DNA from: Chromohalobacter moromii
GTDB taxonomy: Bacteria > Pseudomonadota > Gammaproteobacteria > Pseudomonadales > Halomonadaceae
Assembly: GCF_023091865.1 (NCBI RefSeq)
Contig: NZ_JAHXDI010000001.1
Span: 1,178,001 to 1,242,000, forward strand
Direction: 5' to 3'
DNA: 64,000 bases
Shown here: in pieces, positions 1-64,000 of the stretch
Layout of the letters: every line of letters begins with the position of its first letter
Position numbering within the stretch: the first letter of the stretch is position 1
Position numbers and translations under genes: made by a program
Notes under the pieces: model-generated
What the model was told of the DNA's origin: nothing
The model's input: only the letters and a program-made list of their open reading frames with translations
Database searches by the model: none

Positions 1-1100
1 GATTCAATACGCGTTTTGGCGGTTCGGTGAAGGACTTCGACATCAGTCCTTACCTGAATCCCAAGGAAGCGCGCAAGATGGATCTGTTCATTCAGTACGG
101 CATCGCGGCGGCGGGTCAGGCCATCGCCGATGCCGGACTGGAGAGCGACGAAGACAACGCGGATCGCATCGGTGTGGCGATCGGTTCGGGCATCGGGGGG
201 TTGCCGATGATCGAGCATAACCACAATGCCTTGAATCGCGGTGGCCCGCGCAAGATCTCGCCGTTTTTCGTCCCCGGGTCGATCATCAATATGATCTCCG
301 GCAATCTGGCGATCCAGCATGGCTTTCGCGGCCCCAATATCGCCATTACCACGGCTTGTACCACGGGGACGCACAATATTGGCTACGCGGCCCGCACCAT
401 CGCCTATGGCGATGCAGATGCCATGGTCTGTGGGGGAGCCGAAATGGCCACCACGCCGTTGGGGCTGGGTGGTTTCTCGTCGGCGCGTGCGTTGTCTACG
501 CGTAATGATGATCCTGCCGCAGCAAGCCGCCCTTGGGATCGAGAACGAGATGGCTTCGTACTCTCCGATGGCGCCGGGGTACTGGTGCTCGAGGAGTACG
601 AGCATGCCAAACAGCGTGGCGCGCCCATCTATGCTGAGCTGTTGGGCTTTGGCATGAGCGACGATGCTTACCATATGACCGCACCCAATGGCAGTGGGGC
701 GGAAATGGCGATGCGCAATGCCGTCAAGGACGCCGCTATCGATGCCGGTCAGTTGGATTACATCAATGCACACGGGACCTCGACCCAAGCGGGCGATGTC
801 GCTGAGAGCCAGGCCGTGGAGCGCGTCATGGGCGAAGCGGCCAAGTCCGTAGCGGTTAGTTCCACGAAGTCGATGATCGGTCATCTGCTGGGAGCCGCCG
901 GCGCTGTCGAGGCGATATTCAGCGTGCTTGCCATTCGCGATAGCGTGGTGCCGCCGACCATCAACCTCGAAGACCCCGACGAGGGATGCACGCTCGATTA
1001 CGTGCCCAACGAGGCGCGTGAGAAGTCGGTGGTGTACAGCCTATCGAACTCCTTCGGTTTCGGCGGTACCAATGGGTCACTGATCTTCGGTCGCGTTTAG
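1..1100 (+). CDS. fabF: 3-oxoacyl-[acyl-carrier-protein] synthase II (FabF), 5' truncated by window edge
   Basis: Elongating condensing enzyme of type II fatty acid synthesis; it joins malonyl-ACP to a growing acyl-ACP in the cytosol. About 365 residues are visible, reading from base 3 ([13 protein letters not shown]); the usual length is near 413, so roughly the first 50 residues lie upstream. The thiolase-fold triad is present: Cys in [12 protein letters not shown], His in [11 protein letters not shown], and Lys/His in [14 protein letters not shown]. The Gly-rich tail [11 protein letters not shown] closes the domain. The stop is 5 bp before pabC, and the fabF-pabC-mltG-tmk-holB order is the conserved one in Pseudomonas and enterics. 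The call is very secure; only the start is missing. Confidence 0.97.
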
Positions 1101-1105
1101 GCGTC

Positions 1106-1921
1106 ATGACCGACGACGCAGTGCCGTTCGACGATCGCGGCTTCGCTTATGGGGACGGTCTCTTTGAGACCGTCCTCGTGCGTGATGGGCAGCCTTTATT
1201 GTGGGACGCGCATCTACGGCGGTTGGCACGCGGTGCCGAGAGATTGGAAATCCCATTGCCGGATACGCAGACCTTGGCGAGCTTGCCAGGGCAGGCGGGG
1301 GCCGGGTTGTGCGTGCTCAAGTTGCTCGTGACCCGTGGCAGCGGTGGTCGTGGGTACGCATCTCCTGAATCGCCCGTGCCGCGCCTGCGTTGGCGATTCA
1401 TGCCTTTCATGCCGCAGTCCACGTATTGGCGCGATGGCGTACGCGTTCGCCTATGTCGGCTGCGCTTGGGTCACCAGCCTTTATTGGCGGGCATCAAGCA
1501 TCTCAACCGTCTCGAGAACGTCATGGCGCGTCGTGAGTGGCGCGATCCCGATGTTGCCGAAGGGGTGTTGTGCGATCAGCACGATCGTCTCGTCGAGGCG
1601 ACCAGCATGAACCTGGTCTGGAGGCGGCACGGCATTCTCGAGACTCCCGACCTGGCTGCATGTGGCGTGGAAGGCACGCTGTTGGCGGCGTTACGCGAGC
1701 GCTTGTCGATCCGCACGCGCGGAGTGGGGATCGAGGCGTTGATGGAGGCCGACGCAGCCTGGGTCATCAATTCGGTTCAGGGGGTTTGGCCCCTGAAACA
1801 GTTGGACGATGCCGACGGTACCTGCCTGAATCGATGGCCGGTACATACCGCGCATCGGTATCTGCAACAGCATGCCCATCCATTGCTGGGCTATCCTCAT
1901 GACGTCTTCGATGAGGCGTGA
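1106..1921 (+). CDS. pabC: aminodeoxychorismate lyase (PabC)
   Basis: PLP-dependent class IV aminotransferase-fold lyase that converts 4-amino-4-deoxychorismate to p-aminobenzoate and pyruvate in folate synthesis. The 271 residues match family size. The N-terminal block FDDRGFAYGDGLFET is the fold IV signature. The PLP lysine lies in AGIKHLNRLENVMARREW, and the later block LVEATSMNLVWRR is the cofactor-phosphate region. The ATG is 6 bp after the fabF stop. Its place between fabF and mltG is the standard pabC position, which separates it from D-amino-acid or branched-chain aminotransferases of the same fold. Confidence 0.94.
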   Translation: MTDDAVPFDDRGFAYGDGLFETVLVRDGQPLLWDAHLRRLARGAERLEIPLPDTQTLASLPGQAGAGLCVLKLLVTRGSGGRGYASPESPVPRLRWRFMPFMPQSTYWRDGVRVRLCRLRLGHQPLLAGIKHLNRLENVMARREWRDPDVAEGVLCDQHDRLVEATSMNLVWRRHGILETPDLAACGVEGTLLAALRERLSIRTRGVGIEALMEADAAWVINSVQGVWPLKQLDDADGTCLNRWPVHTAHRYLQQHAHPLLGYPHDVFDEA

Positions 1922-1935
1922 GACAAGGTATCGAC

Positions 1936-2937
1936 ATGCGAGTGGTGAAGGTTCTCATAGGGGTTGCGATATTGGCTGGCGTGGCAGTGTTGGGGGCCTA
2001 TCAGTATTGGCAATCCCGCCTGGCGGCCCCGCTGGCCCTCAATGAAACGACGATTTACGAAGTGCCGCGTGGGGCGGGATTCTTGCGCGTCATCGGCGAA
2101 CTCGAAGAGCGCGGCATCATCGATGCCACCTGGCCGTATCGCGTCCTGGCGCAATTGTCGCCCGACAAGGTCAACGGATTGCGTTCCGGCGAGTTCGAAC
2201 TCGACCCGGGAATGAGCGGCAACGACATGGTGGCGCGACTTTCCAGCGACAATGTCGTGTCCTATCGCTTTACCATTCCTGAAGGGTGGACGTTCGCGCA
2301 GATGCGCCGCGAACTGGATGCCGCTGCCAAGCTCGAGCATCGTACTCGAGAGATGAGCGATGAAGAGGTCATGGCGGCCTTGGGGCACGAAGATGAATAT
2401 CCTGAGGGGCGTTTCTTTCCCGATACGTATCGCTACCACAAGGGAATGACGGACCTTGAGGTATTGCGTCGCGCTTACCAACGCATGGCGACCATTCTGG
2501 CGGATGTCTGGGCGCAGCGGCATGACGACCTGCCGATCGATAGCGCCTACGACGCGCTCATCCTGGCTTCTTTGATCGAACGCGAGACAGGCGTTCCGGA
2601 AGAGCGACGCCAGATCGCCGGCGTCTTCACGCGACGCCTCGAAAGCGGCATGCGACTGCAAACCGATCCCACGGTGATTTATGGCATGGGAGACGACTAC
2701 GATGGCAACATCACGCGGGCCGACCTGCGTCGCGAGACGCCCTATAACACCTACGTGATCGACGGACTACCGCCGACGCCGATTGCCATGCCGGGCAAGG
2801 GAGCGTTGCAAGCCGCCGTGGATCCGGCCCCCGGGGATGCCTTGTACTTCGTCTCCCAGGGCGACGGCTCGCATCAATTTTCCAGTACGTTGGCCGAGCA
2901 CAATGCCGCGGTACGTCGTTACATTCTCAACCGCTGA
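1936..2937 (+). CDS. mltG: endolytic murein transglycosylase MltG (YceG family)
   Basis: Inner-membrane lytic transglycosylase that cleaves nascent peptidoglycan strands and so limits glycan length. 333 residues. An N-terminal membrane anchor (about residues 6-25, LIGVAILAGVAVLGAYQ) is followed by a LysM-like region and the YceG catalytic domain. The catalytic Glu falls in ASLIERETGVP, and QTDPTVIYG is the conserved C-terminal block. The ATG at 1936 was preferred over an upstream GTG that overlaps pabC, because it begins directly at the basic and hydrophobic anchor. It lies 14 bp after pabC and 18 bp before tmk, so it is probably cotranscribed with both. Confidence 0.95.
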   Translation: MRVVKVLIGVAILAGVAVLGAYQYWQSRLAAPLALNETTIYEVPRGAGFLRVIGELEERGIIDATWPYRVLAQLSPDKVNGLRSGEFELDPGMSGNDMVARLSSDNVVSYRFTIPEGWTFAQMRRELDAAAKLEHRTREMSDEEVMAALGHEDEYPEGRFFPDTYRYHKGMTDLEVLRRAYQRMATILADVWAQRHDDLPIDSAYDALILASLIERETGVPEERRQIAGVFTRRLESGMRLQTDPTVIYGMGDDYDGNITRADLRRETPYNTYVIDGLPPTPIAMPGKGALQAAVDPAPGDALYFVSQGDGSHQFSSTLAEHNAAVRRYILNR

Positions 2938-2946
2938 GCGGGGTAG

Positions 2947-4562
<1,616 letters not shown>

Positions 4563-4634
4563 CAACGCCACGCTGGCGAGGCATAAACATCGTGCATGCA
4601 GCGAGTCGTGCATCCTGACCGAGGAGTACTCCGC

Positions 4635-4964
4635 GTGGCACAAAAAGCTTTATCCCTTACGTTCCACGATATACAGACCCTACAGGCAGCTTATATGCCC
4701 TGGCTGGAGCGTGGCGGCGTCTTCGTGCCCACGCAGGAGCGCTATGCGCTTGGCGATGCGGTGTATCTGCTGATCACTTTGCCGGAGGATCCTGAGCGTC
4801 TACCGGTTTCGGGCACGGTCGCCTGGCTGTCGCCGCCGGGTGTCGGCGGGCGCCGCGTCCCGGGGATCGGCGTGCATTTCAGCGCCGCCGATCAGCGTGT
4901 GAGGGAGCTGATCGAGTCCCAGCTCGCAGGTGTCGCCGCCTCACGCCCCAGCTATACCCTTTAG
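4635..4964 (+). CDS. PilZ domain protein (type IV pilus PilZ-like)
   Basis: A small single-domain PilZ protein of 109 residues if it starts at GTG 4635. That start has a strong GAGGAG ribosome site seven bases upstream and yields VAQKALSLTFHD, matching the family N-terminus; an upstream ATG at 4596 would add 13 unlikely residues. PilZ proteins at this holB-adjacent position support type IV pilus assembly in Pseudomonas. The canonical c-di-GMP RxxxR motif is not obvious near the N-terminus, fitting the non-binding PilZ subtype. The stop codon lies inside an inverted repeat (4961-4986). The exact role here is inferred from synteny. Confidence 0.85.
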   Translation: MAQKALSLTFHDIQTLQAAYMPWLERGGVFVPTQERYALGDAVYLLITLPEDPERLPVSGTVAWLSPPGVGGRRVPGIGVHFSAADQRVRELIESQLAGVAASRPSYTL

Positions 4965-4986
4965 GCACTTTTCAGACAGTGCCTAA
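4961..4986. repeat. 26-bp palindromic repeat, copy 1
   Basis: A perfect 9-bp inverted repeat (TTAGGCACT / AGTGCCTAA) around an 8-base spacer TTTCAGAC. It overlaps the stop codon of the pilZ-domain gene and precedes tatD. A related pair of units sits at the stop of the DinG-type helicase near 22541-22602. It may act as a processing or termination hairpin, or be a dispersed REP-like element. Confidence 0.7.
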
Positions 4987-5030
4987 TGCCATGGGCTGGG
5001 CTACAGCCTTTTCGACTCTTTAGGTACCGC

Positions 5031-5858
5031 ATGTTCGTTGATTCTCACTGCCATCTCGATCGACTCGACCTCACCGCCCATGACGGCAAGCTCGACGGCG
5101 CCCTGGAAGCCGCTCGTCAACGGGGCGTGCGTCACTTCCTGGCGATTGCCGTCACGCTGGATGGCGTGCCTAACCTGGTCGATATCGCTCGCGCCCATGA
5201 TGACGTGTCGCTGTCCGCCGGCGTGCACCCGTTGCATCGGGTCGAGCATGAGCCTGACGTTCAAGCTATCGTCGACTGTGCCCAGCGTCATGACGCGGTG
5301 GCGATTGGCGAGACCGGGCTGGACTATCACTACGATGAAGTGGCTCACGATGTGCAGCGTCGGCGTTTCGCCGACCACCTGCGCGCCGCGCGCGAACTCG
5401 AACTGCCGGTGATCGTGCATACCCGTGATGCCAAGGAAGATACCTTGGCGTTGATTCGTGAACATACCGATCCCGCGGTGGGGGGCGTCTTGCATTGTTT
5501 CACCGAAGATCTCGACATGGCGCGTGAAGCGGTGAGACTGGGTTTCTACGTTTCGCTTTCCGGCATCGTGACCTTCCGTAACGCCACCTCGGTTCGTGAA
5601 CTGGCGCGCCTCGTGCCCCTTGACCGGCTATTGATCGAAACAGATAGCCCTTATCTGGCGCCGGTGCCGCATCGTGGCAAGCCCAATGAGCCGCAGTGGG
5701 TCGTGGAGGTGGCGGAATGCATTGCCGCCGAGCGGGGTATCAGTGTCGACGAAGTCGCGATGCAGACGAGCGCCAATTTCTATCGGCTGTTCCGCGCCGC
5801 ATTGCCCGAGGCGCCCGACGATGTGCGCGAGGCATTGTCACAGATGAGCGGCCAGTAA
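5031..5858 (+). CDS. TatD/YcfH family metal-dependent deoxyribonuclease
   Basis: TIM-barrel amidohydrolase-like hydrolase of the TatD family; characterised members are metal-dependent 3'-5' DNases or repair-related nucleases in the cytosol. 275 residues. Metal ligands are visible in DSHCHLD near the start, GETGLDYHY (Glu), PVIVHTRDA (His), GVLHCFT (His) and LIETDSPYL (Asp). The ATG at 5031 begins MFVDSHCHL, the family N-terminus; an upstream in-frame ATG at 4986 sits in the palindromic repeat and is disfavoured. Position after holB-pilZ points to the YcfH subgroup. Confidence 0.92.
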   Translation: MFVDSHCHLDRLDLTAHDGKLDGALEAARQRGVRHFLAIAVTLDGVPNLVDIARAHDDVSLSAGVHPLHRVEHEPDVQAIVDCAQRHDAVAIGETGLDYHYDEVAHDVQRRRFADHLRAARELELPVIVHTRDAKEDTLALIREHTDPAVGGVLHCFTEDLDMAREAVRLGFYVSLSGIVTFRNATSVRELARLVPLDRLLIETDSPYLAPVPHRGKPNEPQWVVEVAECIAAERGISVDEVAMQTSANFYRLFRAALPEAPDDVREALSQMSGQ

Positions 5859-5877
5859 CGTCCAGCGAGGAGCGAGC

Positions 5878-6432
5878 ATGCCACTAGAGTCGTTGACGGC
5901 ACATCTCGACGCATCACCCACGGCAGCGTTGCCGCCGGTCGATACCTGGAACCCGCCTTTCTGCGGTGACATGGCGTTGACCATTGCCGCTGATGGCCGC
6001 TGGTGGCATGAAGGTACGCCGATGGGGCGCGCACGTTTGGTACGCTTACTGTCGCGCCTGCTGCGTCGGGAAGAAGACGGCGATTATTATCTGGTCACGC
6101 CGGTCGAAAAGCTGCGTATCCAGGTTGAGGATCGCCCGTTTTTGATCGCCGATGCCGATTGTCGCGACGCAGTGTGGACGCTGACCACCAATCTCGGTGA
6201 TAGCGTCACGTTAGGCGCGCAACACCACCTCGTGCTCAGCCCCATGCCAGCCGGCGATCCGATTCCCGAGGTCGCCATTCGTTTCGGATTGTCGGCACGG
6301 CTCAACCGCAACGTCTACTATCGCCTGATCGATATTGCCGAGATGCATGAGACGTTCAACGGTAGCGAACTCGGGATATATAGCGACGGCGCCTGGCAGC
6401 CCCTCGGCCGGTTGCCCGAGGAGACACCGTGA
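5878..6432 (+). CDS. DUF1285 domain protein
   Basis: A 184-residue soluble protein of the DUF1285 family, whose biochemical role is not established. Recognisable features are the N-terminal PPVDTWNPPFCGDM, followed by a WWHEGTPMGR block with a later YYLVTPVEKLRI segment. It starts at ATG 5878 behind a good GAGGAG site and overlaps the next gene by 4 bp (GTGA), so translation of the helicase is probably coupled to it. No catalytic motif is evident. Confidence 0.85.
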   Translation: MPLESLTAHLDASPTAALPPVDTWNPPFCGDMALTIAADGRWWHEGTPMGRARLVRLLSRLLRREEDGDYYLVTPVEKLRIQVEDRPFLIADADCRDAVWTLTTNLGDSVTLGAQHHLVLSPMPAGDPIPEVAIRFGLSARLNRNVYYRLIDIAEMHETFNGSELGIYSDGAWQPLGRLPEETP

Positions 6433-8624
6433 GCGAGGCGACGCCCGAACAGCGTGCCGTGGTCGCGCATCTCGAGGGGCATGCGCGCGTGTCGGCGGTC
6501 GCCGGTGCCGGCAAGACCACCACGCTCGTGCAACGCGTCTTGCATCTGTTGGCCAACCGCGTGCCACCGCAACGCATGTTGGTGCTGATGTTCAATCGCG
6601 CCGCGCGCGAGGACTTCACTCACAAGCTGGCTCACGAGGCGGCGGGGCAGCGCCTTCCCGACGTGCGAACCTTTCATTCCATCGGTCATCGTTTGACCCA
6701 GACCCTGACGCGCTGGGGGTATCTGTCATCGCGTCAGTTGATCGCCGCCGATTGGCAGCGCGAGCGGCTGTTGCGTCAGGCAGTGCAGATGAGCCTGGAA
6801 CACGCCGACGACGGCCAGCGCCATGCCGCGCTGGAGTCGGATCGTCTCGAAGCGTTGGCGCAGTTCTGCGAGCTGGTCAAGGCCGAGATGTGCGCTCCGG
6901 AACTGCTCCACGAGCGCCTCGACTTCGGTGACGATACCCAGCACTTCTGCGAAGCGTATGCGGTCTTCGAGGAATTGCTCGAAGATCATGCCTTGATGAC
7001 CTACGCCGATCTTCTCTATCGGCCGCTGCGCTGCCTGGAAGCGACCCCCGAGGCGCGCTCGCGCGTGCAGGGCTTTCTCGATCATGTGATCGTCGACGAG
7101 TATCAGGACATCAACGAGGTGCAGCAGCGCTTGCTGGCCATTCTCGCAGGTGAGAGTGCGCAGGTGATGGCGGTGGGCGATGCCAATCAGTGCATCTATG
7201 AGTGGCGAGGCGCGCGCCCCGATGCCATGTTCGAACGCTTTACCACCTTGTTCGGCACCGCCCACGATTATCCGCTGTCGTATACCTTTCGCCATGGCCA
7301 TGTGTTGGCGTTGGCGGCCAATCATGCTATTCGCGCCAACCGCCGGCGTCCCGATCAGCTATGCCTGGCCGCACCCGGCACGCCGACGACCCGCGCCGAC
7401 GTGGCGGTGGGAAGCAGTGCGCTGCTCGATGCCCTTCAGCAATGGCACGGCGACGGGCGCGCCTTGGGCGAGGCCTGCGTACTGGTGCGCAGCTGGGCGT
7501 TGTCGGTCTCCGTGCAGTTACAGCTGTTGCGAGCCGGCATTCCATTCCGGCTCGCGCGTGAGGATCGCTTCGTGTTTCGTCTGCCGCTGGTGCAGGCGCT
7601 GGCGGGGTATCTGGCCCTGGCGCGAGACGGACGCCGTCTGCAGGATCCCGAGCAGCTCAACTTGCTGTTGTCGCAGCCGACGGTGTTCGTGCCTCGCGAG
7701 ACGCTGACCGCCTTGGCGCACCAACTGGCCCAGACCCAGCAATGGCCTGAGCGGCACGACCCTTTGTTGAATGCGTTGAAGCCGCTTCAGCGGCGCAACC
7801 TCAAGCGTCGCTGGCAGTTGTTATGCGAACTGCCACGCATGTCGAACTGGCCGCCGGCCAAGTTGCTCGAACATGTCGTCGAGGCCACTGAGGCGGATAA
7901 AGCCCTCAAGCGCTCCGCCTCGAGACGCGCCAAGGCCGAGGACGATGTGCGTCTGCTCGATGTGTTGATCGAACAGGCCGGTGAACTGGCCAACGACCCC
8001 GAAGGCTTCATCGAGCTACTGAGTCAGCCGGTGGAAGCGCGCGAGGATGGCGTGTTGGTGACCACGGTGCATGGCGCCAAGGGGCTCGAGTGGCCGATGG
8101 TCGCGCTGTGGGGTGTCAACGAGGAGGACTTTCCGCACTACACGCGTGAGACGCCTCTGGACGCCGAGCGCCTGGAAGAGGAGCGTCGCCTTTACTACGT
8201 AGCGATCACGCGCGCGCGTGAACGTTTGCTGGTCCTGCACGATGGCGGCGATCATCGTCCCAGTCGCTTCCTTGAGGAGACTGCATGGGACGACTGCCAC
8301 CGCGCCGCCGCCGCGCTCGGCGAGGCATCGCCCGACGCGTTGGCAGTGCGCGCCCCGGAGGTGGTCGGGCGTTATCTCGAACGTTGCGGACTGAATTTAG
8401 CCGTTACTCGCGCGTCAGAGCCAGCCGCTGAATCGGCACCTGCGACATGGTCGGTAGGGCAGTGGGTGCGGCATGACGTCTTCGGTGAGGGCGAGATCGT
8501 GGTGCTCGAGGGAGACCCCGCCAATCCAGTCATCGAGGTGCGCTTCACGCAGGCGGGGCGCCGGCGGTTAATCGCCGCGCGGGCCCCGTTGGAATGCGTA
8601 GCCGAGCAGGCAGTGCCGAGTTGA
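6429..8624 (+). CDS. UvrD/Rep-family superfamily I DNA helicase
   Basis: A 3'-5' SF1A helicase of 731 residues. Visible motifs are Walker A in VAGAGKTTTLVQRV, motif Ia, motif II DEYQDIN, motif III GDANQCIYEWRGA, motif IV YTFRHGH, motif V TTVHGAKGLEWP and motif VI RLYYVAITRARERLLV. The last ~60 residues (VGQWVRHDVFGEGEIVVLEG...) resemble the Tudor-like tail of UvrD/PcrA that in those proteins contacts RNA polymerase. It begins with GTG overlapping the DUF1285 stop. It is likely a repair or replication-restart helicase distinct from housekeeping UvrD and Rep; the exact subfamily cannot be fixed by eye. Confidence 0.9.
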   Translation: MSEATPEQRAVVAHLEGHARVSAVAGAGKTTTLVQRVLHLLANRVPPQRMLVLMFNRAAREDFTHKLAHEAAGQRLPDVRTFHSIGHRLTQTLTRWGYLSSRQLIAADWQRERLLRQAVQMSLEHADDGQRHAALESDRLEALAQFCELVKAEMCAPELLHERLDFGDDTQHFCEAYAVFEELLEDHALMTYADLLYRPLRCLEATPEARSRVQGFLDHVIVDEYQDINEVQQRLLAILAGESAQVMAVGDANQCIYEWRGARPDAMFERFTTLFGTAHDYPLSYTFRHGHVLALAANHAIRANRRRPDQLCLAAPGTPTTRADVAVGSSALLDALQQWHGDGRALGEACVLVRSWALSVSVQLQLLRAGIPFRLAREDRFVFRLPLVQALAGYLALARDGRRLQDPEQLNLLLSQPTVFVPRETLTALAHQLAQTQQWPERHDPLLNALKPLQRRNLKRRWQLLCELPRMSNWPPAKLLEHVVEATEADKALKRSASRRAKAEDDVRLLDVLIEQAGELANDPEGFIELLSQPVEAREDGVLVTTVHGAKGLEWPMVALWGVNEEDFPHYTRETPLDAERLEEERRLYYVAITRARERLLVLHDGGDHRPSRFLEETAWDDCHRAAAALGEASPDALAVRAPEVVGRYLERCGLNLAVTRASEPAAESAPATWSVGQWVRHDVFGEGEIVVLEGDPANPVIEVRFTQAGRRRLIAARAPLECVAEQAVPS

Positions 8625-8671
8625 GATCGTGCGAGATGCCCCGCCAGTCGGCGAGGACATCGTGAGCATGA

Positions 8672-10327
8672 CTACATGTTGGGGTAGTTGGGTCCACCGC
8701 CGCCTTCCGGCGCGACCCAGGTGATGTTCTGGGATGGATCCTTGATGTCGCAGGTCTTGCAGTGCACGCAGTTCTGGAAGTTGATCTGGAACTTGGGTTC
8801 GCCGTCTTCCTCGACGATCTCGTAAACCCCGGCAGGGCAGTAGCGCTGCGCGGGCTCGGCATATTCCGGCAAGTTGATGCGTACCGGAATCTCAGGATCG
8901 GTGAGCCGCAAGTGACAAGGTTGATCCTCTTCATGGTTGGTATTGGAGAGGAACACCGATGAAGACTTGTCGAACGAGAGCTTGCCATCCGGCTTGGGAT
9001 AGTCGATGGGCGTCACCTCGTTGGCATGGCGCATGCGCGCATGATCGGAGGTGGTGTCGTGCACGGTGGGTAATTTGCCGCCCAGGAGTTGGTCCAGGAA
9101 GTTGTAGGCGCCGCCCTTGACGGTGCCGTACTTGTGAATCGCCGGCCCGAAGCTTCGGCTTTCGGTCAACTCCGCCCAGGCCCAGCTGTTTTGCCATTTC
9201 GAGGTGAACGCGGTCAGCTCCGCGCCGCCTTCGTCGCCGCCCACGAAGGCCTCGAACACGCTCTCGGCCGCCACCAAGCCGGACTTCATCGCCATGTGGA
9301 TGCCCTTGATCTTGGCGAAGTTGAGCGTGCCAGCATCACAGCCGATCAACAAGCCGCCGGGGAAGGTCATCTTGGGCAGGCTATTGGCGCCTCCCTTGGT
9401 GATGGCGCGCGCCCCGTAGGAAACGCGGGAGCCACCTTCGAGATGTTGCTTGAGCACCGGGTGGTGCTTCATGCGCTGAAATTCATCGAAAGGCGAGAGG
9501 TAGGGGTTGTCGTAGGAAAGATCGACGATCAACCCCACTACTACCTGCTGATTGTCGGCATGGTAGAGAAACCAGCCACCATGAGTGTCGCTGGGCAGCG
9601 GCCAGCCTGAGCCATGCAAGACGCGTCCTGGCTCGTGCTGATCGGCGGGCACGTCCCAAAGTTCCTTGAAACCCAGGGCATAATGTTGGGGGTCGCGGCC
9701 TTCGTCGAGGTCGAAGCGCTCGATCAGACGCTTGCCGAGATGTCCGCGTGCGCCCTCGGCGAACAGCGTGTATTTGGCGCGTAGTTCCATGCCCGGCATA
9801 TGGCCGGGTTTTTCGCTGCCATCGGCGGCCACGCCCATGTCGCCGACGAGGATGCCGCGTACCGCGCCATCGTCATCATGCAGGCTTTCCTGGGCGGCGA
9901 AGCCGGGGAAAATTTCCACGCCGAGTTCTTCGGCCTGCTCGGCCAGCCAGCGACAAAGGTTGCCGGCGCTGATGACATAATTGTCATGTGCGCCGCCAGT
10001 GTTGTGCATGCTCTTGGGCACCAGGGCATTGGGTAGTTTCTGGGCGCTCTCGGCGTCCTTGAGCAGGTAGAGGTCGTCGCTGATCACGGGGGTGTTCAAT
10101 GGCGCGCCACGCGATTCCCAGTCGGGGAAGAGTTCGCGAAGGGCGCGTGTCTCGAGCACGGCACCGGACAGAATATGCGCGCCCACTTCGGAGCCTTTTT
10201 CGACCACGCAGACACTGAGTTCACGCTCTGCTTCGTGGGCCTGTTGCATCAGGCGACATGCCGCCGAGAGCCCGGATGGGCCGGCGCCGACGATGACGAC
10301 GTCGAAATCCATGTATTCGCGTTCCAC
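8672..10327 (-). CDS. electron transfer flavoprotein-ubiquinone oxidoreductase
   Basis: Membrane-associated ETF-QO (ETF dehydrogenase) that passes electrons from acyl-CoA and other dehydrogenases, via ETF, to ubiquinone. 551 residues. N-terminal FAD dinucleotide fold VVIVGAGPSGLSAA; C-terminal 4Fe-4S domain with Cys in YCPAGVYEI and CVHCKTCDIKDP; end motif PEGGGGPNYPNM typical of the family. A GTG start at 10327 is favoured because a GGAGG site lies about ten bases upstream; an internal ATG five codons later is possible. Divergent from etfBA, its electron donor, across a region holding a PsrA-like operator. Confidence 0.96.
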   Translation of the reverse strand: MEREYMDFDVVIVGAGPSGLSAACRLMQQAHEAERELSVCVVEKGSEVGAHILSGAVLETRALRELFPDWESRGAPLNTPVISDDLYLLKDAESAQKLPNALVPKSMHNTGGAHDNYVISAGNLCRWLAEQAEELGVEIFPGFAAQESLHDDDGAVRGILVGDMGVAADGSEKPGHMPGMELRAKYTLFAEGARGHLGKRLIERFDLDEGRDPQHYALGFKELWDVPADQHEPGRVLHGSGWPLPSDTHGGWFLYHADNQQVVVGLIVDLSYDNPYLSPFDEFQRMKHHPVLKQHLEGGSRVSYGARAITKGGANSLPKMTFPGGLLIGCDAGTLNFAKIKGIHMAMKSGLVAAESVFEAFVGGDEGGAELTAFTSKWQNSWAWAELTESRSFGPAIHKYGTVKGGAYNFLDQLLGGKLPTVHDTTSDHARMRHANEVTPIDYPKPDGKLSFDKSSSVFLSNTNHEEDQPCHLRLTDPEIPVRINLPEYAEPAQRYCPAGVYEIVEEDGEPKFQINFQNCVHCKTCDIKDPSQNITWVAPEGGGGPNYPNM

Positions 10328-10692
10328 GGCTTGATTTCCTCCATCTTCGCGTTGGGCGGTCGACGCGCCCGAGCATGCACGGCATCTTTCGATCAGCGAT
10401 GCATGGACAAGTCGCGTTTTTCTTGGTTGTATTCTAAAGATTGTATTTTAAACGATCGTTTGATTCCACTCGAGGTGGTCGGCCGGCATGATGTCATTTT
10501 CCAGCGAGTTTGTCGTCCGACGCGGCCATGACGGCGCTTCAGGGTTTGACCGGATTGGACGAGATCACGCAATATTATGTAGGGTCGCCGAGTGTTTAAC
10601 GGGCGACATTTTTCGGGACACGCCCCCTATCAAACGCTTGAATGAATTTATTCTAAGGGCATGCCTGCCGGTTCTAACCAAGCGAGGACACC
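10328..10692. other. 365-bp divergent intergenic region, ETF-QO/etfBA
   Basis: Carries the promoters of the ETF-QO gene (-) and etfB (+). The central part (about 10420-10470) is locally AT-rich and contains the perfect palindrome described separately. No convincing ORF or RNA gene was seen. Confidence 0.7.
10449..10462. promoter_or_regulatory. candidate PsrA operator
   Basis: The perfect 12-bp palindrome AAACGATCGTTT occupies 10450-10461 and is followed by G. It fits the published Pseudomonas PsrA box, G/C-AAAC-N2-4-GTTT-G/C, with N4 = GATC. PsrA is a TetR-family repressor released by long-chain fatty acids. It lies between the two divergent ETF transcription units, where a fatty-acid sensor would make sense. 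Binding is inferred. Confidence 0.55.
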
Positions 10693-11445
10693 ATGAAAGT
10701 ACTCGTCGCGGTCAAACGCGTCATCGATTATAACGTCAAGATCCGGGTCAAGCCGGATCACTCCGACGTCGACCTCACCAACGTCAAGATGGCCATGAAT
10801 CCGTTCTGCGAGATTGCCGTGGAAGAAGCGGTGCGCCTCAAGGAAAAGGGCGTGGCCAGCGAGGTGGTCGCCGTTACCATCGGCCCTAAGGCTGCGCAGG
10901 AGCAACTGCGTACTGCCCTGGCGTTGGGTGCCGATCGCGCGATTCACGTCGAGACCGACGACAAGGTCGAGTCACTGACCGCCGCGAAGCTCCTCAAACG
11001 GGTCGTCGACGACGAACAGCCAGGCCTTACCATTCTCGGCAAGCAGTCCATCGACACCGACAACAACCAGACCGGCCAGATGCTGGCCGCTTTGGCAGGC
11101 ATGGGGCAGGGTACGTTCGCCTCAGAGGTACAGGTCGAGGGCGACGACGTCCAGGTAACCCGTGAAATCGACGGTGGTCTGCAGACCGTCGCGCTCAAGC
11201 TGCCGGCGGTCATTACGACCGACCTGCGCCTCAACGAGCCACGCTATGCCAAGCTGCCCGACATCATGAAGGCCAAGAAGAAGCCCATCGACGTCAAGAG
11301 CCCCGACGATTTGGGCGTCGCCGTGGCGTCCAGTCTGAGCGTGCTCAAGGTGGAATCGCCGGCCGAACGTCAAGGCGGCACCAAGGTGGCCTCCGTGGAT
11401 GAACTCGTCGACAAACTCAAGAACGAAGCCAAGGTGATCGCATGA
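10693..11445 (+). CDS. etfB: electron transfer flavoprotein beta subunit
   Basis: Small subunit of the heterodimeric ETF that collects electrons from acyl-CoA dehydrogenases and hands them to ETF-QO. 250 residues; starts [20 protein letters not shown]. The nucleotide-binding family signature [11 protein letters not shown] is near residue 43, and the AMP-site region is around [18 protein letters not shown]. The ribosome site AGCGAGGA precedes the ATG. It overlaps etfA by 4 bp (ATGA), so the subunits are translationally coupled. The gene for its oxidase partner lies divergently upstream. Confidence 0.97.
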
Positions 11446-12368
11446 GCATTCTGGTTATCGCCGAACATCATAACGGCCAACTGGCGGAAAGCACCGCCCA
11501 CGTGGTCGCCGCGGCTCAGGCCATCGGCGGAGACATCGAGATCCTGGTGGCGGGCGAGAGCGTCGCGGGCGTTGCCGAGTCGGCCGCCAAACTGACCGGT
11601 GTCAGCAAGGTAAGGGTCGCCGACGACGGCGTCTACGCCCACCAGCTTGCAGAGCCGATGGCCGAGCTCATCGCCGGGCTCGCCAGCGGTTACAGCCACG
11701 TGCTGGCGGCCGCCTCCACGCAGGGCAAGAACGTCTTGCCGCGCGTTGCCGCGCTCAAGGACGTGGCGGCGATTTCCGAGGTGTTGGCCGTGGAAAGCCC
11801 GGATACCTTCCTGCGGCCCATCTACGCGGGCAACGCGATCGCCACCGTGCAGTCGAGCGATGCCCTCAAGGTACTCACCGTGCGTACCACGGCCTTCGAT
11901 GCCGTCGAGGCCACGGGCAGCGCCGGGGTCGAAGCGGTGACGGCCGAGGTGGATAATACGCTGTCGCGTTTCATCGGCGAGGAACTGGCCAGCAGTGATC
12001 GGCCTGAGCTTGGCAGTGCGCGCGTGGTCGTCTCCGGCGGTCGTGGCATGGGCAACGGTGAGAACTTCAAACTGCTCGACGGTATCGCCGACAAACTCGG
12101 CGCGGCGATTGGCGCTTCGCGAGCGGCCGTGGACGCCGGCTTCGTTCCCAACGACATGCAGGTCGGGCAGACCGGCAAGATCGTTGCGCCGGAGCTGTAC
12201 ATCGCTGTGGGTATCAGTGGCGCCATCCAACACCTGGCGGGGATGAAAGACGCCAAAGTCATCGTGGCGATCAACAAAGATGAAGAAGCACCGATCTTCC
12301 AGGTCGCCGATTACGGCCTGGTGGGCGACCTGTTCGAAGTGCTTCCCGAACTCGAATCCAAATTGTAA
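11442..12368 (+). CDS. etfA: electron transfer flavoprotein alpha subunit
   Basis: FAD-binding subunit of ETF, 308 residues. The N-terminal half is the ETF alpha/beta domain ([14 protein letters not shown]). The C-terminal FAD domain shows [14 protein letters not shown], the signature [19 protein letters not shown], and [20 protein letters not shown]. It forms an operon with etfB and is followed by a rho-independent terminator at 12421. Normal in length and motifs. Confidence 0.97.
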
Positions 12369-12420
12369 GTCGAAGTCATATGCGGTCTGCCGACTGACGT
12401 TGGCCCGCGATGTATTGTCA

Positions 12421-12446
12421 AACCGGCTCACGTGGCCGGTTTTTCT
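12421..12446 (+). terminator. rho-independent terminator after etfBA
   Basis: A perfect 7-bp stem AACCGGC / GCCGGTT with loop TCACGTG, followed by a T-rich tract. It lies 52 bp past the etfA stop. Confidence 0.85.
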
Positions 12447-12552
12447 TTCTCATAGTCCATGATTGATAATTGTTCTTGTTTGTATTAGCGTGCTAGCCGT
12501 CCTTTCGTCGGCGCTAGTGGGCGACCGACACGATCAAGCAACGGGAGAAAGC

Positions 12553-13389
12553 GTGGTGCCTAACGACACGCGAAGCCGAACACGGACATGCCGGCGTGCG
12601 GCTTGCGCCGGTATGGCGTTATTGATGGGCGTTTCCGCAACGGCCTGGGCGCAGCAGACGTCATTGCGAGATGCCAGTGTGCAGGCGCAGCAAGAACAGG
12701 CGGCGTTGCAGGACAAGATAGACGCGGCCGACGACGAAACGCGTGAATTGCTGACGCGCTTGCGCGATGCCAGACGCGAAGCCTCGCGCCTCGAGCGCTA
12801 CAACGACGAGCTTGCCCGCCGTAATCAGGCGCAGCAGGCTTTGATCGAGAAGCGCCGCGAGGCCATCGATCAACTCTCGGTGACGCGTGAAGCCTTGCCG
12901 GGGCAATTGCGCGATATGGTGGCGCAATTGCGCACCCTGATCGAAGCGGACTTACCTTTCTTGCGCGAGGAGCGCCTGGCGCGCGTCGAGAGTCTCGATG
13001 CGATGCTCGATGACAGCGAAATGAGCGCGGGTGACAAGCTCGATCGCGTACTCTCCGCCTGGCGTACGGAACTCGACTACGGCCGTGAGATGGATGCCTG
13101 GCAAGGGCCGTTGGTGGGCGATGACGACCGTCAGGTCGACTATCTCCGCGTAGGGCGTATTGGGCTTTATTACGCCACGCCGGACGGCCGCGCCGGTGGT
13201 GTCTGGCGTGCCGATGCCGAGGAATGGCAATCCCTCGAGGGCGACGCGCTCGATGAACTGCGCAAGGGCCTGCGTATCGCGCGCGATCAGCGGGCACCGG
13301 CATTGCTCGATCTCCCCGTCTCGGTAGCGGTAGAGACCCAATCGGCCGGTGAGGCGAATTCTCCCGCCAATAACGAGGAGTCGTCATGA
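12553..13389 (+). CDS. DUF3450 family periplasmic coiled-coil protein, first gene of a TonB2-type operon
   Basis: Exported protein of 278 residues. The GTG at 12553 is chosen because a GGGAGA site lies a few bases upstream and the product has a clean signal peptide cut after ATAWA. The mature N-terminal part (about residues 35-115) is a long charged coiled coil (QQEQAALQDKIDAADDE, LRDARREASRLERYND), followed by a compact DUF3450 region. It overlaps the next gene by 4 bp. DUF3450 genes regularly precede TtpC-ExbB-ExbD-TonB clusters, so a periplasmic accessory role in TonB energisation is likely. Its biochemical function is unknown. Confidence 0.85.
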   Translation: MVPNDTRSRTRTCRRAACAGMALLMGVSATAWAQQTSLRDASVQAQQEQAALQDKIDAADDETRELLTRLRDARREASRLERYNDELARRNQAQQALIEKRREAIDQLSVTREALPGQLRDMVAQLRTLIEADLPFLREERLARVESLDAMLDDSEMSAGDKLDRVLSAWRTELDYGREMDAWQGPLVGDDDRQVDYLRVGRIGLYYATPDGRAGGVWRADAEEWQSLEGDALDELRKGLRIARDQRAPALLDLPVSVAVETQSAGEANSPANNEESS

Positions 13390-14804
13390 GCACATGGAAG
13401 TCTCTGCGGTCCCGGGTGTTGGCGCCGATGCTGATGTTGACGATAGCGCTGCCGGGCCTCGTGCCAGCGGCGTTGGCCCAGGAAGACGATGCGAGTCCCT
13501 CGCTTGAGCAAATGCTAGAAAGTCTGCGTACGGATAGCGAAGCTGCCGAGGCGCGAGACCGTGAGCGCTTGAGCGCCCTGGTGGACGACCGCACTGCATT
13601 GCGCGACGCGGTGGAGAAAGCTGAGGCCGAACGCGATGATGCGCGTCAACGGCGCGACGAGTTGGAGGCAACGCAAACGCGTCAGCGTGCAGCGCTCGAA
13701 GACGTCAACCAGCGGCGTCACGATGAAGCGGGCGATCTCGATGGCGTTTTCGATGTGGTGCAAGGGCAGATAGGCGAATTGCGTGATGCGCTAGGCGACA
13801 GCTGGTTGACCGTGGGAACGCAGACGACACTGCCGGCACGGCTCGACGATGACGCCATCATCGATACCCAGACACTGGAAAACTTGGGGAGGACGTTTGC
13901 CGCGTTGACAGCGGAGACCGGGCGCGGCGTGCGCTTCGAGGCGCCCATCGCCGATTCCGAAGGTAATATCGAGCAGCGTGAGGCGGTGCGCTTGGGCGAC
14001 TTTCTCGCTTTCAGCGGTGGCAAGCTTCTGAAACGTGATGCGGGCAATCAAGCGGGCGAGACGGGGCTGCGAGTGGTGTCGCATACGCCTCAGGAGGCCC
14101 GCGAGGCACTGCAATCCTTCCAGCAGGGCGGCGGGGAGCGCGTTGTCTTCGACCCTACTCAAGGCAATGTGCTTGATGCCCTGGCGCAGCAACCTTCCCT
14201 ATGGGAGCGTTTTCAGCAAGGCGGAGCGGTTGGCTATGTCATTGTCGTGCTGGGTCTCGCGGGACTGTTGGTCGCGCTGGCGCAATACGTCTATCTGCTG
14301 ATGGTCAGCCTGCGGCTGCGTCGCCAGCTTCGTACGCCTGATGCCTTGCGCAGCGATAACCCGCTGGGACGGGTGCTCGGTCGCTTCGCGGCGTTGGGTC
14401 ACGATCATGCGCCAGAAGCGTTGGAGGCACGCCTCGATGAAGCGTTGCTGGCCGAAAAGCCGCGTCTCGAGCGTGGTCAGCCTTTGGTCAAGCTCATGGC
14501 GGCCGTTGCGCCCTTGCTGGGGCTACTCGGGACCGTGACCGGGATGATCGGCACCTTCCAGGCGATCACCGTGTTCGGCACCGGCGACCCGCAACTCATG
14601 GCCGGCGGGATCAGCCAGGCGTTGGTGACCACTGTGTTGGGCCTTATCGTCGCCGTACCGCTTCTATTCGTGCATACCGCCTTGAGCAGTCGCAGCCGCG
14701 AATTGCTCGGCACGCTCGAGGGTCGGGCGAGTGCCGTGCTGGCCGAGCATCTCGAGGCCTCACATGGGCACACGAGGACGCAGGCCGATGTCCACGCTCG
14801 CTGA
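13386..14804 (+). CDS. MotA/TolQ/ExbB-type protein with periplasmic coiled-coil extension (TtpC-like)
   Basis: 472 residues. A signal peptide (cleavage near PAALA|QE) leads into a ~200-residue periplasmic coiled-coil region rich in Arg/Glu/Asp. This is followed by a transmembrane helix near residue 285 (AVGYVIVVLGLAGLLVALAQY) and a C-terminal ExbB/TolQ channel domain with PLLGLLGTVTGMIGTFQAI and a second helix pair. This architecture is that of TtpC, the extra component of Vibrio TonB2 systems, which contacts the ExbB2-ExbD2 complex. The gene overlaps both neighbours. Assignment to a TonB2-type system is strong; the substrate is not known. Confidence 0.87.
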   Translation: MSTWKSLRSRVLAPMLMLTIALPGLVPAALAQEDDASPSLEQMLESLRTDSEAAEARDRERLSALVDDRTALRDAVEKAEAERDDARQRRDELEATQTRQRAALEDVNQRRHDEAGDLDGVFDVVQGQIGELRDALGDSWLTVGTQTTLPARLDDDAIIDTQTLENLGRTFAALTAETGRGVRFEAPIADSEGNIEQREAVRLGDFLAFSGGKLLKRDAGNQAGETGLRVVSHTPQEAREALQSFQQGGGERVVFDPTQGNVLDALAQQPSLWERFQQGGAVGYVIVVLGLAGLLVALAQYVYLLMVSLRLRRQLRTPDALRSDNPLGRVLGRFAALGHDHAPEALEARLDEALLAEKPRLERGQPLVKLMAAVAPLLGLLGTVTGMIGTFQAITVFGTGDPQLMAGGISQALVTTVLGLIVAVPLLFVHTALSSRSRELLGTLEGRASAVLAEHLEASHGHTRTQADVHAR

Positions 14805-15321
14805 GCCCATCGTCTGGCTGGTCGAGGCCGGTGGTCCGGTGCTGGTGGTGATTGCCCTGGTTGCCATGGCACTTTTCGCCATGGGGCTGGAGCGCGGCTT
14901 GTACTGGCAGTTCGTGCATAGCCGTCGTCGTCGGGCACTGGTGGCGCGCTGGGTCGCGCGCCACGATCACGCCAGTTGGAGCGCGTTGACACTGCGCGAG
15001 GTCTGGACGTCGGAACTCATCGGTCAACTGCGGCGCCCTCTGCCGTGGCTCAAGCTACTAGTGGGGCTTTGCCCGCTGCTGGGGTTGTTGGGGACGGTCA
15101 CCGGGATGATCCAGGTCTTCGATAGCCTCTCCTTGACCGACGTCAACCAGGCACGGGCCATGGCCGATGGCGTGGCCCGCGCGACGTTACCGACATTGAC
15201 CGGCATGGCGGTCGCCGTGGTGGGACTATTGTTCACCACCCGTCTTGAACACGTGATTCGGCGCGAGGATCAGCGGCTACATGACCGCATGGCACGTGCC
15301 GTGGAGGATGCCAATGCGTAG
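14788..15321 (+). CDS. exbB: ExbB-type proton channel subunit
   Basis: Inner-membrane proton channel protein of a TonB system, 177 residues. Three membrane segments are visible: PVLVVIALVAMALFAMGL near the N-terminus, then LVGLCPLLGLLGTVTGMI and LTGMAVAVVGLLFTT. The ATG at 14788 (MSTLAEPIVWL) lies inside the end of the previous gene and has an AGG-rich site upstream; an earlier in-frame ATG gives a polar, non-family N-terminus. It is short, as is usual for ExbB2. It pairs with the ExbD that follows. Confidence 0.9.
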   Translation: MSTLAEPIVWLVEAGGPVLVVIALVAMALFAMGLERGLYWQFVHSRRRRALVARWVARHDHASWSALTLREVWTSELIGQLRRPLPWLKLLVGLCPLLGLLGTVTGMIQVFDSLSLTDVNQARAMADGVARATLPTLTGMAVAVVGLLFTTRLEHVIRREDQRLHDRMARAVEDANA

Positions 15322-15724
15322 GCGTCGACTACAGGACGTCAATGACGACGCCCAGGAAATCAATCTCACGCCGATGCTGGATGTGGTCTTCATCATGTTG
15401 ATCTTCTTCATCGTGACGACCAGCTTCATCAAGGAGAGTGGCGTGGAAATCGACCGCCCCGAGTCGTCCTCCGCGACCGCACGCCCCGAAGCGCAAGTCA
15501 TGGTGGCGATCACCGCCGAGGACGCCGTGTGGGTCGATGGACAGCCGGTGGATGCGCATCGTGTGGGCAATGAAGTAGCCAGTCTGGTGAGCGACGAAGG
15601 TGGCGTCGTGATTCAGGCCGACCGCCAATCGACCACCGGGCTTCTCATTGAAGTCATGGATGCCATTCGCGATGCCGGCGTTGAAAACGTCGCCGTGGCG
15701 GCGGATCGAGGCGCCGACGGATGA
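15314..15724 (+). CDS. exbD: ExbD/TolR-type biopolymer transport protein
   Basis: 136 residues with one N-terminal membrane helix and a periplasmic domain. The proton-path Asp lies in NLTPMLDVVFIMLIFF, the ExbD hallmark. The ATG at 15314 is preferred because a GTGGAGG site sits six bases upstream. The start overlaps the exbB end and the stop overlaps tonB (ATGA), so the ExbB-ExbD-TonB proteins are coupled. Converts proton motive force into TonB movement. Confidence 0.93.
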   Translation: MRRRRLQDVNDDAQEINLTPMLDVVFIMLIFFIVTTSFIKESGVEIDRPESSSATARPEAQVMVAITAEDAVWVDGQPVDAHRVGNEVASLVSDEGGVVIQADRQSTTGLLIEVMDAIRDAGVENVAVAADRGADG

Positions 15725-16497
15725 GGACGATTGCAGGCGCTGTAGGCGGCATCTTGATGGCGTTGGGGCTTTTTTACCTATTGGCCCTGCTGGTGGCGCC
15801 GCCGGAAGATAACCGTGAACCGGTCGAGCAGCCGATGTCGGTATCACGCGTCGAGGCGCCTGAGGCACAAGAGGCGTCGGCGCCGGAAGCGGCTGCACCG
15901 GATGCGCCGACGCCACCGACTCAAACGCCACCGCCACCGCCGCCCTCGCCAGTGCCCGCGAGCCAGAGTGATAGCGCGCTGACGTTGCCCGAGCCGGAAA
16001 CATCGGCGCCTCCCTCGCCGGAAGTGCCGGAGGAGTCGTTGCCCGAGCTCGAGGAAATCGAGCCCACGCCTGAGCCCGAGCCTGAACCGCAGCCCGCTCC
16101 CGAACCGCAGCCCGACCCTGAGCCTGCACAAGAAACGCCACCTTCGGAGGCGATGTCGCAAGGCGACAGCGATGAGGCCGCGGACACCGAAGCCTCGGCG
16201 AGCGGCGAAACGAGCGAGCAGGACGCTGAACAAGTCGGCTCACCTCAGCCGACCCAGCGCGTGCCGCCGGAATATCCGTCGCGGGCGCAGCGGCGAGGTA
16301 TCGAGGGATTCGTGGAGGTGAGCTTCACGATCCTGCCCAATGGCCAGGTCGATGGCGATTCCTTGCGCGTCACCGATGCCGAGCCGCGTAGCATGTTCGA
16401 ACGTGCGGCGCTCAAGGCCGTCGCCGACTGGCAGTTTCCGCGAAGCGATCACCCGCGTGAAGCGCGTCAGCGGCTGGAATTTCGTCTCAAGAGGTAA
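15721..16497 (+). CDS. TonB family energy transducer
   Basis: 258 residues: an N-terminal membrane anchor (GAVGGILMALGLFYLLALL), then a long Pro/Glu-rich stretch (about residues 45-165, with repeated PEPEP units) that can span the periplasm, and a C-terminal TonB fold (RVPPEYPSRAQRRGIEGFV, VSFTILPNGQVDG, ALKAVADWQF). The anchor lacks an obvious SHLS motif typical of TonB1. The very acidic Pro-rich linker fits a halophile. It passes energy to outer-membrane TonB-dependent receptors; none is encoded in this window. Confidence 0.93.
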   Translation: MRTIAGAVGGILMALGLFYLLALLVAPPEDNREPVEQPMSVSRVEAPEAQEASAPEAAAPDAPTPPTQTPPPPPPSPVPASQSDSALTLPEPETSAPPSPEVPEESLPELEEIEPTPEPEPEPQPAPEPQPDPEPAQETPPSEAMSQGDSDEAADTEASASGETSEQDAEQVGSPQPTQRVPPEYPSRAQRRGIEGFVEVSFTILPNGQVDGDSLRVTDAEPRSMFERAALKAVADWQFPRSDHPREARQRLEFRLKR

Positions 16498-16500
16498 CGC

Positions 16501-17769
16501 ATGCAGTGGCGTCATTGGGGATGTGTAGCGATGCTCTGTCTGGGCCTGGGAATGGCCAGCACGAGTGCCAGTGCGGCCGGGCCGGCACTGGCGCCGGACA
16601 TGGTGCAGGCGTTGGAGTCACTGCAGCAGCGCATGCAGGATAACGCCAGCGAGAGCGCCATCGAGGACGCCAAGGCGGCCGCTGCGCGGCTACAAGGCGG
16701 TAATCGGGCGGATCGCTGGGCGCGTGCCTTGTTTCTGCAACTGGCGGCCACCGGAGAGGCGCAGCGAGGACGGGATGCCGCCGCTGCGGACTTGTTCTAT
16801 CAAGCGCGGCGCATTGACGGTGTGGGCAGCGATTCGCGCCGGCGCTGGCTCAATCAAGAGGCGCGTTTGAGGCTGCGCGCGGGGCAGACTGCGCAAGGCA
16901 CCGAATTGCTCGGCGAGTGGATCGAGCGTCATGGCGGTGATCGCGACACCTTGTGGCTGATGGTGCATGCCAAGGCAACGCAAAAACAGTGGTCGCAGGC
17001 GGCGCAGTGGGTCGACCGTGCGCGGCGTACGGGTGACATGGATGCCGAAAGACGTCGCCTGGCGGCAAGCGTTTATCAGCACGCCGAGCGTTACGACGCA
17101 GCGCTGGAACTGCTCGACGATCAGCTGCAAAGTGAGAGTGACGACCCCCAGGCCTGGCGACGTGCCGCGGCGCTGGCACAGCGCATGCAGCAACCTGGTT
17201 TGGCAGCGGCATTATGGGAAGCCGGCTGGCGGCGGGGCGTACTCGTGGGCAAGGACGACCTCGAGCGTTTGATTCGGCTGCATCTGGCTGGCGGGACCCC
17301 GGCGCGCGCTGCCGAGCATCTGGAAACGGCATTCGAGAAGGGCACGCTGCCACGCGATCGCGAGCATCTGCGTCTTCTGGCCGAGGCCTGGACGTCGGCG
17401 CGCGCGCACCAAAAGGCGTTGTCGGCGTGGCGCGCGCTGGTCGACGAGACCCAAGCCGCCGAGGACTGGCGTCAGCTCGGTGAGCTGGCCTATGGCTGGG
17501 GTGAGTGGTCGACGGCGATAGAAGCGCTGCGCCAGGCGCGTGAGCAGGGGGCCGATCCCGCGCGAACCTGGTTGCTGGAAGGGGTATCGCAACTGGCGTC
17601 GTCGGATGAAGAAGCGGCGCGCGCGGCGTTCGAAGCGGCGCGCGATGCCGGTGCCTCGCAGGCCGAAGCATGGCTGGCATCGCTCGACGAAGAGGGTGTC
17701 GGGAAAGCGCCCGACGTCGACGCATCACTCAATGAGACGACACCCGAGGCGCCCTCCGATACGCAATGA
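16501..17769 (+). CDS. TPR-repeat protein of the TonB2-type operon
   Basis: 422-residue exported protein with a signal peptide (cleavage near SASAA|GP) and Ala/Arg/Glu-rich helical repeats over most of its length, for example AERYDAALELLDDQLQSE and WSTAIEALRQAREQGA, read as tetratricopeptide repeats. It starts 3 bp after tonB. TPR proteins end many DUF3450-TtpC-ExbB-ExbD-TonB clusters and probably scaffold the periplasmic side, but the exact role is not established. The ~35-residue Asp/Glu-rich tail is probably disordered. Confidence 0.85.
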   Translation: MQWRHWGCVAMLCLGLGMASTSASAAGPALAPDMVQALESLQQRMQDNASESAIEDAKAAAARLQGGNRADRWARALFLQLAATGEAQRGRDAAAADLFYQARRIDGVGSDSRRRWLNQEARLRLRAGQTAQGTELLGEWIERHGGDRDTLWLMVHAKATQKQWSQAAQWVDRARRTGDMDAERRRLAASVYQHAERYDAALELLDDQLQSESDDPQAWRRAAALAQRMQQPGLAAALWEAGWRRGVLVGKDDLERLIRLHLAGGTPARAAEHLETAFEKGTLPRDREHLRLLAEAWTSARAHQKALSAWRALVDETQAAEDWRQLGELAYGWGEWSTAIEALRQAREQGADPARTWLLEGVSQLASSDEEAARAAFEAARDAGASQAEAWLASLDEEGVGKAPDVDASLNETTPEAPSDTQ

Positions 17770-17805
17770 CGCATTGCCCCCGCGTTATACGGACGTTGAT
17801 GGGTC

Positions 17806-18621
17806 TTACAACGCTAGCTGTGCCCATACCGGGGCGTGATCCGAAGGACGCTGGATGCCGCGTAGTTCGTAATCGATGCCTGCGTCTTCCACCCGCTCGC
17901 ACAGCGTGGGGGTGACCATGATGTAGTCGATCCGCAAGCCGCGCTTGGGCTCGCGCTCGAAGCCCCGAGAACGGTAGTCAAACCAGCTGAAGCGATCGTC
18001 GACTTCGGGATAGCGCAGACGGTAGCAATCGCTCAGCCCCCAGTCGGCAAGGCGTGTGAGCCATTCACGCTCGACGGGTTGGAAACTGGTTTTGCCTTCG
18101 CGCAGCCAGCGCTTGCGGTTGGACTCGCCGATACCGATGTCGATGTCGGCGGGCGAGATATTGAAGTCCCCCATGACCGCGAGCCGTTCGCTGGGCGTAT
18201 GCCGCTCTTGCAGCAATGCCGTGAGCCGGGCATAGAAATCGCGTTTGTTGGGAAACTTGGTGGGGTGTTCGACATTTTCACCCTGGGGGAAGTAACCGTT
18301 GTACACGGTCATGCTCTCGCCGTCGTCACAGCTGACGCGGACGCCTATCAAGCGTCGCTGGGCCTCTTCGCCATCATCGGGCAGGCCGTAATGCACAGCC
18401 TCGGGAGGCTGTCGGGTGAGCAATGCGACGCCGTAATGGCCTTTCTGCCCGTGAAAAGCGACGTGATAGCCGAGTGCCTCGACGGCTTCGCGCGGGAACT
18501 CGCTGTCCTGCACTTTGGTTTCCTGGAGACCGATGATGTCGGGACGGTGCGACTTGATGAGTGCCTCCAACTGGTGCAGGCGAGCGCGGATTCCGTTGAT
18601 GTTGAAGGAGACTAGGCGCAT
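17806..18621 (-). CDS. xthA: exodeoxyribonuclease III family AP endonuclease
   Basis: Class II AP endonuclease and 3'-5' exonuclease of base-excision repair, 271 residues. Motifs of the endonuclease-exonuclease-phosphatase fold are clear: SFNINGIRARL (Asn), IIGLQETKVQD (Glu), YNGYFPQGEN (Tyr), VMGDFNISPAD (Asp/Asn), FSWFDYRS, and the terminal His in GIQRPSDHAPVWAQL. Its start overlaps the stop of the small upstream gene (TGATG), suggesting coupling. It converges with the TPR gene. Confidence 0.95.
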   Translation of the reverse strand: MRLVSFNINGIRARLHQLEALIKSHRPDIIGLQETKVQDSEFPREAVEALGYHVAFHGQKGHYGVALLTRQPPEAVHYGLPDDGEEAQRRLIGVRVSCDDGESMTVYNGYFPQGENVEHPTKFPNKRDFYARLTALLQERHTPSERLAVMGDFNISPADIDIGIGESNRKRWLREGKTSFQPVEREWLTRLADWGLSDCYRLRYPEVDDRFSWFDYRSRGFEREPKRGLRIDYIMVTPTLCERVEDAGIDYELRGIQRPSDHAPVWAQLAL

Positions 18622-18869
18622 CAGCGATCACCCCGTGAGTCGTCGTCGCGTGTCGGCGTCCCATGTACATCGAGGGTTGGCGCCTGCTGTTGACGTGCCA
18701 GGCGACGAGCGGCCTGCAGTTTGCGTTGCTGGCGTTTCTTCTGCACGTAGCGCGGCGACGATTTGACCTGATCGGGGTTCTCGTGGCGCCATTTACGGAA
18801 ATCCTTGCGACGCCCGGTGCGAATCGTCACCTTGCTGGCGATCGAGCGTGTTTTTTTGCTGCGTGTCAT
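18621..18869 (-). CDS. small very basic protein coupled to xthA
   Basis: 82 residues, strongly Arg/Lys-rich (MTRSKKTRSIASKVTIRTG; KKRQQRKLQAARRLARQQQ) with an acidic last stretch. Not recognised. Its stop codon overlaps the xthA start, which supports a real translated gene rather than a chance frame. The composition suggests nucleic-acid binding, perhaps ribosome-associated, but there is no family evidence. ATG at 18869 has only a modest ribosome site. Confidence 0.6.
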   Translation of the reverse strand: MTRSKKTRSIASKVTIRTGRRKDFRKWRHENPDQVKSSPRYVQKKRQQRKLQAARRLARQQQAPTLDVHGTPTRDDDSRGDR

Positions 18870-19099
18870 GTCGTGACCCTGTGTCGTATTGACTTGGGGA
18901 TCATTCTACCAGTCGCGTTGCCGGGCGACATCCGTGCTTGAGCGCGATGCCCGCGCGATGCTCGGCAATGACTGATACAATGCTCGCTTGCGTCGTGATC
19001 CAGCTTGGCTGTCGCGATGGCCGTGGCGCGCTCCGGAAAGGCGGACAAGCGCGCTGGATTCATGCATTTGCGTACGAATATGGACAGACATAGAAGCCT

Positions 19100-20374
19100 A
19101 TGAGTGAGTCGGATAAAACCCCAGCACCGGCCCAGAACCGCAAGCCCAAGCGTCGGCGTCGCAAGCCGCGTCGGTCGCAGTCCCAGTGGGACATCAAGCA
19201 GTTCCAGGTGACGCCGGTGGCGGGCAAGTGGCGTTTTCACGATTTCGATCTCCCTGTGCCGCTCATGCGCGCGATTCACACTCTGGGATTCGAATACTGC
19301 ACGCCGATCCAGGCAGAAGCTTTGACGCATACGCTGCTAGGCGGCGATGTGGTCGGCAAGGCGCAGACGGGGACCGGCAAGACCGCCGCTTTCCTGATTT
19401 CGATTCTGGCGTACTTCCTGGAAGAGAAAGCCCCCGACGGCCAGAAACCCGGGGCGCCGCGTGCATTGATCGTCGCGCCGACACGTGAGTTGGCGCTGCA
19501 GATCGAGAAAGACGCCAAGGCACTGGCGCGCTTCACATCACTCAATGTGGCCAGCGTCGTCGGCGGCATGGACTATCAGAAGCAGCGCGATCAGTTGTCG
19601 CGCAAGCTCGATCTGCTCGTCGCGACGCCGGGGCGTCTGCTCGACTTCCACGAAAAGCGCGATGTCGATTTGACGCAAACCGAGGTGCTGGTCCTCGATG
19701 AAGCGGACCGTATGCTGTCAATGGGCTTCATCCCCGACGTCAAGCGCATCATCCAGCATACGCCCAAGTCCGAAGAGCGCCAGACCTTCCTGTTCTCGGC
19801 GACGTTCAGTCCGGACATTCTCAACTTGGCCAGACAGTGGACGCATGGCGCCACGCACGTCGAGATCGAGGCCAGCCTCGAGAATGCCGCCAACATCGAT
19901 CAGCGTGTCTATCTGGTGGGGGACAGCGACAAGCAACGCCTACTGATCAACTTGCTCAACCAAGAGAGCATGGAGCGCGTAATCGTGTTCGGTAACCGCC
20001 GTGATCTGGTCCGTAATCTCGACTCGAGCTTGCGTGACGCCGGCATCAATGTGGCGATGCTTTCCGGGGATGTTCCCCAAAAGGCACGTATCGAAACGCT
20101 CGATCGTTTCCGCAACGGCGAGGTGGATGTGCTGGTCGCCACCGACGTAGCAGGGCGTGGCATTCATATCGACGATGTCAGCCATGTGGTGAATTACACC
20201 CTGCCGGAAGATCCCGAGGATTACGTTCACCGTATCGGCCGCACGGGCCGTGCCGGTGCCGAGGGCGTGTCGATCAGTTTCGTCGGCGAAGAAGATGCGT
20301 TTGCGCTGCCGGGAATCGAGTCCTACATCGACGCCAAGCTGCCTTGTCAGCATCCTCCCGAAGGGCTGCTCTAA
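19100..20374 (+). CDS. rhlB: ATP-dependent RNA helicase RhlB (DEAD-box)
   Basis: DEAD-box helicase of 424 residues, in many gammaproteobacteria a partner of the RNase E degradosome. A basic N-terminal tail ([11 protein letters not shown]) precedes the Q motif ([13 protein letters not shown]). The other motifs follow: Walker [58 protein letters not shown] and [10 protein letters not shown]. The short C-terminus ending shortly after the helicase core fits RhlB rather than SrmB, DeaD or RhlE. Its stop is 3 bp before the next gene. Confidence 0.88.
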
Positions 20375-20377
20375 CCC

Positions 20378-22543
20378 TTGGCGGAAACGGCATCCCAGGC
20401 GCTCGATCCCGAGCTCAAGGCGACCATTCAGGCGGCCTACCGGCAGGTGCTCGAGGGGCTCGAGCTGACGCCGCGTTACGGTCAGCGCCTGATGATCGCC
20501 GAGATCGCGCGGACCTTGGGTGGCATCGAGGCAGATGACGCGGGGCGACGTCTCTCCAACGAGCATGTCTGCGTGCTGGAAGCGGGGACCGGCACTGGCA
20601 AGACGCTGGCCTATCTGCTTGCCGCGCTGCCCATCGCCCAGGCGCGCGGTAAGCGCCTGGTGATCTCCACCGCCACGGTGGCGCTACAAGAGCAGGTACT
20701 GCATCACGATCTGCCGGCCCTCAAGGCGCATAGCGGCCTCGATTTCGAATACGCCCTGGCCAAAGGCCGGGGGCGCTACCTGTGCGTGGCGCGACTCGAT
20801 CAGGCCCTGGAAGGTGGAGAAGACAATCCCACGCTGTCGCTTTTCGAAGAGGCGATGACGTCCCGCGACGGCGACGACTTCCAGGCCCTGGCGCACGAGA
20901 TGGCCGAGGCCTACTCGGCAGGGCGCTGGGAAGGGGATCGCGATAGCTGGCCGACGGGGATCGACGATGCCGATTGGCGCCGCCTGACCATCGATCATCG
21001 CCAGTGCACCAATCGTCGCTGTGGTCACTTCGGCGCCTGCGCCTTCTTTCGTGCCCGCCGTGGGCTCGATCAGGCCGATATCATCGTGGCCAATCACGAC
21101 CTGGTGCTGGCGGATCTTTCCTTGGGGGGCGGGTTGGTATTGCCATCGCCCAAGGAGTGCATCTACGTCTTCGATGAAGGGCACCATCTGCCCGATAAGG
21201 CTCTCGACCACTTTTATCACCGATTGCCGGTCAACGGTACGCTACGCTGGCTGCGCACGCTGAAGAAGTCGCTGACCGAGCTCAATACCGCGCTGGCCGT
21301 GCAGCCGACCTTGGCTCGCTTGTTAGGGAGCCTGCCTGAAGCCATCGCCGCGCTGGAGCCGCGCCTCGGCGAGGCGTTCGCGATGGGGCATCGTATCGCC
21401 GAGTTGGAGCATGGGCTGCCTGAAGAAGCCAGTGACGCCGTACATCACCGCTTCTCCATGGGGCGGGTGCCCGAGGCGCTTTCCGAGCAGGCCGGGGCGA
21501 TGGTCACGGCCTTCGCCGAGTTGTCGCGTACGCTCGAGAGCATGGCCGATATCCTGCGCGAGAGCCTCGATCCGGAAAAAGCCACGGGGCTGCCGCGCGA
21601 ACAGGCCGAGGCCTGGCTGCCGTTGATCGCTTTGCTGCACGGCCGTGCCCTGGAAGCGCATGCCTTGTGGCAAGCGTTGGCCACGGCGGACCCCGAGGAT
21701 GGTGTACCGCAAGCACGTTGGCTCACCTTCGAGCGTGTCGCCGGCGAGGCGGAATTGACGTTTTCGGCAAGCCCCGTCTCGGCCGCCGAGACCTTGGCCC
21801 GGCATTTGTGGGGCACATGCTATGGCGCGGTGGTGACCTCGGCGACGCTGACCGCGCTCAATCGCTTCGAGCGTTTGCAAGAGCGCGCCGGGCTTGCCAA
21901 TCGCTATCGCTATCAACGCCTGCCCAGCCCTTTCGATTATTCGCGAGCGGTGCTTAGCGTGCCGCCGGAAGCCGTCGACCCCAGCAATCGCGAAGCCCAC
22001 GAGCGTACGCTAATCGATTTCACCCAAGCGCTGGGCGAGCGTGAAGCCGTGCTCATGCTGTTTTCGTCACGCAAGCAGATGCGTGCCGTACTCGATGCGT
22101 TGCCAGAAGCGGTGCGTCAGCGGGTGCTAGCGCAGAATCACCTGCCCAAGCGTGAATTGCTGCAACGCCATCGCGCGCGTGTCGACGCCGGGGAGGGCAG
22201 TATCATCTTTGGGTTGGCGAGTTTCGCCGAGGGGATCGATCTGCCGGGTGAGTATCTCACTCATGTGGTGATCACCCGCCTGCCGTTCTCGGTGCCCGAT
22301 GACCCGGTGGGAGCGACCCTGGCGGAGTGGATCGAGAGTCGTGGCGGCAATCCGTTCATGCGCATTTCGGTGCCGGATGCCTCGATTCGTCTGGTCCAGG
22401 CCTGCGGTCGATTGATTCGCAAGGAAGCCGATCAGGGACGCATCACATTACTCGACCGCCGTGTCCTGACGCGCCGTTACGGACGGGCGCTGCTCGATTC
22501 CTTGCCGCCTTTCCGGCGCGAAATAGACGGTATGGCGCAATAA
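20378..22543 (+). CDS. DinG/YoaA-family ATP-dependent DNA helicase (XPD-like, Fe-S)
   Basis: SF2 5'-3' helicase of 721 residues. Features: Q-like region TPRYGQRLMIAEI, Walker A EAGTGTGKTLAYLL, a four-Cys Fe-S region (RYLCVARL ... CTNRRCGHFGACAFF), DEAH-box variant VFDEGHHLP, motif III region VVTSATLTAL, and C-terminal QACGRLIRKEADQG. A TTG start at 20378 is inferred: the first in-frame ATG would remove the Q-like region, and family members begin about here. Probably resolves R-loops, D-loops or G-quadruplexes. Its stop lies inside a repeat related to that at 4961. Confidence 0.88.
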   Translation: MAETASQALDPELKATIQAAYRQVLEGLELTPRYGQRLMIAEIARTLGGIEADDAGRRLSNEHVCVLEAGTGTGKTLAYLLAALPIAQARGKRLVISTATVALQEQVLHHDLPALKAHSGLDFEYALAKGRGRYLCVARLDQALEGGEDNPTLSLFEEAMTSRDGDDFQALAHEMAEAYSAGRWEGDRDSWPTGIDDADWRRLTIDHRQCTNRRCGHFGACAFFRARRGLDQADIIVANHDLVLADLSLGGGLVLPSPKECIYVFDEGHHLPDKALDHFYHRLPVNGTLRWLRTLKKSLTELNTALAVQPTLARLLGSLPEAIAALEPRLGEAFAMGHRIAELEHGLPEEASDAVHHRFSMGRVPEALSEQAGAMVTAFAELSRTLESMADILRESLDPEKATGLPREQAEAWLPLIALLHGRALEAHALWQALATADPEDGVPQARWLTFERVAGEAELTFSASPVSAAETLARHLWGTCYGAVVTSATLTALNRFERLQERAGLANRYRYQRLPSPFDYSRAVLSVPPEAVDPSNREAHERTLIDFTQALGEREAVLMLFSSRKQMRAVLDALPEAVRQRVLAQNHLPKRELLQRHRARVDAGEGSIIFGLASFAEGIDLPGEYLTHVVITRLPFSVPDDPVGATLAEWIESRGGNPFMRISVPDASIRLVQACGRLIRKEADQGRITLLDRRVLTRRYGRALLDSLPPFRREIDGMAQ

Positions 22544-22602
22544 GGCGCTTTTTAGACAGGGCTTAGGCACTGTTCGGACAGCCTGTTTCGAGCAATGCCT
22601 AG
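22541..22602. repeat. two adjacent copies of the TTAGGCAC-type palindromic repeat
   Basis: Unit A (22541-22565, TAAGGCGCT...GACAGGGCTTA) includes the helicase stop codon. Unit B starts at 22563 (TTAGGCACTGTTCGGACAG), with a distal inverted half TGCCTAG ending at 22602. Both resemble the palindrome at 4961-4986, and as there, the first unit overlaps a gene's stop codon. Confidence 0.6.
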
Positions 22603-22626
22603 CTCTCAAGCGATAGTCAGTGAGCT

Positions 22627-22649
22627 GACCCCGCAAGTGAAGCGGGGTC
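22627..22649. terminator. hairpin between converging helicase and DAHP synthase genes
   Basis: A perfect 8-bp stem GACCCCGC / GCGGGGTC with loop AAGTGAA. There is no strong T tract on either side. Bidirectional terminator or attenuating hairpin by position. Confidence 0.5.
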
Positions 22650-22661
22650 GTGGGGAGAGCC

Positions 22662-23741
22662 TTACTCGCCGCGCTGGCGCTGGGTCAGCACCGGCTTCAG
22701 CTTCTCGTTCATCTCACGCATGGCCGTTTCGGTCGTCGGCCAGTCGATGCAGGCGTCGGTAATTGAAACGCCGTACTGCAACTGCGAGCGATCCTCGGGA
22801 ATCTTCTGGTTGCCCCAGCCGATGTGCGACTCGACCATCAGTCCCATGATAGAGGTGTTGCCCTCGAGGATCTGGTTGGCGATGTTATCCATCACCAAGG
22901 GTTGCAAGGACGGATCCTTGTTGGAATTGGCGTGCGAGCAGTCGACCATGATGTTCGGTATCACGCCTGCATTACGCAGTTCCTTGTCGGCGAGGGTAAC
23001 GCTGACGCTGTCGTAATTGGGCTTGCCGTTGCCGCCGCGCAGCACGATATGGCCGTAGGGGTTGCCGCGCGTGCGAATCACGGCGACCTGTCCGCCTTGG
23101 TCGATACCCAGGAAATTGTGCGGGTGGGCAACGGACTTGAGCGCGTTGACGGCGACATCGAGACTGCCGTCGGTACCGTTCTTGAAACCGACCGGCGACG
23201 ACAGGCCGGACGCCATCTCGCGGTGTGTCTGGGACTCGGTGGTGCGTGCTCCAATGGCCGACCAACTGATGCAATCTTGCAAATACTGCGGCGAGATGGG
23301 ATCGAGCGCCTCGGTGGCCAGTGGTAGGCCCATTTCGGCGAGTTCCACCAGAAGGCGCCGGGCGGTGCGCAGCCCTTCCTGAATGTCGAAGGTGTCGTCG
23401 AGGTGCGGGTCGTTGATCAGCCCCTTCCAGCCGACGGTGGTGCGTGGCTTCTCGAAATACACGCGCATCACGACGTACAGGCTATCGCTCACCTCGTCGG
23501 CTAGCTGGCGCAGGCGGCGGGCATAATCGCGTGCCGCGTCCACATCGTGAATCGAGCAGGGGCCGATGACGACGACGAGACGCGGGTCGTCGCCGTCGAG
23601 AATCCGTTGAACGGTTCGGCGACCTTCGAGTACCGTGCGCTCCGCCTCCTCGGAAAGGGGAATTTCACGCTTGAGCGCTTCGGGTGTGACCAGTACGTCC
23701 TGGGAAAGGACGTTAATGTTATTGACCTGCTGTTCTGACAT
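22662..23741 (-). CDS. 3-deoxy-7-phosphoheptulonate (DAHP) synthase, class I AroFGH type
   Basis: First step of the shikimate pathway: phosphoenolpyruvate plus erythrose 4-phosphate give DAHP. 359 residues, typical of the class I alpha group. Active-site blocks: VVIGPCSIHD (metal Cys), VVMRVYFEKPRTTVGWKGLINDP, SWSAIGARTTESQTHR, GFKNGTDG, and VDCSHANSNK (metal His). C-terminal GVSITDACIDWPTTE. Which aromatic amino acid inhibits it (AroG, AroF or AroH type) cannot be told confidently by eye. Monocistronic, convergent with the helicase. Confidence 0.94.
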   Translation of the reverse strand: MSEQQVNNINVLSQDVLVTPEALKREIPLSEEAERTVLEGRRTVQRILDGDDPRLVVVIGPCSIHDVDAARDYARRLRQLADEVSDSLYVVMRVYFEKPRTTVGWKGLINDPHLDDTFDIQEGLRTARRLLVELAEMGLPLATEALDPISPQYLQDCISWSAIGARTTESQTHREMASGLSSPVGFKNGTDGSLDVAVNALKSVAHPHNFLGIDQGGQVAVIRTRGNPYGHIVLRGGNGKPNYDSVSVTLADKELRNAGVIPNIMVDCSHANSNKDPSLQPLVMDNIANQILEGNTSIMGLMVESHIGWGNQKIPEDRSQLQYGVSITDACIDWPTTETAMREMNEKLKPVLTQRQRGE

Positions 23742-24128
23742 TCCGCTACCTGTAGATATGTGTCGCGAAGGGCATCGGTTTCGCTTGCAAAGAAGCGCTA
23801 CTATCGCTTGTCGGCGCCGGGAAAATCAATGTCATGGCCGAACTTCTCGCCATGATGGCGGTCAATGCTCGGATGCCATCAGCGCATCCGCCGCTTTATC
23901 GTCTTGATGGGGCGGGCAGAAAAAGGAACACTAGGCACTACTTAAGTTAAGCAAGTGGATCGGCCACATGACCCTAGGTCTTCGCCCAATTTCGTCTATT
24001 ACTTTGATTATTCAGCGCCCCGTGGGCTCGACTGGAACATGATGACCACACAGCAGATACGATCTTCCTGCGCTGGCGCCGTTGTCGGCGCTTCGCTTTA
24101 TAGTGCCTCCGGCATGGGGGAGAAATGA
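23742..24128. other. 387-bp divergent intergenic region before rpoE
   Basis: Should hold promoters for DAHP synthase (-) and rpoE (+). No ORF, tRNA or clear sigma-E autoregulatory promoter was found. Inverted short motifs AGGCACTA (23933) and TAGTGCCT (24101) echo the dispersed repeat but are far apart. nadB, often next to rpoE, is absent. Confidence 0.6.
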
Positions 24129-24734
24129 ATGGGCACTAGGGAAACCGACCACCAGCTCGTCGAGCGTGCCCAGAAGGGAGACACCCGGGCTTTCGATCTT
24201 CTGGTCAAAAAGTACCAGCACAAGATTCTCGGCTTGATTGGGCGTTATGTGAATGATCCCGCCGAGGTGCAGGATGTCGCTCAAGAAGCCTTCATCAAGG
24301 CGTATCGCGCCTTGAGCAAGTTTCGCTCCGATAGTGCCTTTTATACGTGGATGTATCGCATCGCCATCAACACCGCCAAGAATCATCTCGTTTCTCGCGG
24401 GCGACGACCGCCGGGCAGCGACATGGATATCGCGGATGCCGAGGTGCTCGATCATAGCGGTCGTCTTTCCGATATTGAGACCCCTGAAGCCGCCATGCAG
24501 CGCGATCAGCTCGAGGCGGTGGTGTTCGAGGCCATCGAGAACCTGCCGGAAGATCTACGGACCGCGATTACCTTGCGCGAGATGGACGGTCTCGCCTATG
24601 AAGATATCGCCAATATCATGCAGTGTCCGGTGGGTACGGTGCGCTCGCGCATCTTCAGGGCGCGTGAAGCGGTGGATAAAGCCATCGAGCCGATGCTCAA
24701 CGCACCGCGTCAAGCCGATGCCACGGTCGAGTGA
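24129..24734 (+). CDS. rpoE: RNA polymerase sigma factor RpoE/AlgU (ECF, envelope stress)
   Basis: Extracytoplasmic sigma factor of 201 residues controlling the envelope-stress regulon. Sigma region 2 includes YVNDPAEVQDVAQEAFIKAYRAL and FYTWMYRIAINTAKNHLVS; region 4 has LPEDLRTAITLREMDGLAYEDIA followed by PVGTVRSRIFRAREA. The ATG at 24129 has a GGGGGAG site upstream. It is followed by its anti-sigma factor, degP and lepA, the AlgU locus order of Pseudomonas. Activity is presumably released by RseA proteolysis. Confidence 0.96.
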   Translation: MGTRETDHQLVERAQKGDTRAFDLLVKKYQHKILGLIGRYVNDPAEVQDVAQEAFIKAYRALSKFRSDSAFYTWMYRIAINTAKNHLVSRGRRPPGSDMDIADAEVLDHSGRLSDIETPEAAMQRDQLEAVVFEAIENLPEDLRTAITLREMDGLAYEDIANIMQCPVGTVRSRIFRAREAVDKAIEPMLNAPRQADATVE

Positions 24735-24778
24735 TCAAGGCGGGTGATAAAAAAGTGTCGCTCGACGCATGCAAAATT

Positions 24779-24806
24779 GAACTGTCCGGCGCCTTTGACG
24801 TCTCAA
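24779..24806 (+). promoter_or_regulatory. candidate sigma-E promoter for rseA
   Basis: GAACTG, a 16-bp spacer, then TCTCAA, against the sigma-E/AlgU consensus GAACTT-N16/17-TCTGA. It lies in the 221-bp gap between rpoE and rseA, about 150 bp before the rseA ATG. It would let the anti-sigma factor be induced separately from rpoE. Not tested. Confidence 0.4.
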
Positions 24807-24955
24807 CGGGTACCAGTGGAATGAGTGGGCGCTACCGCGTCAGGTGGGCAAGGCGCTCGTGCAAGATATCAAGAAAAGGTGTTGCCACACGTGAAACGCT
24901 GCGTAGCGCCCAGTAGACGATGGGCATTCGTCTTCTCGAATGTGAGGGTGTAGGT

Positions 24956-25711
24956 ATGAATCAGAACGTGCGAGAGTCCTTGTCCGCACTGATGGATAAC
25001 GAGGGCGACGAGCTTGAGGTACGCCGTGTCATGAGGTCGTTGCAAGACGCCCCTGAAGACGCCGAAACATGGCGGCGTTATCACTTGGCGCGCAGCATGA
25101 TGCAGCGTGATCGTGGTGTGGATGTCAGTGCGGATCTTTCCGCCGGTGTAATGGCACGCTTGGCTGATGAGCCCGGGGTGCAGGAAGCGACGACCTCCGG
25201 CTCGCGTCGTGCGGTGCCGTTTTCCTTTGCAGGAAGTGCCGCCATTGCGGCTGCGGTGTCGTTGATGGTCATCACCGGCGTTCAGGTATATAACGCCAAT
25301 TCGCCGAGCGGTATCAGCGGTGAAGGCGCCGAGTTCGCTAGCGGTAACGCCTCTTCCGGCGAAGGCGGTGCAAGCGTGCAGCCAGCATCGCTGCAAAGCG
25401 CGCCCTCAGGGGGCGCGGTCGGTGCCAGGCTCGCAAGTTTCGGCGGTGACAGTACCGGGTTCTTGACCTCGTCTGGGGCGAATCCGGTATTTCCCAGCCT
25501 CGCGCCTTCGGGGCCCGGTGGCGCTATGGAAGCCAGCATGGACGCGTCGCTCTTTTCCGACTCTCCACGTCAGGCGTCACGTAGCGACGATGAACAGGCG
25601 CGTCTTCTGCAAGCGTACTTGAACCAGCAGGCCGGTGGTACGAACGAGGCTTGGATGTCGTCTTCTCGGACATCCGATGGGGCGGGTGCCGAGGTGTCGC
25701 GCCAGCGTTAA
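24956..25711 (+). CDS. rseA: RseA/MucA-family anti-sigma-E factor
   Basis: Single-pass inner-membrane anti-sigma factor, 251 residues. The cytosolic N-terminal domain MNQNVRESLSALMDNEGDELE binds sigma-E; a membrane helix lies near residues 85-107 (GSAAIAAAVSLMVITGVQVY); the periplasmic part is Gly/Ser/Ala-rich and ends with LLQAYLNQQAGG, like MucA. ATG 24956 begins exactly at the family N-terminus and has a GAGGGTGTAGG leader; an upstream ATG at 24920 would add 12 unrelated residues. Unlike Pseudomonas and E. coli, no rseB/mucB follows. Confidence 0.9.
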   Translation: MNQNVRESLSALMDNEGDELEVRRVMRSLQDAPEDAETWRRYHLARSMMQRDRGVDVSADLSAGVMARLADEPGVQEATTSGSRRAVPFSFAGSAAIAAAVSLMVITGVQVYNANSPSGISGEGAEFASGNASSGEGGASVQPASLQSAPSGGAVGARLASFGGDSTGFLTSSGANPVFPSLAPSGPGGAMEASMDASLFSDSPRQASRSDDEQARLLQAYLNQQAGGTNEAWMSSSRTSDGAGAEVSRQR

Positions 25712-25761
25712 TTCAACGCCGTCAGGCGTTCGCGTGTGACGCTTTCGTCGATCACTGCGCC

Positions 25762-25796
25762 AAGGCGCGTCGCCTGTTATCAGGGGCGCGCCTTTT
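25762..25796 (+). terminator. terminator after rseA
   Basis: Stem AAGGCGCG / CGCGCCTT with an inner CCTG / CAGG pair, followed by TTTT. It lies 50 bp after the rseA stop and separates rpoE-rseA from degP. Confidence 0.7.
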
Positions 25797-25902
25797 GTCG
25801 TTTTGCGCTCGTCGCTATCTATGTAGCAGGGGCTGAGTGCGGCTGGAAGGTACCCAGGTAGCGCCTGGGACCCGTTGCGTTAAACTAATTACGTTGTTCA
25901 GT

Positions 25903-25929
25903 GAACTCTTGTCCCGTTAGTGTATCAAT
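25903..25929 (+). promoter_or_regulatory. candidate sigma-E promoter for degP
   Basis: GAACTC, a 16-bp spacer, TCAAT, close to the sigma-E/AlgU consensus GAACTT-N16/17-TCTGA. It is about 125 bp upstream of the degP ATG. degP/htrA is a classic sigma-E target in E. coli, which supports the reading. Confidence 0.45.
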
Positions 25930-26053
25930 GGAGTTGGCGATGCTAGATTTCTTAGCCGTCGACCCATGGTCAGCCGGTAATGCACACCGGCCCCTTGTCA
26001 ATGTGACTCCTCGTTTTGGTTAACGAGTTCACGCTTTTCATCAGGAGTCTTTT

Positions 26054-27487
26054 ATGCAACGTCTCTCTCGTTATGTCACTCCACTGTTATTGGCGTTCGT
26101 AGCGCTATGCGCTGCGCAGTTCGCTCAGGCGCGCGAATTGCCGGACTTCACTCAATTGGTCGAAGACGCCGCGCCGGGCGTCGTCAACATCTCCACTACG
26201 AGCACGGTCGATACACGGGCCATGCAGGGCTCGCCATTCGGTGAACAGGGCGTCCCCGATATCTTTCGTCACTTCTTCGGCGATCAGATGCCGCCCATGA
26301 CGCCGGGAACGCCTGGTCAGGGTAGTCAAGAGCGCCACTCACTGGGATCGGGGTTCGTCATCAGTCATGACGGTTACATCATGACCAACGCCCATGTGGT
26401 AGACGGTGCCGACGAGATCGTGGTGAGACTCAACGACCGCCGCGAGCTCGAGGCCACGCTAGTGGGCGCCGACAAGAAAACCGACGTCGCCGTGCTCAAG
26501 GTCGATGCCGACGATTTGCCGACACTCGACATGGGAGACTCCGACGATCTGCAGGTGGGTGAATGGGTCGCAGCCATCGGCTCGCCTTTCGGGTTCGATC
26601 ATTCGGTCACTGCAGGAATCGTCAGCGCCATCAATCGTACTCTGCCGAGTGACGCCTACGTCCCCTTCATCCAGACCGATGTGGCGATCAACCCCGGTAA
26701 CTCCGGTGGCCCCTTGTTCAACCTCGATGGAAAGGTCGTGGGCATCAACTCGCAGATCTACACCCGTAGCGGTGGCTTCATGGGTGTTTCCTTCGCCATT
26801 CCGATCAACGTGGCAATGGACATCGCCGATCAGTTGAAAGACTCCGGCCACGTGAGCCGCGGGTGGCTCGGAGTGGTGATCCAGCCCGTGTCGAACGATT
26901 TGGCGGAATCCTTCGGTCTCGACGATACGCGTGGTGCGTTGATTGCCGATGTCAGCGAAGACAGCCCTGCCAGTGAGGCTGGACTCAAGGCTGGCGATGT
27001 GGTGCTCGCGGTCGACGACGAAAAGGTCGAGGACTCCACCACCTTGCCCCGTTTGGTGGGCCGTGTGTCGCCTGGCGATGACGTGACGCTGAACATCCTG
27101 CGTGATGGCGAGCCTCAGAAGATCGAAGTCACCGTAGGCAATTGGCCGAAAGAGGGCAAAATGGCTTCCAGCCAACAGCACTCTGAAAACGATAGCCAAT
27201 CGCGCCTGGGTGTCGCGGTCAGTGACCTCGACGATCAGATGCGCAGTCAACTCGACGTCGACAACGGCGTCGTGGTGCGTCAGCTCGATCCACGCGGTGC
27301 CGCGGCCGCCGCCGGGATCGCGCGCGGTGACGTCATCGTCAGCTTCGATAGCACCGCCATCGAGGACACCGATGCCTTGATCGAGGCGGTGGAGAACGCG
27401 CCGACCGACCGTGCCATCCCGGTGCGTATCGTTCGCGAGGGGCGTTCGCTGTTCGTGGCGCTGCGGCTGCAGTCTGCCGATGAATGA
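26054..27487 (+). CDS. degP: periplasmic serine protease/chaperone DegP (MucD, HtrA)
   Basis: Periplasmic quality-control protease, 477 residues, with a signal peptide cut near QFAQA|RELPDF. The catalytic triad is His in MTNAHVVDG, Asp in KKTDVAVLKV and Ser in NPGNSGGPLF. Two PDZ domains follow: the first with RGWLGVVIQPVS, the second with RLGVAVSDLDDQ. It has an AGGAG site just before ATG. In Pseudomonas this orthologue (MucD) degrades misfolded envelope proteins and damps sigma-E activation. Followed by lepA. Confidence 0.95.
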   Translation: MQRLSRYVTPLLLAFVALCAAQFAQARELPDFTQLVEDAAPGVVNISTTSTVDTRAMQGSPFGEQGVPDIFRHFFGDQMPPMTPGTPGQGSQERHSLGSGFVISHDGYIMTNAHVVDGADEIVVRLNDRRELEATLVGADKKTDVAVLKVDADDLPTLDMGDSDDLQVGEWVAAIGSPFGFDHSVTAGIVSAINRTLPSDAYVPFIQTDVAINPGNSGGPLFNLDGKVVGINSQIYTRSGGFMGVSFAIPINVAMDIADQLKDSGHVSRGWLGVVIQPVSNDLAESFGLDDTRGALIADVSEDSPASEAGLKAGDVVLAVDDEKVEDSTTLPRLVGRVSPGDDVTLNILRDGEPQKIEVTVGNWPKEGKMASSQQHSENDSQSRLGVAVSDLDDQMRSQLDVDNGVVVRQLDPRGAAAAAGIARGDVIVSFDSTAIEDTDALIEAVENAPTDRAIPVRIVREGRSLFVALRLQSADE

Positions 27488-27517
27488 CGCCGGATCGGCG
27501 TGCCGACGCTAGGAATC

Positions 27518-27541
27518 GAGGCCCCGCTCCGCCGGGGTCTC
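27518..27541 (+). terminator. hairpin after degP
   Basis: GAGGCCCCG / CGGGGTCTC (one G-T pair) with loop CTCCGC, about 30 bp past degP. There is no T tract, so termination may be weak or rho-assisted. Confidence 0.4.
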
Positions 27542-27682
27542 GTCATGTCGATCACGCGCCCTCGCTGTCCATGAAGGGTGCTTGCCGGTACAATGCCTTT
27601 CAATTGAATGCCCGTCGGTCCGCGTACGCTTGCCTCGCGGTATTGCTTGGCCGGATCGTGTTTCTGACTCAGGTAGGACTTG

Positions 27683-29503
27683 ATGAGCCGCGACGAAAAT
27701 AACGCAACGCTTCCACTCATTCGCAATTTTTCCATCATTGCCCACATCGACCACGGCAAGTCGACGCTTTCCGACCGCATCATCCAGATCTGCGGTGGCT
27801 TGACCGAGCGCGAGACGAAGGAGCAGGTGCTCGACTCCATGGATCTCGAGCGTGAGCGAGGCATCACCATCAAGGCTCAGTCCGTGACGCTGGACTACAA
27901 GGCCGAGGATGGTCAGGTCTATCAGCTCAACTTCATCGATACGCCGGGCCACGTCGACTTTTCCTACGAAGTGTCGCGCTCGCTTTATGCCTGCGAGGGC
28001 GCGTTGTTGGTGGTCGATGCGGCGCAAGGCGTCGAAGCGCAATCGGTGGCCAATTGCTACACGGCGGTGGAGCAAGGGCTCGAAGTCTTGCCGGTCCTCA
28101 ACAAGATCGACCTGCCTCAGGCCGACCCCGATCGCGTTGCCCATGAGGTAGAGGAGATCATCGGCATCGATGCTTCCGATGCCTGTCAGGTCTCCGCGAA
28201 GAGTGGCCTGGGCATGGAAGCCTTGCTCGAGCGTCTAGTGCGTGATGTGCCGCCACCCAAGGGCGATCCCGAGGCGCCGTTGCAGGCGTTGATCGTCGAC
28301 TCGTGGTTCGACAATTACCTGGGCGTGATTTCCCTGGTGCGCCTCTTCGACGGCACGATCAAGAAGGGTGACAAGATCCGCATGAAGTCCACCGAGCGGG
28401 CCTGGGAGGTCAGTGAAGTCGGTATCTTCACGCCCAAGCGCAAGCAAACCGGTGTTCTGCGTGCCGGTGAAGTCGGTTTCGTCGTGGCGGGCATCAAGGA
28501 CATTCACGGCGCGCCGGTGGGCGACACTATCGTGCACGCCAAGGGCGGCGATGACGTCGCGCGCCTGCCCGGGTTCCAGAAGGTCAAGCCCCAGGTCTAT
28601 GCGGGCATGTTTCCGGTCAGCTCCGACGATTACGAAGACTTCCGCGATGCGCTGGAGAAACTGGCTCTCAACGATGCGTCGCTGGATTACGAGCCGGAGA
28701 ACTCCGATGCATTGGGCTTCGGTTTCCGCGTCGGCTTCCTCGGCACCTTGCACATGGAGATCATCCAGGAACGTCTCGAGCGTGAGTACGACCTGGACCT
28801 TTTGACCACGGCGCCGACGGTCATCTACGAGTTGGTCATGAAGGACGGTGAGATACGTTACGTATCCAATCCGTCCAAATTGCCGGACATGGCCGACATC
28901 GAAGAGATGCGCGAGCCCATCGTGCGTGCCAGCATTCTGGTGCCGCAGGAATACGTCGGCAATGTCATCACCGAGTGCGAGCAGCGTCGCGGGACACAGC
29001 TCGACATGCTGTTCCTGGGCAGTCAGATTCAGCTCACCTATGAGTTGCCGATGAGCGAAGTGGTGATGGACTTCTTCGATCGCTTGAAGTCGATCTCCAA
29101 AGGCTATGCCTCGCTCGAATATAACTTCGAGCGTTTCGAAGCCGCCAATCTCGTACGTCTCGATGTATTGATCAACGGCGACCGCGTCGATGCGCTTGCC
29201 ACCATCGTGCACCGCGATCACGCTCATCAGCGTGGGCGCGCGCTAGTGGAAAAGATGAAAGAGCTGATTCCGCGGCAGATGTTCGATGTTGCCATTCAGG
29301 CGACGTTGGGTGGTCAGGTCGTTGCGCGCTCGACCGTCAAGGCGTTGCGCAAGAACGTGACCGCCAAGTGCTACGGCGGCGACGTGACCCGTAAGCGGAA
29401 ATTGCTCGAAAAGCAAAAGGCAGGCAAAAAGCGCATGAAGCAGGTAGGTAAAGTGGAAATTCCCCAGGATGCCTTCCTTGCTGTCCTCAAGATGAATGAT
29501 TAG
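27683..29503 (+). CDS. lepA: elongation factor 4 (LepA GTPase)
   Basis: Ribosome-associated translational GTPase, 606 residues. GTP-binding motifs: [12 protein letters not shown] (G1), [11 protein letters not shown] (G2), [14 protein letters not shown] (G3), [10 protein letters not shown] (G4), SAKSGLG (G5). The LepA-specific C-terminal domain ends [19 protein letters not shown] 27683 (MSRDENN) is preferred over the TTG one codon earlier. First gene of the conserved lepA-lepB-rnc-era-recO-pdxJ run. Confidence 0.97.
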
Positions 29504-29514
29504 GAATCAGAGCC

Positions 29515-30318
29515 ATGGATTTTTCGTTGTTGCTGGTGTTGGCGGTGGCCATCACCGGCGTTGTCTGGCTGGTTGATATCGTATGGTGGCGGCGCGCCCG
29601 CCGCGCTCGCCTGGAAAAGGCCGAATCGCAAGTAGACGGTGGGCTGGATACCGCCACGCGGAACAAGTTGAGCAAAGAACCCTGGGCGGTGGATTATGCG
29701 CGTTCATTCTTCCCAGTGTTGCTGATCGTGCTAGTGCTGCGGAGTTTCGTGGTCGAGCCATTTCAGATTCCCTCCGGCTCGATGCGTCCGACACTCAAGG
29801 TCGGAGACTTCATCTTGGTCAACAAGTTCACCTACGGGCTGCGGTTACCCGTCATCAACACCAAGGTCGTCGATTTCGGCGAGCCTGAGCGCGGCGATGT
29901 CATGGTATTTCGCTTCCCGGACGACCCCTCGGTCGATTTCATCAAGCGTGTCATCGGCTTGCCGGGGGACCGCATTCGTTATGAAGACAAGCAGCTTTAC
30001 GTCAACGATGAGCCGGTCGGCAAATCGGTGACGGATGACGAGATCAAGGCAGCGCCCGGTGAGCAACAGCTCGAAGAGCAGTTGGGTGGCGTGTCGCACG
30101 CCATATATAACAATCCCGACGATCCCGGTCCGCAAATGCGTGAAGTCGTGGTGCCGGAAGGCCAATACTTCATGATGGGCGACAACCGCGATCATTCCAA
30201 CGATAGCCGCTACTGGGGCTTCGTACCGGAAGAGAATATCGTGGGCAAGGCGTTCGCGGTGTGGATGCACTGGGATAGCGGCTTGCCGAGTTTCTCTAGT
30301 GTCAGAGTCATCGAATGA
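29515..30318 (+). CDS. lepB: signal peptidase I
   Basis: Inner-membrane leader peptidase that removes signal peptides from exported proteins, 267 residues. There are two N-terminal membrane segments (LLLVLAVAITGVVWLVDIVWW; SFFPVLLIVLVLRSFVV). The catalytic Ser is in QIPSGSMRPTL, the catalytic Lys in IKRVIGLPGD, and box E is MGDNRDHSNDSRYWG. Starts 12 bp after lepA. Confidence 0.97.
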   Translation: MDFSLLLVLAVAITGVVWLVDIVWWRRARRARLEKAESQVDGGLDTATRNKLSKEPWAVDYARSFFPVLLIVLVLRSFVVEPFQIPSGSMRPTLKVGDFILVNKFTYGLRLPVINTKVVDFGEPERGDVMVFRFPDDPSVDFIKRVIGLPGDRIRYEDKQLYVNDEPVGKSVTDDEIKAAPGEQQLEEQLGGVSHAIYNNPDDPGPQMREVVVPEGQYFMMGDNRDHSNDSRYWGFVPEENIVGKAFAVWMHWDSGLPSFSSVRVIE

Positions 30319-30399
30319 ACCATACTCTTGTATGACTCATACTGGGGGAGAGCAACGCTCTCCGCCGCTTCACCCAGAACAGATGAAAAAGGCAGTGTC

Positions 30400-31092
30400 G
30401 TGAGTAGCCCTTTGTACGCCCTCAGTAAACGAATTGGTTACCAGTTTCGCGATGCCGCGCGGCTTGAGTTGGCGGTGACCCATCGTAGCTATGGGGGCAA
30501 GAATAACGAGCGCCTGGAATTTTTGGGTGACTCGATCGTCAACTTCGTGATCGGTGAAGCGCTTTTCCAGCGCTTCCCTCAAGCCCGAGAAGGCCAGTTG
30601 TCGCGTTTGCGCGCGCGCCTGGTGAAAGGGCAGACCCTGGCCGAACTGGCGCGCGAGTTCGAGCTGGGCGAATGCCTGCGACTCGGCTCCGGCGAGATGA
30701 AAAGCGGCGGTTACCGGCGTGATTCGATCCTCGCCGATGGCGTGGAAGCGCTGATCGGCGCCATCTATCTCGATGCGGGCATGGACGTCGCCAAGGCGCG
30801 GGTGCTGTCGTGGTACGCGACGCGTCTGGAAGCGCTCGACCTACAGGACAATCAGAAAGATCCCAAGACGCGACTGCAGGAATTCTTGCAGTCGCGGCAG
30901 TCGGCGTTGCCACGCTATGACGTGGTCTCGGTCGAAGGCGAGGCGCACGCGCAGGTCTTTACCATCGAGTGTCATGTCGAGATGCTCGAGGATCATACGC
31001 TAGGCGTTGGGTCCAGTCGCCGCCACGCCGAACAGCAAGCCGCCGAAAAGGCGCTGGAAATACTCGAACCTTCCCAGAGCAGGCACGCATGA
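30400..31092 (+). CDS. rnc: ribonuclease III
   Basis: Double-strand-specific RNase for rRNA processing and RNA decay, 230 residues. The signature [16 protein letters not shown] carries the metal-binding acids; the second site is [18 protein letters not shown]-terminal dsRNA-binding domain begins at [15 protein letters not shown] 30400 is chosen: the next residues [15 protein letters not shown] match the family start and AAAAAGG lies upstream, whereas an earlier start at 30328 adds 24 non-family residues. Its stop overlaps era (ATGA). Confidence 0.95.
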
Positions 31093-31988
31093 CGCAACAC
31101 TGTGGTTTCGTGGCCATCGTTGGCCGCCCCAATGTCGGTAAGTCGACGCTGATGAACCGAATTCTCGGGCAGAAAATCTCCATCACCTCGCGTCGTCCGC
31201 AAACGACGCGCCATCAGGTGATGGGCATCAAGACCGAGGAAGACACCCAGTTCATCTATGTCGATACCCCCGGCATGCACATTCAGTCGCGGGATCGCAA
31301 CAAGGCGATCAACCGCTTCATGAATCAAGCTGCTACGCACGCCCTGCGCGATATCGACTGCGTGATCTTCATCGTCGACCGCACCAAGTGGACCGAGGAA
31401 GACGACGTAGTGCTCGAGAAGCTCAGCAACGTGCCGGCCCCGGTGATCCTGGCCGTCAACAAGGTCGATTGGCTCGAGGACAAGAGCAGTCTGCTGCCTT
31501 GGCTGGATAGCGTGAGCAAGAAGCGCGAGTTCGCGGCCGTGGTCCCGCTTTCGGCCAAGAACGGCACTAACGTGCCTGAGCTTGAAGCCGAAGTCGCCCA
31601 ACGCTTGCCGGAAAGCGTGCATTACTTCTCGGAAGACCAGATCACCAACAAGAGTCAGCGCTTCCTGGCCGCCGAGTTGGTGCGTGAGAAAGTCATGCGC
31701 CAGCTAGGCGACGAACTGCCGTATCAGATGACCGTCGAAATCGAAGAGTTCAAGGACGACGGCAAGACGCTGCATATCAGCGCCTTGATTCTGGTCGAGC
31801 GCCAGGGTCAGAAGAAGATTCTGATCGGCGACCAAGGGGAGCGTATCAAGAACATCGGCCGCGAAGCGCGTCTGGAGATGGAGCGTGCCTTCGATGCCAA
31901 GGTCATGCTCAACCTGTGGGTGAAGGTCAAGCGAGGGTGGTCCGACGACGATCGCGCCCTGAAAAGCTTGGGTTACGATCTCGACTGA
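31089..31988 (+). CDS. era: GTPase Era
   Basis: Essential GTPase that assists 30S subunit assembly by binding the 3' end of 16S rRNA. 299 residues. G motifs are [28 protein letters not shown] and SAKNG. The C-terminal KH domain includes [19 protein letters not shown]. The ATG overlaps the rnc stop by 4 bp; it was chosen over a long upstream in-frame extension that would overlap most of the rnc 3' end. Confidence 0.97.
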
Positions 31989-32006
31989 TGGCGCTTGCCA
32001 AGGCGC

Positions 32007-32723
32007 ATGGATGCCGCGATGACGCCTGAACCGGCCTTTTTATTGCACAAACGTCCCTACCGTGAGACCAGCGCCATCGTCGAGTTGCTGACGCTCACTC
32101 AAGGGCGTGTGCGTGCCGTTGCTCAAGGCGTACAACGCGGTGGCAGCAAGGCGCGCGGTATTCTGCAGCCGTATTCCCCCCTGCACGTCACCTGGAGCGG
32201 CAATGGCGAACTCAAGCGCTTGCGACTGCTCGAAAGCCAGGGCAGTACGGCCTTGTTGGCCGGCGAAGGGTTGCTGTGCGGATTTTACGCCAACGAACTC
32301 ATGGCGCGGGTATTGCCGCTGGAGTATCCAGTGGGCGAGGTATTCTCGCTTTACGCGCTGACGCTCGAGGCCTTGCCATCGCCGGCCAAGCGAGCGGGCG
32401 CGTTGAGACGCCTGGAAATCACCCTGCTGGAGAGTCTCGACATGGCGCCCCGTTTCGTCGATGAGCACGATGCTCCGCTGGACGCCTACACGCATTATCT
32501 GTATCACGCCGAGCGTCATTGTTTTCGCGCCATAGCTCCCGGACAGGGCGGCATCGACGGTCGTAGTCTCAAGTGGTTGGCACGGGGCGACTGGGAAGCA
32601 CCGGGTCTGGCTGGCGTTGCCAAGCATGTCACGCGTGCGGCATTGGCGCCCTTGTTGGGTGAACGCCCCCTGCGTTCACGAGAATTGATGCGGCGACTGG
32701 CCGAGCGTCGACGCACCTCCTAA
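32007..32723 (+). CDS. recO: DNA repair protein RecO
   Basis: Mediator that loads RecA with RecR during gap repair, about 238 residues. N-terminal OB fold: AFLLHKRPYRETSAIVELLT, QGRVRAVAQGVQR, and LQPYSPLHVTW. The helical C-terminal region carries LLCGFYANELMARVLP. The start is uncertain: ATG 32007 or ATG 32019 are both possible, neither with a strong ribosome site. Synteny (era-recO-pdxJ) is diagnostic. Confidence 0.92.
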   Translation: MDAAMTPEPAFLLHKRPYRETSAIVELLTLTQGRVRAVAQGVQRGGSKARGILQPYSPLHVTWSGNGELKRLRLLESQGSTALLAGEGLLCGFYANELMARVLPLEYPVGEVFSLYALTLEALPSPAKRAGALRRLEITLLESLDMAPRFVDEHDAPLDAYTHYLYHAERHCFRAIAPGQGGIDGRSLKWLARGDWEAPGLAGVAKHVTRAALAPLLGERPLRSRELMRRLAERRRTS

Positions 32724-32771
32724 CGATCATTTCATCTTATTATTTCAACTTCTTATCGAAAGGACATCGCC

Positions 32772-33599
32772 ATGCATCCGCCACGCATCTTATTGGGCGT
32801 CAACATCGACCATATCGCCACGCTGCGCCAGGCCCGTGGGACACGCTATCCCGACCCCGTGCAGGCGGCCATGCTGGCCGAAGAAGCCGGCGCCGATGGC
32901 ATCACCCTGCATCTGCGCGAGGACCGCCGTCATATCCAGGAACGCGACGTGCGTGTGCTGGCCGAAACGCTGGCCACGCGCATGAACCTGGAAATGGCCG
33001 TGACCGACGAGATGATCGCCTTCGCCGAGGCGTTGCGTCCCGCTAACGTCTGCCTGGTGCCCGAGCAGCGCGAAGAGCTCACCACTGAAGGCGGGCTCGA
33101 TGTCGTGGGCGCTGGCGAGCGGGTGGGCGAGGCTTGCCGCCGGTTGGCGGCAACGGGCAGTGAAGTGTCGCTATTCATCGATCCCGAGCCCGCCCAGGTC
33201 CAGGCCGCGTTCGAGCTGGGCGCGCCGACCGTTGAGCTGCATACCGGGGCGTATGCCGAGGCCAGCGGCGAAGCACAGCGTATCGAGTACCAGCGCCTGG
33301 TGGCGGCGGCCGAGATGGCGTTCGAGTTGGGGCTGACGATCAACGCCGGTCACGGACTGCATTACCACAACGTCGAGGCGATTGCCGCGATTCCCGGCAT
33401 TCACGAATTGAATATCGGGCATGCCATTATCGCGCGGGCGCTGTTCGTGGGCCTCAAAGAAGCCGTGGCGGAAATGAAGCGCCTCGCGATCGCCGGGCAG
33501 GAAGCCGGGGTCATGGCGCAGATCGATGCCCACGAACACGGTCATGAGCATGAGGACGACCACGATCATGGCGATAACGGCGAGTGTTGCGGCGATTGA
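32772..33599 (+). CDS. pdxJ: pyridoxine 5'-phosphate synthase PdxJ with His-rich C-terminal tail
   Basis: Condenses 1-deoxyxylulose 5-phosphate with 3-amino-2-oxopropyl phosphate in de novo vitamin B6 synthesis. The TIM barrel is complete: [58 protein letters not shown] and [16 protein letters not shown]. At 275 residues it is about 25-30 longer than usual, because of a C-terminal tail with six His in an alternating pattern ([13 protein letters not shown]) ending in a Cys pair. The tail could bind Zn, Ni or Cu; its role is unknown. Confidence 0.95.
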
Positions 33600-33610
33600 T
33601 CCTGCGTTGC

Positions 33611-36367
33611 TCAGGCCTCGGTTTGCCAGTGCTTGGCTTGCCACTCGCGTAGCCGCGTGATCGCGGTCTGAAGCGAAGCGTAGAGCCCCTGGCAGGCCTC
33701 GAGCCCCTGGGCCTTGAAGCGAGTTTCCAGCGTCTCCGCCAACAAGGCCAGTTGCGGCACGCCGCAGTAGCGACAGGCGCCATTGAGGCGGTGGACCTGC
33801 TCATGGAAAGCCTCGGCGTCCTGGGCAACCCAGGCGGCGTGAATCGCCTGCTCGGATTCATCCAAATGCTCGAACAGTAGGGTAAGCATGTCGTGTGCCA
33901 GTGCTTCGCGTCCACCGGCCATGCGCATGCCTAGCTGCATATCGACCACCGGTAATTCATCTCCAGCGGTATCGTCCTGGGCGTCTTGCGTCGGTGTCTC
34001 GTCGGGCGATGGTGAGGGAAGCGCCGTGGGGCGAGCGTCGTACGTGGCATTGGCGGCATCGCCCAGGTAGCGCTTGAGCAGGGCGTCCAGCGCCGACTCA
34101 CGTATCGGCTTGATCAAACAATCGCTCATGCCATCGCGCAGCAACTGCTGGCGTTCTTCTTCGAGAGCGTGCGCAGTCAGTGCCACGATGGGGCGCCGCT
34201 GCCAGTCGTCACCAAACGCGCGGAGCGCTTTCATGGCGTCCACGCCGTTCATGCCGGGCATCTGGATGTCCATCAATACCAGGGCGATGGACTCGCCATG
34301 CGCCATTGCCAGCGCTTCCTCGCCGCTGCCCGCGAGCAGCGGAGTCAAGCCGCGGTCTTGCAACAGCTCCTTGACCAGCAGGCGGTTGGAGGGCGTGTCA
34401 TCGACCACCAGCACCTTGCCGGCCGGTGGGGGGGATGGCACTTCCACCGTCGCGGGCGCCGGCTCGCGTTCGCTCGTCAGCAAGGTGTTGATGGCATTCC
34501 CCAGGCCGCGTCGTGAGACAGGCTTGGTAGTGATTTCGCCACCATGGGGGAGTGTCAGGTCAGGGAGCTCGAAAGGATCGGCATTGACCAGCAACAGCCC
34601 CGGGCAGGCACACTGATCCAGCACCTCGCGCCAGGCAGTGATCTCCCGGGGGCGCAGGTCGTCCTGGGTCAGCCCCAGCACCAACAGATCGATCTCTGGT
34701 GGTGGGGTCGTGCAGGCCTCCCGCGAGGGCAACGACACGACCCGGGCATCCCAGCGCTCGAGTAGATGTGTGAAGGCGCGTCGGCTGGCGGCGTGGGCTT
34801 CGAACAAACCGACGCGATAGCCGCCAAGGTTCAATTCGGGAAGGCGTTCGCGCTGTTGCGTGGCGATCAGCGTCAGCGAAAACGTGAAAGTCGTGCCTTC
34901 ACCGCTTTCGCTTTCGACATCGATCTCACCGCCCATCTGCTCGATCAACCGCTTGCTGATCATCAGTCCCAGCCCGGTGCCGCCGTATTTGCGCGAGCGG
35001 CTCGCATCGCCCTGGCTGAAGGCCTGGAACAGTCGCTCGCGACTCGCCAGATCGAGACCGATGCCGGTATCGCGAACGCTGATGCGCAGCTTGGTGCTGG
35101 TGGTGCTGAGATCGTCGAGCATGACGCGCACCATGATCTCGCCGCGCTCGGTGAACTTGACGGCGTTGTTGACCAGGTTGGTGAGCACCTGCTTGATGCG
35201 CAGTGGATCGCCAAGCAGTTGGTCGGGCACATCGTCGTAGACCAGACCCAGCAAGTGCAGATTCTTGCGCTGCGCGTTGGGAGCCTGAAGACCAAGCACT
35301 TCGTCGATCAGGGTCACCATGTCCACCGGTACGGTTTCCAGTTCGAGTTTGCCGGCTTCGATCTTGGAGAAATCCAGCACATCGCTGATCAGCGAAAGCA
35401 GGTTGTCCGAGGCGGTTTGTACCTGCTCGAGCCATTCGCGCTGGCGACTGTCGAGGGCGCTGCGTCCGAGCAGTTGGCAGAACCCGATGATGCCGTTGAG
35501 TGGCGTACGAATTTCATGACTGATATTGGCGAGAAACTGCGACTTGATGCGGTTGGCTTCCAACGCGCGGCGATGAGCCATATCGAGTTCGATGTTCTTG
35601 ACCTCGATGGTTTCCATCGACTCGCGCAGGTCGAAGGTCGTCTGGTCGATCTGCGCCTGGGTATCCTCGCGTAGGCGCATCATGTGATCGCCCAGGTCAT
35701 TGAGCTGGTGACCTAGCGTGGCCAGTTCACGCGCACCACGAGGCTTCAGACGGGCGCTGTAATCGCCGCCATTGAGGCGTTCGAGCAGATCGATCTGATG
35801 TTGCAGTGGCCGGGTAAGGCGGCGGCTCAGCGGGTAAGCGAGCAAGAACAGCAGCAGGCCCAGCACCAATCCGGCCATGCCATGGCTAGCTAACTGGCGA
35901 TAAAAAGCCAGCGTCAGCGTCGTGGTACCCAGATCGACATCGAGCCAGTAGGCCGTGGCATCGTCCGCCGCATCCGGGTCCGTGTTGACCGTACCCAAGG
36001 GTTGCAGCCAGCGCCAGCGTTGCGCGTGTTCCTGTAATCTGCCCTGGGACGGCATCGGTCGATCAGGGGCATGCTGTGTTGCGCCGAGGCTGAGTACGGC
36101 GTCGCCGTCGCCGTCACGAACGCTGACGGCGTCGATCTCATCGATATCCAGCAAGCGTTGCGCCAACTGGCGGAGATGCTCGTCACGCCCTTCATCGAGC
36201 GCTAGCGTGAAGGCTGGCGCCAGCGTCGTGGTGACATCGGCGATGCGTGTGGCAAGTGCCTGACGCGCCTCTTGGCGACCGGCATAGATGTCATACGCCC
36301 CATAAATGATTCCCACGCCCAGGGGCAAACCCAGCAATAAAAGCAGTAAGCGCAGCCTTAGTGACAT
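33611..36367 (-). CDS. barA: hybrid sensor histidine kinase BarA/GacS
   Basis: Tripartite sensor kinase of 918 residues that, with the response regulator UvrY/GacA, drives Csr/Rsm small RNAs. Domains in order: N-terminal membrane helix (LLLLLLGLPLGVGIIYG), periplasmic segment, second helix near 175-195, HAMP, HisKA with ANISHEIRTPLNGIIGF, HATPase with RGEIMVRV and GGTGLGLMISKRL, a degenerate receiver, a receiver with VLMDIQMPGMNG, and an HPt domain with His in QVHRLNGACRYCG. ATG 36367 (MSLRLRLLLLL) is chosen over longer upstream frames. The gacS-cysM-rlmD-relA-mazG neighbourhood matches Pseudomonas. Confidence 0.93.
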   Translation of the reverse strand: MSLRLRLLLLLLGLPLGVGIIYGAYDIYAGRQEARQALATRIADVTTTLAPAFTLALDEGRDEHLRQLAQRLLDIDEIDAVSVRDGDGDAVLSLGATQHAPDRPMPSQGRLQEHAQRWRWLQPLGTVNTDPDAADDATAYWLDVDLGTTTLTLAFYRQLASHGMAGLVLGLLLFLLAYPLSRRLTRPLQHQIDLLERLNGGDYSARLKPRGARELATLGHQLNDLGDHMMRLREDTQAQIDQTTFDLRESMETIEVKNIELDMAHRRALEANRIKSQFLANISHEIRTPLNGIIGFCQLLGRSALDSRQREWLEQVQTASDNLLSLISDVLDFSKIEAGKLELETVPVDMVTLIDEVLGLQAPNAQRKNLHLLGLVYDDVPDQLLGDPLRIKQVLTNLVNNAVKFTERGEIMVRVMLDDLSTTSTKLRISVRDTGIGLDLASRERLFQAFSQGDASRSRKYGGTGLGLMISKRLIEQMGGEIDVESESGEGTTFTFSLTLIATQQRERLPELNLGGYRVGLFEAHAASRRAFTHLLERWDARVVSLPSREACTTPPPEIDLLVLGLTQDDLRPREITAWREVLDQCACPGLLLVNADPFELPDLTLPHGGEITTKPVSRRGLGNAINTLLTSEREPAPATVEVPSPPPAGKVLVVDDTPSNRLLVKELLQDRGLTPLLAGSGEEALAMAHGESIALVLMDIQMPGMNGVDAMKALRAFGDDWQRRPIVALTAHALEEERQQLLRDGMSDCLIKPIRESALDALLKRYLGDAANATYDARPTALPSPSPDETPTQDAQDDTAGDELPVVDMQLGMRMAGGREALAHDMLTLLFEHLDESEQAIHAAWVAQDAEAFHEQVHRLNGACRYCGVPQLALLAETLETRFKAQGLEACQGLYASLQTAITRLREWQAKHWQTEA

Positions 36368-36514
36368 TCCGACCGTTCCCTTCGTCTTCTCCGTTGGCAG
36401 TATGCCACACTCAGCGGGTCCGCCTGTCGCCGACGGGCCGTCCCGGATATAATTGGACGCATCGAATAACCGACGAATGCGTTTTGACGCGACGCGCATC
36501 GCAAAGGATGAACC

Positions 36515-37411
36515 ATGCAATTTCCCACTCTCGCGGATGTGGTCGGCCACACGCCGTTGGTCCGTTTGACCCGGCTGCACGCAGGTCGAAACAACACGTT
36601 ATTGGCCAAGCTCGAGGGCAACAACCCGGCGGGCTCGGTAAAGGACCGCCCGGCACTCTCGATGCTCGGAGAAGCCGAGGCGCGTGGCGAGATCAGTCCC
36701 GGCGACACCCTGATCGAGGCAACCTCGGGCAACACCGGCATTGCGCTTGCCATGGCGGCGACGATCAAGGGGTACCGCATGACTTTGATCATGCCCGAGA
36801 GCGCTTCCAGCGAGCGCAAGCAGGCGATGGCCGCTTATGGCGCGACATTGATCGAGGTCAGCAAAGACGCGGGCATGGAAGGTGCGCGCGACCTGGCTGA
36901 CGAGATGATCGCGCGTGGCGAGGGGAAGCCGCTCAACCAGTTCGCCAATACCGATAATCCCTTGTCGCACTATCGCACCACCGGGCCGGAGCTCTGGGAG
37001 CAGACCGGCGGGCAAATCACCCATTTCGTCAGCTCGATGGGCACCACCGGCACCATCATGGGTGTCTCGCAGTATCTCAAGGAACGCCGCGACGACATTC
37101 AGATTGTCGGCCTGCAACCCGCCGATGGCGCCAGTATCGCCGGCATTCGACGCTGGCCGCATGAGTACTTGCCGCGCATTTTCGATGCCTCGCGGGTCGA
37201 CGTCACGTTGGATATCGGCCAGCAGGAAGCCGAGGAGCATATGCGGTTGCTCGCCCGCGAAGAAGGCATTCTGGCGGGTGTCTCCTCCGGCGGCGCGCTG
37301 GCGGGAGCGTTGCGGATCGCCGAGCAGGTGGAAAACGCGGTGATCGTGTTCATCGTCTGCGATCGTGGCGACCGTTACCTGTCCACCGGCCTTTTCGCCC
37401 CGGAGCGCTAA
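36515..37411 (+). CDS. cysM: cysteine synthase B
   Basis: PLP enzyme making cysteine (or S-sulfocysteine) from O-acetylserine. 298 residues. The PLP Lys is in NNPAGSVKDRPAL; the substrate loop is EATSGNTGIALAM; the phosphate-binding loop is SSMGTTGTIMGVSQYL. The short length and MPESASSERKQAMAAYGA favour CysM over CysK. Divergent from barA, and rlmD starts one base after its stop codon. Confidence 0.95.
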   Translation: MQFPTLADVVGHTPLVRLTRLHAGRNNTLLAKLEGNNPAGSVKDRPALSMLGEAEARGEISPGDTLIEATSGNTGIALAMAATIKGYRMTLIMPESASSERKQAMAAYGATLIEVSKDAGMEGARDLADEMIARGEGKPLNQFANTDNPLSHYRTTGPELWEQTGGQITHFVSSMGTTGTIMGVSQYLKERRDDIQIVGLQPADGASIAGIRRWPHEYLPRIFDASRVDVTLDIGQQEAEEHMRLLAREEGILAGVSSGGALAGALRIAEQVENAVIVFIVCDRGDRYLSTGLFAPER

Positions 37412-37412
37412 G

Positions 37413-38840
37413 ATGGCGATGCTGGGCAAACGGCGCCCACCGCGCGCCGCCACGGGTCGAGCGCGTCGGGAAAGCGGGGCACATGCGCCACCCCGTGGCG
37501 AGGCGGCAGATACGTTGACCATCGAGCGCTTGGCGCATGATGGGCGCGGCGTGGCACGCGACCCGCATGGCAAGACGGTGTTCGTCGATCAGGCGCTCCC
37601 CGGCGAGCGTGTGCGCATCGCCGTGCATCGTCAGCGCAAGCGCTTCGACGAGGCGCATGTCGTCGAGTGTCTCGAACCTTCCCCACAGCGGGTGACACCG
37701 CCTTGCATGTATTACGGGCGTTGCGGCGGTTGTGACTTGCAGCACTTGGCACTCGAGGAGCAGCGCACTCATAAGCAGCGTACGCTCGAAGAATTGTTCA
37801 CGCGTCAGGGGCTCGACCTCCCCGCGATGCAACGCTTGGTCGGCGAGGGGCTGGGCTATCGGCGTCGTGCGCGCCTGGGCGTCAAATGCGATGCCGAGGG
37901 AACGCCGCATCTCGGGTTTCGCGCCCGGGGCAGTGAACACTTGGTCGACATCGATCACTGCATGGTGCTCGAGCCCATACTGGCGGACTTGATCGCCCCG
38001 CTGCGCGAATGCCTGACCACGCTGGAGGCGCCGCGACGCGTCGGCCACATCGAGCTGCTCGCCACGGCCGAAGGCGCCTGTGTAGTCATCCGTCAATTAC
38101 GCGATGTCCCCGGGGACGAAACCCGCTGGCAACGTTTCGCCGCCGAACGCGACATCACGCTGATCTGGCAGGTGGGGCGCGAGTCGCCCACGCGGCGCTG
38201 GCTGCATGCGCCGTTTGGCGAGACGCTGCACGTCACGCTGGCGTTGGACGACACCACCTTGCAACTGGGGTGCGCGCCGGGCGATTTCCTGCAGATCAAC
38301 GCCGAGGTCAATGCCCAGTTGGTGCGTACGGCGCTACGCTGGTTTGCACCTCAAGGGCACGAGCGGGTGCTCGATCTGTTCGCCGGTGTGGGCAACTTCA
38401 CCCTGGCGCTATCGCCCCATGTGGCCGCGATCAGCGGCATCGAAGGCAGTCCGATGATGGTCGAGCGCCTTGCCGACAATGCGCGCCGCGCCGGTTTGCA
38501 CCATGTCGAGGCACATCAGGCCGATCTAGCCACACGCATGCCCGATGTCGACGATGTCGATTGGGTCGTGCTCGATCCGCCGCGTGGCGGTGCCGAGGCG
38601 CTGTGTCGGGGGCTTGTCGAGCATCCGGTGGAAAAAGTGCTGTATGTCTCGTGCGATCCCGCCGCGCTGGCGCGGGATACGGCACATCTTGTGCAAGGTG
38701 GCTACCGCATCGAACGTGCCGCGGTCGTCGATATGTTCCCGCACACCGCGCATTTGGAGTCCATGCTGTTACTGACCCGCGCGTCATCGCGCGGTCGGTC
38801 CATGTCCGCAGAAAGGGAAGATCATGGTCAAGGTCCGTGA
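37413..38840 (+). CDS. rlmD: 23S rRNA (uracil-1939-C5) methyltransferase RlmD
   Basis: SAM-dependent RNA methyltransferase with a 4Fe-4S cluster, 475 residues. An N-terminal TRAM domain (TLTIERLAHDGRGVARDPHG) precedes the Fe-S Cys set CMYYGRCGGCDLQHL. SAM fold VLDLFAGVGNFTLAL, motif DWVVLDPPRGGAE, and catalytic Cys in YVSCDPAALARDTAHL. ATG 37413 follows the cysM stop directly with a GGAG site; its 3' end overlaps relA by 17 bp. Confidence 0.94.
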   Translation: MAMLGKRRPPRAATGRARRESGAHAPPRGEAADTLTIERLAHDGRGVARDPHGKTVFVDQALPGERVRIAVHRQRKRFDEAHVVECLEPSPQRVTPPCMYYGRCGGCDLQHLALEEQRTHKQRTLEELFTRQGLDLPAMQRLVGEGLGYRRRARLGVKCDAEGTPHLGFRARGSEHLVDIDHCMVLEPILADLIAPLRECLTTLEAPRRVGHIELLATAEGACVVIRQLRDVPGDETRWQRFAAERDITLIWQVGRESPTRRWLHAPFGETLHVTLALDDTTLQLGCAPGDFLQINAEVNAQLVRTALRWFAPQGHERVLDLFAGVGNFTLALSPHVAAISGIEGSPMMVERLADNARRAGLHHVEAHQADLATRMPDVDDVDWVVLDPPRGGAEALCRGLVEHPVEKVLYVSCDPAALARDTAHLVQGGYRIERAAVVDMFPHTAHLESMLLLTRASSRGRSMSAEREDHGQGP

Positions 38841-41076
38841 AGACCAACCGTTGACGCCGGCCGGCGAGGTCGATATCGCATTGTGGTTGAAGCGCCTCCA
38901 GGATGATGTCGTGCTGCGCGATACCGAGGAGATGCGCCAGGCCTGCGAACTTGCTCGGCATCTGGCCTATAACGCCGAGAAACCTCACCACAACTGGGCC
39001 GAACCGGCCTCTAGCTTCCGCACCGGTCTGGAAATGGCCGATATTCTCGGCGAACTCAAGCTCGATCAGTCGATTCTCGAGGCGGCGGTACTGTACCGCG
39101 TGGTACGCGAGGGGTTGATCACGCTGGAGGCCATCGAAAAGCGCTTCGGCGCGGAAGTGGCTTCGCTGATCGACGGCGTGTTGCACATGGCTGCGATCAG
39201 CCAACTGCAGGCGCCACGCCAGGGGTTATCGCAGCACAACCAGCAGGAAAACCTGCGCAAGATGCTGGTGGCGATGGTCGACGACGTACGCGTGGCCTTG
39301 ATCAAGATTGCCGAACGTACCTGTGCGCTGCGCATGGTGCGCGACGCGCCGCGCGACAAGCGTCTGCGGGTGGCGCGCGAGGTCTTCGATATCTACGCGC
39401 CGCTGGCACACCGCCTGGGTATCGGGCAGCTCAAGTGGGAGCTCGAGGACCTGTCGTTCCGCTATCTGCAAGAGAGCGACTATAAGGCCATCGCCAAGCA
39501 GCTGGCCGAGAAACGCCTCGACCGCGACCGCTATATCCATGACGTGGTGGAAACCATCAAGGGGCTGCTCGATCAGCAAGGCATCAAGCAATACGATGTC
39601 GACGGCCGTGCCAAGCATATCTACTCGATCTGGCGCAAAATGCAGCGCAAGCACATCGACTTCTCGCAGGTCTACGACGTGCGCGCGGTGCGCATTCTGG
39701 TGCCGGAAGTCGCCGACTGCTACACCGCGCTGGGCATCGTGCATTCGAGCTGGCATCACGTGCCGCATGAATTCGACGATTACATCGCCAACCCCAAGCG
39801 CAATGGCTACCAATCGCTGCACACGGCGGTGATCGGCCCCGAGAACAAGGTGCTGGAGATCCAGATCCGTACCTTCTCCATGCATGAGGAGGCCGAGCTC
39901 GGTGTCTGTGCCCACTGGCGTTACAAGGGGCACGATGTCGACTCGAAAAGCCGTAGCTACGAGGAGAAGATCGCCTGGCTGCGCCAGGTGCTCGAATGGC
40001 AGGAGGAAGTCGGCGAGCTGGGCGACCTGCGCGAGGGCCTTTCCAGCGACGTGGCGCCGGATCGTATCTACGTCTTCACCCCGGATGGCCATGTCATCGA
40101 CATGCCCAAGATCGCCACGCCCATCGACTTCGCCTACCGCGTGCATACCGAGGTTGGTCATCTGTGTCGGGGCGCCAAGGTCGATGGCCGCATCGTACCG
40201 TTGACGTATCAGCTCGAGACCGGGCAGCAGGTCGAGATCCTCACCGCCACCAAGGGCGGGCCGAGCCGCGACTGGCTCAATCCCAACCTGGGTTTCGTCA
40301 AGACCTCGCGGGCGCGGGCCAAGATCCAGGCATGGTTCAAGTACCAGGCGCGCAGTCAGAACATCGAGGAAGGTCGCACCCTGTTCGAGAAGGCGTTTCG
40401 GCGCTTGGACATCGAGGGCGTAGATTTCGACGCCTTGGCGCAAGCCGTCAATTACCAGACGGTCGACGACATGTATGCCGCTATCGGCGGCGGTGACCTG
40501 CGCATCGGACAGGTGTTGCACCAAGCGCAGCAACTTTTCGGCGATACCGACGATCAGGAGCAGCTCGACCGCCTGTTGGCCAAGCCCGGTCGCTCGTCCA
40601 AAGCGGCGGTGGACGACATCACCGTGCTGGGCGTCGGTAATCTCAAGACCTCGATGGCCAATTGCTGCCACCCGGTACCCGGCGATCAGATCGTCGGCTA
40701 TATCACCCAAGGGCGTGGTGTGACCATCCATCGCCAGGATTGCCCCAATATCCTGCAACTACGTGCTGAGGAGCCGCGCCGCATCGTCGATGTTGAGTGG
40801 GGCAATGCCAGCGCTCAGTACCCGGTGGATATCGAGATCGAAGCCTGGGACCGTTCGGGATTGCTGCGCGATGTCACGCATATTCTCACCAGTGATCGCA
40901 TCAATGTGCTGTCGGTCAATACGCTGACCGATAAGCACGATAACCTGGCGCGTATGAAGATCACCCTGGAAGTCGATGGCCTCGAGGCCTTGGAGCGCAT
41001 CTTTTCGCGAATTCAGCAGCTCCCCAACGTCATCGACGTCAAGCGGCTGCGCAGTGGAGGAGGCAAGACGGCATGA
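38824..41076 (+). CDS. relA: GTP pyrophosphokinase RelA
   Basis: Ribosome-associated (p)ppGpp synthetase of the stringent response, 750 residues. The N-terminal hydrolase region has lost its HD motif (AAVLYRVVREG), as in other monofunctional gamma RelA proteins. The synthetase domain includes VYDVRAVRILVPEVADCYT and HEFDDYIANPKRNGYQSLHT (EFDD signature). TGS (RIYVFTPDGHVIDMP), helical, Cys-containing (MANCCHPVPGDQI) and ACT domains follow. Overlaps rlmD upstream and mazG downstream (ATGA). Confidence 0.97.
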   Translation: MVKVREDQPLTPAGEVDIALWLKRLQDDVVLRDTEEMRQACELARHLAYNAEKPHHNWAEPASSFRTGLEMADILGELKLDQSILEAAVLYRVVREGLITLEAIEKRFGAEVASLIDGVLHMAAISQLQAPRQGLSQHNQQENLRKMLVAMVDDVRVALIKIAERTCALRMVRDAPRDKRLRVAREVFDIYAPLAHRLGIGQLKWELEDLSFRYLQESDYKAIAKQLAEKRLDRDRYIHDVVETIKGLLDQQGIKQYDVDGRAKHIYSIWRKMQRKHIDFSQVYDVRAVRILVPEVADCYTALGIVHSSWHHVPHEFDDYIANPKRNGYQSLHTAVIGPENKVLEIQIRTFSMHEEAELGVCAHWRYKGHDVDSKSRSYEEKIAWLRQVLEWQEEVGELGDLREGLSSDVAPDRIYVFTPDGHVIDMPKIATPIDFAYRVHTEVGHLCRGAKVDGRIVPLTYQLETGQQVEILTATKGGPSRDWLNPNLGFVKTSRARAKIQAWFKYQARSQNIEEGRTLFEKAFRRLDIEGVDFDALAQAVNYQTVDDMYAAIGGGDLRIGQVLHQAQQLFGDTDDQEQLDRLLAKPGRSSKAAVDDITVLGVGNLKTSMANCCHPVPGDQIVGYITQGRGVTIHRQDCPNILQLRAEEPRRIVDVEWGNASAQYPVDIEIEAWDRSGLLRDVTHILTSDRINVLSVNTLTDKHDNLARMKITLEVDGLEALERIFSRIQQLPNVIDVKRLRSGGGKTA

Positions 41077-41915
41077 GCGAGGCATCCGCGCGTTACGGGC
41101 TCGACGATCTTTTGAGGTTGATGGCGGTGTTGCGGGACAGCGAGCAAGGTTGTCCCTGGGACGTCAAGCAGGACTGGGACAGCATCGTCCCTCATACTCT
41201 GGAAGAGGCCTACGAGGTGGCCGATGCCATCGAGCGGCGTGCCTTCGACGAGCTGCCCGGCGAGTTGGGCGACCTGCTCTTCCAGGTGGTGTATTACAGC
41301 CAGTTCGCGCGAGAAGAAGGGCGCTTCGATTTTCACGATGTCGTCGATGTGCTGACCGCCAAGATGGTGGCGCGCCATCCGCATGTTTTCCCCGAGGGAA
41401 CGCTCGAATCGCGGCGTCCGGTCGGTGTGTCGGCCGATGAAGTGGAGACGGCTGGCGTCAAGACGCGTTGGGAAGCGCTCAAGGCACAGGAGCGCGAGAC
41501 GCGTCAGGCGGTGTCGGTGCTCGATGACGTGCCGCGAACGCTGCCCGCCTTGTCGCGTGGCGCCAAGCTTTCCAAGCGCGCTGCACGGATCGGCTTCGAC
41601 TGGCCCGACGCCCAAGGCGTGTACGACAAGATCCGCGAGGAACTGGCAGAGGTCGAGGAAGCCGCGGATCATCAAGATGCCGATCATGTACGCGAGGAAA
41701 TCGGCGACCTGCTGTTCGCCGTCACCAACCTGGCAAGGCGCTTCGATGTCGATCCCGAGCGCGCGCTGCGCGAAGCCAATGGCAAGTTCGAGCGCCGCTT
41801 TCGTCATGTCGAAAGTGCGCTGGCGGAGCGGGGCGATTCCCTCGAGGCCTCCTCCCTCGACGAAATGGAGCGTCACTGGCAAGCCGCCAAGCGCCGCGAA
41901 ACCTCTGTGTGCTGA
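41073..41915 (+). CDS. mazG: nucleoside triphosphate pyrophosphohydrolase MazG
   Basis: House-cleaning all-alpha NTP pyrophosphatase, 280 residues with two MazG repeats. The first has WDVKQDWDSIVPHTLEEAYEV and ELGDLLFQVVYYSQF; the second has DKIREELAEVEEA and EEIGDLLFAVTNLAR (EExxE and ExxD metal ligands). Coupled to relA by a 4-bp overlap. The relA-mazG pairing is shared with E. coli and Pseudomonas; in E. coli MazG affects ppGpp levels. Confidence 0.95.
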   Translation: MSEASARYGLDDLLRLMAVLRDSEQGCPWDVKQDWDSIVPHTLEEAYEVADAIERRAFDELPGELGDLLFQVVYYSQFAREEGRFDFHDVVDVLTAKMVARHPHVFPEGTLESRRPVGVSADEVETAGVKTRWEALKAQERETRQAVSVLDDVPRTLPALSRGAKLSKRAARIGFDWPDAQGVYDKIREELAEVEEAADHQDADHVREEIGDLLFAVTNLARRFDVDPERALREANGKFERRFRHVESALAERGDSLEASSLDEMERHWQAAKRRETSVC

Positions 41916-42022
41916 GAGAGAACATCCGTTGTGGGTGTCGGCGTGCCCGGGTAATGTAGTCAAGACAACAACTTGCCATGTCGGTCACTGCGGTGACCGG
42001 CACATCCACCACGGAGGGCATC

Positions 42023-44674
42023 ATGAGTCACGACTTGCATGAATCGCTGCGCGACAACGTCCGCATCCTCGGCGATAGCCTAGGGCGCACCATCGCCGAT
42101 GACCTGGGCGATGGCTTCGTCGATAAGATCGAGACCATTCGCAGCCTGGCCAAGCAAGGGCGCCAGGAAGACAGCGAAGGCCGCCGTGAATTGATCGAAT
42201 ACCTGCGCGCGCTGCCCGAGCAAGATTTGCTGCCGGTGACGCGTGCCTTCAACCAGTTTCTCAATTTCTCCAATATCGCCGAGCAGCATTACCGTGCGCG
42301 TTTTCGTCGTGTCGAAGACTACAAGCCCGGCACCCAGCCCGATCTCGGCGAGCTGTTCGGGCGCATTCGAAGCGCCGGGCATGCGCCGCGCAAGCTGGTC
42401 GAAACACTGGCCGCCATGCGCGTAGAACTGGTGCTGACTGCGCATCCCACCGAGGTCATCCGGCGCACTCTCATCCGCAAGTACGACGCCATAGACGAGT
42501 GCCTGAGCACCATGGAAGGCGCTACCGAACGTGAGGAAATCGCCGACCGCGCCCGCGGGCGGCTCGAGGAATTGATCGGCCAAGCCTGGCACACCGATGA
42601 GATTCGCCACGAACGGCCGACCCCGGTGGACGAAGCCAAATGGGGCTTCGCGGTGATCGAGAATTCACTGTGGCAGGCGGTGCCCGATTTCCACCGCGAG
42701 CTCGACGATCTCTTGCTGGCATCGGCCGGTGAACGCTTACCGTTGGACGCCGCGCCCCTGCGCTTCGCTTCGTGGATGGGCGGCGATCGCGACGGCAACC
42801 CCAATGTCACCGGGCGAGTCACCGAGGAAGTCTTGTTGCTGGGCCGCTGGATGGCCGCCGACCTCTACGCGCGTGACCTGTTGCGTCTCAAGTCGGAACT
42901 CTCGATGTGGAAGGCCAACGGCGCGTTGCGTGCCGAGGTCGGCAGTGACCCCGAGCCGTATCGCGCCTTGCTCAAGCGTTTGTTGGCACGGGTAGAGGCG
43001 ACGCGCGATTGGGCCAAGGCGCGTCTCGACGGGCGTCCCTTCGACAGCGATATCCCGATCATCGAAACGCGCGACCAGCTTTATGCGCCGCTGTTGTCTT
43101 GCTATCGCTCGTTGTGCGATGTGGGCCTGGATACCATCGCCAACGGCAGCCTGCTGGATACCCTGAGGCGCGTGGCAGTGTTCGGCGTCTCGTTGACCAA
43201 GTTGGATATCCGTCAGGAATCCAGTCGTCATGCTCAGGTCTTCGACGAGTTGAGCGATTGCCTGGGCTTGGGCCACTACCGCGACTGGGATGAAGAACAG
43301 CGCCAGGCTTTCCTGCTCGAGGAGCTGGAATCGCCACGTCCATTGCTTCCTCGGCGCTGGGATTGTTCGGCGGAGACCCGTGAGGTCATCGACACCTTCC
43401 GCGTCATCGCGCGCGAGCACCGCGAAGCGCTGGGTACCTACGTCATCTCCATGGCGGGGCAGCCGTCCGACGTGCTGGCGGTAGCGCTGTTGATGAAGGA
43501 AGTCGGCGGCGATATGCACCTGCCCATCGCGCCGCTGTTCGAGACGCTAGACGATCTAAACCGTGCCGGCGATGTCATCGAGCGGTTGTTGTCGTTGCCC
43601 GGTTACCGCCGCATGGCAGGTGACGGTCAGGAAGTCATGATCGGTTACTCGGACTCGGCCAAGGACGCCGGCCAGTTGGCCGCCGCCTGGGCTCAGTACC
43701 GTGCTCAGGAACAACTGGTGGGCATTTGCCGCAAGCACGGCGTCGCGCTGACTCTATTCCACGGGCGTGGCGGCACGGTGGGGCGTGGTGGTGGCCCAGC
43801 GCATGCCGCTATCCTCTCGCAGCCGCCGGGCTCCGTGAACGGCAGCCTGCGGGTCACCGAGCAGGGCGAGATGATCCGCTTCAAGTTCGGTCAGCCGGAT
43901 ATCGCCCTGCGTTCCATGGAGATCTACGCCTGCGCGGTGCTCGAAGCCACGCTGCTGCCGCCGCCCGACCCCGAACCGGTCTGGCGTGAGGAAATGGACC
44001 GCCTGTCCGACATCGCCCATCGCGCCTATGTCGGCGTGGTGCGCGAGGATCCCGATTTCGTGCCGTATTTCCGCTCGGTGACGCCGGAAAGCGCGCTCGG
44101 CCGCCTGCCGCTAGGGTCGCGTCCGGCGAAGCGCCGCCAGGAGGGCGGCGTGGAGTCGCTGCGCGCCATTCCCTGGATTTTCGCCTGGACCCAGACCCGG
44201 CTCATGTTGCCGGCCTGGCTGGGCAGCGGCGAGGCGTTTGCTACGCGCCTTGCCGAACCGGGCGGTCGCGAGCGCCTGCGCGACATGCGCGAACGCTGGC
44301 CGTTCTTCGGTACTTATCTGGATATGCTCGAAATGCTGCTGGCCAAAGCTGACCCGGACATCGCCGCGTATTACGAGCGCCGCCTGGTCGACGAACCGGC
44401 GCTGCAAGCACTGGGCAAGTCGCTGCGCAATCGCTTGTCGTATCTGGAAACGGCACTGCTGGATATCCTCGATCAGGATGAACTGCTCGAGCACACGCCG
44501 CTGATTCGTCAGGCCATCGAGGTGCGCAACCCCTATATCGACCCCTTGCATGGGCTGCAGGCGGAGCTTCTACAGCGTAACCGCGACGCCGACGGTGCGA
44601 TCAGTCCCGAGCTGTCGCGGGCGCTGATGGTGACCATGGCGGGTATCGCGGCGGGTCTGCGCAATACCGGGTGA
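42023..44674 (+). CDS. ppc: phosphoenolpyruvate carboxylase
   Basis: Anaplerotic enzyme that carboxylates PEP to oxaloacetate, 883 residues, equal to the E. coli enzyme. Catalytic His in VLTAHPTEVIRRTL; ASWMGGDRDGNPNVT; catalytic Lys in GYSDSAKDAGQLAA; FHGRGGTVGRGGGP; C-terminal end MAGIAAGLRNTG. ATG 42023 is preferred because a GGAGGG site precedes it; an earlier in-frame start at 41978 adds an unlikely N-terminus. Single-gene unit converging on the BenE gene. Confidence 0.97.
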   Translation: MSHDLHESLRDNVRILGDSLGRTIADDLGDGFVDKIETIRSLAKQGRQEDSEGRRELIEYLRALPEQDLLPVTRAFNQFLNFSNIAEQHYRARFRRVEDYKPGTQPDLGELFGRIRSAGHAPRKLVETLAAMRVELVLTAHPTEVIRRTLIRKYDAIDECLSTMEGATEREEIADRARGRLEELIGQAWHTDEIRHERPTPVDEAKWGFAVIENSLWQAVPDFHRELDDLLLASAGERLPLDAAPLRFASWMGGDRDGNPNVTGRVTEEVLLLGRWMAADLYARDLLRLKSELSMWKANGALRAEVGSDPEPYRALLKRLLARVEATRDWAKARLDGRPFDSDIPIIETRDQLYAPLLSCYRSLCDVGLDTIANGSLLDTLRRVAVFGVSLTKLDIRQESSRHAQVFDELSDCLGLGHYRDWDEEQRQAFLLEELESPRPLLPRRWDCSAETREVIDTFRVIAREHREALGTYVISMAGQPSDVLAVALLMKEVGGDMHLPIAPLFETLDDLNRAGDVIERLLSLPGYRRMAGDGQEVMIGYSDSAKDAGQLAAAWAQYRAQEQLVGICRKHGVALTLFHGRGGTVGRGGGPAHAAILSQPPGSVNGSLRVTEQGEMIRFKFGQPDIALRSMEIYACAVLEATLLPPPDPEPVWREEMDRLSDIAHRAYVGVVREDPDFVPYFRSVTPESALGRLPLGSRPAKRRQEGGVESLRAIPWIFAWTQTRLMLPAWLGSGEAFATRLAEPGGRERLRDMRERWPFFGTYLDMLEMLLAKADPDIAAYYERRLVDEPALQALGKSLRNRLSYLETALLDILDQDELLEHTPLIRQAIEVRNPYIDPLHGLQAELLQRNRDADGAISPELSRALMVTMAGIAAGLRNTG

Positions 44675-44703
44675 GTGCTGTTTCGTCTTGCGCCGAGCGC
44701 TTG

Positions 44704-45882
44704 TCATGACGGGTGGGCGGGTGTCAGCAGCGCCCGTGTCAGCATGCCGCCGACGAGGCCCCAGAACGCGGCGCCGACACCCAGTAGCGTCACCCCTGAG
44801 GCGGTGATGAGAAAGGTGACCAGCGCCGCGTCGCGGTGGGCCGCGTCGTGCAGGGCGTTATGCAGGCTACCGCCGATGGTGGTCAATAGCGCCAGCCCCG
44901 CGATGGCGAGAATCAAGGGGCCAGGCAGGGCGGCAAACAGCGTGCCGATAGAACCGCCGAAGAGCCCCGCCAGCAAGTAGAACGCCCCTGCGCAAGCGGC
45001 GGCCATGTAGCGCCGCTCGGGGTCGGGATGCGCCTCGGGTCCCATGCAGATGGCGGCGGTGATCGCCGCCAGGCAGATCGAGAAACCGCCCAATGGCGCC
45101 AATATTAGCGTCGCCAACCCCGTACAGGCGATCAACGGCGATACCGGTGGCGTATAGCCCGCCGCGCGCAAAGTCGCCACGCCCGGCGCGTTCTGGGACG
45201 CCATGCTGACCACGAATAGCGGAATACCCACGCCGATCAGTGATGACAGCGTAAAGCGTGGCGCGACCGGTTCGGGCATATCGATGGCCAACGTGACCTG
45301 CGTCGTGTCGATACCGCCTTGCAGTCCGGCGACAGCCAACCCCGCCAGCAGGACACCCAGTACCGCATAGCGGGGGCAATAGCGTCGCCCTAGTAGGTAA
45401 GCGATGAACATGGCACCCACCAAGGTGAGGTTATCCTCGAGGGAAGCGAAGCCCTCGAGCCCGAAACGTAGCAGCACCCCGCCCAGCATGGCAGCGGCAA
45501 GGGCATGCGGAATGCGTTCCATGAGCCGCGCGAATATCCCCGTTGCTCCACATATCACCATCAGCGCGCCCGAGAACAGGAACACGCCGATGGCCTCGGC
45601 GAGGGTGTAGTCGCCAAGGCTCGTTGCCAGTAGCGCTGCGCCGGGAGTCGACCAGGCAGTCAGCACCGGCACGCGATAATAAAGCGACAGCCCCAACGAA
45701 GTGACGCCCATGCCCAGCCCCAACGTGCTCAGCCAGCCGCCGATCTGCGCAGGGCTGGCGCCGGCGGCCTCGGCCGCCTGAAAGACGATCACCGCTGAAC
45801 TGGCGTAGCTCACCAGCACGGCTACGAATCCCGCCACGATTGCCGAGACGGAAAAATCGCGTAGGAAAAAAGGCTGACCCAT
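44704..45882 (-). CDS. BenE/YdcO-family membrane transporter
   Basis: Inner-membrane transporter of 392 residues with about 11-12 hydrophobic helices, of the benzoate/H+ symporter (BenE) family. Landmarks are DFSVSAIVAGFVAVLVSYA at the N-terminus, TAWSTPGAALLATS and FVVSMASQNAPGVATLRAAGY. ATG 45882 has a good AAGGAG site. Divergent from a SutR-like XRE-cupin gene, the same pairing as E. coli ydcO-ydcN. The substrate is unproven: benzoate by family name, but the pairing hints at sulfur-linked control. Confidence 0.9.
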   Translation of the reverse strand: MGQPFFLRDFSVSAIVAGFVAVLVSYASSAVIVFQAAEAAGASPAQIGGWLSTLGLGMGVTSLGLSLYYRVPVLTAWSTPGAALLATSLGDYTLAEAIGVFLFSGALMVICGATGIFARLMERIPHALAAAMLGGVLLRFGLEGFASLEDNLTLVGAMFIAYLLGRRYCPRYAVLGVLLAGLAVAGLQGGIDTTQVTLAIDMPEPVAPRFTLSSLIGVGIPLFVVSMASQNAPGVATLRAAGYTPPVSPLIACTGLATLILAPLGGFSICLAAITAAICMGPEAHPDPERRYMAAACAGAFYLLAGLFGGSIGTLFAALPGPLILAIAGLALLTTIGGSLHNALHDAAHRDAALVTFLITASGVTLLGVGAAFWGLVGGMLTRALLTPAHPS

Positions 45883-45923
45883 GGTGGCTCCTTGCCCAGG
45901 CAGTCGGATGATTTTGGCGTTTT

Positions 45924-45939
45924 GTGCGTTATAACGCAC
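45924..45939. promoter_or_regulatory. 16-bp perfect palindrome, candidate operator for the XRE-cupin regulator
   Basis: GTGCGTTATAACGCAC is a perfect palindrome, 41 bp upstream of the transporter ATG and 76 bp upstream of the regulator ATG. It is the only strong dyad in this divergent promoter region. The role as operator of the neighbouring HTH protein is inferred. Confidence 0.55.
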
Positions 45940-46015
45940 GATAGCAGCGCCGACGATGACGTACAATTAATCCGCAGTGCAGTCATTTCAGGGAAGGTCA
46001 TTGGAGAGCAGGGAT

Positions 46016-46573
46016 ATGCAGGAACCGACACCGCACATCGCCGCGACACTCAAGACACTGCGCGCCGCGCAAGGTTGGAGCCTGGATCGGGCATCTCGCG
46101 CCACGGGCGTCAGCAAGGCGATGCTGGGGCAGATCGAACGTGGTGAGTCGAGTCCCACCGTGGCGACGTTATGGAAGATCTCGGGCGGGTTCCGAGTGTC
46201 GTTCTCGCTTTTCTTCGAACAGGCTTCGGTCGAGGGCGGCCCCCCGAACAACGCCGCCACGGCGGTATTGGAAGACGCTGCTGCCGGCATGACGGTGACA
46301 CCGCTCTTCGCTTTCGATCCGGACCTGCGCTTCGAGATGTTCTTGATCGAGCTGGCACCGGGCGCGTGTAGCGAGTCATCGCCCCACGAGCGTGGCGTGG
46401 TCGAGCACGTCGTGGTACTCGAAGGCGTACTGGATTTGGGTCTCGATGGGACGTGGTATGCCTTCGGCGCTGGTGAGGCACGCCGTTTTGCCGCCGACCG
46501 CGAGCATGGCTATCGCAATCCTGGCGATCATGCGGTGCGCTTTCACGACATCATTCATTACCCGCAGGTTTAG
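46016..46573 (+). CDS. XRE-family HTH/cupin transcriptional regulator (SutR/YdcN-like)
   Basis: 185 residues: an N-terminal XRE helix-turn-helix (LKTLRAAQGWSLDRASRATG, SKAMLGQIERGESSPTVATLWKIS) and a C-terminal cupin (SSPHERGVVEHVVVLEGVLDLGL). The start at 46016 has an AGCAGGGAT leader. Divergent from a BenE/YdcO transporter, matching E. coli sutR(ydcN)-ydcO; SutR is reported to control sulfur-utilisation genes there. It probably binds the 16-bp palindrome between the two genes. Its 3' end overlaps the converging amidase gene by 23 bp. Confidence 0.88.
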   Translation: MQEPTPHIAATLKTLRAAQGWSLDRASRATGVSKAMLGQIERGESSPTVATLWKISGGFRVSFSLFFEQASVEGGPPNNAATAVLEDAAAGMTVTPLFAFDPDLRFEMFLIELAPGACSESSPHERGVVEHVVVLEGVLDLGLDGTWYAFGAGEARRFAADREHGYRNPGDHAVRFHDIIHYPQV

Positions 46574-47444
46574 CCTCGGGCCGGTATTTCTCCAGCAAAG
46601 CCCAGAGAATGGCGGCGCTGTGCGCATCCGGATAGCCGTCATGGCGCATGGGGCGAAAGTGCATCTGAAACGCGCGCAAGGTATCGCGTGTGAGCGCGTC
46701 GAAGCGGCCGGTGACATCCACGGGATAACCGTACGCCGCCAGCGCGCGCTGCCACTGGGTCAGCGAGGGCGGCGACGTCATGAAACGCCTCTGGTAGGCC
46801 ATCACGCGCTCTGTCTCCGGCCAGGCGCCGATGCCGGCCCGATACAGGCGATACCAGGGAAAGCGTGGGCCGGGATCGATCTTGCGTCGCGGTGCGATAT
46901 CCGCGTGTCCCACGACATCCACCGGGTCGATGTCGTGGCGTTCGATTATATCCCGCGCCAGGGCAATGAGCGTGTCGATCTGTGCCGCGGGATAGGGCGT
47001 CCAGGTACGTCCACGGGGCGTGTCGCGTGGCCCTCGGTTGACGATCTCGATGCCAATGGAGGTGTCATTGAGGTTCGAACGCGTTCCCCAGGCGCTAGCC
47101 CCGGCATGCCAGGCGCGTCGCGATTCATCGACTAGTTGATAAATTTTCGGCGTCGCTTCGCGCGTCACCAAATAGTGTGAGCTTACGCGCGGTCCTGTCA
47201 GGGTGCGGAGCGAACGCCGGGCATCGCTGTCGGTGTAGTGCAGCACCAAGTGGCGCACGCGGCTGCTCTGTGCACTGGACTGATAAGAATGATCGACTCG
47301 GTAGCCGTCTCGCGACTCGGTTATCGCTGTTCCGCCGCACGCCGTCAGCGCGAATAGGCAAATGACAATGAGGCAGGCCAGCAGAAGGCAAGGCGCGGGT
47401 AGCCGCCAGCGCGCTGGGTGCGAATGAAAGCATGGCGTCGGCAT
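46551..47444 (-). CDS. AmiD-like N-acetylmuramoyl-L-alanine amidase lipoprotein
   Basis: Zinc amidase of the amidase_2/AmpD fold, 297 residues. An N-terminal lipoprotein signal ends in lipobox LTAC (Cys near residue 36), so it is probably anchored to the outer membrane. Zinc ligands: His in LVLHYTDSDA, and His and Asp in VVGHADIAPRRKIDPGPRFPW. A C-terminal peptidoglycan-binding helical domain follows (LAAYGYPVDVTGRFDALT, LRAFQMHFRP). The layout is that of E. coli AmiD, which trims cell-wall fragments. The start has a GGAG site seven bases upstream. Confidence 0.92.
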   Translation of the reverse strand: MPTPCFHSHPARWRLPAPCLLLACLIVICLFALTACGGTAITESRDGYRVDHSYQSSAQSSRVRHLVLHYTDSDARRSLRTLTGPRVSSHYLVTREATPKIYQLVDESRRAWHAGASAWGTRSNLNDTSIGIEIVNRGPRDTPRGRTWTPYPAAQIDTLIALARDIIERHDIDPVDVVGHADIAPRRKIDPGPRFPWYRLYRAGIGAWPETERVMAYQRRFMTSPPSLTQWQRALAAYGYPVDVTGRFDALTRDTLRAFQMHFRPMRHDGYPDAHSAAILWALLEKYRPEAKPAGNE

Positions 47445-47468
47445 GGCGGCTTCTCCGGCGTTGACGTA

Positions 47469-48209
47469 TTACAGTGCGGCATACCAGTGGGCGATCAATA
47501 TGCCCAGGGTGAGCGTCAATGAGAAGCTCAGCATGGTGCCCAGCAAAACGTACTCGGTGAGCTTGCGGTCGCGATCCTCACGCAAATCGCCGAAACGCAA
47601 TACCGATTTGGCGGCCAGTAAGAAGCCAATGGGCACGAGTTGATCGGCCAGCACGAAGGTTAGCACTAGAAACCGCTCGAGCATGCCGATCCGCGCGCCC
47701 GCATCGGCGAGCGTACCGCTGTTGTCCACGCCATGGCTCCAGCGCCGCATGATCAGGGCGATGAGAATCGAGAACGGCCGCATGACGATCAAATACGCCA
47801 AGGTCACCAGCAGAGTTCGAGGGTGCAATAGCCATGCGACGGCGTGGCCGAGCCAAGCGCCGTCACCGACCAGCCATGCCCAGATGATAACGAGCACGCT
47901 GACATGTAGGGCTTGGTCGACGACGAAGTAACGCACGTGCTCGGCTGGGGCGTGGCTCTTGAAGGCGTCGATGACGAGATGCGTGACGGCGATGAAAGCC
48001 GCCCCCAGCAAAGCGGTGGCAAAGGATTGAGAACTTATCAATACCAGCCAGGCCAATGCGCCATGCACGCCAGCATGCAAGTAAAGGGCTCGGGAACGCT
48101 GGCGACGCGCATTCTTGTCGCGAACCCAGGCAGCGCTCTGAAGTAGAAAGTCGCCGGCCAGGTGCGCGATCAGCAAAAGCAGTAGTGTGGTCAAGGGAGA
48201 ACCGATCAT
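47469..48209 (-). CDS. DUF3307 polytopic membrane protein, coupled to satD
   Basis: 246 residues, about 6-7 hydrophobic helices. Conserved-looking polar positions sit inside or beside helices: AHLAGDFLLQ, LHAGVHGALAW, VTHLVIDAFKSH and DQALHVSVLV. These H-x3-D, H-x3-H and H-x3-D spacings look like a membrane-embedded metal site, similar in flavour to YdjM-type putative membrane hydrolases. The start overlaps the satD stop by 4 bp, so the two are made together. Family function is not established; the enzymatic idea is inference. Confidence 0.82.
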   Translation of the reverse strand: MIGSPLTTLLLLLIAHLAGDFLLQSAAWVRDKNARRQRSRALYLHAGVHGALAWLVLISSQSFATALLGAAFIAVTHLVIDAFKSHAPAEHVRYFVVDQALHVSVLVIIWAWLVGDGAWLGHAVAWLLHPRTLLVTLAYLIVMRPFSILIALIMRRWSHGVDNSGTLADAGARIGMLERFLVLTFVLADQLVPIGFLLAAKSVLRFGDLREDRDRKLTEYVLLGTMLSFSLTLTLGILIAHWYAAL

Positions 48210-48856
48210 CGTGGCGCCTCCATGATGGCGGCGATGCGCTGACCGACATGCGCTAGATACTCCTCGATCAGTGGCCAGCGTGCGGCGTGCAAGCGTTGAT
48301 GAATCGTCGACTGCGCGCGCCCGAGGCGTTCTGCCAAGGCTTTCTGCGTTTCGGCATGCTGCAGTTGCCAGTACGTTACTTCGGCGGCGTTATGGGTCCA
48401 ACCCTGGATGGTGGCATCAGCGAAACGCGTCAACAGAGCCAGGGTGTCATCAGGCGCGGGCAATGACAGCGCAAAGCGCGTATCGCCCTCGCTCAAGGCA
48501 TCCAGAGCCTGGCCGGAGCGCACGTAGACCTCGCCATTGGCCGAGGCGAAACGTCCCGTTTCGGGTAAATGTCCCGGGCCGATGGCCACTGCGATGCGGG
48601 CGTCCCAGGTCTCGCGCCGAGAAGGGGAGTGCCGTATCAACGCGGCACGGGTCAGCACGGCAGCCGTCATGGCTTGCGCGGGTGAGCGCAAGGCGACTTG
48701 GAAGCCATCGCCACGGTAGCGATCCACGCATGCCCCGTATTGCGATGCTAAGAGCCCAAGCGCGCTTTCGAGCGCTTGATCGAGCCGCGTGTGATCATCG
48801 ATACGGCGTGACCCGACGATGTCGCCGGTCAGTACGCTGAGTGGGATTTCATCCAT
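48206..48856 (-). CDS. SatD-family protein: cyclase-like domain plus C-terminal HTH
   Basis: 216 residues. The N-terminal ~150 residues follow the class III nucleotidyl cyclase pattern: a beta-1 Asp in LTGDIVGSRR, a hairpin-type motif DRYRGDGFQVAL followed by an Ala-rich helix, then RIAVAIGPGHLPE and a GEVYVRSGQALDAL segment. The last ~60 residues contain a helix-turn-helix (TQKALAERLGRAQSTIHQRL). Such proteins are annotated SatD and often sit with DUF3307. The fold match is by eye. Function unknown; a ligand- or nucleotide-responsive autoregulator is plausible. A dyad lies just before its ATG and a LexA box about 110 bp upstream. Confidence 0.8.
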   Translation of the reverse strand: MDEIPLSVLTGDIVGSRRIDDHTRLDQALESALGLLASQYGACVDRYRGDGFQVALRSPAQAMTAAVLTRAALIRHSPSRRETWDARIAVAIGPGHLPETGRFASANGEVYVRSGQALDALSEGDTRFALSLPAPDDTLALLTRFADATIQGWTHNAAEVTYWQLQHAETQKALAERLGRAQSTIHQRLHAARWPLIEEYLAHVGQRIAAIMEAPR

Positions 48857-48860
48857 ATTT

Positions 48861-48880
48861 TATCGCCTTTTAATACGATA
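48861..48880. promoter_or_regulatory. dyad TATCG-N10-CGATA immediately before satD
   Basis: An inverted pair TATCG (48861-48865) and CGATA (48876-48880) centred 15 bp upstream of the satD ATG. It is a possible autoregulatory site for the HTH tail of SatD. Short and in AT-rich DNA, so chance is possible. Confidence 0.3.
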
Positions 48881-48967
48881 TTTGGCAATAATAGTAGAAT
48901 AATTATATAAGTCTAGCTAGTCGTAAAATGAATCGATTATTGAACTAAGCTAGAACGATATCCTGTA

Positions 48968-48987
48968 TACTGTAATTATATACAGTA
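48968..48987. promoter_or_regulatory. LexA (SOS) box
   Basis: TACTGTAATTATATACAGTA: CTGT-N8-ACAG with the full 20-bp consensus matched except for two central bases. It lies in the AT-rich gap between satD (-, start 112 bp away) and the 3' end of the GGDEF gene. On the + strand it directly follows a promoter-like TTGAAC-N18-TGTATA. Confidence 0.8.
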
Positions 48988-49053
48988 TTTTGGGCATGCC
49001 AACCCCGCAAGGGGCCACCGTGTCGGTGGAGCGAGGTTGTAATCAGGGGGCTG

Positions 49054-49980
49054 CTATCCGGCGTGGGTCTCAAGCGCTTCGACGGGTGACGAGAGCATAC
49101 GCGCCTGGGTGGTATTGCGGCCCTGGGCTTTGCAGGCATACAGGGCTTCATCGGCGCAGGCAATCATGTCGTCGATGTCTGCGCCGACGCCGGGAGGGCT
49201 CGTCACGACTCCCACGCTGACGGTCACGACGTTGGCGGTGGGCGAGTACTCATGCGGGATGCCCATGGCCTGGATCATGCCACGCATGGCATCGGCCAAG
49301 CGCCAGGCCTCTTGACTAGGGGTGTCGATGAGTAAGACGAGAAACTCCTCACCTCCCAAGCGAACGACGATATCCGTCTCACGACGGAAAGTATCGCGCA
49401 ATACGCCAGAGATCTGCACCAGACACTCGTCGCCGGCTGGGTGACCGTAGTAGTCGTTATAAGGTTTGAAATGGTCGACGTCCATCATCAACACTGACAC
49501 CGTACAGTCGAGACGCCGCGTCAGCGGTAGGGCGACATCGAGACGATTTTCCAGCATGCGGCGATTGCCCAGTTTCGTGAGCGGATCGATGAGCGATTGT
49601 TCCAGCAACTGGGCATTGTGTGCCTTGAGGTCCTCGACCAAGTGTTGAAACTGGCGTGCCAGCTCGCCGACTTCATCGCGGCGTTCGGTGAGGTAGGTCG
49701 TCATCATGAGGTGGGTATTGTCACCTTCATGCAGTCGACGCGCATGCTCCGCGAGCCGCCGCATGGGGTGTAAAAGGTCCCTTTCGATTCTCAGTAACAC
49801 CCAGCCTGCTGTCAGTGATATCAGCAATAGCAGCGCGATGATCTGTATGGGCCAGGACCAGTGTGCCTCACCGACTCCCCAGCCGAGCAGGCCGCTGCCC
49901 ATGAAGGCCAGCACACTCAGGCGCGCCCATCGCCCCTTGAAGATAAGTGGTTGTTTTCCCTGCATCGATATTATAGACAT
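49054..49980 (-). CDS. membrane-bound GGDEF diguanylate cyclase with HAMP domain
   Basis: 308 residues predicted to make c-di-GMP from two GTP. Two N-terminal membrane helices (about residues 18-38 and 45-63) are joined by a very short loop, so there is almost no periplasmic sensor. A HAMP segment (LLRIERDLLHPMRRLAEHARRL) and a coiled linker follow, then the catalytic domain with DPLTKLGNRRML, MMDVDHFKPYNDYYGH and signature RLGGEEFLVL. An inhibitory RxxD site (RETD) lies five residues before GGEEF, so product feedback is likely. The start is ATG 49980 or five codons later. Confidence 0.93.
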   Translation of the reverse strand: MSIISMQGKQPLIFKGRWARLSVLAFMGSGLLGWGVGEAHWSWPIQIIALLLLISLTAGWVLLRIERDLLHPMRRLAEHARRLHEGDNTHLMMTTYLTERRDEVGELARQFQHLVEDLKAHNAQLLEQSLIDPLTKLGNRRMLENRLDVALPLTRRLDCTVSVLMMDVDHFKPYNDYYGHPAGDECLVQISGVLRDTFRRETDIVVRLGGEEFLVLLIDTPSQEAWRLADAMRGMIQAMGIPHEYSPTANVVTVSVGVVTSPPGVGADIDDMIACADEALYACKAQGRNTTQARMLSSPVEALETHAG

Positions 49981-50078
49981 TAGTATCCATGCCGTTTTTT
50001 TATGAAGCGATTAGTCTAAACAGTCAGCTAATGTAAATAAAGTTATCTTATAAGTAAAATAAAATTAAATTTTGTGAT

Positions 50079-50092
50079 TTGATGCAGATCAT
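50079..50092. promoter_or_regulatory. FNR/Anr-like site upstream of GGDEF gene
   Basis: TTGAT-GCAG-ATCAT, one base from the FNR/Anr consensus TTGAT-N4-ATCAA, 99 bp upstream of the GGDEF start. AT-rich surroundings raise the chance of a random match. Confidence 0.3.
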
Positions 50093-50262
50093 TTTAAACA
50101 TGCGTTTGATGGAAGTGATATATCAAATGCAGTATTGAAGTTATGTTTTACTTTTAAAGTATCGGTTCAATCGCGTGGTAGAGAAGAAAGGCGAGGGTAG
50201 GCACGAGACAAGGCATGCGTGACATGCTCGGCCCGACGTGGCGTAGAGCATAGCGCATAACA

Positions 50263-50295
50263 TAAAAAACCCCGCTCCTGGGGAGCGGGGCAAAA
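50263..50295 (-). terminator. rho-independent terminator of the porin gene
   Basis: Stem CCCCGCTCC / GGAGCGGGG with a 3-base loop, flanked by A6 and A5 runs on +. On the minus strand this gives a hairpin followed by T6. It lies 24 bp past the porin stop. Confidence 0.9.
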
Positions 50296-50318
50296 ACGTC
50301 AGCTAGTCAAGAAGGCTC

Positions 50319-51635
50319 TTAGAAGTTGAAGCCGAAGTTGGTCTGCAGGCTGGTGTGCCAGTCGCCGTCGGTCGGCGAACCGAAGTAGCCGAGGGCGTTC
50401 TTGTTGGCAATGACACTGAACCAGGCGTAGTAAGGACCGGCGGTCACTTTCATGCCCAGGTCGTTGAGCATCGGATCGTCGACATTACCGAACCCACCAG
50501 GGTTAGAAGTGGTGCTTGGAGCGTAATCGCCTTCGGGGCTGACATAGCTAAAGTCGTTGTAGAAATAGAGGTTGTCGATGTCACCCCAGTCGACGTTCAT
50601 GCTGTACGCCAGGCTGGCGGAGTACATCTGGCCTTCGGCGGGGATCAGGTAATTGAAGCCGAATGCGCCGATTTGCATGGCATTATCAGAGATACTGCTA
50701 TTCGCCGGGTTCTCGGCATCGTATTCGTAGGCGGTGGCCTGCAACAGCGTATACCAGTTGCCGTAGCTGCCATTCAAGCCCACGGCGGCTTGCCAGTTGC
50801 TGCCACTGTCGTTGGTCTGGTTATTGTAGAGCTGACCGCCCTTAACCGAGAAGTTGATCTCGGTGGTGTAGTCGGTTCCCTGGCCGAAGGTGTAGGCGAC
50901 ACGGCCGGCAAGCTGATTCTCGGCGGTGTTGCCTTGAGCACTCTCACCGACCGGATTGGCACCGTAGTGCTCGTTGTCGTCACCCAACTGGTCGCTCTTG
51001 AAGAAGGCCAGCGAGGTGTCCCAGGCGCCCTGGCTGTGATCCCACTTGATACCGGCGTTCTGGTTGTCGTTGAAACCGGAGAGATACGGCAGGGTGCCGT
51101 ACCAGCCGAGGTAACCGTAATCCATGTTGCCGAACGGCGTCTGGACCAGACCCACCTTGACGGTATCGTTTTCGCTGGCTTGGTAACCCATCCAGCCGCT
51201 CTTCAGGAACTGGTAGCCGTCGTAGAAGCGATAATCGAACCCGTAGAGGAAGTTGCCGTGCTCACCGTTGAGGGCGAGGACGAACTTGCCGAAGTTCATG
51301 TCACCGGCTTTGTCTTTATTGGCCTGGTCCCAGTCGTTGTAGCTCGCGTTGAGCTGGAGCGTACCGCTGATCTGCGAGTTCTGGATCGAGTCGATCAGTG
51401 AGCGGTTTTCTTCGGCAAGCTCACGCGTCTCTGAGGTAGCCTGGCCGCTGTCGGCGGTCGCGGTCGACTGCTGAGCATCGAGTTGCTGCTCCATGCGCTC
51501 GACTTGTGCGCGCAGAGCATCCAACTGACGCTGCATGGCTTCGGTGTCTTGTTGTGCCAATGCCGGTGCAGCAAAAGCCAGTGTGCCGGTAACGCCCATG
51601 GCGAGGCCGGCTGCCTTGAATGATAGTTGTGCCAC
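50319..51635 (-). CDS. outer-membrane porin with N-terminal coiled coil
   Basis: 438 residues. A signal peptide is cut near PALA|QQ, then comes a short coiled coil (EAMQRQLDALRAQVERMEQQL), then a beta-barrel-like region rich in Tyr/Gly/Asn with alternating strands (FLYGFDYRFYDGYQFLKSGW, VKVGLVQTPFGNMDYG) and a C-terminal Phe (QTNFGFNF), as expected for BAM substrates. The GTG start at 51635 is supported by GGAG six bases upstream and begins the signal peptide; an upstream ATG gives a non-signal N-terminus. The coiled-coil-plus-barrel layout recalls DcaP/OprP-like trimeric porins; substrate unknown. Confidence 0.88.
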   Translation of the reverse strand: MAQLSFKAAGLAMGVTGTLAFAAPALAQQDTEAMQRQLDALRAQVERMEQQLDAQQSTATADSGQATSETRELAEENRSLIDSIQNSQISGTLQLNASYNDWDQANKDKAGDMNFGKFVLALNGEHGNFLYGFDYRFYDGYQFLKSGWMGYQASENDTVKVGLVQTPFGNMDYGYLGWYGTLPYLSGFNDNQNAGIKWDHSQGAWDTSLAFFKSDQLGDDNEHYGANPVGESAQGNTAENQLAGRVAYTFGQGTDYTTEINFSVKGGQLYNNQTNDSGSNWQAAVGLNGSYGNWYTLLQATAYEYDAENPANSSISDNAMQIGAFGFNYLIPAEGQMYSASLAYSMNVDWGDIDNLYFYNDFSYVSPEGDYAPSTTSNPGGFGNVDDPMLNDLGMKVTAGPYYAWFSVIANKNALGYFGSPTDGDWHTSLQTNFGFNF

Positions 51636-52090
51636 TTTTTTCTCCGTTTCCTGCTTAGGGTCGTGAGTCGTCGGATGGGCTGGGTAGCCCTTTGCGAACT
51701 GACGCCAGGAAACCCTGAACCGCGTGCTTGAAATGAGCACACAACGCCATGCCATACACGAAGACGCGCCCCCTGAAAGCGAGGACGGTTCCCATGCTTC
51801 GCGAGCCATGCGTTGGAGATGATTCAGGCGTTCCCTTGATTGCCTTTATTTTCATTATGAGCAGTATCATACCTAAATCTTGCCGTTACATAAATAGGTG
51901 TTATGGAATGGCGGGGGAATCCCCGTGTGAGCGCTTATGAAGGGCGCCGGAGGGATCTCGCAATGGGGGGGCGAGGGCTAGTGAGATGACGCTGAGGGCC
52001 CAATTGACGATAATGTCCCACCAACGCCCGGTGAAAGGCAGGGCGAGTATGGTGAGGAAGTCAGTAGACAAAAGGGACAAGGAGAACGAG
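51636..52090. other. 455-bp divergent intergenic region, porin to small lipoprotein
   Basis: Should contain the porin promoter, probably in the AT-rich stretch 51840-51905, and that of the small lipoprotein. Short frames within it have no family character or ribosome sites. No RNA gene recognised. Confidence 0.55.
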
Positions 52091-52291
52091 ATGCGCCAAG
52101 TCTGGCTAATGGCGATTCTAGTAGGCGGTATCGGAGCAAGCGTGTCGGCGTGCAGTTACACACCCGCGCGTATCGACCCCGAGCCCGTTGTTGAAGTCGG
52201 TGATGGACACCATGACCACGATGAGCGACATGAGCATGGGCATGGCGGTGATTTCTGTCCGCCCGGGCAAGCCAAGAAAGGCAACTGCTGA
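52091..52291 (+). CDS. small His-rich lipoprotein with CPPGQAKKG motif
   Basis: 66 residues. The signal segment VWLMAILVGGIGASVSAC ends in a lipobox (SVSAC), so it is a lipoprotein. The mature part is tiny: HHDHDERHEHGHGG followed by FCPPGQAKKGNC. The CPPGxAKKG ending occurs in many small proteobacterial envelope proteins of unknown role. Start 52091 has AAGGAG seven bases upstream, a much better site than an in-frame start at 51986. The His cluster suggests metal binding. Not otherwise recognised. Confidence 0.75.
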   Translation: MRQVWLMAILVGGIGASVSACSYTPARIDPEPVVEVGDGHHDHDERHEHGHGGDFCPPGQAKKGNC

Positions 52292-52612
52292 AGCGCCATT
52301 AAAAGCGCCCGCGCGATCATTTCATGATGACCGTTCCCTGCATCATAAAGACGCCATGGCCGATCATCTCGGCCATGGCGTAATATTTAGCGCTCCTTTG
52401 GCGTCTTCCTGACGCACCGGCGCTTGCCGGTTCCCGTGAGCCTCCTCGCCCAGCATGCGTCCCTAACGCGCTTAACGACAGTGTCCTTTGTCTGACGAGC
52501 AATGATTCGGTGCTTCGCAAAACCATGCATCGTCACTGCTTGTTGTACGCAGGCTCTGTGACAAAGTCGCGTCACGGATATGACGTTTATATGGCTACTT
52601 GTCATGGCCGCG
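52292..52612. other. 321-bp intergenic region up to the IS element
   Basis: Contains a strong 13-bp hairpin at 52351-52381 and otherwise nothing convincing. It ends with the GCG target duplication of the IS element. Confidence 0.6.
52351..52381. terminator. 13-bp perfect hairpin after the small lipoprotein
   Basis: ACGCCATGGCCGA / TCGGCCATGGCGT with loop TCATC. No T tract follows on +. It is probably the transcript end of the lipoprotein gene. Confidence 0.5.
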
Positions 52613-52644
52613 TGGACTTCCCCCAAAAAAGTGGACACGCGCCA

Positions 52645-53535
52645 TCAGTGCAAATCCTCAAATTCCAGCGGCGTCCTGTAACCAAGGCTGCTGTGGAGCC
52701 GTTGGGTGTTATAAAAGCCTTCAATATAGCGATTTATATGTTTCCGTAATTGCCGCATCGTCACGAAACTGGTGGCGTGCAGCAATTCTCCCTTCAACGT
52801 CTTGAAGAAGGACTCAACCTCGGCGTTGTCCGTGCATTGGCCCGGGCGGTTCATGCTGTGACGTACCCGATGCTGTTTTAGCAATCGTTGCGTCTTTTGG
52901 GCCCGGTATTCGATACCTCGATCCGTGTGAAGCAATAATCCAGCAGCGGGACGCCGCAATTCGAAAGCCTCTCGCAGGGTCGCTCTGGAGAAATCCGCAC
53001 TCAGTCTCTCACCCAATCGCCAGCTCAGCACTCGACGCGAGAACAGATCCAGCACCACCGCCAGGAAGACGTATTTCGAACCCAGCTTGATGTAGGTGAC
53101 GTCGCTGCTCCACTGCTGATCGACAGCGTCCGGTGCGGAGGCTTCCAAACGGTGATTGGGCAGCGCTTTCAGCTCATGACGGCGCCTCGCCAAGCGCCGG
53201 TAGACACGGGAAACACGCGCCCTCATTCCCCATTGCTGCATCACCTTCGCAACCCGGTTTTCACCTACCGTGACGCCCTCACGGCGCAACGCTTGATAAA
53301 CCCGTGGACTGCCATATCGTCCCCCGCTGTCATCGTAGATCTTGCGGATCTGGGACAACAGCACAGCCTGCTCGGACATTCGTTTGCTTGGCTTTCGGTT
53401 GACCCAGGCGTAGTAGCCGGAGCGTGAAATGCTCAGGTGCTGGCAAAGCGACTTTACGCTGTATCGTTGCCGGTGTTTCCAGACGAACCGGAACGCTTCC
53501 GTCGTTCCTCGGCCTGAAAACGTTGAAACTTTTTT
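52645..53535 (-). CDS. IS3-family transposase OrfB (DDE catalytic part)
   Basis: Catalytic half of the transposase, read in the -1 frame from the slippery site. The first codons give KVSTFSGRGTTEAF, then LCQHLSISRSGYYAWVNRKP; an internal ATG at 53379 starts MSEQAVLLSQIRKIYDD. The rve-type integrase core has Asp in WSSDVTYIKL, Asp in LLHTDRGIEY and Glu in DNAEVESFFKTLKGEL, a complete D-D-35-E set. It ends NTQRLHSSLGYRTPLEFE. Made as an OrfAB fusion after -1 frameshifting; no premature stop, so probably active. Confidence 0.92.
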   Translation of the reverse strand, partial: KKVSTFSGRGTTEAFRFVWKHRQRYSVKSLCQHLSISRSGYYAWVNRKPSKRMSEQAVLLSQIRKIYDDSGGRYGSPRVYQALRREGVTVGENRVAKVMQQWGMRARVSRVYRRLARRRHELKALPNHRLEASAPDAVDQQWSSDVTYIKLGSKYVFLAVVLDLFSRRVLSWRLGERLSADFSRATLREAFELRRPAAGLLLHTDRGIEYRAQKTQRLLKQHRVRHSMNRPGQCTDNAEVESFFKTLKGELLHATSFVTMRQLRKHINRYIEGFYNTQRLHSSLGYRTPLEFEDLH

Positions 53536-53825
53536 AGGACATCGTTTTCCTCCTCAAGCTCCGCAATCCGGCGTTTGAGGCGGGTGAGTTCATCCTGCTC
53601 CCTGACCTTTTCCTTGGCCTCGGCAGGCGCTTTCTTGACCCGTTTCATGGCAAATTTTCCCTCTCGGTACTCCTTTCGCCAGCGTGACAGCATGAACGGG
53701 TGAATATCCAGCGCTTCCGCGACCCCTTGGACGCTTCGGTGAGCCTGATGGCTCCACTCGACCGCCTTCACCTTGAACTCAGTGCTGTAACGTTGCGTTT
53801 TCTTCCCCGTGATGATTGCGGGCAT
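53454..53825 (-). CDS. IS3-family transposase OrfA (HTH part)
   Basis: 123 residues: helix-turn-helix (YSTEFKVKAVEWSHQAHR, VAEALDIHPFMLSRWRKEYREG) and a leucine-zipper region (LTRLKRRIAELEEENDVLKKF) for dimerisation and end binding. The slippery heptamer AAAAAAG lies within its LKKF codons. Without frameshifting it ends after a short tail GSSGNTGNDTA. Confidence 0.93.
   Translation of the reverse strand: MPAIITGKKTQRYSTEFKVKAVEWSHQAHRSVQGVAEALDIHPFMLSRWRKEYREGKFAMKRVKKAPAEAKEKVREQDELTRLKRRIAELEEENDVLKKFQRFQAEERRKRSGSSGNTGNDTA
53529..53535 (-). other. -1 programmed frameshift site of the IS
   Basis: The heptamer A-AAA-AAG (minus strand) at the orfA/orfB overlap. Shifting one base back here links OrfA to the frame that encodes the DDE domain, the usual IS3 arrangement. 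Confidence 0.85.
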
Positions 53826-53968
53826 CGGTTTTCTCCTCCGTGGGAGTTATCGATGCGTGTCTACTAAACCGGGGGAAGTCCAGCGTCCGATAGCCGCTTC
53901 TGTTAGAATCCCGCACTTTTGATACAACACATTCCATTCAACACAACACACTCAATGGGAACACGGCA

Positions 53969-55315
53969 ATGAATGCGGTTATTTTGGCCGTTCTGGTCAT
54001 GGTGGGGCTCGCATTGGCGCGAGTATCGGTAGTGTTTGCGCTTATCGTGGGCGCTTTGGTGGGCGGTTTGGTCGGCGGTCTGGGGCTCGAGGATACGTTG
54101 GCCGCGTTCAACGATGGTGTGGGAGGCGGCGCCAAGGTCGCACTGGCCTACGCAACGCTGGGAGCGTTCGCAGTGGCGATTTCACGCTCAGGACTCCCCG
54201 ACTTATTGGCTCAGCGGTTGATTCGTCTGCTCGGACACGAAGCGTCATATAAACGCCAATCGGCGGTGAAATACATCCTGCTCGTGGCGTTGCTATTGGT
54301 GGCGATTTCCTCGCAGAACCTGATTCCCGTGCATATTGCCTTCATTCCCATTCTGGTTCCGCCGCTGCTCAAGATAATGAATCCCCTGCGTCTGGATCGA
54401 CGCATGGTGGCTTGCGTGCTGACCTTTGGCCTAACGGCGCCTTATATGCTGTTACCGGTCGGCTTCGGGGCGATATTCCTCAACGATATCTTGTTGGCCA
54501 ACATCAACTCGGCGGGTGAGGCCGTGGGACTCGAAGTAACGCGTGGCATGGTGCCGCTAGCGATGGGCATTCCGGTCGCGGGTATGGCGTTGGGGCTCTT
54601 GGTGGCTGTGTTCTATTCTTATCGTAAGCCGCGTGATTATGAAGCGCGCGACGTCGTGACGAGTAACGTCCCGCATCATTCCAGTGAGGTTAGTCTCCAT
54701 ACTCGCGGACTGGTCATGGCCGTCGTGGCAATCGTCGCCGCCTTGTCGATTCAACTTTATAGCGGCTCGATGATCATGGGCGGGCTCGTTGGTTTTGCTC
54801 TATTGTCGCTGGGCGGTATCTTCAAGTGGCGTGAAGCCGATGATCTATTCACCAGTGGAATGCGCATGATGGCGCTGATTGGCTTTATTATGATCACGGC
54901 GGCGGGATTTGCCTCGGTCATGCAAGCCACGGGCGAAATCGACACGCTGGTCGAAAACGCCTTCGCCATTATCGGCGACAATCAAGGGCTCGCCGCGTTG
55001 ATCATGCTATTAGTGGGCTTGTTCATCACGCTGGGGATCGGCTCGTCGTTTTCGACGATTCCTATCATCGCTGCGATCTACGTCCCGCTAGCCATGCAGT
55101 TCGGTTTCTCGCCCATGGCCACGGTGGCCCTGGTAGGCACTGCTGCTGCACTAGGCGATGCCGGTTCTCCGGCGTCCGATTCGACGCTTGGGCCGACCTC
55201 GGGGCTCAATGTGGACCGCCAACACGACCATATTTGGGACTCGGTCGTCCCTACCTTCATTCATTACAACATCCCGCTCATCGCCTTCGGATGGCTAGCG
55301 GCAATGTGGCTTTAA
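53969..55315 (+). CDS. Na+/H+ antiporter family protein (YuiF-like)
   Basis: 448-residue inner-membrane protein with about 12 hydrophobic helices, of the small NhaC-related antiporter family that includes Bacillus YuiF. Typical blocks are [45 protein letters not shown], and the C-terminal [22 protein letters not shown] with [12 protein letters not shown]. Likely exchanges sodium (or an organic ion) for protons, which would suit a halophile; the substrate is inferred from family. The start has only a weak ribosome site. The IS ends 86 bp upstream, so its promoter may be affected. Confidence 0.87.
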
Positions 55316-55351
55316 ATGGGCATGCTGCTTAGCAGGTGTGACCTGATAATG

Positions 55352-55375
55352 TCGCTTTCGCTTGCTTGAAAGCGA
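55352..55375 (+). terminator. hairpin after the antiporter gene
   Basis: TCGCTTTC / GAAAGCGA, 8-bp perfect stem with an 8-base loop, 36 bp past the stop. No clear T tract. Confidence 0.45.
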
Positions 55376-55435
55376 AATAACGGAAAATTTGAAAGGCGAA
55401 GGTTGCGTTAGGTTAAATAAAAACGAAGACGGGAC

Positions 55436-55464
55436 TTGGCAATAAGCGAATAAATGGCGATAAT
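55436..55464 (+). promoter_or_regulatory. sigma-70 promoter of mvaT
   Basis: TTGGCA, 17-bp spacer, GATAAT: one or two mismatches from consensus with ideal spacing, 32 bp before the mvaT ATG. Confidence 0.7.
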
Positions 55465-55496
55465 ATGGACACATCCCAACTGCCTAGAGGTAAAGA

Positions 55497-55874
55497 ATGT
55501 CTCTGTTAAGCGAGTACATGAAAAAAGAACAGCTGCTAAAGCAACTCAGCGAAGAGTTGCAGCAGTTGGAGCAGGACCAGCGCCTGACATCTGAGCTGGA
55601 GTTCAAGGAAAAGCTCGAAGCCTTGATGAAAGAGTACGACAAGAGCCCCGCTGCTGTTATCGAAATGCTCGACCCGCAGCCGGCTTCTCGCTCCGCCTCG
55701 GCGCCTCAGGCGAACACTGGCGGGCGCCGCAAGCGCAAGCTGAAGATCTACAAGAACCCCAACACCGGCGAAGTGGTGGAAACACGGGGCGGCAACCAGA
55801 AGACGCTCAAGGCGTGGAAAGATCAGCACGGCAACGAGACCGTCGAGTCTTGGTTGGTGCGCGTCGAGGACTAA
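55497..55874 (+). CDS. MvaT/MvaU-family H-NS-like nucleoid protein
   Basis: 125 residues. The N-terminal coiled coil for oligomerisation (MSLLSEYMKKEQLLKQLSEEL, LEFKEKLEALMKEYDKS) is followed by a linker and a C-terminal AT-DNA-binding domain KLKIYKNPNTGEVVETRGGNQKTLKAW. The RGGN element corresponds to the minor-groove pincer of Pseudomonas MvaT. It acts as a xenogeneic silencer of AT-rich, acquired DNA. It has its own promoter, an AGAGG site and a strong terminator, so it is monocistronic. Two AT-rich regions lie nearby (48.9-50.2 kb and 56.9-57.4 kb). Confidence 0.93.
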   Translation: MSLLSEYMKKEQLLKQLSEELQQLEQDQRLTSELEFKEKLEALMKEYDKSPAAVIEMLDPQPASRSASAPQANTGGRRKRKLKIYKNPNTGEVVETRGGNQKTLKAWKDQHGNETVESWLVRVED

Positions 55875-55954
55875 GCATCCTTGAGTACAAGTGCTTTCCA
55901 GCGAACGTACGTTGAGTTCAGTACGTTGAATCCTGAGACACGTTGTTCGTAAGT

Positions 55955-55986
55955 AAAAGGCTGATGCGTGAGCATCAGCCTTTTTT
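55955..55986 (+). terminator. rho-independent terminator of mvaT
   Basis: GGCTGATGC / GCATCAGCC, 9-bp perfect stem with loop GTGA, preceded by AAAA and followed by T6. Nearly symmetrical, so it can also stop transcription arriving from the converging AraC gene. Confidence 0.93.
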
Positions 55987-56003
55987 ATTTGCCATATTCT
56001 GGG

Positions 56004-56861
56004 CTAATGAAGCGTCAAAAGCGGCACGCCCAGTTCAAACCTCTCGAGCCGCGTATGCGGTGATGAGGTTTCCCTCCACGTCACCATGACCGGCTCGCCA
56101 CTCAGCCATTCATCATGCGTCGGTAACCACTCATAAAGTAGGTAAGCGAGCGTGGCGACGATATTCTCCCTCCCCGTCACACTCATTTTGACCTGTCGTC
56201 TGGCAGGCAGGCGAACCTGCCGGAATCCCATCGCCGGGGGCGCCATGCAGTCGCCTTCGACCTTGAAGCCGAAGTCGATGCGAACCCTGCCCGCGGGAGT
56301 GATATTAGGATCATCGTGATATATCCAGGTGCGCGTGACCTCGCACCCTTTCAAGTGCTGCCGCCATCGTTGTGCGTAGTAGTTCCACAAGGAGGGTTGT
56401 TCCCTCATAGGCACATCGCCGTAATGACGCATCAAGAAACAGCGGGCTTCTTTTTGCATTTCGACTGTCAGCGTATCGGGAGCGCGCCTCGGAAAGGCAT
56501 CGCGCAAGCGGTCTTGGAAGTGACGCCGATAGTCACTGGGCGATACGCCGAAGTAGCCATGGAAAGCGCGCGTGAAGATAGCATGGCTGCGATACCCACA
56601 ACTGATGGCGATATCGAGCACCTGCATCGGCGTGCGACATAGTAGTAGGGCAGCACGCTCCAGACGCAGCGAGTCGCGGTAACGGCCGGGTGAGATGCCG
56701 AAGAAACGGTTGAAGTTACGCCGTATCTGCGCTTCCGAATACCCCAGGTAATTAGCAAGATCACGGATTGAAGGGCTATCGCCTGACCGTTCATGCAGCC
56801 ATATCTCAGCGGCCCGCATGGCATTAAGGCTGGTTGGTAACGATGTCTCATGCGCTGCCAT
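56004..56861 (-). CDS. AraC-family regulator with GyrI-like effector domain
   Basis: 285 residues: N-terminal AraC/XylS double HTH (IRDLANYLGYSEAQIRRNFNRFFGI, VLDIAISCGYRSHAIFTRAFHGYFGVSPSDYRR), then a C-terminal GyrI-like small-molecule-binding domain (CFLMRHYGDVPMR, FGFKVEGDCMAPP, WLPTHDEWLSGEPVM). The same layout occurs in Rob-type regulators. It may sense an amphipathic compound and control an adjacent or distant target. It lies between mvaT and the lipoprotein/TpsB/Tad region, divergent from the latter across 528 bp, so it is a candidate local regulator. Confidence 0.9.
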   Translation of the reverse strand: MAAHETSLPTSLNAMRAAEIWLHERSGDSPSIRDLANYLGYSEAQIRRNFNRFFGISPGRYRDSLRLERAALLLCRTPMQVLDIAISCGYRSHAIFTRAFHGYFGVSPSDYRRHFQDRLRDAFPRRAPDTLTVEMQKEARCFLMRHYGDVPMREQPSLWNYYAQRWRQHLKGCEVTRTWIYHDDPNITPAGRVRIDFGFKVEGDCMAPPAMGFRQVRLPARRQVKMSVTGRENIVATLAYLLYEWLPTHDEWLSGEPVMVTWRETSSPHTRLERFELGVPLLTLH

Positions 56862-57389
56862 ACATGGTTCCCCTTGGTTTTTTGAGCCTTTACTTGTAAG
56901 TCATCGCCTACGCAATCTGTAAATACCTAGAAGATGACTGAAATTGCAAAGCCTGAAAGGATTAGCTCTCTAATATGCAAAACAAATAAATGATAGTACG
57001 AAAACCATACGGGAAGGGGATGCATTTTAGAATATTTGTTTATGTAATCTATAATTAAGTTGGGCTATTGACTGTTTGTTAAGCCCGCCGTGATTTCCGG
57101 CTTTTTTATGCATTGAGCTTGGTGTGTGGAGTATTTTTTATACTTTTTATATTGAATATTGGTACAAAAACAGTGGCTTGAGATGCATTTCGAACCTCAT
57201 GTATGAAGGCATGTGTAAAGTATAGTTCAGTGTTTTTTTGATATTTCATAGGTAAGGATCGTGATTTAGATACGGTTTTTATCTATCCAGGCAAGAGGTG
57301 GCTGTTGGTGAGGCGAGATAGGGATACGGCTTTCACCGGCCGCTACACGTAAAACCGTAGGCAGTAAAAGATAATTAATGGAGGTCGAA
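56862..57389. other. 528-bp AT-rich region upstream of the lipoprotein/TpsB/Tad region
   Basis: Much more AT-rich than the rest of the window, especially 56880-57260. It contains an orphan terminator-like hairpin (57081-57107) and presumably divergent promoters for the AraC gene and the Gly-rich lipoprotein gene. A likely MvaT-binding region by composition. No convincing ORF. Confidence 0.6.
57081..57107 (+). terminator. orphan terminator-like hairpin in the upstream region
   Basis: AAGCC / GGCTT with an inner GCCG / CGGC alternative pairing, followed by T6. No gene ends just upstream on +, so it may end a small RNA or attenuate a long leader. Confidence 0.4.
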
Positions 57390-58760
57390 ATGCTTGGGGA
57401 ATTCAAGGTACCGGCAATGACCACGATCGTACTGGCACTAGCCCTGAGCGGCTGCAGTGGCAGTTCATCCGAGTCTCAACCCTTGGACGGTAGTGGAGGA
57501 AGCGGCCCCGACATGGGCGACAATAATGGGGGTAATAACGGCGGCAGTGACGGGAGTAACGGCGGCGGGAATAACGGTGGTGGAAACGGCGGTGACGGCG
57601 ACGATGTTGCCGATAACGCCACTGCGACCGAACGAGTTGTGTCCGACGTAAGCGATTCCACGACGGGCGTTGGCGATACCGTCATCGGCGCGGGAGAGGC
57701 TATCTCGCAGTCAGATGTCGGCGGAGCGGGTTTCGTCACCGATGGCGCCGGCAATGCCGTCGTCGACGTGGGAGAGGGCGTCAATAGTCTGAGCACGGGG
57801 TTACGTGATGGCCTCGGCAATTTGAGCGAAAACGATAATGCGCTGGGTACCACGCTAGGCGGCGCGACATCGACGGTGGGAGAAGTCGGTGAGGCCGTGT
57901 CGTCTGCCAGTAGCATCGTCACCGGCTTGAACACCCTGCCGGTCGTCGGTCAGCTCGACGATAAAACCAATCTGGTTTCGGGCGTCGGCGACACGGTCAA
58001 TCAACTGGGGGTTGCGGTGACCTCGACGGCAGATTCGCTGACATCTTCTTTGACGGCTGAAGATGGCCATTTGAGTGGGCTGACCACCGAGGTCACGGGC
58101 GTCGTACGGCCGTTGGTCACCAACCTCGAAGGCACAACGCAAACGCTCGGCGATGGGCTTGGTGTCGGTCAACCCGTTGACGGATTGCTGACCTCTGTCG
58201 GGGGCGTCGTCACTCAGCTAGGCGGCCGTGTCGGCGAGCGTTCCGAAGCATTAGGCGGCCTTGGTGGAACCCTTCAAGGCGTTGGCAATGCCGTGGCTGA
58301 CCTGGGTGGCGTGGCCACCAATGGCGAAGGCAGCAACGGCGGTCTGCTCAGCGGCCTTACCGGCGGTGAAGGCGGCTTGCTCGGTGGCGTGACGGGCGGC
58401 AATACCGACGGTGAAGGTGGTGGACTACTCAGCGGCCTGACGGGGGGTGATGGCGGCTTGCTGGGCGGTGTGACCGGTGGCGGAGAAAACGCTAAAAGCC
58501 AAGGGCTAGTCGGTGGACTCGTCGGCGGTTTGACCAATACCACGGGTGGCCTGACCGGTGGCGGCTCGAGCAACGGCGACGACAGCCAAAGCAAAGGTCT
58601 CGTCGGCGGCTTGGTCGGCGGTGTGACCGACTCCGTCTCCGGCGTGACCGGGGGCTTGAGCGGCAGCACCGGGTCGGGGAATGGCAATACCGATCAAGCC
58701 CGCGAGCGCAAAGGCCTGCTTGGCAATCTGCTAGGCGGGGGCTTGTTGGGCAACCGTTAA
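57390..58760 (+). CDS. Gly-rich repeat lipoprotein preceding a TpsB transporter
   Basis: 456 residues. ATG 57390 has a perfect GGAGG five bases upstream; the ATG 12 bases earlier lies too close to use it. The signal segment VPAMTTIVLALALSGC ends in a lipobox (Cys near 22). A Gly/Asn-rich linker follows (GGNNGGSDGSNGGGNNGG), then a valine/glycine/threonine-rich region with repeating G-D-x-V/L patterns, and a C-terminal set of near repeats such as GLLSGLTGGEGGLLGGVTGG and [17 protein letters not shown]. Very low Cys, aromatic and Lys content. Not a recognised enzyme; probably a surface or matrix protein, possibly exported by the next gene's product. Confidence 0.75.
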   Translation: MLGEFKVPAMTTIVLALALSGCSGSSSESQPLDGSGGSGPDMGDNNGGNNGGSDGSNGGGNNGGGNGGDGDDVADNATATERVVSDVSDSTTGVGDTVIGAGEAISQSDVGGAGFVTDGAGNAVVDVGEGVNSLSTGLRDGLGNLSENDNALGTTLGGATSTVGEVGEAVSSASSIVTGLNTLPVVGQLDDKTNLVSGVGDTVNQLGVAVTSTADSLTSSLTAEDGHLSGLTTEVTGVVRPLVTNLEGTTQTLGDGLGVGQPVDGLLTSVGGVVTQLGGRVGERSEALGGLGGTLQGVGNAVADLGGVATNGEGSNGGLLSGLTGGEGGLLGGVTGGNTDGEGGGLLSGLTGGDGGLLGGVTGGGENAKSQGLVGGLVGGLTNTTGGLTGGGSSNGDDSQSKGLVGGLVGGVTDSVSGVTGGLSGSTGSGNGNTDQARERKGLLGNLLGGGLLGNR

Positions 58761-58801
58761 TTCTCGGCACTGTTCTCAGCACTCAAAGCAAACGTAGGCA
58801 A

Positions 58802-58833
58802 GGTGCCCCTCATGGCCTGCCATGAGGGGCACC
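58802..58833 (+). terminator. perfect 13-bp hairpin between lipoprotein and TpsB genes
   Basis: GGTGCCCCTCATG / CATGAGGGGCACC with a 6-base loop and no T tract. It lies 41 bp after the lipoprotein stop and 85 bp before the TpsB ATG. It could attenuate or protect the 3' end of the upstream message. Confidence 0.55.
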
Positions 58834-58918
58834 CACGGTGCATCGCACCGAGACGAGAGTCGCCACCGACATCATAACGAGCGGCTCCGGACAAGAAATA
58901 CCACAGGGAAGCCACAAT

Positions 58919-60682
58919 ATGCCGTCATTGTTGCGTCTTCGTCGTGACGAACGCCGTCGCCCGCTGCCTGAATCGCTACTGGGTTGCCTCGCCATCGCCT
59001 TGGTTGGCCACAGTGGCTCGCTCATGGCCGACGATGTCGTTCCGTCCTTCATCGATGAACGCTCGCCGACCGTCACGCGCGAGCAACAAGAGCAGCAAGA
59101 ACGCCAGCGCACGCTGGACCTCAACGTACAACAACCCGCCTCGGCGCCGGGCGTATCGGAGAATGCCCGCGTCAATGTCCGGCATATCAATATCCGGGGC
59201 GGCTCGGTGTTCGAGCTCGACGAGTTAGCGGCGCCACTCGAGCCCTTGGTGGGCAAGACGGTCACCGTCGGCCAAATCGACCAAGCCGTGAAGCGCATCA
59301 CCGCGCGCTATCAGAACGCCGGATATCCGATCTCCTATGCCTACCTGCCCGCAGACAACTTCGCCAACGGCAATGTTCAAGTCGTCGTGGTCGAAGGCTA
59401 CATCGCTCGGGCCGAACTGGATATCGACAACGACGCCGTGGCCGCACGCGTCCAGCGCCTGATCGAGCGCATGGCCGAGGAGCGCCCCCTTCGGCGAGAG
59501 CGTTTCGAGCGTTACACCGCCTTGATCGAGCGTATTCCCGGCGCCAACCTCTCGGTCAACGTACCATTGCCGCGCACCGTCAATGGCGCCACCACCGTGC
59601 GCGTCGAGGCCCGCGATATAAAGCGTGTCGACGCCGGCCTTTCCGTCGATTACGACGACGAGGACGATACGCAAGCGTTGGCCAATATCGCCACCCAGGG
59701 CAATACGCGGTATGCCGAACGCCTCTCGCTGGCCGGCTTGCTACCCGTGGAAGGCGATGACGAATACCTCGCCGCTGAATACGGCCAGGCACTGGGTAGC
59801 GACGGCCTGCGGCTCAAGCTCTCGGCGACGCATTTCGACGGTGATGACGCCACCGACACTCAGTTACTCGGCGTGCCCATCGAAGCGCGGGAAAGCAAGG
59901 AGCGCCAACGCTATCGCGTGGGACTCGAATACCCCATCGAATTGTCCCGCACGAGATTATGGGAAGTCGGCGGCGCTTTCGAATACCTCGATGAAGAAAC
60001 CCAATATCGCTACACCAGCGACAACGATGAACTGCTACGCGCCAATGAAACGCTGCGCTACGGCACCGCCGAGCTCAACACGCGTTATCGCCGGGTCAGC
60101 GACGGCCGTCTCTGGGAGATCAGCGGCGACGTGCGTCAGGGGCTCGAGGTCGGCGGCAGCAAGAACGAACTCAATATCGAGACGCTCGGCACCTCCCAAA
60201 GTGACGACGACCCGCTGCGTTACACGCGCCTGGGGCTACAGGGGCGTTGGGTAGAAGCGCTAGGCGAGCGTTGGCGTCTCACCACCCGCGCGGACGGCTT
60301 CTGGTCGGAAGACAGCCTGCCCGTGCCCGAACGCGGCAACTATGGCGGTATGCGCTTCGGGCGCGGTTATCCCGATGGCCAGGCCGAAGGGGATTACGGC
60401 TACGCCGGCGAGATAGAACTGCGCTTTCTACAAGCCGTGCCCTGGGGCTGGATCAGCCGGATCGAGCCCTACCTGGTCGTCGACGGCGCGCGCACGCGTT
60501 TTCACGACAACGACATCGAATACAACCTCGCCTCGGCGGCGTTCGGCCTCGAATTCACAGACAGCCGCTACTACCGGCTGGGCGTGGAATACGCGCGTCC
60601 CATCGCCGAGGAAGACCTGGATACCGATAACCGTGACGGACGCATCAACGCACGCGTCTCCTGGCAGTTCGATGGCGGCTGA
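58919..60682 (+). CDS. TpsB/FhaC/ShlB-type two-partner secretion outer-membrane transporter
   Basis: 587 residues of the Omp85 superfamily. An N-terminal signal-like region (LPESLLGCLAIALVGHSGSLMA) is followed by a linker, a polypeptide-transport-associated (POTRA) pair (VNVRHINIRGGSVFELDEL, IDQAVKRITARYQNAGYPISYAYL), and a 16-strand-type barrel with the L6 signature FGRGYPDGQAEGDYGY ([VI]RG[YF]-like), ending SWQFDGG. ATG 58919 has AGGGAAG seven bases upstream; an earlier frame start adds 27 non-signal residues. Exports a partner (TpsA) across the outer membrane. No TpsA with a secretion domain is present, only the Gly-rich lipoprotein upstream. Confidence 0.88.
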   Translation: MPSLLRLRRDERRRPLPESLLGCLAIALVGHSGSLMADDVVPSFIDERSPTVTREQQEQQERQRTLDLNVQQPASAPGVSENARVNVRHINIRGGSVFELDELAAPLEPLVGKTVTVGQIDQAVKRITARYQNAGYPISYAYLPADNFANGNVQVVVVEGYIARAELDIDNDAVAARVQRLIERMAEERPLRRERFERYTALIERIPGANLSVNVPLPRTVNGATTVRVEARDIKRVDAGLSVDYDDEDDTQALANIATQGNTRYAERLSLAGLLPVEGDDEYLAAEYGQALGSDGLRLKLSATHFDGDDATDTQLLGVPIEARESKERQRYRVGLEYPIELSRTRLWEVGGAFEYLDEETQYRYTSDNDELLRANETLRYGTAELNTRYRRVSDGRLWEISGDVRQGLEVGGSKNELNIETLGTSQSDDDPLRYTRLGLQGRWVEALGERWRLTTRADGFWSEDSLPVPERGNYGGMRFGRGYPDGQAEGDYGYAGEIELRFLQAVPWGWISRIEPYLVVDGARTRFHDNDIEYNLASAAFGLEFTDSRYYRLGVEYARPIAEEDLDTDNRDGRINARVSWQFDGG

Positions 60683-60756
60683 AGCCGTCAAGGCAGAGGG
60701 AAGAAGTAAGAGGGAAGAAGGAAGGCATCACTTATCACCACACGCGGGGAAACATC

Positions 60757-61026
60757 ATGCGTATCTCACTGATCGATAAGTTCACCAACCTCACGCAACG
60801 CATCGCGGCACGCAGTCACGCCGCTAAGCCACTCAATCAGGCGCGTTTCAAGCGACAGCAGGGCGCCACGGCGATCGAGTACGCGATTATTGCCGCAGTG
60901 ATCGCGCTTGCTGTTCTGGCCGCCTCAAGTTCCATAGATATACAAGGTTTGTTTGAGAACTTTTTTACAGAGGTTAAGGACGCAATAGGCAGTGGTGGTT
61001 CAGGAGGTAGTGGGACACAAGACTAA
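60757..61026 (+). CDS. flp: Flp-family type IVb pilin
   Basis: Major pilin of a Tad pilus, 89 residues. An unusually long basic leader (about 36 residues) ends at the prepilin peptidase site QQG|ATAIEYA, with the conserved Glu at mature position 5 and Tyr next to it, then a hydrophobic helix AIIAAVIALAVLAA. The mature pilin is only about 53 residues and ends in a Gly/Ser tail (IGSGGSGGSGTQD). It precedes cpaB by 17 bp. The prepilin peptidase gene (cpaA/tadV) is not in view. Confidence 0.92.
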   Translation: MRISLIDKFTNLTQRIAARSHAAKPLNQARFKRQQGATAIEYAIIAAVIALAVLAASSSIDIQGLFENFFTEVKDAIGSGGSGGSGTQD

Positions 61027-61043
61027 TAAATGGAGCGAGTTTT

Positions 61044-62039
61044 ATGTCTCCCAAGACCCTCAAAATCGTCGCGGTACTGCTGGTGATTCTGGCTCTGGGG
61101 CTGGGCTTCACCGGTTGGCGCTTGACCCAGCAGGCCGCGCCGCCACCGGTCACCGAGTCCGCTGTCGAGTCGGCCACCGAGACGCCGGCGAGACAGCATC
61201 CGGCGGTGGTCGCAACGCGTGATTTGGTGGCGGGTACCGAACTGGGTGCCAACGATGTTGCGGACGCCGCCACGCAAGCGCCGATGCTGGCAGTGGTCGA
61301 TTTCCCCAATGCCATGCCGCAAAGCTTCGCTGAGCGCGAGGCCCTGGAAGGGCGCGTGCTGACGCGCCCGGTCGAGGCCGGCGAGGTGATCCGCGAGGAG
61401 GATTTCGCCCTGGGTAGCGTGCTGGCCAGCCAGGTGCCGGCGGGATACCGCGCCCTGGCTATCGGCGTCGACGATGTCATCGGCGGTGGCGGCTTCATTG
61501 AACCCGGTGACCGGGTCGATGTGTTGTTTCAGGCCCAGGCCGCACAGTCCGGCGACCGACGTCAGACCTTGGCGCGTCGACTGCTCGGCGACGTGCTAGT
61601 GCTCGGTTATGGCCAGAATCTGCAAGGTGGAGCCGATGGCGATGACGAGAACGACAGCCGACGCGGGGCGCGTACCGCCGTGGTCGCCGTCGACGAATCG
61701 CAGGCCCCCAAGCTGTTGCTGGCAGAAAGCACCGGCCGACTGAGGCTGGCAGTGGTCGGCAGTCGCGAGCGCGTCGATGCCTTGATGGACAATCTCGTCA
61801 CCGCGCCGGATGGCGGCGGCATGGTGGTGGGCCTGTCGCGGAGCACGCGCGAAAAACCGAGCGAGACGCCAAGCGTCAAGGACGACGAGCTAGCGCCCGC
61901 TGTCACCTATGCCGACATCGCCGCCGCCGACGCTGCTCAACAATCTACCACGCCGCGTCGCACGGACCAGGAGGCGAGCGGTCATCGCGTCGTGCAATTC
62001 GTTGGAGGCGAACGCCGAGTGATCGAAACACAGCGTTAG
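61044..62039 (+). CDS. cpaB: Flp pilus assembly protein CpaB (RcpC)
   Basis: 331 residues. An N-terminal signal/anchor (KIVAVLLVILALGLGFTGW) precedes a SAF domain (VVATRDLVAGTELGANDVAD, GRVLTRPVEAGEVIREEDF) and the RcpC/CpaB region (YRALAIGVDDVIGGGGFIEPGDRVDVLF). In Tad systems it acts in the periplasm near the secretin, perhaps contacting peptidoglycan. GGAG lies upstream of the ATG. Confidence 0.93.
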   Translation: MSPKTLKIVAVLLVILALGLGFTGWRLTQQAAPPPVTESAVESATETPARQHPAVVATRDLVAGTELGANDVADAATQAPMLAVVDFPNAMPQSFAEREALEGRVLTRPVEAGEVIREEDFALGSVLASQVPAGYRALAIGVDDVIGGGGFIEPGDRVDVLFQAQAAQSGDRRQTLARRLLGDVLVLGYGQNLQGGADGDDENDSRRGARTAVVAVDESQAPKLLLAESTGRLRLAVVGSRERVDALMDNLVTAPDGGGMVVGLSRSTREKPSETPSVKDDELAPAVTYADIAAADAAQQSTTPRRTDQEASGHRVVQFVGGERRVIETQR

Positions 62040-62131
62040 AAACGGCTTTGAAGCCATCGACACGATAACGACAAGCGCGGCCAGCCCAAAACGCTCAGTG
62101 CCGCGTTAATGCAGGGAAGAAGGAAATCACA

Positions 62132-63493
62132 ATGTCCGAGACCGCAACCTCGTCTGTTGGGCGACGTTCAGTGTGCTGGCTACTGAGCGTTTTGATGCTG
62201 CTCTTGTCTTCTCCGGGCATCGCCCAGCAAGGCGAGCGCACGCTGCGACTGGATGTCGGTGGCCAACAACGTCTGACGTTCGACCGCCCCGTAGCGCGCA
62301 CGTCTTTGGGGAGTGGCGATATCGTCAGCGCCCAGGTGTTGGATGCCCGCCAACTCATGGTCACCGGGCTAGCGGCGGGAACGACCTCGCTGAGCGTATG
62401 GCGCAACGGCCGTGACGAGCCGCGCGATTACCGCGTCACGGTGCGACCGCGCGGCGCGCGGGGTATGGAATCCGAGTACACCCTGGCCGATGGCACCGAT
62501 ACGCCGACCCTGTCGGGCGAGAGCAGATCCCTGGCGCGTCATGACCAAGCGCGTCGTCGGCTCGGCGATCAGAACGTGGTCGATACCACCCGACAACGCG
62601 GTCCGGTTCAGGTGCAGACCGATATCCGCGTGGTCGAGGTCAACCGTAGCAAGCTTCAATCCGCGGGTTTTTTCTTCGGCAAGAACAATGGCGGCAATAC
62701 CTTGGCCGGCGTCGGCACTAGCGGCGCGCTGGGCGGTGCCGAGGCCATCGGCGACACCTTCAGCGATGGCTTTTCCTTCCTCACCGGCTCCGGTTTTCAG
62801 ACCGGCAACGGCGGCTACAACATCGTGGCGGGCAGTGCCGACGACAGCATGCTCGGCGTGATCAGCGCCTTACGCAGCAACGGCTTCGCCTACACCCTCG
62901 CCGAACCCAGCCTGGTCACGCTCTCGGGGCAAAGCGCCTCGTTTCTTGCCGGCGGCGAATTTCCCTTCCCGATCAGCAACGACGATGGCGACGTTCGCAT
63001 CGACTTCAAACAATTCGGCGTGAGGCTGCAACTGACGCCCACGGTGCTGAATAACGACAGCATCATGCTCAAGGTCGCGCCCGAGGTCAGCGAACTCGAC
63101 TTCACGCAAGGCGTGCAAGCCAGCGGCGTCGCCGTGCCCGCGCTCAACGTGCGGCGCACCGACACCAGCGTGCAGCTCGGTGACGGCGAGAGCCTGATCA
63201 TCAGCGGTCTGGTCAGCAACAGCACCATGCAGACCGTGGACAAGTTCCCCGGCCTTGGCGATCTGCCGATCATCGGGGCATTTTTCCGCTCCACGCGTTT
63301 CGAGACCGAGAACAAGGAGCTGGTGATGGTCGTCACGCCGCACCTCGTCTCGCCCATGGCGGCGGGTGCGCCGCGTCCGGACCTGCCTGGCGAGGCACTG
63401 CGACGCTACGACCCCTCGTATCTGGAACTGTTATTCGACCCGCAGGACGCCGAAAGCCTCGAGCGCCTGGGGAACGTCGGCTTCGGCGACTGA
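62132..63493 (+). CDS. cpaC: Tad pilus secretin CpaC/RcpA
   Basis: Outer-membrane secretin of the Tad apparatus, 453 residues with a signal peptide (cut near GIAQQ). The N-terminal CpaC/RcpA domain includes LRLDVGGQQRLTFDRPV and VSAQVLDARQLMVTGLAAGTT. The secretin core has VRVVEVNRS-like QTDIRVVEVNRSKLQSAGF, GGEFPFPISNDDGD, FGVRLQLTPTVL and LVMVVTPHLVSP. cpaF starts only 15 bp after the stop. Confidence 0.94.
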   Translation: MSETATSSVGRRSVCWLLSVLMLLLSSPGIAQQGERTLRLDVGGQQRLTFDRPVARTSLGSGDIVSAQVLDARQLMVTGLAAGTTSLSVWRNGRDEPRDYRVTVRPRGARGMESEYTLADGTDTPTLSGESRSLARHDQARRRLGDQNVVDTTRQRGPVQVQTDIRVVEVNRSKLQSAGFFFGKNNGGNTLAGVGTSGALGGAEAIGDTFSDGFSFLTGSGFQTGNGGYNIVAGSADDSMLGVISALRSNGFAYTLAEPSLVTLSGQSASFLAGGEFPFPISNDDGDVRIDFKQFGVRLQLTPTVLNNDSIMLKVAPEVSELDFTQGVQASGVAVPALNVRRTDTSVQLGDGESLIISGLVSNSTMQTVDKFPGLGDLPIIGAFFRSTRFETENKELVMVVTPHLVSPMAAGAPRPDLPGEALRRYDPSYLELLFDPQDAESLERLGNVGFGD

Positions 63494-63508
63494 GGGGAGG
63501 AGCACACC

Positions 63509-64000
63509 ATGGCACTGCCACGTTTTGGACAACGACACCTGCACGTCGTCGCCGACCCCGACGATCCGGCTTTCAAGTCGGAGCTGCATCGCAGCGTCAT
63601 CGAGCGCTTCGAGGACGAAGGCATGGAGCTCGACGCCGAACCCAGCGTGCTGTTCACGCGCCTGGAGGATAGCGTGCGCGACTGGCTGGCCGAGCGCGGC
63701 GAGTTCATCCCCGACGACGCCATGCAAACGGTATTGCAATCGCTGTATCACGAAATGACCGGCTACGGCCCACTGCAGCCGCTGTTACGCGATGATGGCA
63801 TCACCGATATCCTCATCAACGGGCCGCGCCACGTCTTCGCCGAACGCGAAGGCAAGCTCGAGCGCGTCTCCCAGCAGTTCCTCAACGATGCCCATGTGTT
63901 GCGCGTGGTGCGCCGTATGCTGGCGCCGCTGGGACGGCGGCTCGATGAGTCCAGCCCCATGGTGGATGCGCGTCTGGAAGATGGCTCGCGCGTCAACGCC
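63509..64000 (+). CDS. cpaF: Tad pilus assembly ATPase CpaF/TadA, N-terminal part (runs off the window)
   Basis: Open from ATG 63509 to the window end, 164 residues without a stop. A GGGGAGG site lies eight bases upstream. The sequence is that of the N-terminal domain of GspE/CpaF secretion ATPases: YHEMTGYGPLQPLLRDDGIT, DILINGPRHVFAEREGKLE, and VVRRMLAPLGRRLDESSPMVDARL. The Walker motifs lie beyond the edge. It powers Flp pilus assembly. It follows cpaC directly, with no cpaE/tadZ between. Confidence 0.93.
   Translation, partial: MALPRFGQRHLHVVADPDDPAFKSELHRSVIERFEDEGMELDAEPSVLFTRLEDSVRDWLAERGEFIPDDAMQTVLQSLYHEMTGYGPLQPLLRDDGITDILINGPRHVFAEREGKLERVSQQFLNDAHVLRVVRRMLAPLGRRLDESSPMVDARLEDGSRVNA

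Follow-up and report, generated by a model that had tools for sequence, protein, structure and literature searches.

Why should a cyclase-like protein with an HTH tail be encoded in overlap with a membrane protein, and what might the two do together? The question is raised by two genes within a stretch of 64,000 nucleotides of Chromohalobacter moromii DNA (the window), for which an earlier note, made from the letters alone, had proposed a small-molecule signalling or stress-response module with its own transcriptional control.

Identity of the two genes

The two genes are arranged as follows:

48206..48856, minus strand: SatD-like gene, 216 aa, palm (cyclase-like) domain plus C-terminal HTH
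47469..48209, minus strand: gene of the DUF3307 membrane partner, 246 aa, with a PF11750 match; adjoins SatD in relatives

The ORF coordinates confirm the 4-bp overlap reported for the two frames, and the motifs that had been singled out in SatD (LTGDIVGS, RYRGDGF, IAVAIGPG and GEVYVRSG) are all present in its sequence. The nearest named records for the window SatD are from Chromohalobacter relatives (84-98% identity). A HAMP-GGDEF gene lies upstream of the pair on the same strand and an amidase gene downstream. A pair of IS3-type transposase-like ORFs was also noticed by eye near the module (window 52645-53825, minus strand), one of them resembling the L134 protein.

The partner is a member of its family by its own score, reaching 96.3 bits against PF11750 (cut-off 23) over residues 9-113. 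The SatD label stood only in part, as the window protein scores 11.6 bits against PF16264, under the curated cut-off of 29, and the link to the superfamily runs through two relatives, L059 and L061, which were retrieved by a profile combining relatives from the family with those from other gammaproteobacteria and score 107.6 and 69.7 bits. By this profile evidence the window SatD is a member of the SatD (PF16264) superfamily, via intermediates and not via its own score. The SatD copy of Fusobacterium scores 53.5 bits against PF16264 and is marginal to our own SatD profile (E 0.0022). Distant relatives above the PF16264 and PF11750 cut-offs have the same gene order as the window pair, and in haloarchaeal records the SatD and DUF3307 names are annotated side by side. 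No molecular function established by test was found for either family in the open-access papers searched; in excerpts of two papers, satD carries an acid-resistance annotation (PMC10326533) and SatD is listed among proteins changing between lineages (PMC10210942).

SatD combines a cyclase-like palm with a predicted HTH

48464..48856, minus strand: palm domain, residues about 1-131 (AF2 model, fold matches)
48821-48823, minus strand: codon of the metal-type aspartate D12 (106/106 sequences, one gap)
48707-48709, minus strand: codon of the metal-type aspartate D50 (107/107 sequences)
48278..48394, minus strand: HTH region, residues about 155-193 (predicted helices; profile match to a solved HTH)

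The resemblance to class III nucleotidyl cyclases, first noticed as a pattern of motifs, was recovered at the level of structure, since a fold search with the AF2 model of SatD gave class III cyclases and GGDEF domains as the best matches of the palm. The acidic residues of the TGD and GDG motifs are conserved across homologues, with no substitution at D12, S16, G49 or D50 and one gap each at the first three, in a set of 107 bacterial and archaeal SatD sequences that includes near-identical relatives. By sequence alignment, D12 and D50 coincide with aspartates of the class III cyclase Ma1120 and are putative metal ligands. SatD thus has the palm fold and two aspartate positions in common with class III cyclases and GGDEF diguanylate cyclases, but differs from them in its fusion to an HTH and in the other catalytic residues, as a reading of the sequence shows no clear equivalents of the transition-state Asn/Arg pair and of the base-selecting residues of class III cyclases, and no PF00990 (GGDEF) match for SatD is listed at E up to 10. 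In the viral fold library a single match reached E 0.001 or better, to a phage protein labelled as a guanylate cyclase domain. The cyclase-like fold is therefore supported by the predicted structure, with enzymatic activity as a possibility, and the conserved residues make it probable that SatD binds nucleotide and metal.

The C-terminal HTH suspected earlier was found again as predicted helices at residues 155-166, 171-178 and 182-191, together with a match of the family SatD profile to a solved HTH (E 1.4e-4); the Pfam HTH matches of the window SatD itself are below cut-off.

SatD and its partner form a near-obligate pair

The linkage of the two genes is conserved in genus, family and phylum and is not due to chance. 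Within the family (that of the Chromohalobacter source genome in the genome collection), SatD was found in 64 of 121 genomes, one of them with a fragment (G086), and DUF3307 in 62, all inside the SatD-bearing set; the remaining two SatD genomes are G086 and G075. In G075, of the same species as L037 (C. nigrandesensis) by an identical match, satD is intact and the partner has lost its middle by an internal deletion (L037:5500-6600). An intact satD is likewise found in G064 (C3:79601-81727, with L011), where about 1.3 kb separates two pieces of the partner, probably because of an insertion. A partner match was found on the same strand at 68 of 68 SatD loci (63 from the family and 5 from elsewhere, leaving out L097, which is the G086 fragment), although intact partners are fewer by two (G075 and G064) because the profile accepts remnants too. 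The satD starts in unannotated loci were set by rule; profile A6 includes the window, and A3 the window and loci of re-searched genomes such as G467 and G442.

At class level, SatD was detected in 6 and DUF3307 in 11 of 369 genomes, and among the five DUF3307 genomes without a match to the first SatD profile, three have a divergent SatD adjoining and two encode short proteins without the core described below. At phylum level, the partner core was present in 26 of 398 genomes and SatD in 25, with 25 shared and the two genes adjacent on one strand in every one of them. All 17 plasmid records that match the window DUF3307 also carry SatD, Fusobacterium among them, although that 'plasmid' record measures 2.1 Mb and is probably a chromosome. 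With the finds from distant queries included, the core adjoins SatD in 26 of 27 SatD-bearing plasmid records (for Agrobacterium, one of four records was inspected and the other three rest on match positions). Two haloarchaeal plasmids carry SatD-DUF3307 pairs with 4-bp overlaps, and some of the SatD carriers are very small plasmids. Two cases speak against near-obligate pairing: an Aerococcus plasmid, where the neighbour of SatD is a DUF975 membrane protein with no match to the core, and G651 (L190), where a 281-aa frame has a partner-like core (E 8.5e-6) and DUF3307-type motifs and no SatD was detected next to it. Searches of IMG/VR with the family alignment and of phage records with the SatD of the E. 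coli plasmid found no SatD relative, and the E. coli plasmid pair had no counterpart at DNA level among the complete E. coli genomes searched. SatD and its partner are, overall, a near-obligate two-gene module across bacteria and archaea, far wider than the first finding suggested.

The constant part of the partner is a small membrane core

47871..48185, minus strand: N-terminal DUF3307 domain with His/Asp residues, residues 9-113 (PF11750)
47472..47717, minus strand: C-terminal membrane core (IGxxER, AKSxxRF, EYxxxGTxxS), residues about 165-246, common to SatD partners

The His/Asp residues of DUF3307 had been read as a metal site, possibly that of a hydrolase. All these positions are invariant in 17 of 17 aligned family members, and the motif HxxxDFxxQ occurs in all family partners except a remnant in L009 (62 of 63), but the invariance is not kept in the wider set (43 partners from outside the family plus the window), in which the motif is present in 29 of 44 and missing in 15 while the C-terminal core is retained in nearly all. 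This weakens the proposal of a metal hydrolase as the heart of the module. Because the motif is absent in these 15 partners but invariant in the 17 aligned family members, the metal-type site is best described, from the alignments, as an optional module; DUF3307 as an essential catalytic part was ruled out by the same 15 partners.

What stays constant, as far as conservation tells, is a small transmembrane core (IGxxER...K...RF...EY...G), with G171, G175, E178, K201, R205 and G224 (window numbering) in 105-106 of 107 rows, a count that includes gaps, near-identical relatives and the window partner twice. Some of the motif-less partners are only 90-150 aa long as annotated. The DUF3307 domain is wanting in the partners of Agrobacterium pAt (90 aa as annotated, starting inside the core, so that its first part is missing), Sphingomonas parapaucimobilis (138 aa) and Natronosalvus (149 aa), and no Pfam or NCBIfam family above cut-off was found for the core-only partners scanned. 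The model of the DUF3307 partner is all helical and of low quality (pLDDT 79.8, pTM 0.57), and a fold search with it yielded nothing at E 0.001 or better.

Other occurrences of the DUF3307 domain were also recorded. In L060 and L062 the domain stands alone in short proteins (frames of 114-126 aa) that have neither core nor SatD, and in G048 a second DUF3307 copy, partial and interrupted by an internal stop, lies away from the satD locus (C44:250883-251263). The PHROGs membrane-protein family of the domain is phrog_2470, and the excerpted text of a jumbo phage paper lists one DUF3307 gene (PMC8504454); phage records gave no match to the window DUF3307.

The satD promoter carries an SOS-type box and palindromes

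48968..48987, no strand assigned: LexA-type SOS box TACTGTATATAATTACAGTA (minus-strand reading), a perfect site that recurs upstream of satD in relatives
48975..49002, minus strand: sigma-70-like promoter TTGGCA-16-TATAAT, 11/12 consensus matches, -10 inside the LexA-type box
48861..48880, no strand assigned: putative SatD operator 1, TATCG-N10-CGATA, palindrome in the satD leader
48921..48936, no strand assigned: putative SatD operator 2, TCG-N10-CGA, centre 58 bp (2 x 29) from operator 1

The suggestion that the pair has its own transcriptional control agrees with its promoter region, which looks self-controlled by virtue of the palindromes found there. The SOS box, a LexA site predicted by sequence match, lies 131 bases before satD and over the promoter, as in the SOS regulon; promoter sites of 11 of 12 matches numbered two in the region, against 0.8 expected. 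The genome holds three perfect TACTGT-N8-ACAGTA sites, the satD box and two before other operons that by eye we take to be umuDC (umuD/umuC), and the one-mismatch sites include those preceding genes that by eye are presumably recA and a radical SAM gene. At L040, in the same genome (C2:265700-269700), a perfect SOS box was seen by eye just before an 89-aa ORF without assigned function, followed by a second umuDC-like operon. A matrix built from four non-satD boxes, with calls set at scores above 99% of shuffles, was positive in all leaders of two family groups, 10 of 10 in the first (where the L010 box has a damaged right half) and 21 of 21 in the second, in 6 of 32 leaders of a third and in none of five from other gammaproteobacteria. 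SOS control of satD would thus be mainly a lineage feature, the palindromes near satD being the wider one.

The dyad ATAGC-N8-GCTAT occurs in the satD leaders of 14 of 21 loci in one family group and 22 of 32 in another, the groups being defined by recognition helix, and TATCG-N10-CGATA in 6 of 10 Chromohalobacter leaders. In 14 genomes chosen for satD, perfect TATAGC-N8-GCTATA was found seven times in six genomes, every time just upstream of satD as judged from the satD coordinates, and its backwards control once. Other arms are AACC-GGTT in Enterobacter, E. coli and L059, TAGCC-GGCTA in Vibrio and ACAACC-GGTTGT in Natronosalvus. At least two palindromes within 180 bp, LexA-type boxes included, were present in 18 of 37 satD upstream regions versus 28 of 253 controls from the same neighbourhoods (p 3.5e-7), an excess that becomes modest against low-GC controls (8 of 40; p 0.015); in a new locus set they were present in 11 of 19, with a control not matched for GC.

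Palindrome pairs with like arms and a centre-to-centre distance of 28-29 bp were found in 19 cases at 16 of 56 loci. Across 100 shuffles the mean was 0.05 and the maximum 2, and 253 control regions contained a single case. Among the 16 loci are plasmids from E. coli and Enterobacter as well as loci from Vibrio, Sphingomonas, two members of the family and two archaea. The 58-bp spacing of the TCG-N10-CGA palindromes in the window recurs in L003, L004 and L006, and the other six of ten Chromohalobacter leaders have only one of the two. A tandem-palindrome pattern run over the 121 family genomes was discarded as too loose, its backwards control matching about as often or more. Against the operator model stand the eight sites of the operator 1 form in its own genome, which make it non-unique, and the 40 of 56 loci that do not show a 28-29 bp pair under the same test. 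On balance, the module is very probably autoregulated by SatD. Its own operon is the only target for which there is evidence, and the partner alone would be the candidate output.

A possible guard- or antitoxin-like autoregulator and its alternatives

Gene linkage, the fold, the invariant acidic residues, the palindromes with their spacing and the LexA-type box were computed directly. From these we infer DNA binding and repression by SatD, nucleotide binding and an effect of the partner, in the following way. The SatD palm would bind metal and nucleotide and possibly convert the nucleotide, and the HTH would bind the tandem palindromes, 28-29 bp apart in many lineages; as the palindromes lie between promoter and gene in the window, SatD would repress its own operon. 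The neighbouring membrane protein being its only conserved target, SatD would hold down the amount of this partner and might also, by a nucleotide signal, keep it inactive, so that the partner might act on the membrane once SatD is lost or titrated or its nucleotide state changes. In the many family members with a LexA-type box, DNA damage could be a second release. Whether the whole of this explanation, with SatD as a dedicated autoregulator under antitoxin- or guard-like logic, is correct could go either way; the antitoxin or guard logic taken alone is held tentatively, with the doubts slightly outweighing the support.

That logic is favoured because the partner decays without SatD decay (two events), because very small plasmids carry the pair and because satD is reported as essential in Streptococcus pyogenes, in which, according to the excerpted paper, it is the sole accessory gene in the top quarter of essentiality and is present in 178 of 249 genomes (PMC11323703); this report is connected to our SatD by family name. 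Against a guard speak the small number of such decays and the position of the family locus, on the chromosome and in partial synteny as expected of an ordinary gene, with the amidase gene in 5 of 12 neighbourhoods and a GGDEF gene of more than 50% identity in 5 of 12.

Type II toxin-antitoxin operons have a DNA-binding autoregulator as first gene, palindromic operators, an overlapping second gene and a presence on plasmids. The satD pair would share these features, linkage and promoter palindromes fitting an autoregulating first gene whose DNA binding and repression we infer, and the decay of the partner beside an intact SatD in two genomes being indirect evidence for a candidate toxic second gene. 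It differs in that the candidate antitoxin is a palm-fold protein with metal-type aspartates and the candidate toxin a multi-pass membrane protein.

Much of the same evidence could be accommodated without a toxin if SatD were a nucleotide-sensing one-component repressor of a harmless transporter or envelope-stress protein that is required only during stress. Palindromes at satD's own promoter, the chromosomal and partly syntenic locus, an SOS-type box as at stress genes, the metal-type motif of 29 of 44 partners and the reported association of S. mutans satD with acid tolerance (excerpts of PMC11323703) are all compatible with this, but the reported essentiality of an accessory satD (same source), its presence on tiny plasmids and the loss of the partner while SatD stays are at odds with it, and we consider it rather unlikely. 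Closer to the idea of the earlier note is an activating second messenger, in which a triggered SatD would make a cyclic nucleotide and the membrane protein would be switched on by it or degrade it. The palm fold with both metal-type aspartates invariant and the layout of synthase plus membrane effector, as in cyclic-nucleotide defence systems (PMC12657218, in excerpt), suit this scheme; the HTH and palindromes, however, indicate transcriptional control, the essentiality report is better suited to inhibition than to activation, and the His/Asp motif is dispensable, all of which makes it decidedly improbable. Finally, relics usually do not retain metal ligands, and a palm serving as a non-catalytic scaffold that only dimerises the HTH, with the nucleotide site as a relic, is hardly credible given the absence of substitutions at D12, S16, G49 and D50 in bacteria and archaea, even if, on a reading of the sequence, the GEVYVRSG segment shows no evident match to the transition-state Asn/Arg signature of class III cyclases.

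Relation to known systems and genomic context

For the guard-like autoregulator, Panoptes offers the closest worked-out logic because there the product of a palm enzyme restrains a membrane toxin, as described in excerpts of PMC12657230 and PMC12657218. Like the satD pair, Panoptes (OptS/mCpol plus OptE/2TM-beta) is, in the same excerpts, a two-gene operon of a minimal palm-fold nucleotide enzyme and a small membrane protein, and losing the enzyme product is lethal there, just as satD is reported as essential in S. pyogenes. In contrast to Panoptes, SatD has an HTH and palindromes at its promoter and in the fold search its palm matches class III/GGDEF chains best, and a soluble nucleotide-binding domain was not recognised in the low-quality model of its partner (pTM 0.57). 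A still bolder version is a guard module spanning bacteria and archaea, a transcription-coupled relative of Panoptes, in which the palm would make or hold a nucleotide that restrains a membrane-disrupting core and sets the grip of SatD on phased operators 28-29 bp apart, so that loss of the nucleotide state through phage, DNA damage or metabolic collapse would free partner transcription and activity together. We regard this version as unlikely.

Two families without established function are near-inseparable partners across two domains of life, and the signature of palindrome pairs predicts a role for one of them. The module allows testing whether a cyclase-fold domain can serve as the sensor of a transcription factor, and bears on why an accessory satD is reported as essential in S. 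pyogenes and on whether a membrane core without Pfam or NCBIfam model is a toxin; if the guard reading were true, restraint by a small molecule as in Panoptes would extend to a much wider module.

The defence context of satD loci is patchy, which counts against the guard reading, and membership of a defence island is not supported. On a Sphingomonas insulae plasmid (L132), satD-DUF3307 is, according to the record annotation, immediately adjacent to a cyclase/effector operon of Pycsar type, and a TIR gene is close by. At eight other gammaproteobacterial loci, 126 ORFs were called and 68 scanned, 30 of these one by one. In the scanned ORFs, 78 PADLOC models were matched at E 1e-5, each by one or two members among the matches listed, 50 of the 78 coming from a generic helicase at L138, and the best 25 of 78 Pfam families are, on our own reading, mostly housekeeping. 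A type IV restriction-type gene lies a short way downstream of the satD-partner pair at L137 (10285-11571; PADLOC E 3.5e-32). L144 (E 6e-22) and L142 (E 1.4e-7) yielded partial MADS-type matches, L139 yielded one of ZorB/MotB type, and PDC-S15 and mad3 matches were also present among the pooled neighbour ORFs of the eight loci.
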